From contig CACNFD010000001.1 of NCBI GenBank assembly GCA_902619615.1, forward strand, positions 192,501 to 256,500: a stretch of 64,000 bases of DNA, written 5' to 3'. The stretch's first letter is position 1; every line of letters starts with the position of its first letter. This DNA comes from an uncultured SAR116 cluster alpha proteobacterium. GTDB taxonomy: Bacteria; Pseudomonadota; Alphaproteobacteria; Puniceispirillales; Marisalimonadaceae. Of this stretch, positions 1-64,000 are shown piece by piece. Both the position numbers and the translations under genes were made by a program. Below the pieces are notes generated by a model. That model worked only from the letters and a program-made list of their open reading frames with translations. It was not told the origin of the DNA and did not search any database.

Positions 1-47
1 AATCTGCCACAAAATCTACAGCTAAAATTGCAGTCTTGACTTTTTAA
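1..47 (+). other. Possible 3' end of an upstream gene (unidentified)
   Basis: The third forward frame is open from the window edge to a TAA at 45-47 and would encode a C terminus ending ...AKIAVLTF. Another forward frame ends at TGA 37-39, so the coding assignment is only a guess. Too short to identify. The TTGACT at 36-41 could also be a -35 element for the next gene, but no convincing -10 follows. Confidence 0.2.
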
Positions 48-74
48 AAATATAAGGTCAATATCGCTCACATT

Positions 75-1457
75 ATGAAAAAAGTATTTAATTATAGATT
101 GTTAGGGCATTTTCTTACTGTAGTAGGTTTGTTTTGTCTCTATATCTTCTTTATTAATATAAATAACGCTCTTTCATCATCACTCAAAAGCCATCAGCAG
201 ATCACTCCTACCAAACGCCCTTTTAATCTTTTTAATCTTGAAGAATCAGCTGATACAATATTCAATTTAGTACAAAAAGTTGGCGCAAAACCAGTTGCAA
301 ATATTCAAAAAACAAGACTTAAAAAAAATGAAACATTAAGCTCAGCTCTTAAAAGAGTTAATTTTGAAAATTATCATATCACTAAGATTACAAATTCAAT
401 CAAAGAACTCAATAAAGGTACTAAAATACTTAGTTCTCTGCCAGTAGGAATGGTTATACATTACTCAAATCCATCAAGCCTTACGGGAGGAGCACTAAAA
501 TTAAAATATAACAAAACTAGAGATATTTTTGTATGGCAAGATTTAAAAAATAATTACATATCACAAGTATTTTTCAGACCTACTAGAACCGAAGATATGC
601 TAGTTAGAGGTACAATTAAAAATAATTTATATATTTCTGCCCTCAAATCAGGGATTCCTGAGAACACTTTGTTAGAAATGATAAGCTTACTTGGCTTCTC
701 AGTTGACTTTCAAAGAGAAATTCGTTCAGGAGATAGTTTTGAAGTTTTGTTTACAAAAGAAATTGATATTTTAAGTAATTTAGTTACCCAAACAAAACCA
801 ATAATGTATGTATCTATGAATTTGTCTGGAAATAAGTTACATTTTTTCAATTACAAAGATAAATATGGTCTCCCGCAGTATTATGATGAAAACGGAAAGT
901 CTTCAAAAAGAACAATAATGAAAACACCAATAAATGGTGCAAGATTGTCAAGCGGATATGGAAACAGAAAGCATCCTATTCTAGGTTATACAAAAATGCA
1001 TAGAGGCCTTGATTTTGCTGCACCATCTGGAACACCAGTTTTTGCTGCTGGAGATGGAATTATAGAAAAAGCTGGATGGAATGGGTCATATGGTAAATAT
1101 ATTAGAATCAGACATACAGGAACTTATAAAACTGCGTATGCGCACTTATCAGGATTTCATAAAAATGTTAAGATTGGGAGAAAAGTTTTACAGGGTAAAA
1201 TAATAGGATTTGTAGGAAATACTGGAAGATCAACTGGACCACATTTGCATTATGAAGTGATAAAAAATAACATTCAAGTCAATCCCATGAGGATTAAGTT
1301 ACCTGCAGGAAAAAATATTTCTAAATCAAACATTAAAAACTACAAAAAACATGTTAAAAATATTCTTAATCATAAAATGGCTCTTGAAAAATTAAGTCGA
1401 AATAAAGAATTAGCAATAAATAATCACAACACTTCGAAAATATTAATTGTATATTAA
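75..1457 (+). CDS. M23 family murein endopeptidase (MepM/NlpD-like), membrane-anchored
   Basis: Predicted peptidoglycan DD-endopeptidase acting in the periplasm. Residues about 10-29 form one hydrophobic segment (signal anchor). A middle region of about 270 residues resembles the LysM/OapA-like and CsgA-type spacers found before M23 domains. The LytM/M23 domain lies at about 285-405, with the zinc ligands His309 and Asp313 in HRGLDFAAPSG and the HLHYE motif (His390/His392). These are the full metal-binding signature, so it should be active rather than an EnvC/NlpD-type activator. A charged tail of about 55 residues follows. It stops directly against the convergent clpB stop codon with no spacer. 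The exact in vivo role (cell elongation or division) cannot be read from the sequence. Confidence 0.88.
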   Translation: MKKVFNYRLLGHFLTVVGLFCLYIFFININNALSSSLKSHQQITPTKRPFNLFNLEESADTIFNLVQKVGAKPVANIQKTRLKKNETLSSALKRVNFENYHITKITNSIKELNKGTKILSSLPVGMVIHYSNPSSLTGGALKLKYNKTRDIFVWQDLKNNYISQVFFRPTRTEDMLVRGTIKNNLYISALKSGIPENTLLEMISLLGFSVDFQREIRSGDSFEVLFTKEIDILSNLVTQTKPIMYVSMNLSGNKLHFFNYKDKYGLPQYYDENGKSSKRTIMKTPINGARLSSGYGNRKHPILGYTKMHRGLDFAAPSGTPVFAAGDGIIEKAGWNGSYGKYIRIRHTGTYKTAYAHLSGFHKNVKIGRKVLQGKIIGFVGNTGRSTGPHLHYEVIKNNIQVNPMRIKLPAGKNISKSNIKNYKKHVKNILNHKMALEKLSRNKELAINNHNTSKILIVY

Positions 1458-4051
1458 TTATTCTATACTTATTTTAATGTCATTATCAAATACATCTACA
1501 AATAATGTGTTACTATCTTTGACTTTATTAGTTATTATTAACTCACTTATTTTATCTTCAATAACATTCCTTATTTGTCTTTTAATTGGCCTCGCACCAT
1601 ATTCTGGATCGTAACCAGTTAAAGCTAATAAATTATTAACTTTTGTGGTCCATTCAATAGAAATATTATTGTTTGATAATCTTTTCCTTAGATTATTTAG
1701 TTGTATTTCAACAATTTTACTAATGTGAGATTTTCCTAATTTCGAAAAAAATAAAATTTCGTCTAATCTATTAATAAATTCAGGGCTTAATATTGATTTC
1801 ACTGAACTCATAATTTCTTTTTTTATAAAATTGTTTTTCTCACTTTTCAAACCGAAGTCTATAGTGGACTTAAAGTGTTGTGCACCAATATTACTAGTCA
1901 TTATTATAATTGTGTTTGTAAAATCAACAGTTTTTCCATGACTATCTGTTAACCTACCGTCATCCATTACTTGCAGGAGTAAATTTAAAACATCTGAGTG
2001 GGCTTTTTCAATTTCGTCAAAAAGTATTACTCTATAGGGTCTGCGCCTAACCGCTTCAGTTAAAATACCTCCTTCATCATAACCAATATAACCAGGAGGA
2101 GCACCAATCAATCTAGATGTAGAATGTTTTTCCATATATTCAGACATATCTATTCTTATCAAAGAGTCAGTTTCATTAAATAAAAATTGAGCTAAAGATT
2201 TAGCAGTTTCTGTTTTACCAATTCCAGTAGATCCTAAAAACATAAAAGTACCTAAAGGACTAGATGGATCACTTAAACCTGCTCTTGAGCGAATAATTGT
2301 TTTAGAAATTGCTGTTAACACGTGATCTTGACCCACAATTGATTTTTTTAGCTCACTTTCTATTTTCAGTAATTTTACACGTTCATACTCCATCATTTTT
2401 TCAACTGGTATCCCTGTCCATTTAGATACAACAGAGGCCACATCTTCTTCCGAAACAATAGTGTTTAAAAGTTTGTCTGTATTTTTAATTTTAGAAATAT
2501 TATTTTCTAAATTTGGAATTATTTGATATGAAAGTTCACCAGCCTTTTCCCAATTTCCATTTCTTTTTTCAATTTCTAACTGATTTCTTGCATTTTCTAA
2601 ATTAATTTTCTTTTGCTGCTCTTCTTCTAGAGTTCTTTTGCTTAACTTCCATTTTTCAGTTTGCTCTTTGGATGCTGATTTTAGTTCTTTTAATTCGTTT
2701 TCAACTTTTGAAAACCTATCATCTGATATTTTATTATTTTCTTTTCTAAGAGCTTTTTTCTCTATTTCTAATTGCATAATTCTTCTATCTATCTCATCAA
2801 GTGAGTCAGGCTTGGAGTCAATTTCAATTCTTTTTCTACTTGCCGCCTCATCTATCAGATCAATGGCTTTATCGGGTAAAAATCTGTCAGTAATATATCT
2901 TGAAGATAAATTTACAGATGCTGCAAGCGCTTTATCAGTAATAGTTATACCATGAAACAGCTCATATTTTTCTTTAAGACCTCTCATCATTGACAAGGAG
3001 TTTTCTATATTTGGTTCATCTATGTAAACTTGCTGAAACCGTCTCTCTAATGCCTTATCCTTTTCAATGTAATTCCTATATTCGTCCAAAGTGGTTGCCC
3101 CGACACAATGAAGTTCACCTCTTGCCAAAGCTGGTTTAAACATATTAGATGCATCAAGCGAACCATCTACTCCACCCGCCCCAACTAAGGTATGTAGCTC
3201 ATCAATAAATAAAAAAATTTTATTTTTTTTCTTTTCAATTTCGTTTAATAAAGATTTTAATCTCTCTTCAAAATCACCTCGAAATTTTGAACCTGCTAAA
3301 ATACTAGCTAAATCAAGAGAAAATATTTCTTTAGATTTCAGTTTCTCGGGAACATCTTTATTAGCTATTCGGATTGCTAAACCTTCTACAACAGCTGTTT
3401 TTCCTACTCCAGGCTCTCCAATTAAAACTGGATTATTTTTGGTTCTTCTTGATAAAACCTGTATTAACCTTCTTATTTCTTCATCTCTTCCAATGACAGG
3501 ATCTAATTGCCCCTTGGAGGCCTTAGTTGTCAAATTAACAGCAAATCTATTTAATGTGTCAAAACCAGATTCAGCGTTATTATTCATAGCTTTTTTACCA
3601 TTCCTAAATTTTTTTATTTCTTCAAGCAGCGTGTTGTAAGTAATGTTAAATTTTGATAAAATTTCTTTTGCTTGGTCATTTATAAAAGTAAATGATAACA
3701 ACAATATTTCTTGTGTTATTACTTGATCATCAAACTGTTTCAACAACATTTTTGATGTATTTATTAAAGTTAAAATACTTTTATCAATTTTTTGATAACG
3801 ACTTAATTGCTTGTTTTTGTTTAATAACAAATAAATATTCGATTTTAAGCCATCAACATTTGAAGTTAAATTACCTAGTATATCGCCAATATATTTTTCT
3901 GAGTCTTCTAATATTATGTATAATATATGAAATGATGTTGCATTTGTTTCATTTTTATTAGCTAAACTAAATGCTGAGCTAAATATTATCTTTGATCTAT
4001 CAGAGAGCTCATTAGTTAAATTATCTATATCAAATCCTATTATTAAAACAT
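1458..4051 (-). CDS. clpB: ATP-dependent disaggregase ClpB; start region irregular
   Basis: Hsp100 chaperone that resolubilises aggregates with DnaK. It has two AAA+ modules, Walker A GEPGVGKT and GSTGIGKT, with the long coiled-coil middle domain between them that separates ClpB from ClpA. The reading frame is open up to 4055 and upstream codons encode a recognisable ClpB N domain (NELSDRSKIIFSSAFSLA...). That stretch has no in-frame ATG, GTG or TTG. The first such codon, TTG at 3828-3830, would cut off the first half of the N domain. An ATG at 4049-4051 joins the N-domain frame only through a -1 shift after ATG-TTT, or if one T is missing from the following T-run. ATA/ATT initiation is the other option. 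Neighbours DUF4167 and prmC are typical alphaproteobacterial context. Confidence 0.9.
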
Positions 4052-4145
4052 TTTTTTATATGTGATAATTATTAAGAATTATTTCAATATAAAATAACAA
4101 AAATATTCAAATAGATTTGGATTAACTATATTTATATTATATAGG

Positions 4146-4646
4146 TTAAATTAGTATATTATCACTTACGGCTTTATCTTTTTTTGTGTCATTAACCTCA
4201 TTTGCTCTAGTTTTATCTTCAACTGAAGATAATTCTGCTTCTCTCATTTGAAAGCCTCTTTTGCGTCTTGAAGGTTTTTTTGAAATTTTATCATGATCTT
4301 CTAACTCTATATCAGTCGAGTTGTTAGATTCTGAATTTAATTCGGTTTTTAATTTTGATTCTTTGTTTTCATTATTTAATTCAATTTCTTTTTGAAGCCT
4401 GTAGTAATGATCAGCAAATTGTAAAAAGGACTCAGCTAAGATTCTATCATCTGAAGAAGATGCATCAGATGCAAGAGAGGTGTATTTTTCATTTAATTGA
4501 GCAACTGAACCTCTTTGACGACCATCTGGTCCAGAGCTGTCTATAACAGTGTTTTTATTAATGTTGCCGTTTAGAGCACCATTATTATAATTTCTGCGAT
4601 TTGATCCACGATTTTGGCGACGACGCCCATTATTTTGCTGTCTCAT
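4146..4646 (-). CDS. DUF4167 domain protein (basic N-terminal, probably RNA-binding)
   Basis: 166 residues. The N terminus is extremely rich in Arg, Asn and Gln (MRQQNNGRRRQNRG...), followed by the conserved block around SSGPDGRQRGSVAQLNEKY and ASSSDDRILAESFLQFADHYYRLQ, which is the DUF4167 signature. The acidic and Lys-rich C-terminal half looks disordered. The family is alphaproteobacterial and nearly always sits beside prmC, as here. The basic tract suggests nucleic-acid or ribosome binding, but that is inference; no function is established that I can name. Confidence 0.85.
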   Translation of the reverse strand: MRQQNNGRRRQNRGSNRRNYNNGALNGNINKNTVIDSSGPDGRQRGSVAQLNEKYTSLASDASSSDDRILAESFLQFADHYYRLQKEIELNNENKESKLKTELNSESNNSTDIELEDHDKISKKPSRRKRGFQMREAELSSVEDKTRANEVNDTKKDKAVSDNILI

Positions 4647-4753
4647 AATTTTCCTAAAATTAATGTATTTTTATTTATACAATGCTTTTTGTAAAAGGGT
4701 TAAAAGTCCTGTTTCAACCTATGGACTCAATTGCTATAAAATTTAAGGTTTAA

Positions 4754-4772
4754 AATAAGTACAAAACTTATT
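4754..4772 (-). terminator. Weak hairpin downstream of prmC
   Basis: A 7-bp A/T-rich stem (AATAAGT at 4754-4760 with ACTTATT at 4766-4772, 5-nt loop) lies 49 bp past the prmC stop. On the minus strand it is followed by TTTTAAA, so it may be a poor intrinsic terminator. In so AT-rich a background this could be chance. The rest of the 174-bp gap 4647-4820 shows nothing recognisable beyond the DUF4167 leader. Confidence 0.25.
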
Positions 4773-4820
4773 AGTAATAACTATATAAAGTTTTTTCTTT
4801 TTAGCCAAGCATAAAAATAA

Positions 4821-5708
4821 TTATTTAATAATAAAAACTATTACTCTATTAACTCCTGACAGATCTTTTTTATATTGAATTGGTAACAAACCATATTCCA
4901 TTGCTATAGATGTGATAAATTTCTCTTGACCTTTTCCAGTTTCAAAAAATATTTTTCCATTTTTTTTTAATATATTTCTCAGCTTAGGTATAATTAATTT
5001 GTAAGCATTAAGACCATCTTTCCCTCCATTTAATGCAATAAATGGGTCATATTCTCTTACTTCTTTTTGTAAGTTTTTAATTTCGCTTTCAGGAATATAA
5101 GGAGGATTGGAAATTAAAATATCAAACTTAATTTCATTTTCAATTTTAATTAAATTTAAATCCCAATCTTTATCTCTCCAGTCTAAATGAACAAATTTTG
5201 ATCTGTCTGACAAACCAAAATTTAATGAATTAATTTTTACAATTTCTAGAGATTTTTTTGATATATCAAAAAATGAAACCTTAGAATTATGATATTCACC
5301 TAAAAGTGATAAACCTAAGCAACCTGAACCAGAACCTAGATCAAGAATTTTTAGAGCTTGTAATTTATCTCTATAATGTTCTAGGACTGATTCAATTAAT
5401 GTTTCTGAATCAGGTCTAGGATCTAAAGTCTCTTCATTTAATTTAAATTCCTTTTTCCAAAAATCTCTTTTATTAATTATCCTTGAGACTGGTTTTCCAC
5501 TTAGTCTTTGTACAATCAGAGTTTTAAAATGTTCTACTTCATTCTTTGAGATATTTACATTTTCGTGATTATATAAAGTTAATTTTCTTCCTAAGGATTT
5601 AGAAAGTAATAATCTACAATCTAAAATAGCAGTTTTAATACCAACTTTTCTTAATTTAATTATCTCTGGTTTTATTAAGGTATAAACATTAATATTTTGA
5701 TTAGTCAT
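4821..5708 (-). CDS. prmC: Release factor glutamine methyltransferase PrmC (HemK)
   Basis: SAM-dependent enzyme that N5-methylates the Gln of the GGQ loop in release factors such as PrfA. The N-terminal helical domain (about 1-85) is followed by a Rossmann methyltransferase domain with the SAM-binding [14 protein letters not shown] motif and the catalytic NPPYIP motif that clamps the substrate Gln. I place the start at ATG 5706-5708, overlapping the prfA stop by 8 bp; an upstream in-frame TTG at 5717 would only add three residues. The overlap with prfA implies translational coupling of the factor and its modifier. Confidence 0.93.
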
Positions 5709-6777
5709 TTGAAGCAAGCTTTAACATTCTATCTTCAACTATCAAGGCATCTATCAATTCATCAAGAGATTCTCCACTTAAAATTTTTTCTAATTTATGT
5801 AAAGTTAAGTTAATTCTGTGATCAGTTACTCTTCCTTGAGGAAAATTATATGTCCTTATTCTTTCTGATCTATCCCCAGAACCGACTTGATCTTTTCTGG
5901 TTGAAGATCTTTCATCTTGTTGTTTTTGTCTTTCAGCCTCATATAATCGAGACTGAAGGATTTTCATGGCTTTTGCTCTGTTTTTGTGTTGAGACTTTTC
6001 ATCTTGTTGACTCACAACTATACCAGATGGGATGTGAGTTATTCTTACAGCTGAATCTGTTGTATTAACTGATTGACCTCCAGGCCCACTTGATCTAAAA
6101 ACATCTACTCTCAAATCTTTTTCTTCAATAAAAACTTCTAAATCCTCAGCTTCAGGAAGCACCGCAATAGTTGCTGCCGAAGTATGTATTCTTCCACTAG
6201 TTTCTGTTGTTGGAACTCTTTGTACTCTGTGAACACCTGATTCAAATTTCATTCTTCCAAAAACACCATTGCCTATTATGTTGGCTTGTGCCTCTTTATA
6301 TCCCCCTACGTTTGTTTCTGAGACTTCCATAACTTCAAATTTCCATTTATTCTTAATGGATAACTTCTCATACATTGCAAAAAGATCCGAAGCAAACAAA
6401 CCTGCTTCATCACCTCCAGTGCCTGCACGAACTTCTAAAATCACATTTCTAGTATCATCTTTATCCTTGGGTAATAAGGCTAACTGAATCTCTCTTTCTA
6501 AATTTCTAATATCATCCTTTAAAGTATTAAACTCTTTAGTTGCGATTTCCTTAATATCATCGTCAGCTTTTTTATCATTTAGAATTTCGCTCAAATCCTG
6601 TATCTCACTAACTAAAATATCTTTTTTACTGACTAAATCTGTTATTGATTTTATATCAGATAGCTCTTTTGATAAATCCGCTAAGTCGGATGACTTTAAA
6701 TTAGAAGAATTGACAAGTAGATCTTCAATTTCCCTTTCTCTAAGAACAATTTTATCTATGTTATTTTCTAAATTCAA
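5701..6777 (-). CDS. prfA: Peptide chain release factor 1
   Basis: Class I release factor reading UAA and UAG on the ribosome. Length (358 aa) is normal. The GGQ motif ([17 protein letters not shown]) lies near residue 234 and positions the peptidyl-transfer hydrolysis. A PxT-type codon-recognition segment is expected near [16 protein letters not shown], and this block is intact. Downstream prmC overlaps its 3' end and would methylate the GGQ glutamine. hisS lies 16 bp upstream on the same strand, so the genes are probably co-transcribed from ispG or rodZ. Confidence 0.95.
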
Positions 6778-6793
6778 CCTTTACTCCAAATGA

Positions 6794-8035
6794 TCAATCA
6801 TTAGTTACTTTTAGTAATACTTCACTTAATTTTAATAATTCTTCTTTACCAGATGTTAAGTCTTTAAATTTTAGTACTTTTTTACCAACTTCCTCTTCAC
6901 CTAAAATTATTGCATATGAGGCTTTTAACTTATTAGCTCTCTTAAATTTTTTTGACATATTACCAGTGTAGATAATCTCAGATTTTATTCCATTTTGAGT
7001 TAATTTTTTCAGAATTGGTAATAATAAATAATTAAAACTTTCAGACTGACCCATTAAAACAACTTCTATCTTATTTATGAATTTACTCTCAATCATTAGC
7101 GCTAATCTTTCTACACCTGCAGCCCATCCAACTCCAGGCACATCTGGTCCACCTAACATTTTTGAGAGACCATCATACCTTCCTCCTGCAAGAACAGTAC
7201 CTTGTGATCCAAGCTCGTTTGTTGTGAATTCAAAAGCAGTATGACAATAATAATCTAATCCTCTAACAAGATTTTTATCAATTGTATATTTGATATTTAA
7301 ATGATCTAAACCTTTACAAATGTTTTCAAATCTTGTCTTCGAGTCAAAATTTAAAAATTCCAAAATACTTGGAGCATTTTCAACAATTTTTAAATCTTCA
7401 TCACTTTTAGAGTCAAGTATTCTAAGAGGGTTAATGGATAGCCTTTTAATACTATCTTCTGATAATTTAGATTTGTAATCACTGAAATAACTTATAAGAG
7501 CATCTCTATAAATTTTTCTGCTATCAAAATCTCCTAAAGTGTTAATTTTCAAATTTATTTTGTCTAAAATATTTAATTGATCTAAAAATTCCTGACCCAA
7601 GGAGATTACTTCAATATCAGCCATTGCACTACTTAAGCCAAGACACTCAATACCAAGTTGTTTAAATTGTCTGAGTCTTCCTTTTTGAGGTCTTTCATAC
7701 CTAAACATAGGACCATAGTATGAAAAGCGCTGTGGAACATCTTGAACAAGACCTGCATTTAAAAATGCTCTTACCACCCCTGAAGTTCCTTCAGGCCTCA
7801 ACATTAGCTCGTCTTCACTTCTATCCCTAAAAACATAATTTTCTTTTGTGACAATATCACTTGAATTTCCAAGTGGTTTCGTAAACACCTCAGAAAATTC
7901 AAATATTGGTATTTCAATTTGAGAATAATTGTATTTATTTGAAATTTCTAATCCTGATTTTATAACTATTTGATGTTTGTACAATTCATCTGGCAACAAA
8001 TCATGTACGCCTCTTACTGTTCTTAAATTTTCCAT
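6794..8035 (-). CDS. hisS: Histidyl-tRNA synthetase
   Basis: Class II aminoacyl-tRNA synthetase. Motif 1 region near the N terminus (RGVHDLLPDELYKH), motif 2 with FRYERPQKGRLRQFKQLGIE, the histidine-specific RGLDYYCHTAFEF segment and motif 3 GGGRYDGL-like AGGRYDGL...GVGWAAGVERL are all visible. A C-terminal anticodon-binding domain follows (about 320-413). Length of 413 aa is normal. The ATG at 8033-8035 lies 12 bp after the ispG stop on the same strand, consistent with one operon. Confidence 0.95.
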   Translation of the reverse strand: MENLRTVRGVHDLLPDELYKHQIVIKSGLEISNKYNYSQIEIPIFEFSEVFTKPLGNSSDIVTKENYVFRDRSEDELMLRPEGTSGVVRAFLNAGLVQDVPQRFSYYGPMFRYERPQKGRLRQFKQLGIECLGLSSAMADIEVISLGQEFLDQLNILDKINLKINTLGDFDSRKIYRDALISYFSDYKSKLSEDSIKRLSINPLRILDSKSDEDLKIVENAPSILEFLNFDSKTRFENICKGLDHLNIKYTIDKNLVRGLDYYCHTAFEFTTNELGSQGTVLAGGRYDGLSKMLGGPDVPGVGWAAGVERLALMIESKFINKIEVVLMGQSESFNYLLLPILKKLTQNGIKSEIIYTGNMSKKFKRANKLKASYAIILGEEEVGKKVLKFKDLTSGKEELLKLSEVLLKVTND

Positions 8036-8047
8036 TATCAGCCTAAA

Positions 8048-9157
8048 TTACTTTAATTGATTAGCTTTTCTTTGTTCAATCTCTTTTTGAACGAAATTGA
8101 CTATATAATCTGCAACATTTTCATTTCTAATTATATGGTCTGTTATTCCATTTACGTATATTTGATGATTGCCTTTTCCACCACCAGTTAACCCAATATC
8201 TGTTTCTTTTGCTTCTCCAGGACCATTCACAACACATCCAATTATTGAAACCGTAATTGACTCAGAAATATGTTCAAGTCTTTCTTCAACTTCTTGTACA
8301 GTTTTAATTACATCAAATTGCTGCCTAGCACATGAGGGACAGGAGATCACAGTGACACCCCTTCTTCTTAACCCTAATGATTTTAACATTTCATAACCAA
8401 CTTTGACTTCTTCAGTAGGATGAGCTGACAAAGACACTCTAATAGTATCTCCAATACCTGACCATAATAAATTTCCTAAACCTATCGAAGATTTGACTGT
8501 TCCAGACCTAAGACTTCCTGCTTCTGTAATTCCTATGTGCAAAGGACAATCTTCTATTTCAGCAAGTTGTGTGTAAGCTGCAACTGCAAGAAAAACATCT
8601 GACGCCTTTACACTAATCTTATACTCGTGGAAATCATGGTCTTTTAAAATACGAACATGACTCATAGCAGATTCAACAAGAGCTTGTGGGGTAGGCTCAC
8701 CATATTTATCCAAGATACTTTTTTCTAAAGATCCAGCGTTAACCCCAATTCTTATGGAGGTCTCATTTTGTTTGGCCGCATTTATAACTTCTTTAATTTT
8801 TTTTGAATCACCAATATTTCCTGGATTTATTCTAAGACAAGCAACGCCAGTATCTGCAGCTTCAATTGCTCTTAGATAGTGAAAATGAATATCAGCTACT
8901 ATAGGAATTGGTGACAATTTTACAATTTGTTTTAAGGCTTTAGTAGATGCTTTGTCAGGACATGAAACTCTGATGATATCTGCACCAGCTTCAACAGTTA
9001 AATTAATTTGATCTAAAGTAGCTTTAATATCAGTAGTCAGAGTATTTGTCATTGTTTGTACTGTTATAGGAGCATTTCCTCCAACAAAAATGTTTCCTAC
9101 CTTAATTTTTCTTGATTTTCTTCGCTCAATTTGCCTATAAGGCCTGATGTTCATCAT
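8048..9157 (-). CDS. ispG: 4-hydroxy-3-methylbut-2-enyl diphosphate synthase (flavodoxin), IspG/GcpE
   Basis: MEP-pathway [4Fe-4S] enzyme converting MEcPP to HMBPP for isoprenoid precursor synthesis. The TIM-barrel N-terminal part starts at [20 protein letters not shown]. The iron-sulfur cysteines are in [10 protein letters not shown] and [10 protein letters not shown], with the conserved Glu after them. Length of 369 aa fits the bacterial two-domain form. Two adjacent ATG codons (9155-9157 and 9152-9154) make the start ambiguous by one residue. It sits between the rodZ-like gene and hisS, a common alphaproteobacterial order. Confidence 0.95.
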
Positions 9158-9209
9158 TGTATCCTATAACTTTAAAATTTTAAGAAATTAATCCAATTTT
9201 AAAATGAAT

Positions 9210-10274
9210 TTAATTAAGTGAATGTAGTTTAGAAAAAGTCTTAATATTTAGAGGTTTAGCATTAATAATTTCACCTATCTCACCTAATTTAGGAATAATC
9301 ATATCACCTTGTGATAAAGATAGAGCTCCAGCATTTCCAGTATTAAATGTTAATCCACTTATATTTGGTACAACATAAGTCTCACCTGGTCTCATAAGTC
9401 TAGTCATCAGGATATTACCGTCTAGGTCTTCGATTTCCACCCAACTATTGCCAGTAGCTTTTAAAACCATTTCAGTGCTTGGGTCTCTCTCATTTGCAGT
9501 AGCCGACATTTCACTTGTTTGATCTTCATTTAATTTAGGATCAATTATACTACTTTCTGTAATTGTTTTACTAGCATTCACCTCAGCATTTTTATTAGTT
9601 TTAAGTTCATCTTTTTCAGTGTTTAGATTTTTTCTTGCGTTTAAAACCTTAGCTTGTTTTTCAAGTTTAACATCATTGGAAGGGGTTGTACTAGTAGCAT
9701 TTAAGTTTTCTTCTATAATTACATAGTTGTTATTTTCGATTTCATCTGTTTTAGTAGATAAATCCTCTACTCTTTGTTCGGCAGTTTGTTTAAAATCATT
9801 GCTTCTATCACTGTAGTACCAACCAGTATAAGATAAAACAGCAATAAAAACTGATAAAACCGCTCCAATAGGTAAAAGATTATTCTTATTTAGTTCTGGA
9901 GTAAGGAAGTTATATTCTTCTTTAAAAGAAGTTAACTCTAAGCTTTCTTTAAACTCTTTAACTAATAAATCACTGTCTAAACCCAATAGACGTGCATAAG
10001 ATCTGACAAATCCTATTTTATAAGCAAGCCCAGGTAAATCGATGTGTTCTCCATCTTCAAAATCTTTTATAATTTTGACCCTAACTTTAAGCAATGCTGC
10101 TGCTTGCTCTTGCGTTAAACCTTTATTTAACCTTGCGTCCAGACACAATTTTCCAACAGTCGAAAGTTCAACATTATCAAATGCTTCGTTTATTGCATCT
10201 GAAACTGATTTATCAACTGATTTTTCTTTATCTATTAACAAATCGTTTTTATTTTTCTTACTTCCAACCGACAT
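9210..10274 (-). CDS. RodZ-like helix-turn-helix membrane protein (DUF4115)
   Basis: Bitopic inner-membrane protein of the RodZ type, which in other bacteria links MreB to the cell-shape machinery. A cytoplasmic Cro/CI-type HTH spans about 38-100 (GLTQEQAAALLKV...DFEDGEHIDLPGLAY). One transmembrane helix lies at about 130-150. A Ser/Thr/Asn-rich linker follows, and a DUF4115 domain ends the protein (KATGNSWVEIEDLDGNIL). The order RodZ-ispG-hisS is widespread in proteobacteria. No mreB is visible in this window, so I leave the symbol empty. Confidence 0.82.
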   Translation of the reverse strand: MSVGSKKNKNDLLIDKEKSVDKSVSDAINEAFDNVELSTVGKLCLDARLNKGLTQEQAAALLKVRVKIIKDFEDGEHIDLPGLAYKIGFVRSYARLLGLDSDLLVKEFKESLELTSFKEEYNFLTPELNKNNLLPIGAVLSVFIAVLSYTGWYYSDRSNDFKQTAEQRVEDLSTKTDEIENNNYVIIEENLNATSTTPSNDVKLEKQAKVLNARKNLNTEKDELKTNKNAEVNASKTITESSIIDPKLNEDQTSEMSATANERDPSTEMVLKATGNSWVEIEDLDGNILMTRLMRPGETYVVPNISGLTFNTGNAGALSLSQGDMIIPKLGEIGEIINAKPLNIKTFSKLHSLN

Positions 10275-10322
10275 AATCTCTCCTTAAGATGAGATATTTT
10301 ATATTGAGTTACTTTTTAAATC

Positions 10323-10349
10323 AACATTTGTTTTAACGGCTCAAATGTT
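10323..10349 (-). terminator. Possible terminator after lysC
   Basis: A perfect 8-bp stem (AACATTTG at 10323-10330 with CAAATGTT at 10342-10349, 11-nt loop) lies 21 bp past the lysC stop in the 96-bp gap before the rodZ-like gene. On the minus strand it is followed by GATTTAAAAAG, not a clean T-tract, so termination strength is doubtful. It could alternatively be an operator for the downstream gene. Confidence 0.3.
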
Positions 10350-10370
10350 AAATAATTTACTTTGCGATAA

Positions 10371-11588
10371 TTAAACATCTAAACCAAAAGCAGAATGTAA
10401 TGACCGAATTGCAAGCTCATAATAATCTGAAGATATAAGAACTGAAATTTTTATTTCACTGGTTGAAATAACGTGAATATTAATTTGATTTTTAGCCAAA
10501 GTTTCAAACATTATTTTTGCAATACCTGACTGAGTTCTCATAGCATTACCAATAACTGAAATTTTAACAACATTTGTGTCAGTAATAACTTTCTCAAAAC
10601 CAATTTTTTTCTGAATTTTTTTAATTGTGCTTTCTGCTATTACCAAATCAGTTTCTGGTATTGTGAAAGTAATATCAGTTGCCTCATAGTTGATGGAAGA
10701 AGATTGTACTATCATGTCAACATTAATTGAATGTTTAGCTAAAGCTCCAAAAATTTCAGCCGCCTGGCCTGGTTGGTCTGGAACACCAGACAAAGTTATT
10801 TTTGCTTCATTTAAGCTATGGGCAATTCCACTTATTTCAGATTTTTCCATATTTGTTTCCTCTTTTATTATGGAAGTTCCAGGTACGTTTTCAAAGCTAC
10901 TAAGAACTCTCAATTTTACATTATATTTCATAGCTAATGCTACTGACCTGGTTTGCAGAACCTTAGCTCCCTGTGACGCTAATTCTAACATTTCTTCGTA
11001 TGTAATTAAATTAAGTTTTTTTGCACTTTTAACTATTCTAGGATCTGTTGTATATACTCCGTCAACATCTGTATAAATATCACAACGTTCAGCACAAAAT
11101 GCAGCAGCTATTGCTACTGCTGATGTATCAGACCCTCCTCTACCTAAAGTTGTAATTCTATTTTCAATTGATATGCCTTGGAAACCTGATACTATCGCAA
11201 CATCATTTTGCTTAAGAAATTTTAAAATTTTGTCTGTTTTAATTTCTTCTATGACAGCTTTGCCATATGATTTATCAGATATTATTGGTACTTGCCATCC
11301 TAGCCATGAACGAGCTTTAATATTTAAGTTCTTTAAAGAAATAGCCAATAGTGCTGAAGTCACTTGCTCACCAGTAGATAAAACAACATCATATTCTGAA
11401 TAAGAGGGCCTATCTGATGTGCTTTTGACTAAATCAATCAAATTATTTGTTACTCCAGCCATAGCAGAAACCACAACAATAACCTTATTGCCAATTTTCA
11501 GTTCGTTTTTAATTTTCAAAGCTATCTTTTTTATTTGAGGAACGTCTGCAACTGATGTACCACCAAATTTCAATACCACAAGTTTCAA
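10371..11588 (-). CDS. lysC: Aspartate kinase (monofunctional, with two ACT domains)
   Basis: Phosphorylates L-aspartate, the first step to lysine, threonine and methionine. The kinase domain opens with KFGGTSV and holds the GRGGSDTSAVA motif. Two C-terminal ACT domains (SGVPDQPGQAAEIFGAL and ISVIGNAMRTQSGIAK) suggest allosteric feedback by lysine and/or threonine. The start is TTG at 11586-11588, preceded by AAAGGA at a sensible distance, and no ATG is available before the conserved motif. It is divergent from ubiG with a 46-bp shared promoter region. lysA, the last lysine step, lies 36 kb away. Confidence 0.94.
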   Translation of the reverse strand: MKLVVLKFGGTSVADVPQIKKIALKIKNELKIGNKVIVVVSAMAGVTNNLIDLVKSTSDRPSYSEYDVVLSTGEQVTSALLAISLKNLNIKARSWLGWQVPIISDKSYGKAVIEEIKTDKILKFLKQNDVAIVSGFQGISIENRITTLGRGGSDTSAVAIAAAFCAERCDIYTDVDGVYTTDPRIVKSAKKLNLITYEEMLELASQGAKVLQTRSVALAMKYNVKLRVLSSFENVPGTSIIKEETNMEKSEISGIAHSLNEAKITLSGVPDQPGQAAEIFGALAKHSINVDMIVQSSSINYEATDITFTIPETDLVIAESTIKKIQKKIGFEKVITDTNVVKISVIGNAMRTQSGIAKIMFETLAKNQINIHVISTSEIKISVLISSDYYELAIRSLHSAFGLDV

Positions 11589-11634
11589 ATTTCTGTTATC
11601 CTTTAAATATTTATTTATCTAACAAAATTTTATT

Positions 11635-12402
11635 ATGAGTAATACAGTAGACAAAAAAGAAATAGAACAATTTTCTTCATTAAGCAACCAATGGTGGGAA
11701 AAGTCTGGTCCTTTTTCAGCATTACATAAGATGTCCAATGCAAGAATTGAATTTATAATACAAAACGCAAGTAGAATTATAAATAATAATATTGGAATAA
11801 ATTCTTTAGATGGTTTGAATTGTCTTGATATTGGTTGTGGAGGTGGAATTTTATCTGAAAAGCTAGTAAGGTTAGGGGCATTTGTAACTGGGATAGATGC
11901 CTCAGAAGATTCAATTAAAGTAGCTAAAGAACATGCAGAAAAAAGTCGATTAAATATAAATTATAATTGTATTTCAACTAGCGATCTTCTAAAATTTGAA
12001 AATGAAAAAGTTTTAAATAAGTTTGATCTAGTTATTGCTTCTGAAGTAATTGAACATGTAAATGACAGAAAGGTTTTTTTATCTGATATTGCTGATTTAT
12101 GTCGCAAAGGTGGCGTTGTAGTATTTACAACCATAAATAAATCTTTTTTAGGAATGGTTTTTGGAAAATATTTTGCAGAAAATATTTTAAAAATTGTCCC
12201 AAAAGGTACTCATAATGTTCAAAAATTTGTCACTCCTGAGACCTTGGCAAAAGAATCCGCAGAACATAATATTATTTTGGATAATTTTACGGGATTCAAA
12301 CCTACTTTTAAGATTGACAATATAATCAATAGAGAGTTTGGAGATTTTAAACTAACTTCTAGTTTAGAAATAAATTATGGGGCAGGGGGTATAAAAATAT
12401 AA
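11635..12402 (+). CDS. ubiG: Ubiquinone biosynthesis O-methyltransferase UbiG
   Basis: SAM-dependent methyltransferase performing both O-methylations in ubiquinone synthesis. The start carries the family signature EIEQFSSLSNQWWEKSGPFSALHKMS. The SAM site is LDIGCGGGILSEKLVRLGA, and post-motif residues EVIEHV are present. Length of 255 aa is usual. It is divergent from lysC and ends 1 bp before the convergent DUF1178 gene, a pairing (ubiG, lysC, DUF1178) often seen in alphaproteobacteria. Confidence 0.93.
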   Translation: MSNTVDKKEIEQFSSLSNQWWEKSGPFSALHKMSNARIEFIIQNASRIINNNIGINSLDGLNCLDIGCGGGILSEKLVRLGAFVTGIDASEDSIKVAKEHAEKSRLNINYNCISTSDLLKFENEKVLNKFDLVIASEVIEHVNDRKVFLSDIADLCRKGGVVVFTTINKSFLGMVFGKYFAENILKIVPKGTHNVQKFVTPETLAKESAEHNIILDNFTGFKPTFKIDNIINREFGDFKLTSSLEINYGAGGIKI

Positions 12403-12403
12403 T

Positions 12404-12883
12404 TTAATGATCATCCGATATCCAAGGAACATTAACAACATCAATTCCCTCGTCTCTTAATTCCTGTATTTCTTCGTTTGTGCCATGTCCATAAATTGAT
12501 TTTTCTCTAATTTTACCTTGTTTCATAGAACGTACTTTCGAAACAAATTGATCACCAACAAAAGTGGAATTCTTTTGGATCTCTTTTTTTAAAGTTCTTA
12601 AAATAGTAGGAATATTTTTTAAGTTTTCATTAAATACGATATTTTCGTTAACTTTTGATGTTTTGTTAATTTTATTTGTTTCATTTTCTTGTTTCATTTT
12701 ATTGATTTTTTTAAGGCTTGGGGTGGTTAGAGATTTTACAACATCAGCACTACCACAAATTGGACAGTTTATAAGAGCATGAAGTTTCTGTTTTTCATAA
12801 GCTTCTATATTTTGAAACCAACCATCAAATTCTTTTTCATCTAGACAACACCTAGAGTTACATTTTAACTTGTACTTAATCAT
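12404..12883 (-). CDS. DUF1178 family protein
   Basis: 159 aa. The N terminus has the family pattern: a short beta-ribbon start (IKYKLKCN), the FDGWFQNIEAYEKQ segment and a CPICGSADVVKSL cysteine pair. The upstream cysteines (around residues 8-13) could complete a small zinc ribbon. The C-terminal part includes IYGHGTNEEIQELRDEGIDV and a VPW motif. Function is unknown. Its ATG is 6 bp from the secA stop on the same strand. Confidence 0.8.
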   Translation of the reverse strand: MIKYKLKCNSRCCLDEKEFDGWFQNIEAYEKQKLHALINCPICGSADVVKSLTTPSLKKINKMKQENETNKINKTSKVNENIVFNENLKNIPTILRTLKKEIQKNSTFVGDQFVSKVRSMKQGKIREKSIYGHGTNEEIQELRDEGIDVVNVPWISDDH

Positions 12884-12888
12884 TGTCC

Positions 12889-15483
12889 TTAGAACTTACC
12901 ACAGCAATGTTTATATTTTTTTCCAGAGTTGCAAAGAGGACATATTGCATTTCTGGATATTTTTTTATTATGAGTTTTCGAAGGTTTGTCAAAAATTTCT
13001 TTATCACTTGTATTCTCTTGTTGTATTTCTATGTGAGATAATACTGATGTAATTGTTTTTCTTAATTTATCAAGCATCTCTTCAAATAATTCAAAAGATT
13101 CTCTTTTATATTCATTTAAAGGGTCCTTCTGAGCATAAGCTCTTAGTCCTATAGACTGCCTCATTTGATCTAACATTAGCAAATGATCTTTCCATCCTTG
13201 ATCTAAAACTTGCAATAGAAGTGTTTTTTCTGCTTGTCTAAAAATATCAACACCCAAATTAACAGCACGCTCTGCCATAAATTTACTAGATAATTTAGCA
13301 ATTCTATTTATGATCTCTTTTTCAATTATCCCGTCCTCCCTAAACCATTCTTTGGCAGGAATTGTTATACCTAGATAATTACTCACATCAGATGATAATG
13401 TTTCAGCATTCCACTCATCATGATAACTTTGATCTGGAATAGATTTATAAACTATAGCTTCAATGACTTCATGACGCATATCAGTAATCATTTCACTAAT
13501 ATCTTCTGACCTCATAATTTCTTTTCTTTGATCAAATATTACTTTCCTTTGATCGTTCATAACATCATCGAACTTTAGAAGCTGTTTTCTAATTTCAAAA
13601 TTATGAGCTTCCACTTTCGCCTGAGCCTTTTCAACAGCCTTATTAATCCATGGATGCACAATAGCCTCACCTTTTTCTAATCCAAGTTTGTCTAACATTG
13701 CTTCTAGTTTGTCAGATCCAAATATTCTCATCAAATCATCTTGAAGAGAGAGAAGAAACTTAGATTTTCCTGGGTCGCCTTGCCTTCCTGTTCGTCCCCT
13801 AAGCTGATTGTCGATCCTTCGACTTTCATGACGCTCAGTACCTATGACGTATAACCCCCCCGCTGCAAGAGCAATTTTTTTCTTGTTCTCAATATCAATT
13901 TTCAAATCATGAACTGCCTTATCAGCATTTGACAATGATTTAATTTCATTAGTTTGTCTGATTTCTAAGTTTCCACCCAATTGAATATCAGTTCCTCTAC
14001 CAGCCATGTTAGTAGCTATGGTTACCGCAGCAGGCATGCCTGCATAACCTATTATTTGAGCTTCTTGTTCATGAAACTTTGCATTCAAAACTTCATGCTT
14101 GATTTTTTTTGATTTTAATAACTTTGATAAAATTTCTGACTTTTCAATTGACACTGTTCCAACTAAAACAGGTTGATTATTTTTTTGACATTCCTCTATT
14201 AACTTAATTACTGCCTCATCCCTTTCTTGATTTGTTTTATAAATTTCATCGTTATTATCAATTCTTGCTATTTTTAAATTAGTAGGGACTTCTATTACTT
14301 CAAGATTGTAAATTTCAGAAAATTCTCCTTCTTCAGTAAGGGCTGTTCCTGTCATACCTGCTAATTTGGGATACATTCTAAAGTAATTTTGAAAAGTTAC
14401 GCTTGCTAGAGTTTGATTTTCTGGTTGAATAGAAACACCTTCTTTAGCCTCTATAGCTTGGTGTTGCCCCTCTCCAAAACGCCTTCCTTCCATTGCACGT
14501 CCTGTAAATTCGTCTATAATTACTATGTTATCGTTTTTAACCATATAATGAGTATTTTTTTTAAATAATTTATGGGCTCTTAGGGCCTGATTTATATGGT
14601 GTAGTAACGAGATGTTTTTTACATCGAACAGATTTCCTTCCTTAATAATTTTATCTTTTTGTAAAGCTTTTTCAATATTCCCAATTCCACTATCAGTAAG
14701 GTTACAAGTTCTCTGTTTCTCATCTAGTTCAAAATCATTCTCATTTAATAGTGGTATGAATTTATTTATAGCCTTATATAGAATAGAAGAATCTTCAGAT
14801 TGACCAGAAATAATAAGAGGTGTTCTAGCTTCATCAATTAAGATAGAATCAACCTCATCTACAATAGCAAAGTTAAATGGTCTCTGAACCATATCAGCTA
14901 GATTGTATTTCATATTGTCACGTAAATAATCAAATCCAAATTCATTATTAGTTCCGTAAGTAATATCTGCATTATAAGCAATTCGTCTTTGATCATCATC
15001 CATTTCTGAAACCACACAACCAACTGATAAGCCTAAAAAATGATATATTTGACCCATCCATTCTGAATCTCTTCTAGCTAAATAGTCATTAACAGTAACT
15101 ACATGAACACCTTTACCTTCTAGAGCATTCAAATAACATGCTAAAGTAGCAACTAAAGTTTTACCTTCACCAGTTTTCATTTCAGCTATTTTGCCTTCAT
15201 GAAGAACCATTCCACCTGTCAATTGAACATCAAAGTGCCTTTGTTTCAATGTTCTTTTCGAAGCCTCCCTAACAGTTGCAAATGCTTCTGGCAGAATGTT
15301 TTTTAAATTTTCATTCTTTGATAATCTATCTTTAAAGATTTTTGTCTTTAACTTTAATTGTTCGTCAGACAAATCAGAAAACTCGTTTTCTAAGTTGTTA
15401 ATTTGATCAATTATAGGTTTATATTTCTTAATCTGTCTCTCATTAGAAGAACCAAAAAGTCTAGACGTAAGTATACTTAACAT
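12889..15483 (-). CDS. secA: Preprotein translocase ATPase SecA
   Basis: Motor that drives Sec-dependent protein export through SecYEG. DEAD-like motor with the [13 protein letters not shown] Walker A motif and the [16 protein letters not shown] Walker B motif; preprotein crosslinking, helical scaffold and C-terminal linker regions follow, and the [14 protein letters not shown] and [10 protein letters not shown] blocks are intact. The C-terminal zinc motif reads [15 protein letters not shown], one residue longer in the first pair than the usual CPCGSGKKYK form. I choose ATG 15481-15483 because GGAG lies 10-13 bases before it; an in-frame TTG at 15498 would absorb that ribosome site. Divergent from the ppiC-type gene. 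Confidence 0.95.
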
Positions 15484-15561
15484 GTAATAGCGCTCCAATT
15501 ATTCACAGAAATCTTCTAAAAAATCTAAAATAACTATAAATATTAAACTTCATTCCTTGTG

Positions 15562-15590
15562 TTGACTAAAAAAAACCTGTAAAAAATAAT
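15562..15590 (+). promoter_or_regulatory. Predicted sigma70-type promoter for the ppiC-type operon
   Basis: TTGACT at 15562-15567 and AATAAT at 15585-15590 are separated by 17 bases and lie 23 bp before the chosen ATG. This is the only good -35/-10 pair in the secA/ppiC intergenic region. In A/T-rich DNA -10 matches are cheap, so support comes mostly from the -35 and the spacing. Confidence 0.4.
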
Positions 15591-15612
15591 CTTATAATTG
15601 GATTATACCAAA

Positions 15613-16452
15613 ATGTCTTGTTTAAAAATCATTTTTATTCTTACAAATTTTTTTTTAATTATTACTTTACCTATTGCAAATGCTAAAGAACCTAGACAAG
15701 TCATTGTTGCAACAGTGGATAATCATATTATTACAGCACAAGATGTGCTCAATGCAACTAATAGATTGCCTGAAAAAATCAAAGAAAAACCTCTTTCTGA
15801 AATATACCCAAACATCGTAAATGAACTAATTATTCAACACTTGATCATTAAACAAGCTTATAAGGATAAATTAGATCAGAAAAAAGAGATTGTTGAAATA
15901 TTAAAGAAAAATAAAGATCAAATAATGGCGCAATACTGGCTTAATAATTTTCTTAAAAATAACACATCTGAAGAAAAAATTCAGAATTTCTATACAAAAT
16001 ACCTTGAAAACTTTAAAACTTTCAAAGAATTTAATGCTAGCCATATCTTGGTAAAAGAAGAAGATGAAGCATTGCAGATAATAGAAAAACTAAAAATTAA
16101 ATCAGAATTCTCAAAACTTGCAAAATCTTATTCTATTGGACCCTCAAAAAAAAATGGGGGTAATTTGGGTTGGTTCAGATCTGGTCAAATGGTTAAAGAG
16201 TTTGAAGAAGCAGTGTTAAAATTAAAAAAAGGAAAAATAACAAAAAAACCAGTTAAAACTAAATTTGGTTATCATATAATAATGTTAAATGATGTTAGAG
16301 TTTCTCAACCAAAAAAAATTAATGATATTAAGCAACAAATTGTCAAGAAAATAAAACAAAATTCTCTTTCAAACCTTGAAAAACAACTAAAAAAAAATAA
16401 GAGTATAAAAATTTCAGATTTTAAAAAAGTTGTTCAAGAAATAAATAATTAA
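15613..16452 (+). CDS. Periplasmic parvulin-type peptidyl-prolyl isomerase (PpiC/SurA family)
   Basis: Exported folding catalyst, probably for envelope proteins. A signal peptide precedes cleavage near ANA-KEP (about residue 24). The SurA-N-like helical region includes ATVDNHIITAQDVL. The PpiC domain covers about 130-225 (ASHILVKEEDEALQII, KNGGNLGWFRSGQMVKEFE, KTKFGYHIIML), with all the usual parvulin motifs. The real start is most likely ATG 15613-15615, since an earlier in-frame TTG at 15598 adds five residues to a normal signal peptide. It lies between secA and argJ as in many alphaproteobacteria. Confidence 0.88.
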   Translation: MSCLKIIFILTNFFLIITLPIANAKEPRQVIVATVDNHIITAQDVLNATNRLPEKIKEKPLSEIYPNIVNELIIQHLIIKQAYKDKLDQKKEIVEILKKNKDQIMAQYWLNNFLKNNTSEEKIQNFYTKYLENFKTFKEFNASHILVKEEDEALQIIEKLKIKSEFSKLAKSYSIGPSKKNGGNLGWFRSGQMVKEFEEAVLKLKKGKITKKPVKTKFGYHIIMLNDVRVSQPKKINDIKQQIVKKIKQNSLSNLEKQLKKNKSIKISDFKKVVQEINN

Positions 16453-16471
16453 TATCAATTAATATTGCGCT

Positions 16472-17692
16472 ATGAAAAAAGAAAGTATAAGGAATCACCT
16501 GTTGAAAGACATAAAAGTTTCTACCATATATTCTGGCATTAAAAAGACACAAAATAATGAAGACGATCTTCTTCTAATAGAACTTAAAAAAAAATCAGCT
16601 ATTGCTGGGGTTTTTACTCAATCATTAACCTCAAGTGCTTCTGTAAATCAATGTAAAAAAAATCTCGCCAAATACAAAGAACCTGAAGTAAGGGCAATTT
16701 TAGTAAATTCAGGTAACGCAAATGCATTTACAGGAAAATTAGGTGAAGAAGCTGTTTTAAAAATTTCAAAATATCTTTCGAAAAAGTTTAATTGTAGTAT
16801 TAATCATATATATACAGCCTCTACTGGTGTTATTGGAGAACAATTAGATGCTGACGTAGTGATAAGAAGCATAAAGTCAATGTCTCCATTCAAAAACCCA
16901 GATTGGATAAAAGCTGCTACTGCTATCAAAACCACTGATACATTTACAAAGGTAAGCAAAAGAGTTTGTAAAATTGATGATTCTGAAATTGAAATTATAG
17001 GAATAGCTAAAGGTTCGGGAATGATTGCACCAAATATGTCAACAATGTTAGGTTTTGTTTTTACTAACGCTAACATATCATCGAATACTCTTCAAAAATT
17101 AATTGTATCCAGTAATGAGATAAGTTTCAATTCTATAACTGTAGATAGCGACACATCAACAAGTGATACTGTTTTATTAGCAGCCACTAAAACAGCAAAA
17201 CACAAATCGATTAATAATTTTAACGACACCCGTTTAATTGAATTTAAAGAAAATTTATTTAGCTTGATGTTAGAACTTGCTAAATTAATTATTAAGGATG
17301 GTGAAGGTGCATCAAAATTTATAACTATTAAAGTTACAGGCGCTAAGTCAAAAAAATCGGCAAGAATAATAGCATTTTCCATAGCAAATTCACCTTTGGT
17401 TAAAACTGCAATTGCTGGAGAGGATGCAAATTGGGGTAGAATTATTATGGCTGTTGGGAAATCAGGTCAACAAGCAAATAGAGATAAAATCAAAATTTAT
17501 ATTGGCGATGAACAAGTAACACAAAATGGAATGGTTTATGAAAACTACTCGGAATTACGAGCAACAGAACATTTAAAACAAGATAATATTTTTCTTGAGA
17601 TTGACGTTGGAGTAGGCAAGTCAAGTTCTATTGTATATACATGTGACCTAACCCATAAATACATAGATATAAATGCCGATTACAGGTCATAA
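16472..17692 (+). CDS. argJ: Bifunctional ornithine acetyltransferase/N-acetylglutamate synthase ArgJ
   Basis: Recycles acetyl groups in the arginine pathway by moving acetyl from N-acetylornithine to glutamate. The precursor self-cleaves; the site is visible in KGSGMIAPNMSTMLGFVFT, with Thr191 as the nucleophile at the new N terminus of the beta chain. VNSGNANAFTG and GEDANWGRI are further family blocks. Whether it also uses acetyl-CoA (bifunctional) cannot be read from the sequence. Length of 406 aa is normal. mutT starts 20 bp inside its 3' end. Confidence 0.95.
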   Translation: MKKESIRNHLLKDIKVSTIYSGIKKTQNNEDDLLLIELKKKSAIAGVFTQSLTSSASVNQCKKNLAKYKEPEVRAILVNSGNANAFTGKLGEEAVLKISKYLSKKFNCSINHIYTASTGVIGEQLDADVVIRSIKSMSPFKNPDWIKAATAIKTTDTFTKVSKRVCKIDDSEIEIIGIAKGSGMIAPNMSTMLGFVFTNANISSNTLQKLIVSSNEISFNSITVDSDTSTSDTVLLAATKTAKHKSINNFNDTRLIEFKENLFSLMLELAKLIIKDGEGASKFITIKVTGAKSKKSARIIAFSIANSPLVKTAIAGEDANWGRIIMAVGKSGQQANRDKIKIYIGDEQVTQNGMVYENYSELRATEHLKQDNIFLEIDVGVGKSSSIVYTCDLTHKYIDINADYRS

Positions 17693-18092
17693 AAATATTA
17701 AAATTGTAGTTTCATTAGCATTAATTAATGATGCTGATGAAATTTTATTGTCAAAAAGACCCAAAAATAAACATTTAGCAGGTTTTTGGGAGTTTCCAGG
17801 TGGAAAAGTTGAAACTGGTGAGGTACCGGAAATTGCGCTAATAAGAGAAATAAAAGAGGAACTTGACATTAACATAAACAACAAATGTATTGCGCCTTTG
17901 TCTTTTAGTGAATTTAGTTATAAAGAATTTCAGTTGCTTTTGCTCTTATATGTATGCAGAAGATGGGAGGGCAAGCCAAAATCTATGGAAAATAATAAAA
18001 TTATGTGGGTTAAACCAAATATGCTAAGAAAATATAAAATGCCTCCAGCTGATGATGCTCTGATTTTTTGCTTACAAGACTTATTTTCATAA
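17673..18092 (+). CDS. mutT: Nudix hydrolase, MutT-type 8-oxo-dGTP diphosphatase
   Basis: Sanitises oxidised dGTP. The Nudix box runs from GGKVETGEVPEIAL to REIKEEL, matching Gx5Ex7REUxEE, with Asp in place of the usual final Gly. The N-terminal strand (VSLALINDADEILLSKRPK) and FPGGKVE context are those of MutT. The ATG overlaps argJ by 20 bp, so it is translated from the argJ transcript. Nudix substrate specificity is hard to prove from sequence; argJ-mutT adjacency is common in alphaproteobacteria. Confidence 0.85.
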   Translation: MPITGHKNIKIVVSLALINDADEILLSKRPKNKHLAGFWEFPGGKVETGEVPEIALIREIKEELDININNKCIAPLSFSEFSYKEFQLLLLLYVCRRWEGKPKSMENNKIMWVKPNMLRKYKMPPADDALIFCLQDLFS

Positions 18093-18108
18093 ATTTTTGA
18101 GGATTATA

Positions 18109-18366
18109 ATGAATAAAAATATAATAATTTATACTAGTTCACTATGTGGATTTTGTTATCGTGCTAAATCTCTTTTAAAAAAGAAAAACATTCCTTTTAA
18201 AGAAATAGATATTGATTTAGATTATTCCAAGAGAGATGAAATGATAAAAAAATCCAATGGCAGAACTTCTGTTCCACAAATATTTTTCAAAGATCAACAT
18301 ATAGGTGGATGTGATGATTTATATAAGTTAGAAGAAGATAATGGCCTAGAAAATTTTGTAATATAA
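18109..18366 (+). CDS. Glutaredoxin (GrxC type)
   Basis: 85-residue dithiol glutaredoxin with thioredoxin fold. Active site is CGFC (residues 14-17) rather than the classical CPYC. The cis-Pro TSVPQIFF and the glutathione-binding GGCDDL motif are intact. I use ATG 18109-18111 with GAGG about 7 bases upstream; a TTG at 18097 in frame lies over that ribosome site. It sits 16 bp after mutT and 1 bp before the nitrilase gene. Confidence 0.9.
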   Translation: MNKNIIIYTSSLCGFCYRAKSLLKKKNIPFKEIDIDLDYSKRDEMIKKSNGRTSVPQIFFKDQHIGGCDDLYKLEEDNGLENFVI

Positions 18367-18367
18367 T

Positions 18368-19198
18368 ATGAACCGTAAATTATCAATTGCCTGTCTCCAA
18401 TACTCATCTGCTAAGAATGAAAAACATACACTAGAAATAATAAAAGATTTAATTGATAAAGCCCTAGATGTTAAAGCAGAATTGATTACTTTACCCGAAT
18501 GCGCCACTTCACTTCAAAAAAATTCTTTTTTAACTAATGAATTGGCTAAAACCGAAGATGAAAACTTTAGCCTACAAATTTTAAAAGAAATGGCTAAACT
18601 TAACTCAATTTTTATTTTAATTGGTTCTTTACCAATAAAAGTAGATGATAAGTTAGTAAATAGATCTTTTTTAGTTGGACCTAAAGGAGATATTTTATAC
18701 AAATATGATAAAATTCACTTATATGACGTAAATCTACCTAATGGTGACCTTTATAGAGAATCTGATACTTACAAAAGTGGAAATAAAGCAATCATTGCAG
18801 AAATTAAAAAAAATAAAATTAAAATTGGTTTGACAATTTGTTACGATTTGCGCTTTCCCCATCTATATCAAGATTTAGCAGTAAATGGCGCTGAAATAAT
18901 TGTTGTACCATCTGCTTTTTCAAATTTAACTGGACCAGTTCATTGGCATACTTTGCTAAAAGCAAGAGCCATAGAGACTGGTGCATTTATTATTGCACCA
19001 GCTCAAACTGGTTGTCACGAATGTGGAAGAACAAGTTATGGCCATTCTTTGATTATATCGCCATGGGGAGAGGTTTTAAAAGATGCAAAAGAGAAAATTG
19101 GAATAATTCATGCTAATATTAATCTTGATGAAGTAATCAAAGCGAGAAGAGCTATACCTTCATTAAATTCAAGAAAAAATTATTTAACCAATTTCTAA
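18368..19198 (+). CDS. Carbon-nitrogen hydrolase (nitrilase superfamily, Nit2/omega-amidase-like)
   Basis: 276 aa with the complete catalytic triad of the superfamily: Glu in TLPECATS, Lys in YDKIHLYDV and Cys in GLTICYDLRFPHLY. The sequence around HWHTLLKARAIETGAFIIAPAQTG is typical of the Nit/omega-amidase subgroup, which may hydrolyse deaminated glutathione or 2-oxoglutaramate. It follows glutaredoxin by 1 bp, the classic alphaproteobacterial grx-nit pair. Its last 15 bp overlap the convergent accA 3' end. Confidence 0.88.
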   Translation: MNRKLSIACLQYSSAKNEKHTLEIIKDLIDKALDVKAELITLPECATSLQKNSFLTNELAKTEDENFSLQILKEMAKLNSIFILIGSLPIKVDDKLVNRSFLVGPKGDILYKYDKIHLYDVNLPNGDLYRESDTYKSGNKAIIAEIKKNKIKIGLTICYDLRFPHLYQDLAVNGAEIIVVPSAFSNLTGPVHWHTLLKARAIETGAFIIAPAQTGCHECGRTSYGHSLIISPWGEVLKDAKEKIGIIHANINLDEVIKARRAIPSLNSRKNYLTNF

Positions 19199-20128
19199 AT
19201 ATTTTTTTTCTCTTAGTTTAAGTAATTCATCTTTATTGAGAACCATCAGTTTATTCAATCTTTTTTCTATAACATCACCAATACTTTTTATTGTAACGAT
19301 TGGATCTCTATGTGCGCCACCGATAGGTTCTGGAATGATCTCATCAATGATTTTAAATTTTTCCATATCTTGTGCAGTCAACTTCAAAGCTTCAGCTGCT
19401 TGATCTGCGTTATCAGAACTTCTCCATAAAATTGAAGAGCATCCTTCAGGGGAAATAACAGAGTAAATTGCATGTTCTAACATAAGTGTGTTATTAGCCA
19501 CACCTAAAGCAACTGCTCCTCCCGACCCACCTTCGCCTGTAATTACTGAAATAGAAGGAACAGTAATCTCCAAACTCTTTTGCAAACATTTCGCAATAGC
19601 TTCAGCTTGACCTCTTTGTTCAGCACCTTTTCCAGGATAAGCACCTGCTGTATCAACAAACATTAAGACTGGAATAGAAAAATCATTAGCTAATTGCATT
19701 AATCTTTCTGCTTTTCTATAACCTTCAGGCCTAGCCATACCAAAATTTTTATGAATTCTATCTTGGGTGTTTTTACCTTTATCTATACCTATAGCTACAA
19801 CACTCTTTCCTCTAAAAAAAGCGATACCACCAGTTAAAGCATTATCATCAGCGAAATTTCTATCACCTGACAAAGGAATATAATCTTCGAACAAACTTTT
19901 AATTATGTCTTGAAAATGTGGTCTTTCAGGATGTCTAGATACCAAGACTTTTTGCCAAGGACTTAATTGTGAATAAGTAGATTTTAACTTTTCTGATACA
20001 CTTGCTTGTAATTTACCAATTTCCTCTGCAATATTAATATCACTACCAGAAGACAAATGACGAAGCTCTTCTATTTTTCCTTCAAGATCTGAAATTTGTT
20101 TTTCAAATGCTAAAAAATGCTTAATCAT
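19184..20128 (-). CDS. accA: Acetyl-CoA carboxylase carboxyltransferase subunit alpha
   Basis: Alpha half of the carboxyltransferase that forms malonyl-CoA with AccD for fatty acid synthesis. The N-terminal coiled-coil (EKQISDLEGKIEELRHL), HPERPHFQDII and the crotonase-fold core with FVDTAGAYPGKGAEQRGQ and GEGGSGGAVALGV are all present. Length of 314 aa is normal. The ATG overlaps the upstream xer gene by 4 bp (ATGA-type coupling). The other acc genes are not in this window. Confidence 0.95.
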   Translation of the reverse strand: MIKHFLAFEKQISDLEGKIEELRHLSSGSDINIAEEIGKLQASVSEKLKSTYSQLSPWQKVLVSRHPERPHFQDIIKSLFEDYIPLSGDRNFADDNALTGGIAFFRGKSVVAIGIDKGKNTQDRIHKNFGMARPEGYRKAERLMQLANDFSIPVLMFVDTAGAYPGKGAEQRGQAEAIAKCLQKSLEITVPSISVITGEGGSGGAVALGVANNTLMLEHAIYSVISPEGCSSILWRSSDNADQAAEALKLTAQDMEKFKIIDEIIPEPIGGAHRDPIVTIKSIGDVIEKRLNKLMVLNKDELLKLREKKYLEIG

Positions 20129-21108
20129 GTTTTAAGACTTTCTTTTTTCTTAAGGTTTATTCTCTTTAATGGATGTATGTCATTTACAAGACCTGACAAT
20201 CTTTTCGATTGGACTTTTGTATAAATCTCAGTAGTACTAATATCAGCGTGACCAAGAAGTTTTTGTAAAGACCTTAAATCAGCACCGCGATTTAACATAT
20301 GAGTTGCAAAACTATGCCTGATTTTATGTGGAGTTACGTAAGCGCTGTTCATATTTATACTTTTTGATAATTCTGATAATTCCATATATATAGATTGTCT
20401 AGTAATGTGTCCAATACCATTATTACTAGGGAAAATATACTTATTATTTATGAATTTTTCTATCGAAGACCTATGTAACAACCACATCTCTATCATTTTT
20501 TTGGATTCTTTATTAAAAGCAACATGCCTATAAACACCACCCTTACCCTTAATCTGTAGCAAATCATTTATTTTAATAAAATCTGATAAGGGTAGACTTA
20601 CAAGTTCAGAAACTCTCATACCTGTAGAATATAAAATTTCTAAAATAGTTAAAATACGTAACTGTTTTATTTTTTTTGTAATGTTCTTTTCTTCGATATT
20701 TTTAAAATTATCTTCTGCTTTTCTCAGCAATAAAATCAATTGTTCTTCCGACAATGATTTAGGTAAATTTTTTATTTTTTTGTAACTTTCAAAGTTATTT
20801 AAGGGATTGATATCTATATATGATTCTTCTTTTAAAATTTCATAGAATTGCTTTAAAGATGACAGCTTTCTATTTAATGAACTAGGTTTATAATTTTGAT
20901 TTAATAAAAAAGAAAAAAACTCTCTAAAATTATTCTCATTTGCATTCAAAAAATTGATTTCATTCTTTTTGAACCAGTCAATTACTAGGCAAACATCTTT
21001 TTTATAGGCAATTATAGTATTTTCTGATAACCCTTTTTCTAAACTAATAACGCTAAGGATTTTATCAACAAATTCAATTTTTGGTGCATTAATATTTTTC
21101 ATAATCAA
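20125..21108 (-). CDS. Site-specific tyrosine recombinase XerC/XerD
   Basis: Resolves chromosome dimers at dif. N-terminal SAM-like core-binding domain (about 15-100: EKGLSENTIIAYKKDV), C-terminal catalytic domain with Arg in STGMRVSELVSL (about 164), Lys in IKGKGGVYRHV, HKIRH (about 262), GHADIS (about 286) and Tyr in TTEIYTKVQ (about 295). All six catalytic residues appear. The chromosomal location next to accA and near aroK is that of xerD in many alphaproteobacteria, but I cannot separate XerC from XerD with certainty. Confidence 0.9.
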   Translation of the reverse strand: MIMKNINAPKIEFVDKILSVISLEKGLSENTIIAYKKDVCLVIDWFKKNEINFLNANENNFREFFSFLLNQNYKPSSLNRKLSSLKQFYEILKEESYIDINPLNNFESYKKIKNLPKSLSEEQLILLLRKAEDNFKNIEEKNITKKIKQLRILTILEILYSTGMRVSELVSLPLSDFIKINDLLQIKGKGGVYRHVAFNKESKKMIEMWLLHRSSIEKFINNKYIFPSNNGIGHITRQSIYMELSELSKSINMNSAYVTPHKIRHSFATHMLNRGADLRSLQKLLGHADISTTEIYTKVQSKRLSGLVNDIHPLKRINLKKKESLKT

Positions 21109-21111
21109 ATT

Positions 21112-22806
21112 TTAAAGGTTTATAATTTTAGAAATCATTATTTCTTGTATAATTCTATTAGCTAGATTAGCTAGACCAATCTTTTTTAAAGACGATCTAA
21201 CAATAATTAATTCATTAAGATCAAAATCAACTAGTGGATTGTCTCCTACTAGTCTTGCCGTTAACAGAACTGTTAGTGCTTTATTATCATTTTTGGCTGC
21301 TTCTTTAATAGAATTGGTTAGAACAAATCTTTTCAAGCTAAAATTACTCTCCCATTTCAGGTAATTGTCTTCATTTAAATCATTTTCTTTTAAGTTTTTT
21401 AAATAGTTTACCCAACTTATAGATTTTGGTTCTTGCATTCCAGCTTTCTCAAGTATTGGGATAATTGGCCATGCTTTTTCTTTCAAAATTAAATCCCAAT
21501 CCCATGTTTTCCCTTCATTTAGCAAAATTATGTTTGCAAACGTATTATTTGGGTAGGAATCTGGGTCAAATGATATATTTAGTTTGTCAATTGAATCATT
21601 AAGTTCTTGTGTAAGAGAGGAAGTATTAATTTCATTTAAAATTGTTAAATATAAGCTAATAACATCGTTAAATCTTCCGTTATTTGTTTCTGATTTTATT
21701 ACATTTAAAATTGACTTAGCTTGTTTAATTTCATCCTTCATATTTATTATACTTAGCCAGAGATTTGCCCTATGAGATCCATTCGGTTTATTTATAAAGT
21801 TAGTGAAAGCTTTTTCAAATTCAACATTAGCGTCTGCCACTGATTTATAGTTTTCAATTATTTGATCTACAGAAACAAAGCTGTAATTCATTTTCTTGTC
21901 TAAAAGAAAAGATCTTGCCTTTGAAGTCAAATAATTTAGAGATAATAAGGAATCTGTATATTCAATACCAAGATGTGCAATATAATTTGCTTTGATTGGT
22001 ATCTTAAGAGTATCCATCATTACTATATGTAAAGGTTGAATTTTATTTTTTCTATTATTAATTTCAACTATGTCAACTTCATCATAAATTGATTGAAATA
22101 AAACTTCAAATATTTCATCCTCAAACCCTCTAGATTTTATTAAATCAAGAATGAAATCTGATTGGTCTTTTTTTCCTTCAATCGACAAACAAAAAATGCG
22201 GCCCATTTGCCAAAAATTTTGGGAATTAGTTTTTGATTCTTCATTAATAAATTCACAAGCTTTTTTGTCTTGACGCCTAATTAACTCATATTCTACCTGC
22301 CACCTCCTCCATAATTCCCATCTTTTGCCTTTAGGTAATTGAGAAACTAATTTATATAAATTTTGGCTTTGACCACTATTCTTGACCTTAAATAATCTTG
22401 TTTCTAAAAATTTTAAAATTTCGTTCGAATTACCAATTGGTGGAACAGACCTACTTAGATATAAGTCATTAAGAAAAATTTGTAAGTGTTTACTAGCTAA
22501 AATGTCAGGTAGATAATTTAAATGCTCAATTATATCTTCGGCCTTCATGTTTTGCCAAATATTAAGACCTAATAAATTATTTGTCTCTGTATTAACTCCT
22601 AAAGACCCTAATGAAGGCTTATCTAATTTACTAACCTTTATATCAGTGCTCACAGCATTTGATAAAGGTTCTTTTTTATTATGGTTTGTTTGTGAGAAAG
22701 CAATTTTTTGATACAAACATAAAAATACCAAAATAAAAAAGCATGATAAAAAAATAAGTATTTTTTTTAAAAAACTATAATTATTTAACTTGATCATCTT
22801 TAACAT
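21112..22806 (-). CDS. Exported protein of unknown function (564 aa), next to xerD
   Basis: I do not recognise the family. Residues about 13-35 form a hydrophobic signal sequence or anchor, and the rest is soluble and predicted mainly alpha-helical. There are Trp-rich blocks (KGKRWELWRRWQVEYELIRR, PNGSHRANLWLSII) reminiscent of helical-repeat (TPR/SEL1-like) scaffolds but without a clear repeat consensus. No cysteine motif or catalytic signature is seen. The start overlaps the 3' end of a 46-aa membrane protein gene by 26 bp, so the two are probably coupled. A second ATG lies three codons in (22795-22797). Synteny suggests an envelope role linked to neither xer nor aro. Confidence 0.7.
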   Translation of the reverse strand: MLKMIKLNNYSFLKKILIFLSCFFILVFLCLYQKIAFSQTNHNKKEPLSNAVSTDIKVSKLDKPSLGSLGVNTETNNLLGLNIWQNMKAEDIIEHLNYLPDILASKHLQIFLNDLYLSRSVPPIGNSNEILKFLETRLFKVKNSGQSQNLYKLVSQLPKGKRWELWRRWQVEYELIRRQDKKACEFINEESKTNSQNFWQMGRIFCLSIEGKKDQSDFILDLIKSRGFEDEIFEVLFQSIYDEVDIVEINNRKNKIQPLHIVMMDTLKIPIKANYIAHLGIEYTDSLLSLNYLTSKARSFLLDKKMNYSFVSVDQIIENYKSVADANVEFEKAFTNFINKPNGSHRANLWLSIINMKDEIKQAKSILNVIKSETNNGRFNDVISLYLTILNEINTSSLTQELNDSIDKLNISFDPDSYPNNTFANIILLNEGKTWDWDLILKEKAWPIIPILEKAGMQEPKSISWVNYLKNLKENDLNEDNYLKWESNFSLKRFVLTNSIKEAAKNDNKALTVLLTARLVGDNPLVDFDLNELIIVRSSLKKIGLANLANRIIQEIMISKIINL

Positions 22807-22921
22807 CTAAAATCTTTGTTTGTAATTTGTCAGGAGCTGGGATGTCTAAATAAGTCACGACTAAAATACCTACTAGAGCTAAAAAAGTTAATATTATTAA
22901 TAAAAATTTGTAATTTTTCAT
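22781..22921 (-). CDS. Small single-pass membrane protein (46 aa)
   Basis: Short ORF opening with ATG 22919-22921: MKNYKFLLIILTFLALVGIL, then VVTYLDIPAPDKLQTK and a Lys/Asp tail ending in DDQVK. The N-terminal 23 residues form a transmembrane helix or uncleaved signal, and the IPAP segment follows at the membrane face. It overlaps the start of the 564-aa exported-protein gene, implying translational coupling. A purine-rich AAGGAA lies just upstream of the ATG (on the minus strand, about 22929-22934). Divergent from aroK across a 129-bp gap. Confidence 0.7.
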   Translation of the reverse strand: MKNYKFLLIILTFLALVGILVVTYLDIPAPDKLQTKILDVKDDQVK

Positions 22922-23050
22922 AATTATTCCTTATAACTTTCATAAATTAAGAATATGGCGAGTTTTAGACTATATTTTTATTTATCATAATTTTTTAAAA
23001 CTTTCTAAAAATATGATGTATCTATAAAATTTATATGATATTTTGATTTA

Positions 23051-23632
23051 ATGATAAGTTTTGATACTGTAAACTCACCCTGTGATAGGGTAACGCTAAT
23101 TGGGATGATGGGCACTGGAAAGAGTAAATTTGGCCGTTTAGTAGCAAACAATTTAGGTTTTAATTTTTATGATGTGGATACACTTATTGAAAAAAAGTTA
23201 AAAACAACAATAAAAGAACTTTTTCAAAAACATGGTGAACCATTTTTTAGAGATGTTGAAAAAAAAACAATCAAAGAATTAGTTTTTAAAATTAAAGAAA
23301 ACAATGAAAAAGTAATTATTAGCGTTGGTGGCGGAGGCTTTGATAATATAGAGAGTAGAGAATTATTGTTAAATTATACCAAAGTGATTTGGCTTAAAAC
23401 ACCTGTTAATATTTTGACAAAAAGAGTTGGAAATGGATCAAAAAGACCCATGATAAAAGGCGATGTTACAGAGGCCATTAAAAACCTTTTAAAAAAAAGA
23501 ACTGAATTTTATTCACTTTGCCATTACAAACTAGACACTCATAAACTCTCTCAAAATCAAATTACTGAAAAAATAATTAATTTAATTTCTCTTAAAAGTA
23601 ATAAAATAAAAAATGAAATCAGAAATTATTAA
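23051..23632 (+). CDS. aroK: Shikimate kinase
   Basis: Phosphorylates shikimate at the 3-hydroxyl in the chorismate pathway. P-loop GMMGTGKSKFGR, the shikimate-binding Asp in YDVDTLIEKK, the GGGGF motif and the adenine/lid region GSKRPMIKGD are visible. A short N-terminal extension (about 14 aa) precedes the first strand, common in alphaproteobacteria. Its 3' end overlaps aroB by 20 bp, so the two consecutive-pathway enzymes are translated together. Confidence 0.93.
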   Translation: MISFDTVNSPCDRVTLIGMMGTGKSKFGRLVANNLGFNFYDVDTLIEKKLKTTIKELFQKHGEPFFRDVEKKTIKELVFKIKENNEKVIISVGGGGFDNIESRELLLNYTKVIWLKTPVNILTKRVGNGSKRPMIKGDVTEAIKNLLKKRTEFYSLCHYKLDTHKLSQNQITEKIINLISLKSNKIKNEIRNY

Positions 23633-24743
23633 AGTTACATTTAGTAATAAGGTCGATAATTTATCATATCCAATATTTGTGGGTGCTAATTTAATATATA
23701 ATTGTGAAAAAATTTTAAAAAAATTTATACACAATAAAAAAATTATTTTAATTCATGACAAAGTTTTTTATAAAAAAAACGAAATAAATGAAAGTTTTGT
23801 TGCCTTTATAAATTTAATTGAAAAATTTACTTCCTCAGTTAACCTAATAGGTATTTCTGGAGGTGACAAAACAAAAAATATATCTGAACTAAATCATATT
23901 ATAGAAAAATCTCTATCATTTGAAATAGATAGAGATAGTATAGTTATTGCATTTGGTGGAGGCGTAATTGGAGATATAGCAGGATTTGCTGCGTCAATTC
24001 TATTAAGAGGAATAAATTATATTCAAATTCCTACAACTCTTCTATCTCAAGTCGATAGTTCAGTGGGGGGGAAAACTGGAATTAACTCACGTAAAAGTAA
24101 AAATCTAATTGGTTCTTTCCATCAACCACTCGCTGTTATAATAGATATAAACCTGCTAAACACACTTCCTAAAAGGGAATTTTTAGCTGGACTGGTAGAA
24201 GTAATTAAATATGGGCTTATTAAAGACGATAAATTTTTTCATTATGTGGAAGAAAATTATAAGCAAATTTTAAAATATGATCAATCAAGTTTAAAAGAAA
24301 TCATAATTAAATCTTGTAAAATTAAATCTGAAATCATAAAAAATGATGAAAAAGAAAATGGCCAAAGGGCTCTTCTGAACCTTGGACACACTTTTGGTCA
24401 TGCTATAGAATCATTTGGAAAATATGATGGAACAATAATTCATGGAGAAGCAATATCAATAGGTATTTGCCTTGCTTTTAAACTTTCAAACAAAATGGGT
24501 TTTTGTTCTTTAATTGAAACAACAAGAGTAATAAATCTTTTAAAAAACTTGAAACTACCAACCTCTTTTTTGGATTTAAGTATTTCAATAACAACCTCAA
24601 AAATGCTAGAAAAATTTAAATATGATAAAAAAAATAAAAATAACCAGTTGACCTTTATTCTTAATGAAAGAATTGGGAAATCTTTTATTAAAAATAATAT
24701 GGATGTTAATGTTCTAACAAAATTTTTAGACGAAGAGATCTAA
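23613..24743 (+). CDS. aroB: 3-dehydroquinate synthase
   Basis: NAD- and metal-dependent cyclase converting DAHP to 3-dehydroquinate. Key blocks: GGGVIGDIAGFAASILLRG (NAD binding), PTTLLSQVDSSVGGKTGINS (substrate site), EVIKYGLIKD, and the metal ligands in LNLGHTFGHAIES and IHGEAISIG. Length of 376 aa is usual. It overlaps aroK at its start and the CorC-like gene by 1 bp at its stop (TAATG), so the three are an operon. Confidence 0.95.
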   Translation: MKSEIIKVTFSNKVDNLSYPIFVGANLIYNCEKILKKFIHNKKIILIHDKVFYKKNEINESFVAFINLIEKFTSSVNLIGISGGDKTKNISELNHIIEKSLSFEIDRDSIVIAFGGGVIGDIAGFAASILLRGINYIQIPTTLLSQVDSSVGGKTGINSRKSKNLIGSFHQPLAVIIDINLLNTLPKREFLAGLVEVIKYGLIKDDKFFHYVEENYKQILKYDQSSLKEIIIKSCKIKSEIIKNDEKENGQRALLNLGHTFGHAIESFGKYDGTIIHGEAISIGICLAFKLSNKMGFCSLIETTRVINLLKNLKLPTSFLDLSISITTSKMLEKFKYDKKNKNNQLTFILNERIGKSFIKNNMDVNVLTKFLDEEI

Positions 24744-26008
24744 TGCCAGATATATTTATATTTTTATGTAACATCCTTTTGTTAATAATTTTGTCTGGTT
24801 TTTTTTCAAGTTCTGAAACTGCTTTGACAGCGGTATCAGAAGCAAGAATACATGAATTAGCTCTTCAAGGAAATAAAAGAGCTATAGCTATAGAAAAAAT
24901 TTTGGCTAAAAAAGAAAAAATGATCAGTACTATATTAATAGGTAATAATTTAGTCAATATTGTTGCTTCAGTGTATGCAACAAGTTTTGCTATAATTTAT
25001 TTTGGAGAGTTTGATCTTATTTTTGTAACAATATTATTAACGATTGTTCTTGTGATTTTTGCGGAAGTTATTCCAAAAACATATGCGTTTAGCCATGCAG
25101 ATCAAGTTGCTTTAGGAGTTGCTCCAATAATCAACTTCTTCATATTTATTTTAACACCTGCTACGTTGATTACAGAACGTTTTGCAAAAATTGTGTCTGG
25201 ACCAGTTATTGAAGATGAAGAAGCTAAAACTGAAGAATTAAGAGGAATGATTAGATTACACGCCGGAAATGAAAGTCGTGGTAAAGAGCGTGGTAAAATG
25301 ATGTCCAGTATGCTTGACATGGACGATGTAACAATTGAAGCAGTTATGACACATAGAGGTGCAGTTACTATGATTGACTCTCAAGAAGATCCTGAATTAA
25401 TTTTCAAGGTTGTAGGTGAGAGTCCCTTCACAAGAATTCCAATTTATTCAGGAAATCCAGATAATATTATCGGTATTTTGCATGCTAAAGAATTATTTAG
25501 ATATTTAAGAAGAAGAAGTTTCAAAAATGTTAATTCAATCAATTTATCTGAATTAATGATACAACCATACTTTGCACCAGAAACAACACTGTTATTTGAT
25601 CAACTGGAGATATTTAAAACACGAAGAGAACATTTTGCTGTTGTAGTAGATGAATATGGGGATTTCAGAGGCATCGTAACCCTTGAAGACATCTTAGAAG
25701 AAATTGTTGGAGAAATTGACGATGAAACCGATTTAAAAGTTAAAGGCCTTAAACCTCAGCCAGATGGGTCTTTTATCGTAGATGGTTCAGTAACAATTAG
25801 AGACATTAATCGATCTCTTGGATGGTCATTACCTGATCAGAACGCGAATACTATTGCAGGCTTAGTCTTATATGAGTCAAAAACAATACCAGAACCTGGA
25901 CAAGAATTTAGGTTCTTTGATATTAGATTTAGAATACTTCAAAAAAAATCTAATTTTATTTCACAACTACGTTTGTGGAATGAATTAGGTATAAAAAACA
26001 TAAATTAA
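24743..26008 (+). CDS. CNNM/CorC-type transporter-like protein (DUF21, CBS pair, CorC_HlyC)
   Basis: Inner-membrane protein of the HlyC/CorC (YfjD/MpfA) family, connected with Mg2+ and Co2+ handling. DUF21 transmembrane domain spans about 1-150, with SGFFSSSETALTAVSEARIHEL as the family signature and PKTYAF. Two CBS domains follow (about 205-330; VMTHRGAVTMID, GIVTLEDILEEIVGEI), then the C-terminal CorC_HlyC domain (DGSVTIRDINRSLGW). Start TAATG coupling with aroB. The aroK-aroB-corC order is common in alphaproteobacteria. Older annotation as hemolysin is not supported by function. Confidence 0.9.
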   Translation: MPDIFIFLCNILLLIILSGFFSSSETALTAVSEARIHELALQGNKRAIAIEKILAKKEKMISTILIGNNLVNIVASVYATSFAIIYFGEFDLIFVTILLTIVLVIFAEVIPKTYAFSHADQVALGVAPIINFFIFILTPATLITERFAKIVSGPVIEDEEAKTEELRGMIRLHAGNESRGKERGKMMSSMLDMDDVTIEAVMTHRGAVTMIDSQEDPELIFKVVGESPFTRIPIYSGNPDNIIGILHAKELFRYLRRRSFKNVNSINLSELMIQPYFAPETTLLFDQLEIFKTRREHFAVVVDEYGDFRGIVTLEDILEEIVGEIDDETDLKVKGLKPQPDGSFIVDGSVTIRDINRSLGWSLPDQNANTIAGLVLYESKTIPEPGQEFRFFDIRFRILQKKSNFISQLRLWNELGIKNIN

Positions 26009-26334
26009 ATATTCTTATATTCTTCAACAGTATAGGTTTTTATAATAGCTGAATGAAGGTCAGCACAAAATTCATCTTTTAAACTATGATTAACCATTCT
26101 GTGTCTGTCAATTCTTTTGATATTTCTAAACTTATCTGAAACGACAATTATTTCAAAGTGACTCTCAACATTCTCTTTAAAGTTTTGATGACCTCTGTGT
26201 TGTTCTGAAACATCTAGAACAGAATAAAAAAAGGGGTCATAACTTTCTAATATTATTTTTTCAATTTTTAATTTTCTTTTCACAAATAATACCCATTTGT
26301 ATATTAATCTAAAAAAATAATTCCAATCTTGCAT
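26005..26334 (-). CDS. BolA family protein
   Basis: BolA-like fold with the helix-turn region LDVSEQHRGHQNF, where the invariant His residues used for [2Fe-2S] cluster sharing with monothiol glutaredoxin occur, and RIDRHRMVNHSLKDEF with the C-terminal signature. The ATG at 26332-26334 gives an 18-residue N-terminal extension unlike most BolA proteins; GTG at 26281-26283 would give the usual 92 aa, but no clear ribosome site supports either. Divergent from the DnaJ-like gene (43-bp gap), as in many alphaproteobacteria. Overlaps corC-like 3' end by 4 bp. Confidence 0.85.
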   Translation of the reverse strand: MQDWNYFFRLIYKWVLFVKRKLKIEKIILESYDPFFYSVLDVSEQHRGHQNFKENVESHFEIIVVSDKFRNIKRIDRHRMVNHSLKDEFCADLHSAIIKTYTVEEYKNI

Positions 26335-26377
26335 GGATTACTACATAATTCTATAATTAAAATAAAGAATTAAATTT

Positions 26378-26914
26378 ATGTTGCATACTAAACAAAAAGA
26401 AAAATCAGAAAGAATCTGCTCAAATCCAAAATGTAAAGAATTGGGCGTATATCCTGCTCCCAAGTCAAGAGATAATCTCAGGGAATATTTATATTTCTGC
26501 ATAAATTGTGTTAGGGATTTTAATAAATCTTGGAATTATTTTGAAGGGCTAAACGAACATGAATTAGAAGTTGAAATAAGAAAATCAGTTACCTGGGATA
26601 GACCAAGCTGGAAATTTGGAACAAAAAATCTAAATTATGATTTTGAAAAAGCTTTTAACACTTTTGAAAATCAAAAAATTCAAAAGAACAAAAATAACTT
26701 AGATATAAAGTTAGAAGCAGCGTTTAAAATATTAGGATTAAATTCAGATTCTGATTTACAAGAAGTAAAAACCAAATATAAACATCTTGCAAAAAGATGG
26801 CATCCTGACGTACAAAATGACAACAAATCAAAGATCAACAAAGATAAATTTATTAATATAACAAATGCATATAAAATTATTTTAGAATCATTTACTAAAC
26901 AAGTAAAAACTTAA
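26378..26914 (+). CDS. DnaJ-domain protein of the cobS-linked type
   Basis: 178 aa. N-terminal part carries a possible zinc site (ICSNPKCKELG at about 11-18 and FCINCVRDFN at about 45-50). The C-terminal J domain covers about 117-175 with the HPD motif in AKRWHPDVQNDNK. The middle part (WDRPSWKFGT) is the block shared by J proteins located next to cobS in alphaproteobacteria. It probably acts as a dedicated Hsp70 co-chaperone, but its client is unknown. Followed by cobS after 25 bp. Confidence 0.85.
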   Translation: MLHTKQKEKSERICSNPKCKELGVYPAPKSRDNLREYLYFCINCVRDFNKSWNYFEGLNEHELEVEIRKSVTWDRPSWKFGTKNLNYDFEKAFNTFENQKIQKNKNNLDIKLEAAFKILGLNSDSDLQEVKTKYKHLAKRWHPDVQNDNKSKINKDKFINITNAYKIILESFTKQVKT

Positions 26915-26939
26915 TAGAAACACTTTTGGAGATTAAATT

Positions 26940-27950
26940 ATGAACGACGTTAGTTTAACTAACAACATGGACTTTAGTACTGACACTTTTCCAACTTCTC
27001 AAACCTTAGTAATTGATTCCAAAAAAGTTTTTGGCTTTCAAACAAATATGAAGATTGTTGGTTTTAATGAAAAAACTAAATTTGTGCCTGAAATTGATGA
27101 ATCTTATTTATTTGACGAAACAACCACAAAAGCAATACTTGCTGGTTTTTGCTATAACAGAAGAGTTATGATCCAAGGTTATCATGGTACTGGTAAATCA
27201 ACACATATTGAACAAGTTGCCGCAAGATTGAATTGGCCTTGTGTAAGAGTAAATTTAGACAGTCATATCAGTCGTTTAGACCTAGTAGGTAAAGATGCCA
27301 TTGTTTTGGAAGATGGAAAGCAGGTAACAGAATTTAGAGAAGGTGTACTTCCTTGGGCTCTTCAAAACCCTGTTGCAATAGTCTTTGATGAGTATGACGC
27401 TGGCAGAGCTGACGTAATGTTTGTTATTCAAAGAATCTTAGAAGTTTCCGGAAAACTAACTTTACTTGATAATAACAGAGTTATAAATCCTCATCAGAAT
27501 TTCAGATTGTTTGCAACTGCTAACACAGTTGGATTGGGAGATACTACTGGACTATATCACGGAACACAACAAATAAACCAGGGTCAAATGGATAGATGGT
27601 CTATAGTTTCAACCTTAAATTATTTACCAACTGAAGCAGAAGAAGAGATTATTTTATCAAAAGTTCCTAATTTTAGAACTATGGATGGAAAAGAAACTAT
27701 TAAATCCATGGTTTCTATTGCTAATTTGACACGAAATGGGTTTATGTCTGGTGATCTTTCTACAGTGATGTCTCCTAGAACAGTTATTACATGGGCAGAA
27801 AATACAAATATAATTGAAGATATTGATTTGGCTTTCAAGCTAACTTTTTTTAATAAATGTGATGAAATGGAAAGACCAATTTTGTCAGAATATTATCAAA
27901 GATGTTTTGGAAGGGAATTAATTGAAGTTGAAAAAAGTATAGACGCTTAA
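26940..27950 (+). CDS. cobS: Cobaltochelatase-type AAA+ ATPase CobS
   Basis: MoxR/CobS-type AAA+ ATPase. With CobT it forms the chaperone-like complex that drives CobN to insert cobalt into hydrogenobyrinate diamide in aerobic cobalamin synthesis. Walker A is [13 protein letters not shown], Walker [15 protein letters not shown], and sensor and arginine-finger regions ATANTVG and DRWSI are clear. The N-terminal block with [13 protein letters not shown] is the CobS-specific start. Length of 336 aa matches CobS. No cobN is in the window, and in many alphaproteobacteria cobST persist without a full B12 pathway. Confidence 0.9.
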
Positions 27951-27958
27951 AATTTAAA

Positions 27959-29782
27959 ATGAGCAAAAATTCAGAAAATACACAATTCCAAAATGCTACT
28001 GCCTCAACTCTAAAAGCAATTTCTGGAAATAAGATTGAGGAAAGGGAAATAAAGTTTTCTGGGACTGCAAGCTATTTATCATCTAAAGAAATTAGATTAC
28101 CAATTATATCAAAAAAATTTGATGATTTAGAATTATATAAATTAAGAGGCGAGGCTGACAAAATCGCTCTAAAAATTAAATACCATGATCCTGTTTTACA
28201 TAATAAACACGTACCATCTTCAGATTTATCATCTCAAATTTTTCAATTAGCAGAAGAATCTCGAATTGAAGCTGTTGGATCCAAGAATCTTCTAGGTATT
28301 AAAAAAAATTTACAAAATTTAATTGTAGAAAAATTTAAAGAAACAATTTTACCTGTACCAGGTGGAGAAGATAAAGAAGCATTAGTAAATGCTTTACATT
28401 TAGTAATTAGAGAAAAGATTACTGGCTCTACCCCCCCTCAAAACACCTCTATTTCTCTGGAGAAATGGAGGCCTTGGATCAACAACAAAATTGGTAACCT
28501 CCTTAACCAACTTGCTGAAAACACTAATAATCAAGAAGTTTTTGCTAAATACACAAAAGAATTATTATCTGCTTTACATGCGGATATTGGAGAAAGAGAT
28601 CCTAATAATGATGGTGAAAACGAAGAAACTGAAGACAATAATCCTGACGAAAATGAAGAAAACGATTCATCTGCCGAAAGTGAAAGTGAAAATGATGAAG
28701 ATGCCGGATTAGATAGTAGTAGCGATGCCCAAGAAAATGAGCAAGAAATACAAGGTGAAACTCAGGATGCTGATGCTGACAATGAAGATGGGGAGAGTGA
28801 AGGTGAGATTGTTCCTAACCCTCTATCGGGACATAACTTAGGTAAAAATAGTATTAATTATAATTATCAGGTCTTTTCTACTAAGTACGACGAAATCGTC
28901 AATGCCACTGACTTATGCGAAGAAGACGAACTTAGTAGACTAAGAGGAACACTTGATAAACAACTTGAAAACCTTCAAGGTGCTATAGCTAGGTTAGCTA
29001 ACAAACTTCAAAGAAAATTACAAGCTAAACAAAACAGATCTTGGAACTTTGATCTTGAAGAAGGAATGTTAGACGCATCAAAATTGGCTAGAGTAATTAC
29101 TCAACCATTATTTCCACTTTCTTATAAGCAAGAAAAAGATATGAAATTTAGAGATACCATTGTGACTTTGCTCATAGATAATTCTGGATCAATGAGAGGA
29201 AGGCCTATCACAATTGCAGCGATTTGTGCTGACATAATGGCTAGAACACTCGAAAGATGTGGAGTTAAAGTTGAAATCTTGGGTTTTACAACAAAGGCTT
29301 GGAAAGGTGGTCAATCAAGGGAACAATGGATAAATGAGGGCAAACCAGTTTACCCTGGTAGATTAAATGACTTAAGACATATCATTTATAAACCAGCAGA
29401 CGCACCATGGAGAAGAGCTAAAAATTCATTAGGATTAATGCTCAGAGAAGGAATTTTAAAAGAAAACATTGATGGTGAGGCATTAATCTGGGCACATGAA
29501 CGATTGTTAGGTAGAGTGGAAGATAGGAAAATACTAATGGTCATTAGCGATGGCGCACCAGTTGACGATACCACACTTTCCTCAAATAGTGGAAACTACT
29601 TAGAACTTCATCTTAAACAGGTTATCTCATTTATAGAAAATAAATCACCGGTAGAATTAGTTGCAATTGGCATTGGTCACGATGTCACCCGTTATTATGA
29701 TAAGGCTGTAACACTGACTGATGCAGAGCAATTGGGTGGAGCTGTCACTGAACAGTTAGCTGACTTATTCAACGAAGAATAA
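27959..29782 (+). CDS. cobT: Cobaltochelatase subunit CobT (vWA domain)
   Basis: Partner of CobS. N-terminal CobT domain of about 200 aa ([29 protein letters not shown]), a very acidic low-complexity linker at about 210-285 (Glu/Asp/Asn-rich, in a DNA stretch full of GAA/GAT), and a C-terminal von Willebrand A domain whose MIDAS reads [13 protein letters not shown] (Asp407). The domain order is that of CobT and the magnesium-chelatase D-type subunits. It follows cobS by 8 bp and nearly meets convergent rpmB (2-bp gap). Confidence 0.92.
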
Positions 29783-29784
29783 TG

Positions 29785-30087
29785 TTAAGAAGAGCTGACT
29801 TCTTTTTTTAAATTTTTTCGAATAGATTTTTTTATTGCAATAGCTTGAGGTGCTAAAACTCTATTACTTGTCTTTGACAAGTAGTCGTCTAACCCTCCGT
29901 TTTTTTCAACAGATTTTAAAGCTCTCACAGACACTTTCAAAGTAATGTATTTATTCAAGGATTTACTAAAAAATTTAACATTCTGAAGATTAGGTAAAAA
30001 TTTTCTTTTAGTTTTATTTTTTGCATGACTAACATTATTGCCACTCATAACATTCTTACCTGAAATTTCACACACTCTAGACATCAT
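29785..30087 (-). CDS. rpmB: 50S ribosomal protein L28
   Basis: The N terminus RVCEISGKNVMSGNNVSHAK and the KRKFLPNLQNVKF block are diagnostic. Length of 100 aa is typical for alphaproteobacterial L28, whose C-terminal tail (NRVLAPQAIAIKKSIRKN) is longer than in enterics. No Cys-x2-Cys zinc pair, so the C-minus form. Two ATGs (30085-30087, 30082-30084) make the start uncertain by one residue; the second gives the standard MSRVCE start. Confidence 0.95.
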   Translation of the reverse strand: MMSRVCEISGKNVMSGNNVSHAKNKTKRKFLPNLQNVKFFSKSLNKYITLKVSVRALKSVEKNGGLDDYLSKTSNRVLAPQAIAIKKSIRKNLKKEVSSS

Positions 30088-30157
30088 TTACCTCAAAAAA
30101 AACTATGCGTTTTATATGATAGAGGACCTAAAAGGTCAAGTTAAATGGTGAAAGAAT

Positions 30158-31282
30158 CTAATTTTTAGATTTTTTAAAACCATTAATTGCAATATTCATA
30201 GCTTCTTTAGGATTATCAACAATTCCTACTATATCACAAATATTGTTTAAATTGTCTCTTTTCATTAATTTCAACATGCCATTAATTATTTTATTTGCTA
30301 CTAAAGGTCCTTCAAAAGTTAAAGAAGAATATAGTTGGACTAAATGTGCTCCACACAAGATCTTAACATATGCAGTCTTAGTGTCTGTTACCCCACCAGC
30401 TGCAATTAAAAATAATTTATAATTTTTGTTTTTAATTATTTTGTTTGCTTCTGATAGAATAGCCGTTGATTTCTTAAATAATGGCTTCCCAGACAATCCT
30501 CCTAATTCATTAGATTTTTTTGATTTAAGGTTACTGTCTCTATCTAACGTAGTATTAGAGATAATCATTCCAAAAATTTTTTGCGAACAAGCTATTTCGA
30601 TAATTGAATTCAATTTTTGCTTATTTATATCTGGAGCAATCTTCAAAAAAATGGGTAGTTTTTTATTAAAAGCTTTAGAAGCGGCAACACCATCCTTAAC
30701 AAATTTTATAACTTTATATAAATTCTCTTTATTTTGAAACTCTCTTAAGTTTGGTGTGTTGGGTGAAGACACATTTATAGAAATATAATCAGCATACTCT
30801 GACAAATTTTCAGCAAGAAATTTATAATCATTAAACCTATCTTCGCTATCTTTGTTGGGACCGATATTAATACCAACAAGAAAATCACTTCCGACTGGGA
30901 ACTTTTTTCTATAATTCTCTAATTTTTTTTTTGCCTCTAACATTCCTAAGTTGTTAAAACCGTTTCTATTTATTATTGCTTTATCTTTCTCTAACCTAAA
31001 AATTCTTGGTTTTGGATTACCATATTGAGGTAATGGTGTAATGGTCCCAACTTCAGTAAAGCCAAAATTCAAAAAATGAATTTTGTTTATTACCTCGGCA
31101 TTTTTATCAAAACCAGCTGCAACACCTAGTAAATTTTTAAAAATCAAATCACCAATTTTAATTGAAATTACACTTTGATTTAATCTTGGATGTAAACCAA
31201 ATTTCAAAGATTTTATAGTTAATTTATGAGCAATTTCTGGATCAAGTTTTCTTACAAAAAAAGTAATAAATTTCCAAATCAT
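30158..31282 (-). CDS. pyrD: Dihydroorotate dehydrogenase (quinone), class 2
   Basis: FMN enzyme of pyrimidine synthesis that passes electrons to the quinone pool at the inner membrane. The N-terminal helical segment (about 1-40) that contacts membrane and quinone marks class 2. FMN and substrate blocks: AAGFDKNAEVI, NRNGFNNLGM, SINVSSPNTPNLRE (with the catalytic Ser of class 2), ISNTTLDRDSN and AAGGVTDTKTAY. Length of 374 aa is slightly above the usual 340-360. It follows lysK by 5 bp on the same strand. Confidence 0.95.
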   Translation of the reverse strand: MIWKFITFFVRKLDPEIAHKLTIKSLKFGLHPRLNQSVISIKIGDLIFKNLLGVAAGFDKNAEVINKIHFLNFGFTEVGTITPLPQYGNPKPRIFRLEKDKAIINRNGFNNLGMLEAKKKLENYRKKFPVGSDFLVGINIGPNKDSEDRFNDYKFLAENLSEYADYISINVSSPNTPNLREFQNKENLYKVIKFVKDGVAASKAFNKKLPIFLKIAPDINKQKLNSIIEIACSQKIFGMIISNTTLDRDSNLKSKKSNELGGLSGKPLFKKSTAILSEANKIIKNKNYKLFLIAAGGVTDTKTAYVKILCGAHLVQLYSSLTFEGPLVANKIINGMLKLMKRDNLNNICDIVGIVDNPKEAMNIAINGFKKSKN

Positions 31283-31287
31283 TTTAT

Positions 31288-32889
31288 CTATTCTTTAACT
31301 AATTTACCTTGTATAACGTTTTTTAATAATTTTATAGTTGATTCAACACCATAGAGTTTTATAAAACTTCCCATTCTAGGACCCTCAGATTGTCCTAGAA
31401 TAGTCTCATACAAACCTTTAAACCATTCACGCAAATTTTCATATTCAAGTTTTTTCCCAATTGCAAATACCATAGATTGGATATCATCAGAAGTGATTTC
31501 ATTATTTAATGTTGATAAAGTATTAATTAATTCAGTGATACCTTTTCTCTCTTTTTCATTTGGAAGCCTATATTTCTTTTGAGGTTCTATTTTCTCTTTA
31601 TAATAATTAACAGCTAAATTAATTAACTCGTCTAGTTCTTTAGTTCTTTTTGAATCGGGGGAGTAGGTTGTGACATATCCCCATACAATATCTGGATCAT
31701 TTGCATAACATACAGACACTAAATTTAACAATAAAGTATAGGTAACTGGAAGCTCGTTAGATTTTGGTGAACCTTTATGTAGATGCCATACTGGATTATC
31801 AAGTTTTTCATGATTTTCTTGCTCAGTATATTTTTTCAAATGCGAAAAATATTCATCAGTGGTTTTAGGTATGACATCAAAAAAAAGTCTTTTAGCTCTT
31901 TTGGGATTTGTATACATAAACAGACTTAAAGACTCAGGCGAACCATATCTCAACCACTCCTCTATGGATAAACCATTACCTTTGGATTTTGAAATCTTTT
32001 CACCATTATTATCTAGAAAAAGTTCGTAGGAAAAGCCTGATGGGGGTGTTCCTCCAAGGACACTCAATATTTTGCTAGATAAAATTACACTTTCAGATAA
32101 GTCTTTGCCTGACATCTCATAGTCTACTCCTAAAGCAAACCAACGCATTGCCCAATCACACTTCCACTGCAACTTACATGATCCACCAAGAATAGAAACA
32201 GTAACTAACTTTTTAGTATCTTCGTCAATATAACTTACAGTATTGTTTTTAGTATTGATTGAAGTGATGTTAACTTGCAAAACTTTACCAGATTTTGGGC
32301 AGACTGGAAGAAACGGGCTGTAAGTTTTTTTACGATCTTCACCTAAAGTAGGCAAAATTATGTTTTTTATTTTTTCATAATTTAATAAAATCTTTTTGAG
32401 TGCCTCATCAAATTTACCTCTTTTATAGCATTCTGTAGCTGAAACAAATTCGTATTCAAAATTAAAGTGGTCTAAAAATTCTTTTAGTTTATGATTATTA
32501 TGATCACCAAAACTACTAAATTTTTCAAAAGGATCAGGAACACTAGTTAAGGGATGTTCAATAAATTTCTCAAGTAAATCTTTGTTAGGGACATTTTCTG
32601 GAATTTTACGAAAGCCATCCATGTCGTCTGAAAAACATATTAACTTTGTGTTTCTATCAGTTAAAACTTCAAATGCGTTACGTACAATGTTAGTCCTCGC
32701 AACTTCACCAAATGTTCCAATATGAGGAAGTCCTGAAGGTCCATATCCAGTCTCAAATAGAACAGGGGTATTGTTGTCTCTGGGATCAGCACTCTCAATT
32801 TTATCCAGTCTATCCCTTAAACTTCTAGCTTCAACAAAAGGCCAAGCATTAGATTTCTCTGCAAATTTTTTAATCTCTGATTTTTCCAT
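31288..32889 (-). CDS. lysK: Lysyl-tRNA synthetase, class I
   Basis: Class I LysRS, the archaeal-type enzyme found in most alphaproteobacteria in place of class II LysS. HIGH-type motif in SGLPHIGTFGEVAR (about residues 52-65), KISKSKGN as the KMSKS motif, and the class I-specific block ICFSDDMDGFRKIPENVP near 85-100. C-terminal helical anticodon-binding domain follows. Length of 533 aa fits the family. The gene reads leftward after the groEL terminator region and is followed by pyrD. Confidence 0.95.
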   Translation of the reverse strand: MEKSEIKKFAEKSNAWPFVEARSLRDRLDKIESADPRDNNTPVLFETGYGPSGLPHIGTFGEVARTNIVRNAFEVLTDRNTKLICFSDDMDGFRKIPENVPNKDLLEKFIEHPLTSVPDPFEKFSSFGDHNNHKLKEFLDHFNFEYEFVSATECYKRGKFDEALKKILLNYEKIKNIILPTLGEDRKKTYSPFLPVCPKSGKVLQVNITSINTKNNTVSYIDEDTKKLVTVSILGGSCKLQWKCDWAMRWFALGVDYEMSGKDLSESVILSSKILSVLGGTPPSGFSYELFLDNNGEKISKSKGNGLSIEEWLRYGSPESLSLFMYTNPKRAKRLFFDVIPKTTDEYFSHLKKYTEQENHEKLDNPVWHLHKGSPKSNELPVTYTLLLNLVSVCYANDPDIVWGYVTTYSPDSKRTKELDELINLAVNYYKEKIEPQKKYRLPNEKERKGITELINTLSTLNNEITSDDIQSMVFAIGKKLEYENLREWFKGLYETILGQSEGPRMGSFIKLYGVESTIKLLKNVIQGKLVKE

Positions 32890-32971
32890 AACTTAATTTC
32901 AAATAATATTTTTTATTGCTATATGAGTTAATAATACTAAGCAACAAATAATCAAATAATTAACAAAAAAA

Positions 32972-33002
32972 AACACCTCTAACTTATAGAGCTAGAGGTG
33001 TT
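32972..33002 (-). terminator. Rho-independent terminator of groESL
   Basis: A perfect 10-bp stem (AACACCTCTA at 32972-32981 with TAGAGGTGTT at 32993-33002, 11-nt loop) followed on the minus strand by a run of T (A-run 32965-32973 on the plus strand). It lies 23 bp past the groEL stop. This is the clearest intrinsic terminator in the window; the GC core stands out from the AT-rich background. Confidence 0.85.
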
Positions 33003-33024
33003 AAAATAATAAAGTAGAGCAGAA

Positions 33025-34716
<1,692 letters not shown>

Positions 34717-34755
34717 TCAAATTATAAAGTAATTATTATTTCTTATATAGAATAA

Positions 34756-35043
34756 TTAACCCATTATTCCCATGATATCGCTTTCTTTCATGATCAAAAG
34801 ATCTTTACCATCAAGCTTTACTTCAGTACCGGACCATTTTCCAAAAAGTACAACATCACCTTCTTTTACATCTAAAGGTTGAACCTTTCCAGTCTCGTCA
34901 CGTGCTCCAGAACCTGCTGAAATAATCTTACCTTGCATTGGTTTTTCTTGTGCTGAATCTGGAATAATTATTCCACTAGCTGTTTTCTCCTCTGCTTCGA
35001 GACGCTCAACAACAACTCTGTCGTGAAGTGGCCTAAACTTCAT
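34756..35043 (-). CDS. groS: Co-chaperonin GroES (10 kDa)
   Basis: 95-aa GroES with [20 protein letters not shown] at the start, the mobile loop region [17 protein letters not shown] that binds GroEL and the [22 protein letters not shown]-terminal block. The ATG has a good ribosome site (AAGGGAGAAAAGGC upstream on the minus strand). First gene of the groESL operon, divergent from ctaA. Confidence 0.97.
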
Positions 35044-35104
35044 GCCTTTTCTCCCTTATAAAAATGTTAAAGTTAAACAATAAATACATTATTGATGGAG
35101 CTTA

Positions 35105-35132
35105 AATAATGTAATTGAAAGTAACTTTCAAG
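35105..35132 (-). promoter_or_regulatory. Predicted RpoH (sigma32)-type promoter of groESL
   Basis: On the minus strand CTTGAAA occupies 35132-35126, the alphaproteobacterial RpoH -35 consensus. About 14 bases on is CATTAT (35111-35106), a weak match to the CCCCATAT-type -10. It lies about 65-90 bp before the groES ATG. No CIRCE element (TTAGCACTC-N9-GAGTGCTAA) is present, which favours sigma32 control over HrcA control. Confidence 0.5.
35115..35131. promoter_or_regulatory. 17-bp perfect palindrome in the groES/ctaA intergenic region
   Basis: TTGAAAGT-A-ACTTTCAA is a perfect inverted repeat with 8-bp arms and a single central base. It overlaps the proposed RpoH -35 element of groESL and lies about 80 bp before the ctaA ATG. 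Its position would let a dimeric repressor block the heat-shock promoter, but no regulator is identified. Confidence 0.45.
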
Positions 35133-35209
35133 ATAAAATAAAAAAAATATTTAAAATATTGCTTTTAAGATTAAACATCACATATATAAAAATAAAACAC
35201 TAATTAAAA

Positions 35210-36220
35210 ATGAACTCAACCTCAAACCAAACATATATAAATACATGGCTGTACACTACTATTGCAATGGTAGTTTTGATGATACTAATTGGCGGTATTA
35301 CTAGGTTAACAGATTCTGGTTTGTCAATGGTTGAATGGAGACCAATTTGGGGGTTTTTACCACCCATTACTGATGAAGAGTGGAAAAGAGTTTTCACACT
35401 TTACATGAATTCGCCAGAATATATTTTTAAAAATCAAGGAATGAGCATCATAGAATTCAAAAAGATATTTTTTTGGGAATACTTTCATAGATTATGGGGA
35501 AGATTAATTGGAATCGTTTTTATTATTCCCTTAATTACATTTTACTTGTTTAATAAAATTCCGAATTCAATTTTATTGAAATTATTAACTATTTTGTTTT
35601 TAGGAAGTTTACAAGCAATCATAGGCTGGTGGATGGTAAAGTCTGGTCTTGTAAATGATCCTACAGTTTCACAATATCGTTTGGCTGTTCATTTATCTAA
35701 TGCATTGTTAATATTATTCCTTTTAATTTGGACTTTATTAGAATTTAAGAATGGTCACTCTAAAATTAAATTAGACTTCAGTTTCATAATTTTTTGTTTT
35801 TTATTTACAACAATTATCGCTGGTGCATTTGTTGCTGGAATGGACGCTGGCTTGATGTACAACGAATACCCTTTAATGGGACATAGTTTTATCCCAGAAA
35901 ATTATGGTGAAAATGGATTTTTAGATCCATTTGAAAACCCTGCTTCAGCTCAGTTTCATCACAGACATATAGCTTTATTTACTACAGTTTGTGTGCTGAT
36001 ATATTGTTATAGAAACTTTACACAAAGTAATGATAAAATTGTCAAAAATTGTTCTTTATTTATGAGTGCAATAGTATGTTCCCAATTTTTCTTAGGTATA
36101 TTTACATTAATTAACATGGTTCCTGTATACTTAGGAGCTCTTCATCAAACTGGCGCTGTTATTCTATTCATATCTCTTACAGTCATAATGCATAGACTGA
36201 ATATAACAAAAATTAATTAA
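35210..36220 (+). CDS. ctaA: Heme A synthase CtaA (COX15 type)
   Basis: Membrane enzyme oxidising the C8 methyl of heme O to make heme A for aa3-type cytochrome oxidase. About eight transmembrane helices in two four-helix halves. The first half opens with [22 protein letters not shown], the COX15 signature for the type 2 form; heme-ligand histidines appear in [30 protein letters not shown] and GALHQTGAV. Length of 336 aa is normal. Divergent from groES and overlapping convergent aspS by 8 bp. It shows the organism uses heme A and thus aerobic respiration. Confidence 0.94.
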
Positions 36221-37982
36221 TTTTAGTTTTTTTGTCTAACTTAATACCTAATTCTTTTAATTGAAGATCCTTTATCTCATTTGGAGCTTTCATCATCAAA
36301 TCTTCTGCTTTACCAGTCATTGGAAATAAAATAACTTCTCTTATATTTGGTTCATCAGCTAATAACATTACAATACGGTCAATTCCAGGAGCTATGCCTC
36401 CATGAGGTGGTGCCCCAAATTTAAAAGCATTAATCATTGCTGGAAATTTATTATTAACAACCTCAGATTTGTGACCTGCAATTTCAAAAGCTTTATACAT
36501 TATTTCTGGAACATGATTTCTTATTGCACCAGATGAAAGCTCGATCCCATTACACACTAAGTCATATTGATATGCGAGAATATCTAACGGATTTTCATTT
36601 AATAATGCTTCCATACCACCTTGTGGCATAGAAAAAGGGTTATGAGAAAATTCTATTTTACCAGTATTTTCATCTTTTTCAAACATAGGGTAATCTACTA
36701 TCCAACAAAATTTAAATATATTTTTTTCAATTAATTCTCTATCTGTTGCAATTTTAACCCTGGCTTTTCCTGCTAAATTTGCTGCATCACTTTCTGACGC
36801 ACAAGAAAAGAATAAAGCATCTCCATCATTTAGGTTAAATAAAGTCTTCATCTCAAGACCTTTTTCAATTCCCAATGCATTAGCAATTGGCCCTTTAGCA
36901 GTGTTTTCACTAAAAATAATATATCCCATTCCAGGGGCACCTTCTCCTTGGGCCCAACTATTCATTCTATCAGCAACAGAACGTGAACCACAATTCGGAC
37001 CAGGAATAGCTCTCACAACAGATCCATTTTCAATTGATTTTGCAAAAATAGTAAAACCAGAATTTCTGAAAATATCGGTTACATCTTGAATCTCAAGTGC
37101 AAATCTTAAATCGGGTTTGTCATTTCCATATTTTAACATTGAATCTTTATAGGTAATTTTTGGGAAAATTTCATTAATACTTTTGTCTGAATATTTTTTA
37201 AAAACTTCTTTAATCACGGGTTCTACGGCCTGAAAAACATCTTCTTGTTCAACATATGACATCTCTAAATCAAGCTGATAAAATTCACCTGGCGATCTGT
37301 CAGCTCTACTATCTTCATCCCTAAAACAAGGCGCTATTTGGAAATATTTATCAAAACCAGATACCATTATGAGTTGTTTAAACTGCTGAGGAGCTTGGGG
37401 CAAAGCATAAAACTTCCCTTTGTTAAGTCTGGAAGGAACTAAATAATCTCTAGCACCTTCTGGACTAGATGCAGTTAAAATTGGTGTTTGAAATTCTAAA
37501 AATCCTAACTCTAACATTTTATTTCTAATGGTTTGAATAACGTTCGATCTTAAGACAATATTGGCATGAGGCCTACTTCTTCTTAGGTCTAAATATCTAA
37601 ATTTTAATCTGGTTTCTTCACCATAATCTTCATCTGAATTAACTTGCAAAGGTAATGCTTTTGACTGGGAAATAATTTCTAATTCAGACAAATTAATTTC
37701 TATTCTACCTGTTGGCAAATTATCATTGACAGTTTCCTCAGACCTTTCCAAAACTGTTCCTGAAACAGTTATTACACTTTCTAAAGTTAAGGTTTCAAAT
37801 GTAGAAAAATTCTTGTTTGATGAATCAACAACCACTTGCGTTAATCCGAAGTGATCTCTTAAATCTATAAATATTAATTGTCCATGATCCCTTTTTCTAT
37901 GAACCCAGCCTGATAACTTTACCTGATCATTCACGTTTTCAATTCTTAATTCATCACATTTATGTGTTCTATATTTATGCAT
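36213..37982 (-). CDS. aspS: Aspartyl-tRNA synthetase (bacterial type)
   Basis: Class II synthetase, 589 aa. N-terminal OB-fold anticodon-binding domain ([26 protein letters not shown]), motif 2 [21 protein letters not shown], the bacterial GAD insertion domain at about 280-410 and motif 3 [17 protein letters not shown]. Bacterial-type AspRS in alphaproteobacteria is often non-discriminating (also charges tRNA-Asn); the sequence alone does not settle this. Convergent overlap with ctaA; DUF1289 lies 10 bp upstream. Confidence 0.95.
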
Positions 37983-37992
37983 TTAAAAATTC

Positions 37993-38184
37993 CTATAAAT
38001 TAGAATTAAATTTCTTAAGAGATCTATTTTTGATATCTTTCATAATCTCTAGGGCTTTTTTATTATCTATCTGTGGCCAAATAGCAATCTCGTTAGAAGA
38101 ACGAAGACATCCTAAACATAATTTACTTTTAGGATCAATTGAGCAAACTCCTACGCAAGGACTAATTTTATTTATTTGACCCAT
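37993..38184 (-). CDS. DUF1289 domain protein
   Basis: 63-aa protein with the DUF1289 four-cysteine pattern: SPCVGVCSIDPKSKLCLGCLRS, where the spacing C-x3-C-x8-C-x2-C suggests a metal or Fe-S site, and the following EIAIWPQIDNKKALEIM. Function unknown. Sits between aspS and the DJ-1-like gene on one strand with 10-bp gaps, so co-transcription is probable. Confidence 0.88.
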   Translation of the reverse strand: MGQINKISPCVGVCSIDPKSKLCLGCLRSSNEIAIWPQIDNKKALEIMKDIKNRSLKKFNSNL

Positions 38185-38194
38185 TTCATATCCT

Positions 38195-38755
38195 TTATTT
38201 CTTTTTATTTTCTTTGATAGCTTGTGCTAGCATTTCTAAAAGATCCGAAATACCTGACTCACCACTAGTTGCACTTATTAAATTTTTATCTCTAACTGTT
38301 GGTTTATCAATAATCTCTGCACCAGCTGCGATTAAAAGTGCGCTATCAGCATCAGACGCAGCAACTTTTCTACCTTTAGCAGCATCTATGGTTGTTAATA
38401 ACATAGAAGAAACACCCGCCAAAGCAACTGGTTCATTTTCTCTTAAAAAAGCCCTTAAAATTCTTCTTACATGAAGGTCATTACTTAAAGTTTCAATTTG
38501 ATTAGCTCCACCTGGTACAATTAAAGCATCAAAATCTATAGCCAGCGTCTCAGAAACTGGTTGATCGACGGGGTAAGATAATCCCCATTTTTCTGATGCC
38601 CAACCATTGGTTGTGCCAATATCTCGAGAAATTATAGTATAAGAACCTTCAGCAGCTAAAATTGTTTTTTGTATTATTAAAAATTGTTCTTCATTAAAAC
38701 CACTTGCAACCATCACAGCAATTTTTTTACCTTTGAAAGCTGACGTATCAGACAA
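38195..38755 (-). CDS. DJ-1/PfpI superfamily protein lacking the nucleophilic cysteine
   Basis: 186-aa flavodoxin-like DJ-1/PfpI domain: KGKKIAVMVASGFNEEQF, the conserved Glu in that block, and DFDALIVPGGANQI. At the nucleophile elbow, where AxCHG is expected, the sequence reads ALAGVSSMLL, so the catalytic Cys and the adjacent His are missing. The closest resemblance by eye is to the C-terminal domain of large catalases (HPII), which also lacks the Cys. Protease or glyoxalase activity is therefore unlikely; a structural or ligand-binding role is possible. Confidence 0.75.
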   Translation of the reverse strand: MSDTSAFKGKKIAVMVASGFNEEQFLIIQKTILAAEGSYTIISRDIGTTNGWASEKWGLSYPVDQPVSETLAIDFDALIVPGGANQIETLSNDLHVRRILRAFLRENEPVALAGVSSMLLTTIDAAKGRKVAASDADSALLIAAGAEIIDKPTVRDKNLISATSGESGISDLLEMLAQAIKENKKK

Positions 38756-38828
38756 AATGTACTCCTTAGTTTTTGTTTTTAAGTTCTATAAAAGATTTAG
38801 TTTAGCTAATCAAGTAATCTAGTTAAAA

Positions 38829-40514
38829 TTAAAATTTCCACTTTATAGTTTTTTTATTAATCAAGGCAATAGTGAGTAACAACAAGATTGGAAACAATAT
38901 TTGAAAAAATGTTGCAATTCCTAAGTCTTGTTTAGAACCACTCAAAGCTAAATTTAGAGCTTCAACTGTTAAGGTTGTAACTCTGCCAACTCCAATAAAA
39001 TAAACTGGTACATATAAAGAAAAAGAGACTATCATTCCTATAGCAAATGAAGTTAGAAGAGAAGGCAAAACTAATGGAATTTTAATCTTAAATAACCTTT
39101 CTATTCTATTTTTTCCTAAGCTAGAAGCAACTTTTATATAATCAAATTTAACTGCTCTTATAGCTGGAGCAAGTATAATAAAACTATATGGAATTACGTA
39201 AAATAGTTGAACAAATATTAGAGATATTAAAAAACTGTTATAATTAAAAAATATTATAAAACTTTGTATTCCAATTAAAAAAGAAATTTGAGGAATAAAT
39301 AATGGAATAAATATAATCCATTCAAATTGAGTTTTTTTTATGTTTAAATAATCTAATAATTCAACCCAAATGATTGTTAAAGATGTGGATAATAATGAAA
39401 CCATCAAAGGAATAAACACAGAAATAAATATTAATGATTTATTTTGATCATAAAAACTTAAAAAACTATCTATGTTTAAATTATTTGGAAAAAAATTTGG
39501 AAAGTACCAATTTTGACTAAATCCCCACAACATGGAACAAATTATACCCATGAAAGATAATAAAAATAAACCTATGCCAAAACATAAAATAACAAATTTC
39601 AAAAACTCTGATTTAATTGAAGTAATTTTTATAAAAAAAATATAAAAATATTGTAGTTTAATAATTTTCTCTAAAATAATCCAAAATATAAATAAACATA
39701 TAATTATTAATAATTGAATTAAAGATAAATTTGAAGCTATGAAAAATGAATCAACATCTGAAGATTGAAATATTTGCAAAATTCTTACTGATAGAGTTGA
39801 TGGAGTAGATGGTGCCAAAAGTAAAGACATATCAACCACAGATGAAGAAAATGCAATAATTATGAATACAACAAGTCTAATCTTTTTGTATATGATTGGA
39901 AATATTAATGTAAACCAAGTAGAAAAACTTGAATGCTGAAATGATTTTCCTAGATCAAAAAATTTTGTTGAAGAAAACTCTCTCAAAGCTGACAAGGATA
40001 CCAAGATGAGAAATGGAATTTCTTTTAATATAAGTCCTAAGATTAAAAATAAACCATATTCATCTGGAAATATATAAGTGATTGGAGGTCTATCAAAACC
40101 TGTCAACCAGGGTGAAACAGATCTTAATAATAATCCACTTGGGGACAAGAGAAAGATTAAACCAATAGCCATTGTAATATGTGGTAAAGCAATTAAAGGA
40201 GATATAATTATTTTTATATAATTATAAAATTTAGTTTTAAAAAAATATAAAAGAATTACTTGAGAAAAAAATAACGCTAAAAAAGTTGAAACTAAACCAG
40301 TAAAAATGGATAATATTATTGACTTATATATCCCAGGGATATTCATTGATATATAAAAATAATTTAAGCTTAATTCACCTTTACCTAATATTGGTAAATA
40401 ATTGAATGATGGTAAAAAAAAACCTAAAAAACCACAAAATATAGGTATAGTGATAATTATTCCAATAAATATTATAGAAGCCTTGGAAACAAGACGATAA
40501 AAATCATTCAACAT
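38829..40514 (-). CDS. YnjC-type ABC transporter permease (fused double permease)
   Basis: 561-aa polytopic protein with about 12 hydrophobic helices in two binding-protein-dependent permease halves. The ATPase-contact (EAA-type) loops are near REFSSTKFFDLGKSF (first half) and IKVASSLGKNRIERLFKIKIP (second half). Such fused permeases occur in thiamine (ThiP), iron (FbpB) and YnjC systems. The upstream substrate-binding gene is clearly YnjB-like, so YnjC is the best match. Substrate is unknown. No ATPase gene follows, unlike E. coli ynjBCD. Confidence 0.82.
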   Translation of the reverse strand: MLNDFYRLVSKASIIFIGIIITIPIFCGFLGFFLPSFNYLPILGKGELSLNYFYISMNIPGIYKSIILSIFTGLVSTFLALFFSQVILLYFFKTKFYNYIKIIISPLIALPHITMAIGLIFLLSPSGLLLRSVSPWLTGFDRPPITYIFPDEYGLFLILGLILKEIPFLILVSLSALREFSSTKFFDLGKSFQHSSFSTWFTLIFPIIYKKIRLVVFIIIAFSSSVVDMSLLLAPSTPSTLSVRILQIFQSSDVDSFFIASNLSLIQLLIIICLFIFWIILEKIIKLQYFYIFFIKITSIKSEFLKFVILCFGIGLFLLSFMGIICSMLWGFSQNWYFPNFFPNNLNIDSFLSFYDQNKSLIFISVFIPLMVSLLSTSLTIIWVELLDYLNIKKTQFEWIIFIPLFIPQISFLIGIQSFIIFFNYNSFLISLIFVQLFYVIPYSFIILAPAIRAVKFDYIKVASSLGKNRIERLFKIKIPLVLPSLLTSFAIGMIVSFSLYVPVYFIGVGRVTTLTVEALNLALSGSKQDLGIATFFQILFPILLLLTIALINKKTIKWKF

Positions 40515-40521
40515 TTATGAC

Positions 40522-41766
40522 CTAATTATTTGAGCCATATTTTTCTATCCATCCTTCTTCAATGATTTTAACCCAGGATGGGTGCGGCTCCTCGAACTTC
40601 ATTGTTAACTCCTCATTTGAGAGTGTCGCAATACCTCTTGGAAGCATAGAAAATTTATTTTTCCAATTTTTATCTAATTTTGCTACTGAAATAACACTTG
40701 GGTCACCCCAAAAAGTCTTGTCTTGTTTTTTTAATTGAGCTTCCGGTGATATCAGGAAATTAACAAAGATTTTAGCAGCAGTTTTTTTACCAGAATTATA
40801 TGGAATTGCTAAAAAATGAACGTTAGCGAGAGTTCCATCTTTGTGTATATAACTTCTTACAGTATTAGGCAACTTTCCTTCAGATATTGCATTTGAAGCA
40901 TGTGCTATATTAAACGCCATTCCAATGTCAATTTCTCTTTCTGCAACTAATTCTGTCAAAGCCAAATAATTTGATGGATAATTTTTTCCTTCTCTCCAAA
41001 AATATGGAGTTGTTTGATCTAACCATTTCCATAACGGGATTAGAGCTTTTTTATGTTTATGAATAACATACTTTTTTCGCAACAAGCTTTTATCATTTAT
41101 CAACTCAATTAAAATTTGTTTTAAAAAACTAGTCCCTGTAAAATCTGGTGGCTGAGGAAAAGTAAACCTGCCCTCGTTTCTGATTATATAATCTTTTAAT
41201 TCAGATGCTGATCTTGGTGGTGATTTTATGTATTTACTATCATAATAAAAGTTTAATTGTGACACTCCCCAAGGCATTTCCATACCCTCTGTAGGAACCC
41301 CAAAATCATTTAACAAACTAAGGTTGTTTTCAAAATCTAAATACTTAGAATTTGGTAAGTCTCTGATCCAATTTTCGGAGAGAAGCATATTATTTTTCTT
41401 CATTACTGAAAAATTTTCACCGTTAATCCATACTAAGTCAACAGCTCCATTATTGTCTTTTTTAACATTTTTTTCTGATAAAATTCTTGCTACCACATTA
41501 GCAGTATCAGTTACTTTTACGTGTTTAACTGTTATATTATACCTTTTTTTAACTTCATCTGAAGCCCATTTGATAAATGAGTTAATGTTTTTAGCGCCAC
41601 CCCATGCATGAAAAAAAATTGTTTGCCCAGAAACTTTGTCAGCTTTTATGTCCCAATCATTCTTTTTTTCTGTAGCATTGGTGTAAGGACTAATTATAAA
41701 AAAAATACTAATAAAAAAACATCTTAAAACTATTTTAGCTAAATTATCTGCCAATTTTAAATACAT
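40522..41766 (-). CDS. YnjB-type ABC transporter substrate-binding protein
   Basis: 414-aa periplasmic binding protein with an N-terminal hydrophobic signal (IVLRCFFISIFFIISPYTNA). It matches the YnjB family in many blocks: IFFHAWGGAKNINSFIKWASDE, VDLVWINGENFSVMKKNNML, PQPPDFTGTSFLKQILIELI, YFWREGKNYPSNY, NVHFLAIPYNSGKK and WGDPSVISV. The E. coli homologue has no proven substrate; family resemblance to spermidine and thiamine binding proteins is generic. Located 7 bp before the permease gene. It is probably controlled from the 113-bp region upstream, which contains a perfect inverted repeat. Confidence 0.85.
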   Translation of the reverse strand: MYLKLADNLAKIVLRCFFISIFFIISPYTNATEKKNDWDIKADKVSGQTIFFHAWGGAKNINSFIKWASDEVKKRYNITVKHVKVTDTANVVARILSEKNVKKDNNGAVDLVWINGENFSVMKKNNMLLSENWIRDLPNSKYLDFENNLSLLNDFGVPTEGMEMPWGVSQLNFYYDSKYIKSPPRSASELKDYIIRNEGRFTFPQPPDFTGTSFLKQILIELINDKSLLRKKYVIHKHKKALIPLWKWLDQTTPYFWREGKNYPSNYLALTELVAEREIDIGMAFNIAHASNAISEGKLPNTVRSYIHKDGTLANVHFLAIPYNSGKKTAAKIFVNFLISPEAQLKKQDKTFWGDPSVISVAKLDKNWKNKFSMLPRGIATLSNEELTMKFEEPHPSWVKIIEEGWIEKYGSNN

Positions 41767-41804
41767 TTAGATTTACCTCAAAGTTTGTTCTTGAATAGAC
41801 AAAT

Positions 41805-41831
41805 ATTGATATTAGTTATATTAATATCAAT
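41805..41831. promoter_or_regulatory. 27-bp inverted repeat between ynjB-like and yggT-like genes (candidate operator)
   Basis: ATTGATATTA at 41805-41814 and TAATATCAAT at 41822-41831 are exact reverse complements separated by 7 bases. The element lies 39 bp upstream of the ynjB-like ATG and 49 bp before the yggT-like ATG. Ten-bp perfect arms are longer than most chance repeats here, and there is no T-tract, so an operator is more likely than a terminator. Regulator unknown. Confidence 0.5.
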
Positions 41832-41879
41832 GATAGTTATTATCTTCAATATACTCAACATAGAAATAGTTATGTAATT

Positions 41880-42164
41880 ATGAATGCTCTCTTGATCTTG
41901 ATAAATGAAATTATAACACTCTACTTATATACATTATTTGTATATGTTATAATGAGCCTCCTAATCCAATTTCAAATGATCAATAGCTATAACAAAATTA
42001 TTAATGCAATTTTTAGAGCATTAATATCTTTGCATGAACCTTTATTAGGAAAAATTAGACAGTATATACCATCCCTTTCAGGAATAGATTTATCACCTGT
42101 AATTGTTATTCTTTTATTGAGCTTTTTAAAAAACTTAATTCAAGATTATAGATTAGGATTATAA
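41880..42164 (+). CDS. YggT family membrane protein
   Basis: 94 aa with two hydrophobic segments (about 14-35 and 70-88) separated by the family loop FRALISLHEPLLGKIRQYIPSLSGIDLSPV, which is the YggT consensus. Family members are linked to osmotic stress or, in Gram-positives and chloroplasts, division-site placement; no role is proven here. Followed by folD after 8 bp, an order frequent in alphaproteobacteria (usually with DUF167 between). Confidence 0.88.
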   Translation: MNALLILINEIITLYLYTLFVYVIMSLLIQFQMINSYNKIINAIFRALISLHEPLLGKIRQYIPSLSGIDLSPVIVILLLSFLKNLIQDYRLGL

Positions 42165-42172
42165 ATTAATTA

Positions 42173-43093
42173 ATGACGATTATAAATAAAATAATTGATG
42201 GAAAGATGTATGCTGAAAAACTGTTAGAAGAAATTCATCCTCTAAGCAAAAGATTTTTAATTAATTTTAATCGTAAGCCATGCCTTACTGTCATACTAGT
42301 TGGAGACAATCCCGCTAGTAAGATATATGTAAAAAATAAAATCCTTATAGCCAAAAAAATTGATATTGAATCTAAAGAAATCATACTTGGTTCTGATGTT
42401 ACAGAAGACGAATTAATACACCATATCTCAATACTAAATAAAGATCAAAATGTGGATGGAATTCTTGTTCAGCTTCCACTTCCAAAACATATTTCAGAAA
42501 AAAAGATCATTAATATAATTAGTCCATCAAAAGATGTTGATGGATTTCATCCAAAAAATTTTGGTAAACTTTTCATGGGGAACCCAAAATTTATTCCATG
42601 CACACCCTTAGGCTGTCTTTATATGTTGAAGCACGAAATTGAAGATATAAAAGGAAAAAACGCCGTCATAATCGGGAGATCAAACATTGTAGGAAAACCA
42701 ATGGCGTCACTGTTACTATCTTCAGACTGCTCAGTGACAATAACTCATTCAAAAAGCAAAAACATTGAAGAACATACCAGAAAAGCAGACATCTTAATCG
42801 TAGCAGTAGGTATTCCTGAAATTATTGACGAAAAATTTATTAAAAAAGGCGCTATTGTAATAGATGTTGGAATTAATAGATCAGAATCTAAAAATAATGA
42901 TAATTCTAGTAATAAGGGAGTTCTTGTTGGTGATGTTAAATTTGAAAAAGTTTTAAAAATTGCCAAAAAAATTACCCCTGTTCCTGGAGGAGTTGGGCCA
43001 ATGACAATTGCATGCTTAATGCATAATACTGTTAAGGCTGCCTACATTAATAAAAAAAATGATTTTATCAATGTCTTAGAAGGAATTTTATAA
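42173..43093 (+). CDS. folD: Bifunctional methylenetetrahydrofolate dehydrogenase/cyclohydrolase FolD
   Basis: Interconverts 5,10-methylene-, methenyl- and 10-formyl-THF. Catalytic Lys in YVKNKILIAKK (Tyr-x3-Lys), the QLPLPKHISE block, the DVDGFHP substrate motif, the NADP site GRSNIVGKPMASLLL and the PVPGGVGPMTIACLMHNT C-terminal signature. Length of 306 aa, about 15 more than E. coli owing to a Lys/Asn-rich insert near 240-250. The stop overlaps the next ATG by 1 bp (TAATG). Confidence 0.95.
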   Translation: MTIINKIIDGKMYAEKLLEEIHPLSKRFLINFNRKPCLTVILVGDNPASKIYVKNKILIAKKIDIESKEIILGSDVTEDELIHHISILNKDQNVDGILVQLPLPKHISEKKIINIISPSKDVDGFHPKNFGKLFMGNPKFIPCTPLGCLYMLKHEIEDIKGKNAVIIGRSNIVGKPMASLLLSSDCSVTITHSKSKNIEEHTRKADILIVAVGIPEIIDEKFIKKGAIVIDVGINRSESKNNDNSSNKGVLVGDVKFEKVLKIAKKITPVPGGVGPMTIACLMHNTVKAAYINKKNDFINVLEGIL

Positions 43094-43296
43094 TGGATTG
43101 GTTAAACATTACTTTATTTCTTTCTATGATATTAGTGGTTCTTATACTTGCTTGGGGTTTAATAACAATGGCAAGAGGTGGAGAATACAACAAATCGCAT
43201 AGCAATATTTTAATGAGATACAGAATAATTTTTCAAGCGATAGCAATTTTAATTTTTATATGCTTATTAATATATAAGAGGTATTACAATGGTTAA
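43093..43296 (+). CDS. Small twin-transmembrane protein (HIG1-like)
   Basis: 67 aa with two membrane helices (about 7-26 and 45-62) around a basic loop MARGGEYNKSHSNILMRYRI. This is the twin-transmembrane protein commonly found before the PduO-type adenosyltransferase in alphaproteobacteria; the GGEYNKSHSN-x2-MRYRI loop resembles the HIG1 domain. HIG1 proteins in mitochondria and alphaproteobacteria associate with cytochrome oxidase, but its role here is not known. Coupled with folD by TAATG and overlaps the next gene by 8 bp. Confidence 0.8.
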   Translation: MDWLNITLFLSMILVVLILAWGLITMARGGEYNKSHSNILMRYRIIFQAIAILIFICLLIYKRYYNG

Positions 43297-43882
43297 ATTA
43301 AATAAAATTTATACTCGAACGGGCGACGATGGATCAACTGGTTTAACCGACGGAAGTAGAGTTCCAAAGCATTCACCTAGACCACAAGCATATGGTTCAG
43401 TTGATGAATTAAATTCCTCCTTGGGAATGGTATACTTTTACTTAAACAAAGAGAATTCAAACGCACTTCATTTTGAAATTAAAAATTTAATCAGAGAAGT
43501 TCAAAATGATTTATTCGATTTAGGTGCAGATCTAGCAACACCAGTATCTAAAGAAAAAGAAAAGTACCCGGCACTTAGAATAAAAAAGGAACAAATTGAT
43601 AAAATAGAAAATAAAATAGACTATTATAATAAGTCGTTAAAACCGCTAAATTCCTTCGTTTTACCAGGTGGATCAGAAGCCTCTTCATTATTACACCAGT
43701 CAAGAACAGTAGCTAGAAGAGCTGAAAGAGATACTAGTTTACTTTCAAGCATAGAAGATATAAACGTACAATCTTTAATTTATTTAAATAGGTTGTCTGA
43801 TTTATTATTTGTATTATGCAGAGTTTTAAACGAAAATGGATTAAAGGATGTATTATGGATACCAGGTTTAAATCAAAAATAA
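43289..43882 (+). CDS. Corrinoid adenosyltransferase, PduO type
   Basis: ATP:co(I)rrinoid adenosyltransferase making adenosylcobalamin. Diagnostic start KIYTRTGDDGSTGLTDGSRVPKHSPR (ATP-binding loop), VDELNSSLGM, FVLPGGSEASSLLHQSRTVARRAERD (with the Arg/Glu catalytic residues) and YLNRLSDLLFVL. Length of 197 aa is normal. It shows the cell uses cobalamin. In alphaproteobacteria it usually precedes etfBA, as here (24-bp gap). Confidence 0.93.
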   Translation: MVKLNKIYTRTGDDGSTGLTDGSRVPKHSPRPQAYGSVDELNSSLGMVYFYLNKENSNALHFEIKNLIREVQNDLFDLGADLATPVSKEKEKYPALRIKKEQIDKIENKIDYYNKSLKPLNSFVLPGGSEASSLLHQSRTVARRAERDTSLLSSIEDINVQSLIYLNRLSDLLFVLCRVLNENGLKDVLWIPGLNQK

Positions 43883-43906
43883 TTTATTTAAGAAAGGGAG
43901 TTTAGT

Positions 43907-44656
43907 TTGAAAATTTTAGTGCCTGTTAAGAGAGTAGTAGATTATAACGTAAAGGTCAGAGTAAAAAATGATAATTCTGGTGTTGAATTAGAAAACGTTA
44001 AAATGTCTATGAATCCTTTTGATGAAATAGCTGTTGAAGAGGCTTTAAGATTAAAAGAAAAGGGAATTGCAAATGAAGTTATAGCTATATCGATTGGCGC
44101 CACACAAGTGCAAGAAACTATAAGAAATGCTCTTGCTATGGGTGCAGATTCGGGAATTTTTGTTGAATACAATGATAATCTTGAGCCACTTAACGTTGCA
44201 AAAATTATTGCATCTATTGCTCAAAAAGAAAATATTGATTTAATGATTTTAGGTAAGCAAGCAATAGATGACGATATGAATGCTACTGGTCAGATGATTG
44301 CTGCCTTATTGGATTGGCCTCAAGCTACTTTTGCTAGCAAAGTAGAAATTTCAGGAACAACAGCAAAAGTTAGCCGCGAAGTTGATGGTGGTATTGAAAA
44401 TATTGAAATTTCATTACCTGCTGTTATTAGCACAGACTTAAGATTAAATGAACCCAGATATGCTAGCCTTCCAAACATAATGAAAGCGAAGAAAAAACCA
44501 ATTAATGAAGTAAAGATTGAAGATCTTGAAGTAGAAATAAAAAAACATTTAAATATTTTAAAAGTAGAAGAACCTGCTAAACGTCAATCAGGAATTATGT
44601 TAAAAACTGTAGACGAATTAGTTGATAAATTAAAAAATGAAGCAAAAGTAATATAA
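43907..44656 (+). CDS. etfB: Electron transfer flavoprotein subunit beta
   Basis: Partner of EtfA; AMP-binding subunit that carries electrons from acyl-CoA and amino-acid dehydrogenases to ETF:quinone oxidoreductase. Motifs [35 protein letters not shown] and [20 protein letters not shown]. Length of 249 aa fits. The start is TTG at 43907-43909, preceded by AAGAAAGGGAG at a good distance; the next Met is far inside the conserved domain, so TTG is real. Confidence 0.94.
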
Positions 44657-44674
44657 AAATTGAAGGAATATATA

Positions 44675-45604
44675 ATGAAAGTACTTGTAATAGTTGAACA
44701 TAATAACCACGAATTGTTGCCCGCAACCTTACATACAGTAAACGCAGCCAAACAAATTGGTGATACTGACTTGTTTGTTGTGGGTCATAATTGCCAAGAA
44801 GTCATTAACAACGCAAGCAAAATTGAAGGTGTTAACCAAGTTCTTTATTGTAATGAAGCAATATATGAAAATCCTATAGCAGAAAACGTGTCTGTACTTA
44901 TTAAATCTATTACACAAAATTATTCTCACATTTTATTTTCAAATACAGCAAATGGTAAAAATATAGCTCCACGTCTAGCTGCATTACTAGACGTAATGAT
45001 TGTTCCAGACATAATTGAAATAATTGATGAAAATACTTTTAAGAGACCAATCTATGCTGGAAATGCGATTGCAACTTGCAAAAGTGAAGATTCATGTAAA
45101 GTAATCACTGTAAGAACTACTGCGTTTGAAAAGGCTTCATTTAATGAAAATCAAGTTGAATCTGTATCCATTAATGCTGTTAAAAATACAGAATTAACAA
45201 AGTATATTAATTCAGAACTTTCTCAGAATGAAAGACCTGAATTAACTGCTGCTGATATCGTTGTTTCAGGTGGAAGAGGCCTTGGATCAGCTGAAAACTT
45301 CCAAGTTTTAGAAAAATTAGCTGACAAGCTAGGTGCAGCAATGGGAGCAAGTAGAGCGGCAGTTGATGCTGGCTATGTGCCCAATGATTGGCAAGTAGGC
45401 CAAACTGGAAAAGTGGTTGCCCCAAATTTATATATAGCTGCTGGAATTTCTGGTGCAATACAGCATTTAGCAGGTATGAAAGATAGTAAGGTGATTGTAG
45501 CGATAAATAAAGACGAAGAAGCTCCTATTTTTACTGTAACTGACTATGGGCTTGCTGATGATTTATTTAAAAGTGTGCCAGAGATGGAGAAACTAATTAA
45601 ATAA
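44675..45604 (+). CDS. etfA: Electron transfer flavoprotein subunit alpha
   Basis: FAD-binding subunit of ETF. KVLVIVEHNNHELLPATLHTVNAA starts the N-terminal domain; the C-terminal FAD domain carries VSGGRGLGSAENFQVLEKLADKLGAA, GASRAAVDAGYVPNDWQVGQTGKVVAPNLYIAAGISGAIQH and INKDEEAPIFTVTDYG. I choose ATG 44675-44677, with GAAGGA upstream; an in-frame TTG at 44660 would lie over the ribosome site. Its 3' end overlaps the convergent TlpA-like gene by 12 bp. Confidence 0.95.
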   Translation: MKVLVIVEHNNHELLPATLHTVNAAKQIGDTDLFVVGHNCQEVINNASKIEGVNQVLYCNEAIYENPIAENVSVLIKSITQNYSHILFSNTANGKNIAPRLAALLDVMIVPDIIEIIDENTFKRPIYAGNAIATCKSEDSCKVITVRTTAFEKASFNENQVESVSINAVKNTELTKYINSELSQNERPELTAADIVVSGGRGLGSAENFQVLEKLADKLGAAMGASRAAVDAGYVPNDWQVGQTGKVVAPNLYIAAGISGAIQHLAGMKDSKVIVAINKDEEAPIFTVTDYGLADDLFKSVPEMEKLIK

Positions 45605-46126
45605 GCTTTTTATCTTATTAATTATTTCATCTTCTCCCCATTTTAAAATTCCTTCGTGTTTTGAAATAACATAACTATTTTGATCAACAATTATGGTTGT
45701 AGGAACTCCTCTTAATTTGAGTGATTTAAAAATTTTCATTTCTTTATCAAAGAAGTGATCCAGATTTGAAGCACCGTTATTTAATAAAAATTCAAGTTGA
45801 TCTTTAATATTTTTTTTATCTATTGATATAGTTAAAACATCAATATTGTACTTTTTAATCTTAGATTTTAATAAACTTAAATCAGGCAGCTCTTCTTTAC
45901 ATGGAACACACCAAGTAGCCCAAAAATTAATTACGTAACCTTTTTTCTCCAAATCCTGATTAAATTTTAATATTAAAGGCTTTTCTTTATTATCCAGAAC
46001 CTTCAAAGTTGGAAATTTGATTTTAACACTTATTTTATCTATGTATTCGGCAGCGTAAACATTCCCAGACAAAAATGCGAGAAATAATAATATTATTATT
46101 TTTTTATTAAAATTTGATATAAGCAT
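45593..46126 (-). CDS. TlpA-like thiol:disulfide oxidoreductase
   Basis: 177-aa exported thioredoxin-fold protein. The N terminus is a signal or anchor (KKIIILLFLAFLSGNVYAAEY). Active site WCVPC lies in INFWATWCVPCKEELPDL, and the cis-Pro region is LRGVPTTIIVD. This is the TlpA/ResA class, reducing disulfides in periplasmic clients such as apocytochrome c or CuA centres. Divergent from argH, as is usual in alphaproteobacteria. The true client is not shown by the sequence. Confidence 0.88.
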   Translation of the reverse strand: MLISNFNKKIIILLFLAFLSGNVYAAEYIDKISVKIKFPTLKVLDNKEKPLILKFNQDLEKKGYVINFWATWCVPCKEELPDLSLLKSKIKKYNIDVLTISIDKKNIKDQLEFLLNNGASNLDHFFDKEMKIFKSLKLRGVPTTIIVDQNSYVISKHEGILKWGEDEIINKIKSLFN

Positions 46127-46179
46127 GTTAAGTATTATTTTAAATTAATAATTTATTAGTAATTAATATAGATAATAAA

Positions 46180-47592
46180 ATGAAAAAAAGTAGTTTAGAT
46201 AAACAAAAAAATAATAAAATGTGGGGTGGAAGATTTTCTACATCTCCTAGCGAATTAATTGAGGAGTTAAATTCATCGATTCAATTTGATCAGATTCTTT
46301 ATATCGAGGATATTGAAGGATCAATAGCACATTCAGAAATGTTATCTGAACAAAATATCATTTCTAAAAAAGAGTTTTTATCTATTAAGTCTGGTTTAGA
46401 GCAAATAAAAAAAGAAATATCCAACAATGAGTTTAATTTCTCGACGAAACTAGAAGATATACATATGAATATTGAAAATAGATTAGTGGAAATAATAGGA
46501 GATATTGGTAAAAAATTACATACTGCTAGATCAAGGAATGATCAAGTCGCAACTGATATCAAATTATGGCTTAGGAAAAAAATTGATGTAATAGAATTAA
46601 GTCTGAAAAATTTGCAACGTACACTTATTGAAAAATCAGAAAAATATTATGATCTCTTAATGCCTGGCTATACACATCTTCAAGTGGGTCAACCTGTTAC
46701 ATTTGGACATCATATGTTAGCTTACGTTGAAATGTTTGGTAGAGATAGGGGTAGATTACTCGACTGTAGAAAAAGAATGAATGAATTGCCTCTGGGTTCT
46801 GCTGCTTTAGCAGGTACCAGTTATCCAATAGATAGACACTTTGTAGCAGACAAACTTGGCTTTAGCAAACCTACTGAAAACTCAATGGATGCTGTTGCTG
46901 ATAGGGATTTTGCTATTGAATTTATGTCTGCATCATCGCTAATAGCAATACATTTATCTAGGTTTGCTGAAGAATTAGTTATTTGGTCGTCTGACAGGTT
47001 TAATTTTGTTAAATTACCAGAAAACTTTACAACTGGTTCTAGTATCATGCCTCAAAAAAGAAATCCTGATGCCGCTGAATTAATTAGGGCTAAACCTGGC
47101 AGAATATTTGGTAACTTGATAAGTTTAATGACTGTTCTAAAAGGCCTCCCCATGACATATGGAAAAGATATGCAAGAAGATAAAGAGCCAATAATTGATA
47201 CTGTTAAAAATATTGAACTATGTATTTTAAATATGGAAGCTATGATCGGAGATATTGAACCTATTCCTGAAAAAATGATGGAGGCACTTCAAGAAGGTTT
47301 TCCAACTGCTACAGACTTAGCAGATTACCTTGTAAAAAATCTTAAAATACCCTTCCGAGAAGCTCATCATTTAACAGGTAAGATAGTTTTATTAGCTGAG
47401 ACAAAAATGACTTCTTTAGAAAATTTAACTTTAGAGGATATCCAAAGTGTTGTTCCTAAAGTAGATTTAACAGTATTAGACGTTCTCAAAATTCAAAATT
47501 CTGTTTCAAGTAGAACATCTTATGGTGGAACAGCACCAAAAAATGTTTTAAAAGCAATTAAAAATGCTAAGAAAAGATTTTTAGAGGGATAA
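46180..47592 (+). CDS. argH: Argininosuccinate lyase
   Basis: Final enzyme of arginine synthesis, splitting argininosuccinate into arginine and fumarate. Fumarase-superfamily signature GSSIMPQKRNPD carries the catalytic Ser; LHTARSRNDQVATDIKLWLR and MPGYTHLQVGQPVTFGHHML are the other active-site blocks. The start MWGGRFSTSPSELIEELNSS is characteristic, with about 13 extra N-terminal residues. Length of 470 aa. Followed by a small lipoprotein gene and lysA. Confidence 0.96.
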   Translation: MKKSSLDKQKNNKMWGGRFSTSPSELIEELNSSIQFDQILYIEDIEGSIAHSEMLSEQNIISKKEFLSIKSGLEQIKKEISNNEFNFSTKLEDIHMNIENRLVEIIGDIGKKLHTARSRNDQVATDIKLWLRKKIDVIELSLKNLQRTLIEKSEKYYDLLMPGYTHLQVGQPVTFGHHMLAYVEMFGRDRGRLLDCRKRMNELPLGSAALAGTSYPIDRHFVADKLGFSKPTENSMDAVADRDFAIEFMSASSLIAIHLSRFAEELVIWSSDRFNFVKLPENFTTGSSIMPQKRNPDAAELIRAKPGRIFGNLISLMTVLKGLPMTYGKDMQEDKEPIIDTVKNIELCILNMEAMIGDIEPIPEKMMEALQEGFPTATDLADYLVKNLKIPFREAHHLTGKIVLLAETKMTSLENLTLEDIQSVVPKVDLTVLDVLKIQNSVSSRTSYGGTAPKNVLKAIKNAKKRFLEG

Positions 47593-47597
47593 AAATC

Positions 47598-47711
47598 ATG
47601 AATTTCAAAATCATATTTATAGTTGTTATATTTTTATCATCTATTTCTTCGTATGGCTGTGGAAGAAAAGATATTCCCATAAAATCCTCAGAAATCATTA
47701 TAAAAAACTAG
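47598..47711 (+). CDS. Small lipoprotein (LptM/YifL-like), 37 aa
   Basis: Short ORF from ATG 47598-47600 to TAG 47709-47711: hydrophobic signal MNFKIIFIVVIFLSSISSYG followed by CGRKDIPIKSSE. The lipobox is SSYG-Cys21, and the CG-rich post-Cys start with a nearby Pro is the LptM/YifL-like pattern. Small lipoproteins lie between argH and lysA in many alphaproteobacteria. LptM assists LptD maturation in enterics; whether this one does is inference. Only 5 bp after argH and 7 bp before lysA. Confidence 0.7.
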   Translation: MNFKIIFIVVIFLSSISSYGCGRKDIPIKSSEIIIKN

Positions 47712-47718
47712 ATTTGTC

Positions 47719-48984
47719 ATGTTTCCTAAAGGTTTTTACAGAGACGAAAATGGTGAACTAAATGTTCAAGGTATTAAAGTAAGTGTCCTAACAGAAAAGT
47801 ATGGCACACCTCTGTTTATATACGATACAGGGTTAATGAAAGAAAGATACGAAGTCTTTCTAAATACTGTTAAAAATGTCAAAGGAAATATTCACTATGC
47901 TGTTAAAGCAAATGATTCAGTGAATATAATTAAATTTTTTGGGAAATTAGGTGCAGGAGCTGACATAGTATCTATAGGTGAATTTCACAAGTGTATTGCA
48001 GCTGGAATAACACCAGATAAAATAATTTTTTCTGGTGTTGGGAAAGATAAATATGAGATTGAGACTGCATTAAAACATAATATTTTACAATTTAATATTG
48101 AATCAGAAGAAGAACTTAATGATATCTATATTATTGCTTCAAAACTTAGATTAACAGCAAACATATGTCTAAGAATTAATCCAGATATAGCCCCAGATAC
48201 TCACAAAAAAATATCAACTGGCGAAAAAGAAACTAAATTTGGAATTGATACTGAGAAAATTACTTCAGTATATAAAAAACTACATGAATTAGATTACATA
48301 AATCCTGTTGGTTTAGGAGTTCATATTGGTTCACAAATATTTGATTTTCGTTTTTTTGAAAAAGCTTATCTTAATCTTAAAAGCATTGCTGATAGTCTAA
48401 AAATAAATGGATATAAAGTGCCAACTTTAGATTTAGGAGGCGGAATTGGAATACATTATGATTCAAATAAAAAACCAGATTTTGTTGCTTATAAAAAAAT
48501 TATTTCTGATATTTTTCTTAAATCTGATTACCAATTGAGTTTTGAACCAGGCAGATGCCTGATTGCCGAGGCAGGAGTACTGATTACGAAAGTAATCAGG
48601 AACAAAAAAAATAAAGATAAAAACTTTATTATAATTGATGCAGCAATGAATAATTTAATTAGGCCTACTTTATATGATGCATACCATAAAATTGAGACAG
48701 TGAAAAATAAAAAAGGCCAAGCTATCTTAGTTGATATTGTTGGCCCAATTTGTGAAACTGGTGATTTTATTGCTCTCAATCGAGAATTAGTAAAAGTACT
48801 TAGTGATGATCTACTAGCAATAAGGACAACTGGGGCTTATGCATCTGTAATGAGATCAAATTATAATTCCAGAGTCGACGCATTAGAAATTTTAATCTTT
48901 AATGGAAAATCATATAAAATAAAACAAATTGATACCATTCAAGACACAATCTTAAAGGAAAAAATATTAGATTTTAATTCTTAA
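47719..48984 (+). CDS. lysA: Diaminopimelate decarboxylase
   Basis: PLP-dependent fold-III enzyme making lysine from meso-DAP. The PLP lysine lies in GNIHYAVKAND; the phosphate-binding DLGGGIGIHY and the second-subunit Cys motif in GPICETGDFIALNREL are present, as is FEPGRCLIAEAG. Length of 421 aa is normal. It follows the small lipoprotein gene and overlaps the convergent zinc-ribbon gene by 4 bp. Together with lysC it links the DAP and lysine branches. Confidence 0.95.
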   Translation: MFPKGFYRDENGELNVQGIKVSVLTEKYGTPLFIYDTGLMKERYEVFLNTVKNVKGNIHYAVKANDSVNIIKFFGKLGAGADIVSIGEFHKCIAAGITPDKIIFSGVGKDKYEIETALKHNILQFNIESEEELNDIYIIASKLRLTANICLRINPDIAPDTHKKISTGEKETKFGIDTEKITSVYKKLHELDYINPVGLGVHIGSQIFDFRFFEKAYLNLKSIADSLKINGYKVPTLDLGGGIGIHYDSNKKPDFVAYKKIISDIFLKSDYQLSFEPGRCLIAEAGVLITKVIRNKKNKDKNFIIIDAAMNNLIRPTLYDAYHKIETVKNKKGQAILVDIVGPICETGDFIALNRELVKVLSDDLLAIRTTGAYASVMRSNYNSRVDALEILIFNGKSYKIKQIDTIQDTILKEKILDFNS

Positions 48985-49823
48985 TCAAAGAATTTCTTTA
49001 GAAGAGTTACCTTTACACTTACGTTTTCTTCATTATTATTTATTTTTAATTTAGCTAATTTACTTAAACTTATTTTTGAATTTGGTAGGATTATTTTTTC
49101 GTCTAAAATTAAAATTTTTTCAAATATAATCTTTCTATCTTCTCTTATTCCTAAAATTTTAATTCTTGGTGTCAGTATTGGTCTTTTGGAATTATTTTTA
49201 ATAACACCAGTAAATCTAACTTCTTGCTTTTCAAAGGTTGCAATAAAATTGTCAAGATTTAAATATTTAATTTCAGATAGAATAGGCAAGTCGATTTTCC
49301 GAAATAAATTGTTAATTTTTTTTGCATAAGTTTGCGAATAATTTGGAAAATATAAATAACCATAGCTTATCACTGCTGAGCGAAAAAAAACCCCTGATGA
49401 AAAAATCATAACTAAAAAAAGTACAAAAATTGGAAATATGTTTATTTTTTTTGTTTTTTTCTTATCTTCTACATTAGTATGCTTTTTGGGATTATTTTTA
49501 TTAGTTTCTTTAAGCTTTGATAATGATAATTCTGAGGCAATTTCAGCTACACTTTTATTTTTTTGATCTAATACAGGATTAGATTTTTTGGCTAAAATTT
49601 TCGTTTTGCCTTCAACGACTGACTTTATAGAGGCTAATTCTTGTTTTACTTTTTCAGATTTTTCTTTAACTTCAGAATTTTTTTGAAGTAAATTTTTATC
49701 TAAATTTGAAGATAAAACCCACTTTTCATTGCACACCCCACATTTTAACCACTGTATATTCTTTGTTAATACACTTTCATCAACTTCAAATACTGTTCCA
49801 CATGATTTACACGTTTCAAGCAT
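48981..49823 (-). CDS. Zinc-ribbon (MJ0042-type) membrane protein with DUF3426-like C terminus
   Basis: 280 aa. Two CxxC knuckles at the N terminus (CKSCGTVFEVDES and LKCGVCNEKW) make the MJ0042 zinc ribbon. A Lys/Ser-rich linker follows, then one transmembrane helix (about 128-150, FPIFVLFLVMIFSSGVFF) and an extracytoplasmic beta-rich domain (VRFTGVIKNNSKRPILTPRIKILG), as in the DUF3426 family. Function unknown. In other alphaproteobacteria this gene typically sits beside ftsEX; those genes are absent here. Confidence 0.8.
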   Translation of the reverse strand: MLETCKSCGTVFEVDESVLTKNIQWLKCGVCNEKWVLSSNLDKNLLQKNSEVKEKSEKVKQELASIKSVVEGKTKILAKKSNPVLDQKNKSVAEIASELSLSKLKETNKNNPKKHTNVEDKKKTKKINIFPIFVLFLVMIFSSGVFFRSAVISYGYLYFPNYSQTYAKKINNLFRKIDLPILSEIKYLNLDNFIATFEKQEVRFTGVIKNNSKRPILTPRIKILGIREDRKIIFEKILILDEKIILPNSKISLSKLAKLKINNNEENVSVKVTLLKKFFD

Positions 49824-49921
49824 ATAGAAATTCCTTGTGAAATTATTAAAATAATCTTTTATAGTATACTAACATGCCTTTTTTTGCCAACATGTTTAAG
49901 TCAAATTGAAATGAATTTTTT

Positions 49922-50536
49922 ATGTTTTTTAGAATTTTAAAAATTTTTTTTATTTTTTCTCTTTCTTGTACCTTAGCAATTTTTTTTATTCAATTATTTT
50001 TCTTCAAAGAAAAAGTATTATCTTTCCAAAAATACAACGACACAAAAAGCTCTAACATTGTCATATTAACAGGTGGTACTAATAGAATAAAAGACGGTTT
50101 AAATATTATCAATCACTTCGACAAATCAAAAAGAACTAAATTTAAAATACTTGTAAGTGGTACAGGTAAAGGTTTCTCTAAAAATAGTTTGATTAAACAA
50201 ATAGGTCCTAATTTTAATCCTAAGTTAATAGAGTGCTGTATCTATCTGGATAGTGTATCTAAAAATACATTCACAAATGCTATCGAAACTTCTAAGTGGG
50301 CTAATAGGAATGATTTGAAAGAGTTTATATTAATTACAAGCAATTATCATATGCCTAGAGCTATATTAGAATTTAAGAATGTTATGCCAAGTCATAAAAT
50401 TTATACTTTCCCCATCACACCTAGAAAACATAATATTAAAGAATGGATGAGGTCATATGAAACTTTCAGTTTAATTTTTAAAGAATTTTGTAAATATATT
50501 GTTTCAAATCTTAGGATAAAACTTTTGAATATTTAA
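49922..50536 (+). CDS. YdcF-like protein (DUF218)
   Basis: 204 aa. Hydrophobic N-terminal anchor (about 7-28), then the DUF218 fold: SSNIVILTGGTNRIKDGL, KILVSGTGKGF, TFTNAIETSKWANRN and LITSNYHMPRAILEFKN, where the last block is the family signature. E. coli relatives YdcF and SanA are linked to envelope integrity; the molecular activity is unproven. The C-terminal stretch WMRSYETFSLIFKEFCKYI also matches. It ends 8 bp from the convergent tyrA-like gene. Confidence 0.85.
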   Translation: MFFRILKIFFIFSLSCTLAIFFIQLFFFKEKVLSFQKYNDTKSSNIVILTGGTNRIKDGLNIINHFDKSKRTKFKILVSGTGKGFSKNSLIKQIGPNFNPKLIECCIYLDSVSKNTFTNAIETSKWANRNDLKEFILITSNYHMPRAILEFKNVMPSHKIYTFPITPRKHNIKEWMRSYETFSLIFKEFCKYIVSNLRIKLLNI

Positions 50537-50544
50537 ATTAATTA

Positions 50545-51423
50545 TTAATGTTGACCTGCTTCAATTATTTTTTTTCTTATTGATCTTGTTCGTGAAAAAA
50601 AGGTATGTAACTTTTCGCCCTCTTTTTTTCTAATAGCTTTTTGGAGATCTGACAAATCTTCATTAAATCTTTGTAACATTTCAAGTACAGCTTCTGAGTT
50701 ATTTAGAAAAATATCCCTCCACATAATTGGGTCTGAAGCAGCAATTCTGGTAAAATCTCTAAATCCTGAAGCAGAAAATTTAATTACATCATTCTTTAGA
50801 TCCGCTTCTAGATCCGAGGCTGTCCCAACAATAGTATATGCGATTAGATGTGGTAAGTGAGAAGTAATTGCAAGAATTTTATCATGATATTCTGCACTTA
50901 CAGTTTCAACAATTGAACCTAAATTACTAAAGAAATTAGCTAGTCTTTTTGTTTGATCCGTTTGTTTATTGCTTATTATTAACCAGTATCTATTTTCAAA
51001 CAATGAGCTAAAACCTGACTTTGGCCCTGAATATTCTGTTCCTGCAAGGGGATGAGATGGTATAAAAAAAACATTTTTTGGTATAAAAGGATAAACATCA
51101 TTTATAACAGAACTTTTTGTGGACCCAGTATCAGTAACAACGGCACCATCTTTTAGTGAAGAAGAAATTACACTTGCTACAGTTTTCATAGAACCCACTG
51201 GAATGGACAGTATTATTAGATCAGCCTCACTTATTGCATCATGAATATTGTCACATACAAAAGTAGCTATCTGCATGTTTAATACAGTATTTCTATGTTT
51301 AGGGTTAATATCATAAGCAAAAGTTGTAACTTCTTCATCCTTATTTGCCGTCATTGCATGTAGTATTGAAGTTCCAATTAAACCCAAACCAATTACAGAA
51401 ATTTTTTTAAACTTTTGATTCAT
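50545..51423 (-). CDS. Prephenate/arogenate dehydrogenase (TyrA/TyrC type)
   Basis: Oxidative decarboxylation step toward tyrosine. The N-terminal NAD(P) site reads KISVIGLGLIGTSILHAM, followed by TDTGSTKSSVI, FIPSHPLAGTEYSGP and the C-terminal dehydrogenase domain (ASGFRDFTRIAASDPIMWRDI). No chorismate mutase or ACT domain. It is the last gene of a three-gene chorismate mutase-hisC-tyrA unit, with 2- and 8-bp gaps. Choice between prephenate and arogenate as substrate cannot be read directly. Confidence 0.92.
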   Translation of the reverse strand: MNQKFKKISVIGLGLIGTSILHAMTANKDEEVTTFAYDINPKHRNTVLNMQIATFVCDNIHDAISEADLIILSIPVGSMKTVASVISSSLKDGAVVTDTGSTKSSVINDVYPFIPKNVFFIPSHPLAGTEYSGPKSGFSSLFENRYWLIISNKQTDQTKRLANFFSNLGSIVETVSAEYHDKILAITSHLPHLIAYTIVGTASDLEADLKNDVIKFSASGFRDFTRIAASDPIMWRDIFLNNSEAVLEMLQRFNEDLSDLQKAIRKKEGEKLHTFFSRTRSIRKKIIEAGQH

Positions 51424-51425
51424 TA

Positions 51426-52514
51426 CTAATTTTCTAAAAAGGCCTTTAGTTCATCTATAAATATTAGATTTTCTTTTTCATTACCTATTGAGACCCTTAT
51501 GTAATTTGACAAACCATAAACTTGCATACTTCTAACCAATATTCCTTTTGAAGCTAGAAAATTTTCCGCATTTTGAGCATTGTGCTTACTATTACTAGGA
51601 AACCTGATCATCAAAAAATTAGTAATAGAAGGTTGAAAATCCAAATTTAAAGATTGTAGTTCTTTTTTAAACCAAGACATCCATTTAAGGTTATGTTGAA
51701 CAGATTTATTTTGAAAATCTAAATCTTCTATCGCGGCAACACCTGCCATAATTGCTGCTGTGTTAACGCTAAATGGGCCACGAACTTTCATGAGATTTGC
51801 TATTATTTTTTCAGAAGTATAACCCCACCCTAATCTTAAAGAGGCTAATCCATGTAATTTTGAAAATGTTCTTAACATAATGACATTTTCGTTTGCGTCT
51901 GCTAGTTCACTACCATCAAAATAATCATTATTAACTACATATTCTGAATAAGCTGCATCATAAACTAATAGGATATTTGAGGGAATTGACTCATGTAATC
52001 TAATAACGTCTTTCTTTGATACAAATGTGCCAGTAGGATTGTTAGGATTTGCTAGAAAAATTATTTTAGTTTTTTTGTTAATCTTTGAAAGTATATTATC
52101 AACATTAGCTTTGAATTTTATGTCCTTTGCAACAACACCCTTTGCACCTGCTATAGAAATCGCTTGAGGAAATTGAAGAAACCCAAATTCAGTGTAAATT
52201 GCTTCATCGTCGGAATTCAAAAAAGTTTGAGCGATAATTGATATCAATTCATCTGAACCATTACCTAAAATAATTTTTTTCTTTTCAAGTAAATATCTCT
52301 TAGATATTGCGCTTGTTAACTCATCACTTACTTGTGGTGGATATCTATTTAAATCATTAGAATAAAATTTTAGAGCCTCCATAGCGTCCGAAGAAGCTCC
52401 TAATGCACTTTCATTTGCTGACAATCTAATTAAATTATTTATTTTGCTTTTACCAAAATTTGGTTTGTAGGTTTTCAACTTTTCAATATTAAATCTAGGA
52501 GTAGGAAAATTCAT
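51426..52514 (-). CDS. hisC: Histidinol-phosphate/aromatic aminotransferase (HisC family)
   Basis: Fold-type I PLP aminotransferase, 362 aa. LSANESALGAS, the VYDAAYSEYV segment and the PLP lysine in RTFSKLHGLASLRLGWGY are all present. In this setting, between chorismate mutase and prephenate dehydrogenase, it probably works on aromatic keto acids (phenylpyruvate, 4-hydroxyphenylpyruvate) as well as, or instead of, histidinol phosphate. No other his gene except hisS is in the window. Confidence 0.88.
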   Translation of the reverse strand: MNFPTPRFNIEKLKTYKPNFGKSKINNLIRLSANESALGASSDAMEALKFYSNDLNRYPPQVSDELTSAISKRYLLEKKKIILGNGSDELISIIAQTFLNSDDEAIYTEFGFLQFPQAISIAGAKGVVAKDIKFKANVDNILSKINKKTKIIFLANPNNPTGTFVSKKDVIRLHESIPSNILLVYDAAYSEYVVNNDYFDGSELADANENVIMLRTFSKLHGLASLRLGWGYTSEKIIANLMKVRGPFSVNTAAIMAGVAAIEDLDFQNKSVQHNLKWMSWFKKELQSLNLDFQPSITNFLMIRFPSNSKHNAQNAENFLASKGILVRSMQVYGLSNYIRVSIGNEKENLIFIDELKAFLEN

Positions 52515-52522
52515 TATGAAAC

Positions 52523-53056
52523 CTATTTTTCTTCTTTTTTTAAACTTACAATACTGTAATCTTTTTGGTTAGTATTTTTGTAAAGAGGTACATTTACTTT
52601 TACATCAAAATTTACCTTGATTTCTGTTTGCTTTTTCAACTTATCAATACTTTCACTATCTATGAACCCTATTTCTATATCCCTTTTTTCTAATGAAGCA
52701 AGCAAACTTACTACACTTGAAAAATAGGTGGTTTTAAAATAATTTCCAAAGTGGGATAAGTAGGCAGATTTAATTTCATCATCATTACCTGCCACACCAA
52801 TTTTTATTATTTTTTGCAATGATAAATTAGAAGAAATAATTTGACGCCAAACTTTTTCAGCTAAAAATTTGTCTAAACCTAAACTAACTAATTTCTTTAT
52901 TAAATCTTCTTCTCTTTTTGGATCAAAAGGGAATTCTCCCTTTTTTGCATCCATAATCTTAGAGGCCAAAGATTGTCTTTCCATTATTAATTGGCATAAG
53001 TTTTTATCGATTTCGTCAATTTTAATTCTAAGCTTATCTAATTCTATATTATTCAT
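52523..53056 (-). CDS. Chorismate mutase (AroQ) with C-terminal extension
   Basis: Residues about 1-85 are an AroQ-type helical chorismate mutase: DKLRIKIDEIDKNLCQLIMERQSLA, with the conserved Arg/Lys/Glu pattern and KREEDLIKKL. An extra segment of about 90 residues follows. Its IKIGVAGNDDEIKSAYLSHFG and FSSVVSLLASLEKRDIEIGFI stretches resemble the first lobe of prephenate dehydratase (GPEGTFSHxA..., xDSFxxVxxAVExGxxDYGVVP), but the protein ends before the catalytic TRF motif. So only mutase activity is predicted. First gene of the unit with hisC and tyrA; a 130-bp gap separates it from gloB. Confidence 0.85.
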   Translation of the reverse strand: MNNIELDKLRIKIDEIDKNLCQLIMERQSLASKIMDAKKGEFPFDPKREEDLIKKLVSLGLDKFLAEKVWRQIISSNLSLQKIIKIGVAGNDDEIKSAYLSHFGNYFKTTYFSSVVSLLASLEKRDIEIGFIDSESIDKLKKQTEIKVNFDVKVNVPLYKNTNQKDYSIVSLKKEEK

Positions 53057-53186
53057 AATTAGCCTTCTCTATACATACATATATATACTTTAATAAAATA
53101 AAATAAACTTTTTGATTATATTAATTTATATAATACGATAATTTTAATTAGTTGCTTAACGATTTTTCAATTTTAAAAGGATTAAA

Positions 53187-53951
53187 ATGCTAGATATTTC
53201 TATAATTAATGCTTATTCCGATAATTATATCTATTTATTAAGGAATGAAAAAAAAAATATAACAAGCGTTATAGATCCAGGAGAAGCAGAACCTGTAATA
53301 AAATTTTTAAATAGTAAAAATTTGCATTTAGATGAAATAATTAATACTCATCACCATAATGATCATATTGGAGGTAATGATAAACTTTTAGACGTTTACA
53401 AATCAAAGTTAATTGCTCCTTCTTATGAAAAAAACCGTATTTTGAACGTTGATAAATTTGTTTCTGATAATGAAACTATAAATATTGCAGGTATATCGAC
53501 AAAAGTTATTCATACACCAGGCCATACATTAGGACATATATGTTTTTATATGCCTGAAGAAAAATGTTTGTTTTCAGGTGATACTCTATTTTATTTAGGT
53601 TGTGGCAGAGTTTTTGAAGGCACAATGAAACAAATGTGGTTAAGTTTGGTTAAACTTAGATCTTTGCCAGAAGACACTACTGTATATTGTGGTCATGAAT
53701 ATACACTAGCTAATATGAAATTTGCTAATTATATCGATTCTGATAATGCTTTATTAAATAAAGTTAGTTTAGAAATTAAAAATAAAAGAGAAGAGGGATT
53801 TCCTTCGGTTCCATTTAATTTAGGAATAGAAAAGAAAATTAATCCATTTTTAAGAGCAGATGATGATAATTTTATAAAATCCATTGGTTTAAGTAGTAAC
53901 AATGCTACCGAATCTTTTGGAGAAATTAGGCTAAAAAAGGACAGTTTTTAA
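53187..53951 (+). CDS. gloB: Hydroxyacylglutathione hydrolase (glyoxalase II)
   Basis: Binuclear metallo-beta-lactamase-fold enzyme hydrolysing S-lactoylglutathione. The metal motif THHHNDHIGG (THxHxDH), the next ligand in HTPGHTLGHICF and the Asp in LFSGDTLFYLGCGRVFEGT are all intact, as is the glutathione-binding C-terminal region (NPFLRAD). Length of 254 aa is normal. A TTAAAAGGATTAAA ribosome site precedes the ATG. Overlaps the convergent folB-like gene by 4 bp. Confidence 0.94.
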   Translation: MLDISIINAYSDNYIYLLRNEKKNITSVIDPGEAEPVIKFLNSKNLHLDEIINTHHHNDHIGGNDKLLDVYKSKLIAPSYEKNRILNVDKFVSDNETINIAGISTKVIHTPGHTLGHICFYMPEEKCLFSGDTLFYLGCGRVFEGTMKQMWLSLVKLRSLPEDTTVYCGHEYTLANMKFANYIDSDNALLNKVSLEIKNKREEGFPSVPFNLGIEKKINPFLRADDDNFIKSIGLSSNNATESFGEIRLKKDSF

Positions 53952-54303
53952 ATATTTGATAATTCATAAGAAACCTCACAATCATTAAAAATGGTAGGTT
54001 TAGAGATGTTTACTTTAGCACCAATTACATAAGTATTTATCATCAAAGTTGAATGTATCTTTTCTACGAGTGTTTCTAGTAGCTGAAAGTGTTGACTTTC
54101 TATAATGTCAATGAGACATCTTCTAAATTGACTATAATCTTGTGTTGATTCTAGATAATCCTGCTTTGGTTCAGAATCATTAGAAAGTAGTAATTCTACA
54201 TTTACTATTATTTTTTGTTTAAATTGTTTTTCGTGTTCATAAACACCTACTGATGCTTGTATAATTAAGTTACTTATGAGTATTTTTCTATTTCTTACTT
54301 TCA
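53948..54303 (-). CDS. folB: Dihydroneopterin aldolase FolB
   Basis: Pterin enzyme of the folate pathway (or epimerase/FolX-like relative). The domain reads ILISNLIIQASVGVYEHEKQFKQKIIVNVELLL, with the conserved Glu and Tyr, then DYSQFRRCLIDIIESQHFQLLETLVEKI. I place the start at ATG 54301-54303, preceded by AGGAAAG at the right distance; a longer in-frame start at 54367 would run into the SDR gene. It follows the FolM-like SDR by 14 bp, so the two are co-transcribed. Confidence 0.9.
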
Positions 54304-54317
54304 TGTAAACTTTCCTA

Positions 54318-55091
54318 TTATAATCCAACATCTCTTCTTGGAGGAGCAAGATGTGCTCCACCATCAAGAACCGTTACATGGCCAGTCATAGATTTAGTAT
54401 TTATAATGAGTTGAATTGCATTTAAAATTTCTTCTACTGTAGAGGATGACTTTAACAAGTTTTTTCTATGTGATTTTTCAAAAGCTTTTTGATCTTGCCC
54501 AGGTGCTAACAAAGTTATCCCAGGAGCAATTCCATTTACTCTTAAACAAGCAGCATATGTAAGTGCTGACATTTTTGTGAGGCCATACATTGCTTGCTTT
54601 GATAATGTGTAAGTATAGTAATCTGGATTCAATCCAAAAATTTTTGCATCGAGAATATTTATAACAAAGCCTTGAGAACTTTTTTCCTTTTTTGTCATCT
54701 TCATAGTGTATTTAGCTAATGCTTTAGTTAAAAGTGTAGGAGCAATAAAGTTTACTGACATGTGACGATTAAGCTCTTCTAATCTAAAACTGTTCCCATT
54801 ATCATAATTAAAATAGCCGGCATTATTGATTAATCCAACCCATTTCGAATCTTGCGCTTCAATTTCATTTACTAATTTTTCAATATCTGAGTTACAAGTT
54901 AAATCAGCTTGATGTGTGCTTACATTTCCACCAATTTTGAATAAATAATCCGCTGTATCTTCAGCCAATGTTTTTGATTTATTGTAGTGGACAGCTACTT
55001 TCCAGCCTTTCTTTATTAAATCAATAGCTATAAATTTTCCTAATCTTTTTGCTGAAGCTGTAATGAGTATTGTTTTATTTTTACTTTCCAT
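54318..55091 (-). CDS. SDR of the pteridine reductase / FolM type
   Basis: 257-aa short-chain dehydrogenase. The cofactor motif TASAKRLGKFIA is the TGxxxRxG pattern of PTR1/FolM, and the catalytic block INILDAKIFGL...YTLSK has Asp where other SDRs have Ser, the known PTR1/FolM feature, with Tyr-x3-Lys. INNAGYF and VNFIAPTLLTKALA are also typical. Adjacency to folB supports reduction of dihydropterin or dihydromonapterin as its job. Could substitute for or supplement FolA; no folA is in the window. Confidence 0.8.
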   Translation of the reverse strand: MESKNKTILITASAKRLGKFIAIDLIKKGWKVAVHYNKSKTLAEDTADYLFKIGGNVSTHQADLTCNSDIEKLVNEIEAQDSKWVGLINNAGYFNYDNGNSFRLEELNRHMSVNFIAPTLLTKALAKYTMKMTKKEKSSQGFVINILDAKIFGLNPDYYTYTLSKQAMYGLTKMSALTYAACLRVNGIAPGITLLAPGQDQKAFEKSHRKNLLKSSSTVEEILNAIQLIINTKSMTGHVTVLDGGAHLAPPRRDVGL

Positions 55092-55093
55092 AT

Positions 55094-55891
55094 TTATTTT
55101 TCCTTTTGCAGAATAGAATATGAAGTGTCTCTTATTGATTTCAAATAGCCATTAAAAGATTTATCTTGCAATGATTTTCTAAGACCTAAATTTGACCAAG
55201 ATTGATTATTTAAACTTTTAGGGGGATTGAATTTCTTTATCACTCTTAGAGGCTCTATTCCTGTTACCAAAACTTCATCACTTAACAAGGCTGCTTCTTC
55301 TATTGAATGTGTTACCATTAAAACAGTAAGGGAATTTTTTTTTATTATTGAAACAAGCTCGGTTGAAATAATTTCTCTACTTAAATTATCTAGAGCTGCA
55401 AATGGTTCATCTAACAATAATAAACTAGGATAAAAAAGCAACGCCCTTGCGATTGCGACCCTTTGTAATAAGCCTCCGGATAATTTATGAGGAAAGTATG
55501 CAGAAAACTCACCTAACCCAATATCTTTGATAAGTTTATCTACATTTTTATAGTTTGTTTTTTTATTATTAGAATTAGCTAATATAATATTGTCATAAAC
55601 ATTTAACCAGGGCATTAAAGAAGGATTTTGTTGAATTAAAGTTATTTGGTTAATTACTTTTTTCAAAGTTTGATTTTCAAACTTTATTTCTCCTTTTTCA
55701 GGTTCAATTAACCCTGCTATTAACTTTAATAAGCTTGTTTTCCCTGTGCCTGAAGGGCCAATAATGCTTGTAAATTTACCTTTTTTAATTTTACAGTTGA
55801 AATTGTCCAAAATAATTTTTTTATTATTTTTTTCATAATATGAGAAAGAGATATTTTTTAAAATTAAATCACTAATTTGATCTTTATTCAT
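55094..55891 (-). CDS. ABC transporter ATP-binding protein without adjacent partners
   Basis: 265 aa with Walker A GPSGTGKTSLLKL, Q-loop IQQNPSLMPWLNVYDNI, signature LSGGLLQRVAIARA, Walker B LLLLDEPFAALD and switch His in VTHSIEEA. By eye it resembles the nitrate/taurine/sulfonate importer subfamily (TauB/SsuB). The C-terminal 45 residues have no known domain. No permease or binding-protein gene is adjacent; it lies between the FolM-like SDR (2-bp gap) and a HAD gene (3-bp gap). Candidates for its partner include the YnjBC transporter 13 kb upstream. Confidence 0.88.
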   Translation of the reverse strand: MNKDQISDLILKNISFSYYEKNNKKIILDNFNCKIKKGKFTSIIGPSGTGKTSLLKLIAGLIEPEKGEIKFENQTLKKVINQITLIQQNPSLMPWLNVYDNIILANSNNKKTNYKNVDKLIKDIGLGEFSAYFPHKLSGGLLQRVAIARALLFYPSLLLLDEPFAALDNLSREIISTELVSIIKKNSLTVLMVTHSIEEAALLSDEVLVTGIEPLRVIKKFNPPKSLNNQSWSNLGLRKSLQDKSFNGYLKSIRDTSYSILQKEK

Positions 55892-55894
55892 ATC

Positions 55895-56890
55895 TTATGG
55901 AGCCTCAATAATATAATCTGGAGAAATTTTAGTTTTTTTAATTATACTACCTACGTTTGTGTTTTTAAATAAACCATATTTTGTCATTAAAATAGATTTC
56001 AATCCATAACTATTGGCACCTAAAATATCTGTATGTAGAGTATCACCAACCATACCTATTCTAGATAAAGGAATATGTCTTCCTGATAGCTCATTTAGTC
56101 TATTTATAGCCAGCTCAAAAATTGTTGGAAAAGGCTTCCCCAACCAAAAAGGGAGATGAATACCGTTTTTTATTAAGTGTGATACATAATATGCAGGCTC
56201 CATGCTAAAATTTTTTTCATGTGGAGCTACTAAATCTGGGTTAGCTACAAATAAAGGTCTTGGATTTGCTTTTAAAGAATTAAACAAAATTTCTTGCCAT
56301 ACAGTGTCCCATTGGAGTGTTCCTAGTAATATAAATGAATTCATTTCATCAAACATATCAAGGTCTTGTTCAAGTTCAAAACAACTTATTTTGGGTATGT
56401 TAAAATTGTTACCAACATTACCCAAAACACCTAAAGGACCCTCGGGTTGATTAAATGACAAAAAAATTTCAGCTGTTTCTCTACTTGAAATTATCTCATC
56501 ATTTGAAAATTCAAGTCCTAATGAGGCAAGTTGATCTCTTTTTTTAAATGAACTACTACTTGCTCCATTGGTTACAACAAGAAGAGTAATATTTTTTTGT
56601 CTTGCTTTTTCTAGTGTTTCAATGATGCCAGGAATTAGGGCAGAACCAACATTTAACACTCCAAACGCATCCAATAATAAGGCGTCAAAATTATCTAAAA
56701 TATTTTCTAATCTTGGGGCTAAAATTATGTCTTTACTATTATTCTGATATTTTGGAAAAAAATCTCGCATACTTTCATAAATGTTTATGACAGAATCTGC
56801 ATTCATATCTTTGGCTGGTGGGATTATAAATTTTTGATCAAATTGAAATTTTTCTAATACAAATTCAGATTTTATATTAAAATTGTCCAT
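55895..56890 (-). CDS. HAD-superfamily class IIA phosphatase (TIGR01459 type)
   Basis: 331 aa. HAD motif I reads FDALLLDAFGVLNVG (Asp-x-Phe form), motif II LVVTNGASSSS, motif III at WLGKPFPTIFELAI (Lys) and motif IV RIGMVGDTLHTDILGANSYGL. The cap placement between motifs II and III marks class IIA (NagD-like), and the overall length and N-terminal extension of about 60 aa match the alphaproteobacterial TIGR01459 group. Substrate unknown; sugar or nucleotide phosphates are typical. Operon with the ABC ATPase. Confidence 0.85.
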   Translation of the reverse strand: MDNFNIKSEFVLEKFQFDQKFIIPPAKDMNADSVINIYESMRDFFPKYQNNSKDIILAPRLENILDNFDALLLDAFGVLNVGSALIPGIIETLEKARQKNITLLVVTNGASSSSFKKRDQLASLGLEFSNDEIISSRETAEIFLSFNQPEGPLGVLGNVGNNFNIPKISCFELEQDLDMFDEMNSFILLGTLQWDTVWQEILFNSLKANPRPLFVANPDLVAPHEKNFSMEPAYYVSHLIKNGIHLPFWLGKPFPTIFELAINRLNELSGRHIPLSRIGMVGDTLHTDILGANSYGLKSILMTKYGLFKNTNVGSIIKKTKISPDYIIEAP

Positions 56891-56937
56891 AATTATTTTA
56901 AATCCTCTAAATTAAGACTATTTTTGAAAGGATAAAA

Positions 56938-57870
56938 ATGTCCAAAAAAGTGATAATAATTGGTTCAGGCATAGCAGGAATTTCTTCATCATTAAAGCTA
57001 AAATCTTATGGTATAAATTCAATCATTGTAGATAAAGGTAATTTTATAGGTGGAAGAATAAGCACTAGAGAAGCAGAGAAAAATTCCAGTTCAAGTTTTT
57101 TTTTTCATGGTGCTCAATTTTTTACCGCCAAAACACCTGAATTTAAAAAAATTATTAGTACCGGAGTTAATGAAAAATATATAGAGGAATTTGGAAATTT
57201 TGATCCTAAAAGATATAGAGGAAACAAAACAATGAGAGATTTTTTGCTAAATCTATCAAAAGAATTAAACATCCAACAAAAAGTGAAAATTATTGGAATT
57301 AAACCAGATAACTATAAAATTAAAGTCCTTGATAATAATGTAAAAGAATGGATAAGTTACGATGGCGTCATTTCAACACTTCCAGCACCCCAAAACAGTG
57401 AATTATTAAATCAATTTCCTTCATTACAGAAAACTCTCAACACAGGATCATATCATGCATGCATAGCCCTTATGTTTACTTTTGAAGAAATTCCATCAGA
57501 TCTAAATACTTATTATGATTTTTATAAAAAACCAGGAATATTAAGCTGGATGGCCTATGGAAGCAACCTAAATGTTTGGACTGCTCATACCAATGAAGCA
57601 TTTTCTAATTTAAACTATTATAAAGACGAAAATTTTCTGAAAGAAAAAATAATGTCTTCAATAAAACAGTTTTTTTTTAGCTCAAAGATAAAGTTTCATA
57701 GTTTACATGTTTGGAAATATGCTAAGGTAGCAAAAAAGTGCTTAGGGCCTCAGATTGATCCTAAACACACAGTTGCAATTGCAGGAGATTTTTTGGAGGG
57801 ACCAAATGTTGAATCTGCATTTATTTCAGGGAATAAAGCAGCTAATTTAATTTTTAATAGACTAAAATAA
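56938..57870 (+). CDS. FAD/NAD(P)-dependent amine-oxidase-like oxidoreductase (renalase-like, COG3380)
   Basis: 310 aa. Rossmann start KVIIIGSGIAGISSSLKLKSYG, then the GGRISTREA FAD-binding block, HGAQFFTAKTPEF and a C-terminal dinucleotide-binding ending VAIAGDFLEGPNVESAFISGNKAA. This arrangement fits the renalase/COG3380 group. Physiological substrate unknown. Divergent from the HAD gene with a 47-bp gap, and followed 37 bp later by a rhodanese-like gene. Confidence 0.83.
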   Translation: MSKKVIIIGSGIAGISSSLKLKSYGINSIIVDKGNFIGGRISTREAEKNSSSSFFFHGAQFFTAKTPEFKKIISTGVNEKYIEEFGNFDPKRYRGNKTMRDFLLNLSKELNIQQKVKIIGIKPDNYKIKVLDNNVKEWISYDGVISTLPAPQNSELLNQFPSLQKTLNTGSYHACIALMFTFEEIPSDLNTYYDFYKKPGILSWMAYGSNLNVWTAHTNEAFSNLNYYKDENFLKEKIMSSIKQFFFSSKIKFHSLHVWKYAKVAKKCLGPQIDPKHTVAIAGDFLEGPNVESAFISGNKAANLIFNRLK

Positions 57871-57907
57871 ATTGATTGTTTCATAAAATTTTAAAGAAAG
57901 AATAAAT

Positions 57908-58303
57908 ATGATTAAAATAAAAACCTCAGTTATGAAACTTGTAGAAAGTGCTAAGAAACAAATTAATAATTTAGAAGTAAGTGATGCTATTAAAATGCAT
58001 TCCAACAAAACTAACTTATTCATTGACGTAAGGGATATAAGAGAAATCCAAAAATCAGGTCGTATATTTGGAGCAAAACATGTTCCAAGATGTATGTTAG
58101 AGTTTTGGATAGATCCTGAAAGTCCGTATCATAAAAAGTTTTTTAAGGATAATTATCATTTCATTTTTTATTGTGCATCTGACTGGCGTTCAGCACTCGC
58201 CACACTTTCAGCTAACGAAATTGGACTCTTAAACACCTCTCATCTAGTTGGAGGTTTTAATAAGTGGTTAGAAAAAAATGGACCAATTGAAAAACCAAGA
58301 TAA
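57908..58303 (+). CDS. Single-domain rhodanese-like protein
   Basis: 131 aa. Rhodanese fold with the loop IFYCASDWRSALA, where Cys89 is the presumed sulfur acceptor (CxxxxR pattern). Strand-helix blocks FIDVRDIREIQKSGRIFGAKHVPR and LVGGFNKWLEKNGP are typical. Sulfurtransferase activity is likely, partner unknown. Its stop at 58301-58303 precedes the DMT gene by 21 bp. Confidence 0.87.
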   Translation: MIKIKTSVMKLVESAKKQINNLEVSDAIKMHSNKTNLFIDVRDIREIQKSGRIFGAKHVPRCMLEFWIDPESPYHKKFFKDNYHFIFYCASDWRSALATLSANEIGLLNTSHLVGGFNKWLEKNGPIEKPR

Positions 58304-58324
58304 TTTATCATAATAGTACCTCAA

Positions 58325-59202
58325 ATGAGAAAGTAGTTCATATATATAACATAATACCAATAATTTTTGTATTACTATGGTCTTCGGCATTCATTACCAG
58401 CAAAATAATTATCGATAATGCCCCACCTTTTCTCTCGCTTTCAATAAGATTTGGGATAGTTGCCTTTTTATTTTTCCTTTTTTTCATTTATTTTTCAAAA
58501 GACAAACATATTTCTTTTCAAGCTTTTAAAAATGCATCCATTAGTGGGTTGTTATTTCATGGCTTATATTTAGGTGGAGTTTTTTTTGCTTTATCTCAAG
58601 GTATATCAGCTACCCTTATAGCGTTAATTGTCTCATTACAACCTATTCTAACATCATTTCTAGCAAAAATTTATTTGAATGAAACTTTAACTAAATATCA
58701 GTTGCTTGGTATCATTTTAGGATTTAGTGGTGCATTGATAATTATAATTTCTGATCTAATTGATGGTCTAACTATAGTTGCTTTTCTTGCTGGAATAGTT
58801 GGACTAATTTCATCTTCACTAGGTATTATTTGGCAGAAAAAAATAGGATCTGATTTATCTCTGTCTGGGAATAATTTTTTACAAGCATTAAGTGCTGCAA
58901 CTTTTCATCTTCTATTAGCGTTATGCTTTGAAGAATTTTCTTTAAATTTATCAAATGATTTTATATTAGCTATGTCGTGGCAAATATTTGCTGTTTCACT
59001 TGGTGCATTTTTGATTTTGATGTGGTTATTAGCGAATAATAAAGCAAATGAAACATCAACTTTATTTTTTTTAGTACCTCCTATTTCTGCTTTACTCGCT
59101 TTTTTAATATTAGAAGAAACATTCACTTTTTTTGACTTCTTTGGTTTATTTCTTTCTTGTATTGGGGTATTTATGGTTTCAAAAATTCAAATAAAAATGT
59201 AA
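58325..59202 (+). CDS. DMT-family transporter (EamA) with irregular start
   Basis: Drug/metabolite transporter with about 10 membrane helices in two EamA repeats. The N-terminal EamA consensus (PIIFVLLWSSAFITSKII, APPFLSLSIRFG) is encoded in a frame open from about 58304, but no ATG, GTG or TTG occurs before it; the first in-frame such codon (TTG 58549) would remove 2-3 helices. ATG 58325-58327 joins the coding frame only after a -1 shift at ATG-AGA-AAG, or if one A is missing from the A-run. Second EamA repeat ends in ETFTFFDFFGLFLSCIGV. Substrate unknown. Confidence 0.8.
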
Positions 59203-59257
59203 ATATTTTACAGTATTGATTTATTTTAAAATATTGTTAATCTTTATTTATCAAAGT

Positions 59258-59424
59258 CTTTTTGTGTGAGAGAGTTATTTATAACCGCCGAAGGAGCAAC
59301 CACCCCGGAAACTCTCAGGCACCCGAAACACAAAAAGTTGATAATCTGGAGAGTGGTGATTTTATCATCCACCGAAGGGGTAAGCCAATTTTGGTCAATC
59401 TTTCAGGTTCCGTGACAGATGGGG
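59258..59424 (+). promoter_or_regulatory. Tandem glycine riboswitch (two gcvT-type aptamers)
   Basis: Aptamer 1 at 59258-59337: P1 pairs CTTTTTGTG (59258-59266) with CACAAAAAG (59329-59337); core blocks GAGAGAG, CCGCCGAAGGAGCAA and ACTCTCAGGCA. Aptamer 2 at 59344-59420: P1 ATCTG (59344-59348) with CAGAT (59416-59420); core GGAGAGTGG, CCACCGAAGGGGTAA and CTTTCAGG, followed by GACAGATGGGG. Two adjacent aptamers with a short linker are the classic tandem glycine form. It controls the DadA-like gene at 59464. Confidence 0.93.
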
Positions 59425-59456
59425 TAATATTTAATTTACAAAAACTTTGTCACGGA
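59409..59456 (+). promoter_or_regulatory. Riboswitch expression platform (anti-Shine-Dalgarno helix)
   Basis: TCCGTGACA at 59409-59417, part of the second aptamer's 3' strand, is perfectly complementary to TGTCACGGA at 59448-59456. The latter holds the GGAG ribosome site (59454-59457) of the gene starting at ATG 59464. When glycine stabilises the aptamer, the 59409-59417 strand is used there and the ribosome site is free; without it the helix hides the site. This predicts a translational ON switch. Confidence 0.8.
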
Positions 59457-59463
59457 GTTTATT

Positions 59464-60696
59464 ATGAAAAACATAGCAATAATAGGAGCAGGTATAACTG
59501 GAATAACTACTGCTTACCAACTTCTAGAAAGAGGTTATACTGTATCTGTTTTTGATAAAAACCGTTATGCTGCCATGGAAACTAGTTTTGCAAATGGTGG
59601 TCAATTATCTGCTTGCAACGCTGAAGTTTGGAATAGTTGGTCAACAATAGGTAAAGGTATCCAATGGATGTTGAAAAAAGATGCTCCTCTGCTATTCAGT
59701 CCTAAGTTAAATTTTCATAAAGTTAAATGGATTATTGATTTTATAAGTAATATTCCGAACCACAAAAAAAATACAATTTTAACAGCCAAAATGGCTATAG
59801 ATAGTAGAAATGAATTCAAAAGAATTTTAAAAAAGGAAAAAATCAAACTTGATCTTGAAGAGAAGGGTATCATGCATTTATGTGAATGTTACGCCTCATT
59901 GGAACATGGAAGAAAAGTGAACAAATGGCTTTTAGAAGCAGGATTAGATAGAAGAGAAATTTCTAAAGATGAGATGTTATCAATTGAACCAACGATAAAC
60001 CTTAAAAATTTTATTGGAGGATTTTATACAAAAAGTGATATGTCTGGAGATATCCATAAGTTTACAAAATTACTTGCTGACGCTTGTGGAAGAAAAGGTG
60101 TAAAGTTTTTTTATGAAACAGAAATTATTAAGGTTAATCACGATAACAAACAACCAATACTTACCTTTAATCAATCTAACAATATTCAAAGTCAAAATTT
60201 TGATGGGATTGTAATTTGTGCTGGCGTAAACAGTAAATTTATTGCAAGTGAGTTAGGTGATAAAATTAATATATATCCTGTAAAAGGATATTCAATTACA
60301 ATATTACTCAATGATGAAGAGAGCATAAGAAATGCTCCTTATGTGTCTTTACTAGATGACAAAGCTAAGATTGTATCAAGTAGATTAGGAAAAGACAGAT
60401 TTAGAGTTGCAGGCACAGCTGAATTTAATGGTTATAACAAAGACATAAGGGCAGATAGAATTAATCCTCTTATTAAGTGGTGTAATGAGCTTTTTCCAAA
60501 AGTTTCCACAGAACACGCTATACCATGGGCAGGATTAAGACCTATGACACCTAGCATGGTGCCCAGAGTTGGAAGTGGGAAATTACCAGGAGTATTTTAC
60601 AATACAGGACATGGACATCTTGGTTGGACACTCAGTGCATTTACATCTCAACAAATTTCAGACCATATAATTAGAAAGGATAATATTTTAAACTAA
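59464..60696 (+). CDS. FAD-dependent D-amino acid dehydrogenase / glycine oxidase-like enzyme (DadA family)
   Basis: 410-aa DAO/DadA flavoenzyme. Rossmann FAD site IAIIGAGITGITTAYQLLERGYTVSVFDK, the ETSFANGGQLSACNAEVW block, VYPLKGYSITI-type PVKGYSITILL and the C-terminal GLRPMTPSMVPRVG...NTGHGHLGWTLS signature, all closely DadA-like. It oxidatively deaminates an amino acid and passes electrons to the respiratory chain. The glycine riboswitch directly in front indicates that glycine, or a D-amino acid metabolised with it, is the substrate or signal. It ends 2 bp from convergent gyrB. Exact substrate is inference. Confidence 0.88.
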   Translation: MKNIAIIGAGITGITTAYQLLERGYTVSVFDKNRYAAMETSFANGGQLSACNAEVWNSWSTIGKGIQWMLKKDAPLLFSPKLNFHKVKWIIDFISNIPNHKKNTILTAKMAIDSRNEFKRILKKEKIKLDLEEKGIMHLCECYASLEHGRKVNKWLLEAGLDRREISKDEMLSIEPTINLKNFIGGFYTKSDMSGDIHKFTKLLADACGRKGVKFFYETEIIKVNHDNKQPILTFNQSNNIQSQNFDGIVICAGVNSKFIASELGDKINIYPVKGYSITILLNDEESIRNAPYVSLLDDKAKIVSSRLGKDRFRVAGTAEFNGYNKDIRADRINPLIKWCNELFPKVSTEHAIPWAGLRPMTPSMVPRVGSGKLPGVFYNTGHGHLGWTLSAFTSQQISDHIIRKDNILN

Positions 60697-60698
60697 TT

Positions 60699-63134
<2,436 letters not shown>

Positions 63135-64000
63135 TTAAATATCTCCAGATTTAAAGTTATAATTACCATCGAAACTTTCCTTAACCTTTGGAAGATTTAT
63201 TTTATGAATAAAACATGGGTATTCTGAAAAAGCATCTTTGCTTGTGCTTGTAAACCAAGATTGACCATGATGCCTAGATAACTCTACAAATAATGCTTTT
63301 CTATGTTTTTTATCTAAATGCTCCACAATATCATCTAACAATAAAATTGGACCCATATTATACTTATTATGCAACATTCTAGCATGAGATAAAATAATGG
63401 AAATTAACAAGAGTTTTTGTTCACCTGTAGACGAAATGTCTAAATTTTTATTATTTTCTCTATTTAAAATTTCTATTTTTGAATTATTAGGACCAGAAAT
63501 AGTTAAATCATAATCTAATCTTGACTTTTTTAATTCTGATCTAATGAAATCTTCTACTTCAACAGCAGGATTTTCTTTAAGTAAACTTTCTATCTTTCCT
63601 TTAATCAAAATACTCACTGAAGGAAAATCTTGAGTTAAATTATTTTTTTTATTTTCTGTTTTGTATAAATGTTCCAGCTCTTCCAATAAGTCTAATCTGC
63701 TAGCAGTAATAGCAATCGACAATTCAGAAATTTTTGACTCTATAGTATCTAACCATATTTTATCACTATCTATTTGCATCAAAATTTTGTTTCTCTGCCT
63801 TAATAATTTTTCATATTTATAGACTCTATTTAAATGTAAATTATCTATGGATAAAGTTAATCTATCAATGAAGCGTCTTTTTTCGTTCATGCTTGTTTGA
63901 AACAAAATACACATTTGCGGCGTAATCCATGAAATATTTAAAACTTTACCCAAAGCACTCAAAGGTTTTTGATCTGAATTGATTTTAGCAATTCTGGATT
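63135..64000 (-). CDS. recF: DNA replication/repair protein RecF (5' end outside the window)
   Basis: C-terminal part of RecF, an SMC-like ATPase loading RecA at gaps. Blocks seen: SALGKVLNISWITPQMCILFQ...NEKRRFIDRLTLSID, the ABC signature region STGEQKLLLISIILSHARML and Walker B ILLLDDIVEHLDKKHRKALF. The frame is open to the window edge (preceding residues SRIAKINSDQKPL), so about 100 N-terminal residues with the Walker A motif lie outside. An in-frame TTG at 63962 is not the start. Followed directly by gyrB. Confidence 0.93.
   Translation of the reverse strand, partial: SRIAKINSDQKPLSALGKVLNISWITPQMCILFQTSMNEKRRFIDRLTLSIDNLHLNRVYKYEKLLRQRNKILMQIDSDKIWLDTIESKISELSIAITASRLDLLEELEHLYKTENKKNNLTQDFPSVSILIKGKIESLLKENPAVEVEDFIRSELKKSRLDYDLTISGPNNSKIEILNRENNKNLDISSTGEQKLLLISIILSHARMLHNKYNMGPILLLDDIVEHLDKKHRKALFVELSRHHGQSWFTSTSKDAFSEYPCFIHKINLPKVKESFDGNYNFKSGDI

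Follow-up and report, generated by a model that had tools for sequence, protein, structure and literature searches.

A tandem glycine riboswitch precedes a PRK12409-family flavoenzyme gene in SAR116 bacteria, where the enzyme probably oxidises glycine in place of a lost cleavage system

Why should a glycine riboswitch stand in front of a gene named as a D-amino acid dehydrogenase? The question is raised by a locus in an uncultured alphaproteobacterium (assembly GCA_902619615.1), found within a 64,000-nucleotide stretch of contig CACNFD010000001.1, which was analysed as a whole and is called the window here. The genome is assembled as 2.16 Mb in 59 contigs and is 99% complete, and its closest named relatives are SAR116-cluster Alphaproteobacteria. 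The loci nearest to that of the window (L077-L112 and L122) have 77-93% protein identity, and include AG-series single cells and SCGC AAA536-G10. An earlier note on this DNA had described two adjacent glycine aptamers and a translational ON switch ahead of a DadA-type flavoenzyme, and had proposed that glycine, or D-amino acids occurring with it, would be deaminated by the enzyme, with the electrons passing to respiration. Positions are those of the window, and all features of the riboswitch and of the enzyme gene are on the + strand.

Both aptamers are recognised by the RF00504 covariance model, in agreement with the earlier note. Aptamer 1 (59255-59340) scores 62.9 bits and aptamer 2 (59336-59428) scores 55.7 bits in a search of the genome, the gathering cut-off being 32; when it is searched alone, in sequence taken from 59341 onwards, aptamer 2 scores 49.9 bits. 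In contig numbering aptamer 2 lies at 251836-251928 (window offset 192500). An Rfam scan of the window gave aptamer 1 alone, presumably because the 5-base overlap of the two matches caused the second to be removed, as is done with overlapping matches of one clan. These are the sole RF00504 matches in the genome at E-values up to 1. The arrangement is the tandem form, with adjacent aptamers (59255-59428) sharing a single expression platform, and the ATG of the gene comes next, at 59464. In the alignment to the RF00504 model, the P1 helix of aptamer 2 is formed by 59344-59348 (5' strand) and 59416-59420. In the minimum-energy fold, the leader strand 59250-59254 pairs with 59338-59342 (AUCAA/UUGAU), forming a helix which we take to be the known leader-linker element of the glycine riboswitch. 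The stability of the whole leader (59250-59480) is unremarkable (z -1.54, 11 of 200 shuffles as low). The glycine-GGAnGA variant-ligand riboswitch (RF03166) was also considered, and was rejected on a score of 67.7 bits against a gathering cut-off of 110. The RNA itself is ordinary, and riboswitches of its kind are already known: the tandem glycine riboswitch of proteobacterial gcvTHP operons (RF00504) likewise has two aptamers, one platform and a predicted ON logic for the disposal of glycine. The difference is in the target, which here is a single flavoenzyme gene and not the cleavage operon.

The link between the aptamers and the gene is a helix over the ribosome site. As the earlier note had pointed out, 59409-59417 and 59448-59456 are complementary over 9 bp, and the match is exact. 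It is lengthened by A-U and G-U pairs, so that an anti-Shine-Dalgarno strand at 59405-59419 pairs with 59446-59460, the latter carrying the ribosome site GGAG at 59454-59457, 6 nt upstream of the ATG. The anti-Shine-Dalgarno strand overlaps the conserved core GG of aptamer 2 and the 3' strand of its P1 helix. Bases 59416-59419 are used by both helices, and P1 and the anti-Shine-Dalgarno helix are therefore mutually exclusive. Such a complement is uncommon by chance: when 59341-59466 was shuffled 1000 times with its dinucleotides preserved, a Watson-Crick helix of at least 9 bp that touched the ribosome site arose in 5 cases. The hairpin of 59400-59470 has a folding energy of -19.1 kcal/mol (z -3.95), with none of 200 shuffles as low. 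No terminator-like site was found in 59100-59520, and a transcription terminator was rejected as the expression platform on that ground.

The helix is also conserved. In an alignment of 40 leaders from relatives (38 distinct rows, 153 columns), it is paired in 93.0% of the cells of the 38 distinct leaders, compared with 35.8-51.7% for the same rows when the partner strand is slid by 1-3 columns; it is partly broken in L089 and L091, two members of the genus. Covariation is thin, since changes on both sides of the helix occur in only four rows, all at a single pair, and 333 of 500 shuffles reach the observed count of pairs changed on both sides. Much of the other variation replaces G-C by G-U through changes in the 3' strand, a pattern consistent with a 5' strand that is constrained by the aptamer.

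The two states were also compared by their predicted energetics. In the window, freeing a stretch of 17 bases around the start takes 14.8 kcal/mol with the anti-Shine-Dalgarno strand (OFF) and 5.7 kcal/mol without it (ON), and the averages over the leaders are 11.0 and 4.9 kcal/mol. Opening costs more in OFF than in ON for 46 of the 47 distinct leaders, L114 showing the reverse. In the ON model of the window a weak local hairpin still pairs the ribosome site, for which the mean unpaired probability is 0.08 in ON and 0.10 in OFF; over the distinct leaders, this probability is higher in ON in 32 of 47. The secondary-structure energy of ON is 9.5 kcal/mol worse than that of OFF, before any energy from the ligand and from tertiary structure is counted. 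That local hairpin could be read as a sign that the element is an OFF switch, and a variant of this reading, in which just one aptamer is used, could appeal to the SAR116 genes that carry the riboswitch, since a single aptamer was matched in seven of 35 (one of the seven starting at a contig end). We regard both as very improbable. The hiding strand includes bases from P1 of aptamer 2 and from its conserved core, which sets ligand binding against hiding; this and the opening costs speak against an OFF switch, and the scores of both window aptamers over the cut-off speak against the use of one. The element is accordingly taken to be a translational ON switch, whose modelled ON state still permits a weak hairpin over the site. 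The aptamer scores and the conservation in relatives bear out the earlier note here: as predictions from sequence, the tandem form, the target gene and the translational ON logic of the glycine riboswitch are well supported.

The target gene (59464-60696) encodes a protein of 410 amino acids, a FAD-dependent amino-acid dehydrogenase of the PRK12409 family. It matches NF009074 (PRK12409, 'D-amino acid dehydrogenase') with 628.3 bits, over the curated cut-off of 494, and PF01266 (DAO) with 207.7 bits, and to this extent 'DadA-type' was a sound description. The family name suggests a true D-amino acid dehydrogenase, acting for example on D-alanine, in which case glycine would merely signal that amino acids are plentiful. 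The profile scores lean the same way, as the protein is nearer to DadA (NF001933, PRK00711; 308.2 bits) than to the glycine oxidase ThiO (TIGR02352; 130.1 bits), although it is below the curated cut-off in both cases (383 and 250.8, respectively). DadA is a member of the same superfamily with the better profile score, and the protein is nonetheless outside its curated range.

Comparison with solved structures gives a different order. The six best matches in a sequence search of the PDB are all glycine oxidases, and ThiO (PDB 7cyx, 4ysh, 1ng3) is the nearest solved protein in both sequence and fold. An AlphaFold2 model (mean pLDDT 80.4, from a 17-row alignment) was used for a fold search, in which glycine oxidases take the first four places and the sixth, and the other five of the top ten are sarcosine oxidase (three chains), dimethylglycine dehydrogenase and L-proline dehydrogenase (one each); D-arginine dehydrogenase appears at ranks 34 and 45. 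With TM-scores of about 0.7 and 12-20% identity, these predicted-fold matches are evidence at the level of the superfamily. A W(A/S)G(L/I)RP stretch is common to ThiO and the enzyme in two alignments, and all 151 full-length rows, near-duplicates included, contain the motifs WxGxRP and GHGHLGW. In glycine oxidase the arginine of a WxGxRP-type motif binds the substrate carboxylate. It should be noted that, in comparison with ThiO, our use of 'dehydrogenase' rather than 'oxidase' simply follows the family name.

The sarcosine and dimethylglycine enzymes, close behind the glycine oxidases in the fold search, raise the possibility of an enzyme that forms glycine by oxidising sarcosine or another N-substituted glycine, and that is induced by glycine. 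We think this unlikely. The sarcosine oxidase beta profile scores just 32.9 bits, and no folate-binding domain is among the Pfam matches at E-values up to 0.001. Furthermore, induction by the product would push glycine up, which is opposite to the action of the glycine ON switches of gcvT. Glycine itself as the substrate is the reading that we prefer, and it draws on two further lines of evidence, namely the distribution of the riboswitch and that of the glycine cleavage system.

The linkage of riboswitch and gene was followed in three samples. The first comprised 72 genomes of the order (SAR116), each at least 80% complete and most of them draft assemblies. PRK12409 is over the cut-off in 36, and in 35 of these the same contig and strand carries an RF00504 match at a distance of 20-154 bases upstream; the exception (G060) has no RF00504 match, and another frame lies about 106 bases upstream of its PRK12409 gene. 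The second consisted of named loci, 80 of which were fetched and 40 scanned for the riboswitch, which was found upstream of PRK12409 in 39 of the 40, and in 28 of the 29 outside SAR116. Linked genera outside SAR116 include Pseudooctadecabacter, Phyllobacterium, Comamonas, Ancylobacter, Bosea and Neomegalonema; L136 (Dankookia) has no RF00504 match over the cut-off upstream of the gene. The third was a sample of 299 genomes drawn evenly from the phylum. Of the 22 that have PRK12409, the genome studied here being counted, 21 have the riboswitch 36-119 bases upstream. A glycine riboswitch upstream is therefore the rule for the PRK12409 family, being present in nearly every genome examined. The earlier note had seen the target as an exception among genes under glycine riboswitches; this does not hold, the linkage being common in Alpha- and Betaproteobacteria.

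The ligands of riboswitches are usually substrates or products of the pathway that is controlled. That almost all genomes with the gene have a glycine riboswitch before it thus counts against D-amino acids as the substrate. The one exception in the phylum sample (G335) can be cited on the other side: its PRK12409 gene is directly behind an amino-acid permease, with no riboswitch upstream, and its RF00504 match is at another place in the genome.

A gene tree of 59 rows puts the window's family in one clade (SH-aLRT 100) and the remaining SAR116 sequences, from two other families, in a second (99), both apart from the other Alpha- and Betaproteobacteria; the tree comes from a quick search, has an unsure midpoint root and contains two very long rows. 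These clades, and the occurrence of the same pair in Phyllobacterium, Comamonas, Ancylobacter and others, led us to reject a recent one-off retargeting of a gcvT riboswitch in the window's genus. Together, the tree and the spread of the pair imply that the combination of riboswitch and gene is old or widely spread. No obvious recurrent operon partner was seen downstream of PRK12409 in 53 loci, the frames of which are unannotated. As a separate observation, the PRK12409 gene of L144 (Comamonas testosteroni NFYY023) and L160 has an internal stop, leaving pieces of 181 and 211 amino acids behind a two-aptamer riboswitch.

What else disposes of glycine in these organisms? Profile searches of the genome studied here, which as stated above is 99% complete, found no GDC-P (GcvP), no GCV_H and no GcvT over cut-off. 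Its best GcvT relative, a gene on contig 6 (25456-26391; 858-1973 in L184) and the better of two GcvT-family matches, was considered as a GcvT candidate and rejected: it scores 151.6 bits as GcvT and 393.6 as DMSP demethylase, to which it is closest though slightly under that cut-off (NF009133, 410), and may be called DMSP demethylase-like.

In the order as a whole GcvP is present in 28 of the 72 genomes, and it tends to be where PRK12409 is not (3 of the 36 genomes with PRK12409, 25 of the 36 without). Both are found in three genomes (G039, G067, G096), PRK12409 alone in 33, GcvP alone in 25 and neither in 11. Fisher's test gives a p-value of 1e-7 by genome and 0.010 by genus (genus assigned by majority, one mixed genus left out); the exclusion is clustered by genus, so that the events are not independent and the genome-level value overstates it. 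GCV_H, present in 29 of the 72 genomes, follows the same pattern, occurring in only G039, G067 and G096 among the 36 with PRK12409. The eleven genomes with neither GcvP nor PRK12409 over the cut-off indicate that neither is always needed, although in one of them (G087) a PRK12409 gene is cut by a contig end. In G088 (6% contamination, no GcvP match), riboswitches precede both PRK12409 and a gcvT fragment at a contig end; this genome was counted as GcvP-free, and its cleavage system may be present but unassembled. Outside the order the two glycine routes usually coexist, GcvP being kept in 14 of 21 genomes with PRK12409.

Where SAR116 genomes do have GcvP, it is generally behind a glycine riboswitch of its own: in 22 of 28 an RF00504 match is found 1.6-2.1 kb upstream of gcvP on the same strand, and the intervening gene is gcvT over the curated cut-off in all nine that were scored among those 22. 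The riboswitch precedes both PRK12409 and GcvP in G096. Five genomes (G039, G067, G068, G077, G078) have GcvP with no glycine riboswitch match nearby, together with the five highest GcvH scores, which suggests that their cleavage system was differently inherited. We also observed seven genomes of genus g5 (G040, G043, G049, G052, G056, G058, G097) with no match to RF00504, PRK12409 or GcvP; one of the seven is a single contig, and two have GcvH alone.

Near-exclusion with GcvP within the order would not be expected of an enzyme for D-alanine, and with the constancy of the riboswitch it leads us to consider a true D-amino acid dehydrogenase as rather improbable, though by no means negligible. 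As to the proposal in the earlier note, its glycine half is strengthened by the near-constant riboswitch linkage, and by the presence of the gene mostly where the cleavage system is absent in the order, while still being a deduction; its D-amino acid half is less favoured. We consider it likely that PRK12409 is wrongly named, and that it is a glycine dehydrogenase serving to remove glycine in lineages that no longer have the cleavage system. In SAR116 the riboswitch-gene pair seems to have been retained as that system disappeared, and the pattern across genera, read literally, would mean more than one such loss.

The mechanism that we propose is as follows. When glycine is absent, 59405-59419 would pair with 59446-59460 and hide the ribosome-binding site. 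When it is present, aptamer 2 would close its P1 helix and reclaim 59416-59419 and the core GG, which would greatly lower the cost of opening the site. The enzyme would then most likely oxidise glycine to glyoxylate and ammonia, and the glyoxylate would enter malate synthase, which is encoded in this genome and in 65 of the 72 genomes of the order (31 of the 36 with PRK12409). With the cleavage system lost, no gene other than PRK12409 was found behind a glycine riboswitch, and PRK12409 would probably be the main outlet in this SAR116 lineage for the glycine coming from serine hydroxymethyltransferase. We infer glycine binding, switching, the substrate, the electron acceptor and the role of serine hydroxymethyltransferase; taken as a whole, a canonical tandem glycine riboswitch that turns on translation of PRK12409, whose product oxidises glycine and replaces the cleavage system, seems to us a likely account. 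A broader statement is on balance probable, if a little less so: PRK12409 would be a widespread mis-named glycine dehydrogenase, forming a second riboswitch-controlled disposal route in Proteobacteria and replacing the lost cleavage system in several SAR116 lineages, with glycine leaving as glyoxylate and ammonia and not as one-carbon units. Because riboswitch and gene are so regularly partnered, glycine oxidation can be put forward as a testable function for a family whose name gives no hint of it. If this is true, ocean bacteria that have no cleavage system handle glycine, serine and one-carbon units unlike SAR11 and most model bacteria.

The comparison with SAR11, which are also streamlined marine Alphaproteobacteria, is instructive. 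Glycine riboswitches are described there on glcB (malate synthase) and gcvT, again tying glycine to the glyoxylate step; SAR11 differs in that it keeps gcvT under the switch and regulates the use of glyoxylate (PMC2211319, PMC2704228, PMC5069720). Here the proposed step is from glycine to glyoxylate, and the cleavage system is absent. A literature search found no paper naming PRK12409 or a D-amino acid dehydrogenase as the target of a glycine riboswitch, though the supplements of surveys may already list it. In a 2025 survey thiO is under a TPP riboswitch, and its main text has COG0665 only under TPP (PMC12452182). Sun et al. (2013) report twelve glycine-metabolism orthologues under glycine riboswitches (PMC3766115), and Crum et al. 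(2019) have a 'glycine metabolism' bin, the genes of which are unnamed in the text (PMC6944388). Nor, with the same reservation about the supplements, does the literature found reassign the function of PRK12409 or connect the gene with loss of the cleavage system.

It is worth adding that the DMT exporter just upstream is indeed outside the switch, as the earlier note had it. Among the 80 named loci that were fetched, 36 have a homologue of it next to the gene, and these 36 all belong to the closest relatives. The EamA/DMT exporter frame (58324-59202) is open from about 58324, and has no ATG, GTG or TTG before 58549. In L084 there is a stop just before the conserved IIPIIFV. Seven relatives were compared over 90 bases there: five have no usable start, and in-frame starts are present in L077 (ATG) and L078 (TTG). 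To judge from the reading frame, a non-AUG start of the exporter is possible.
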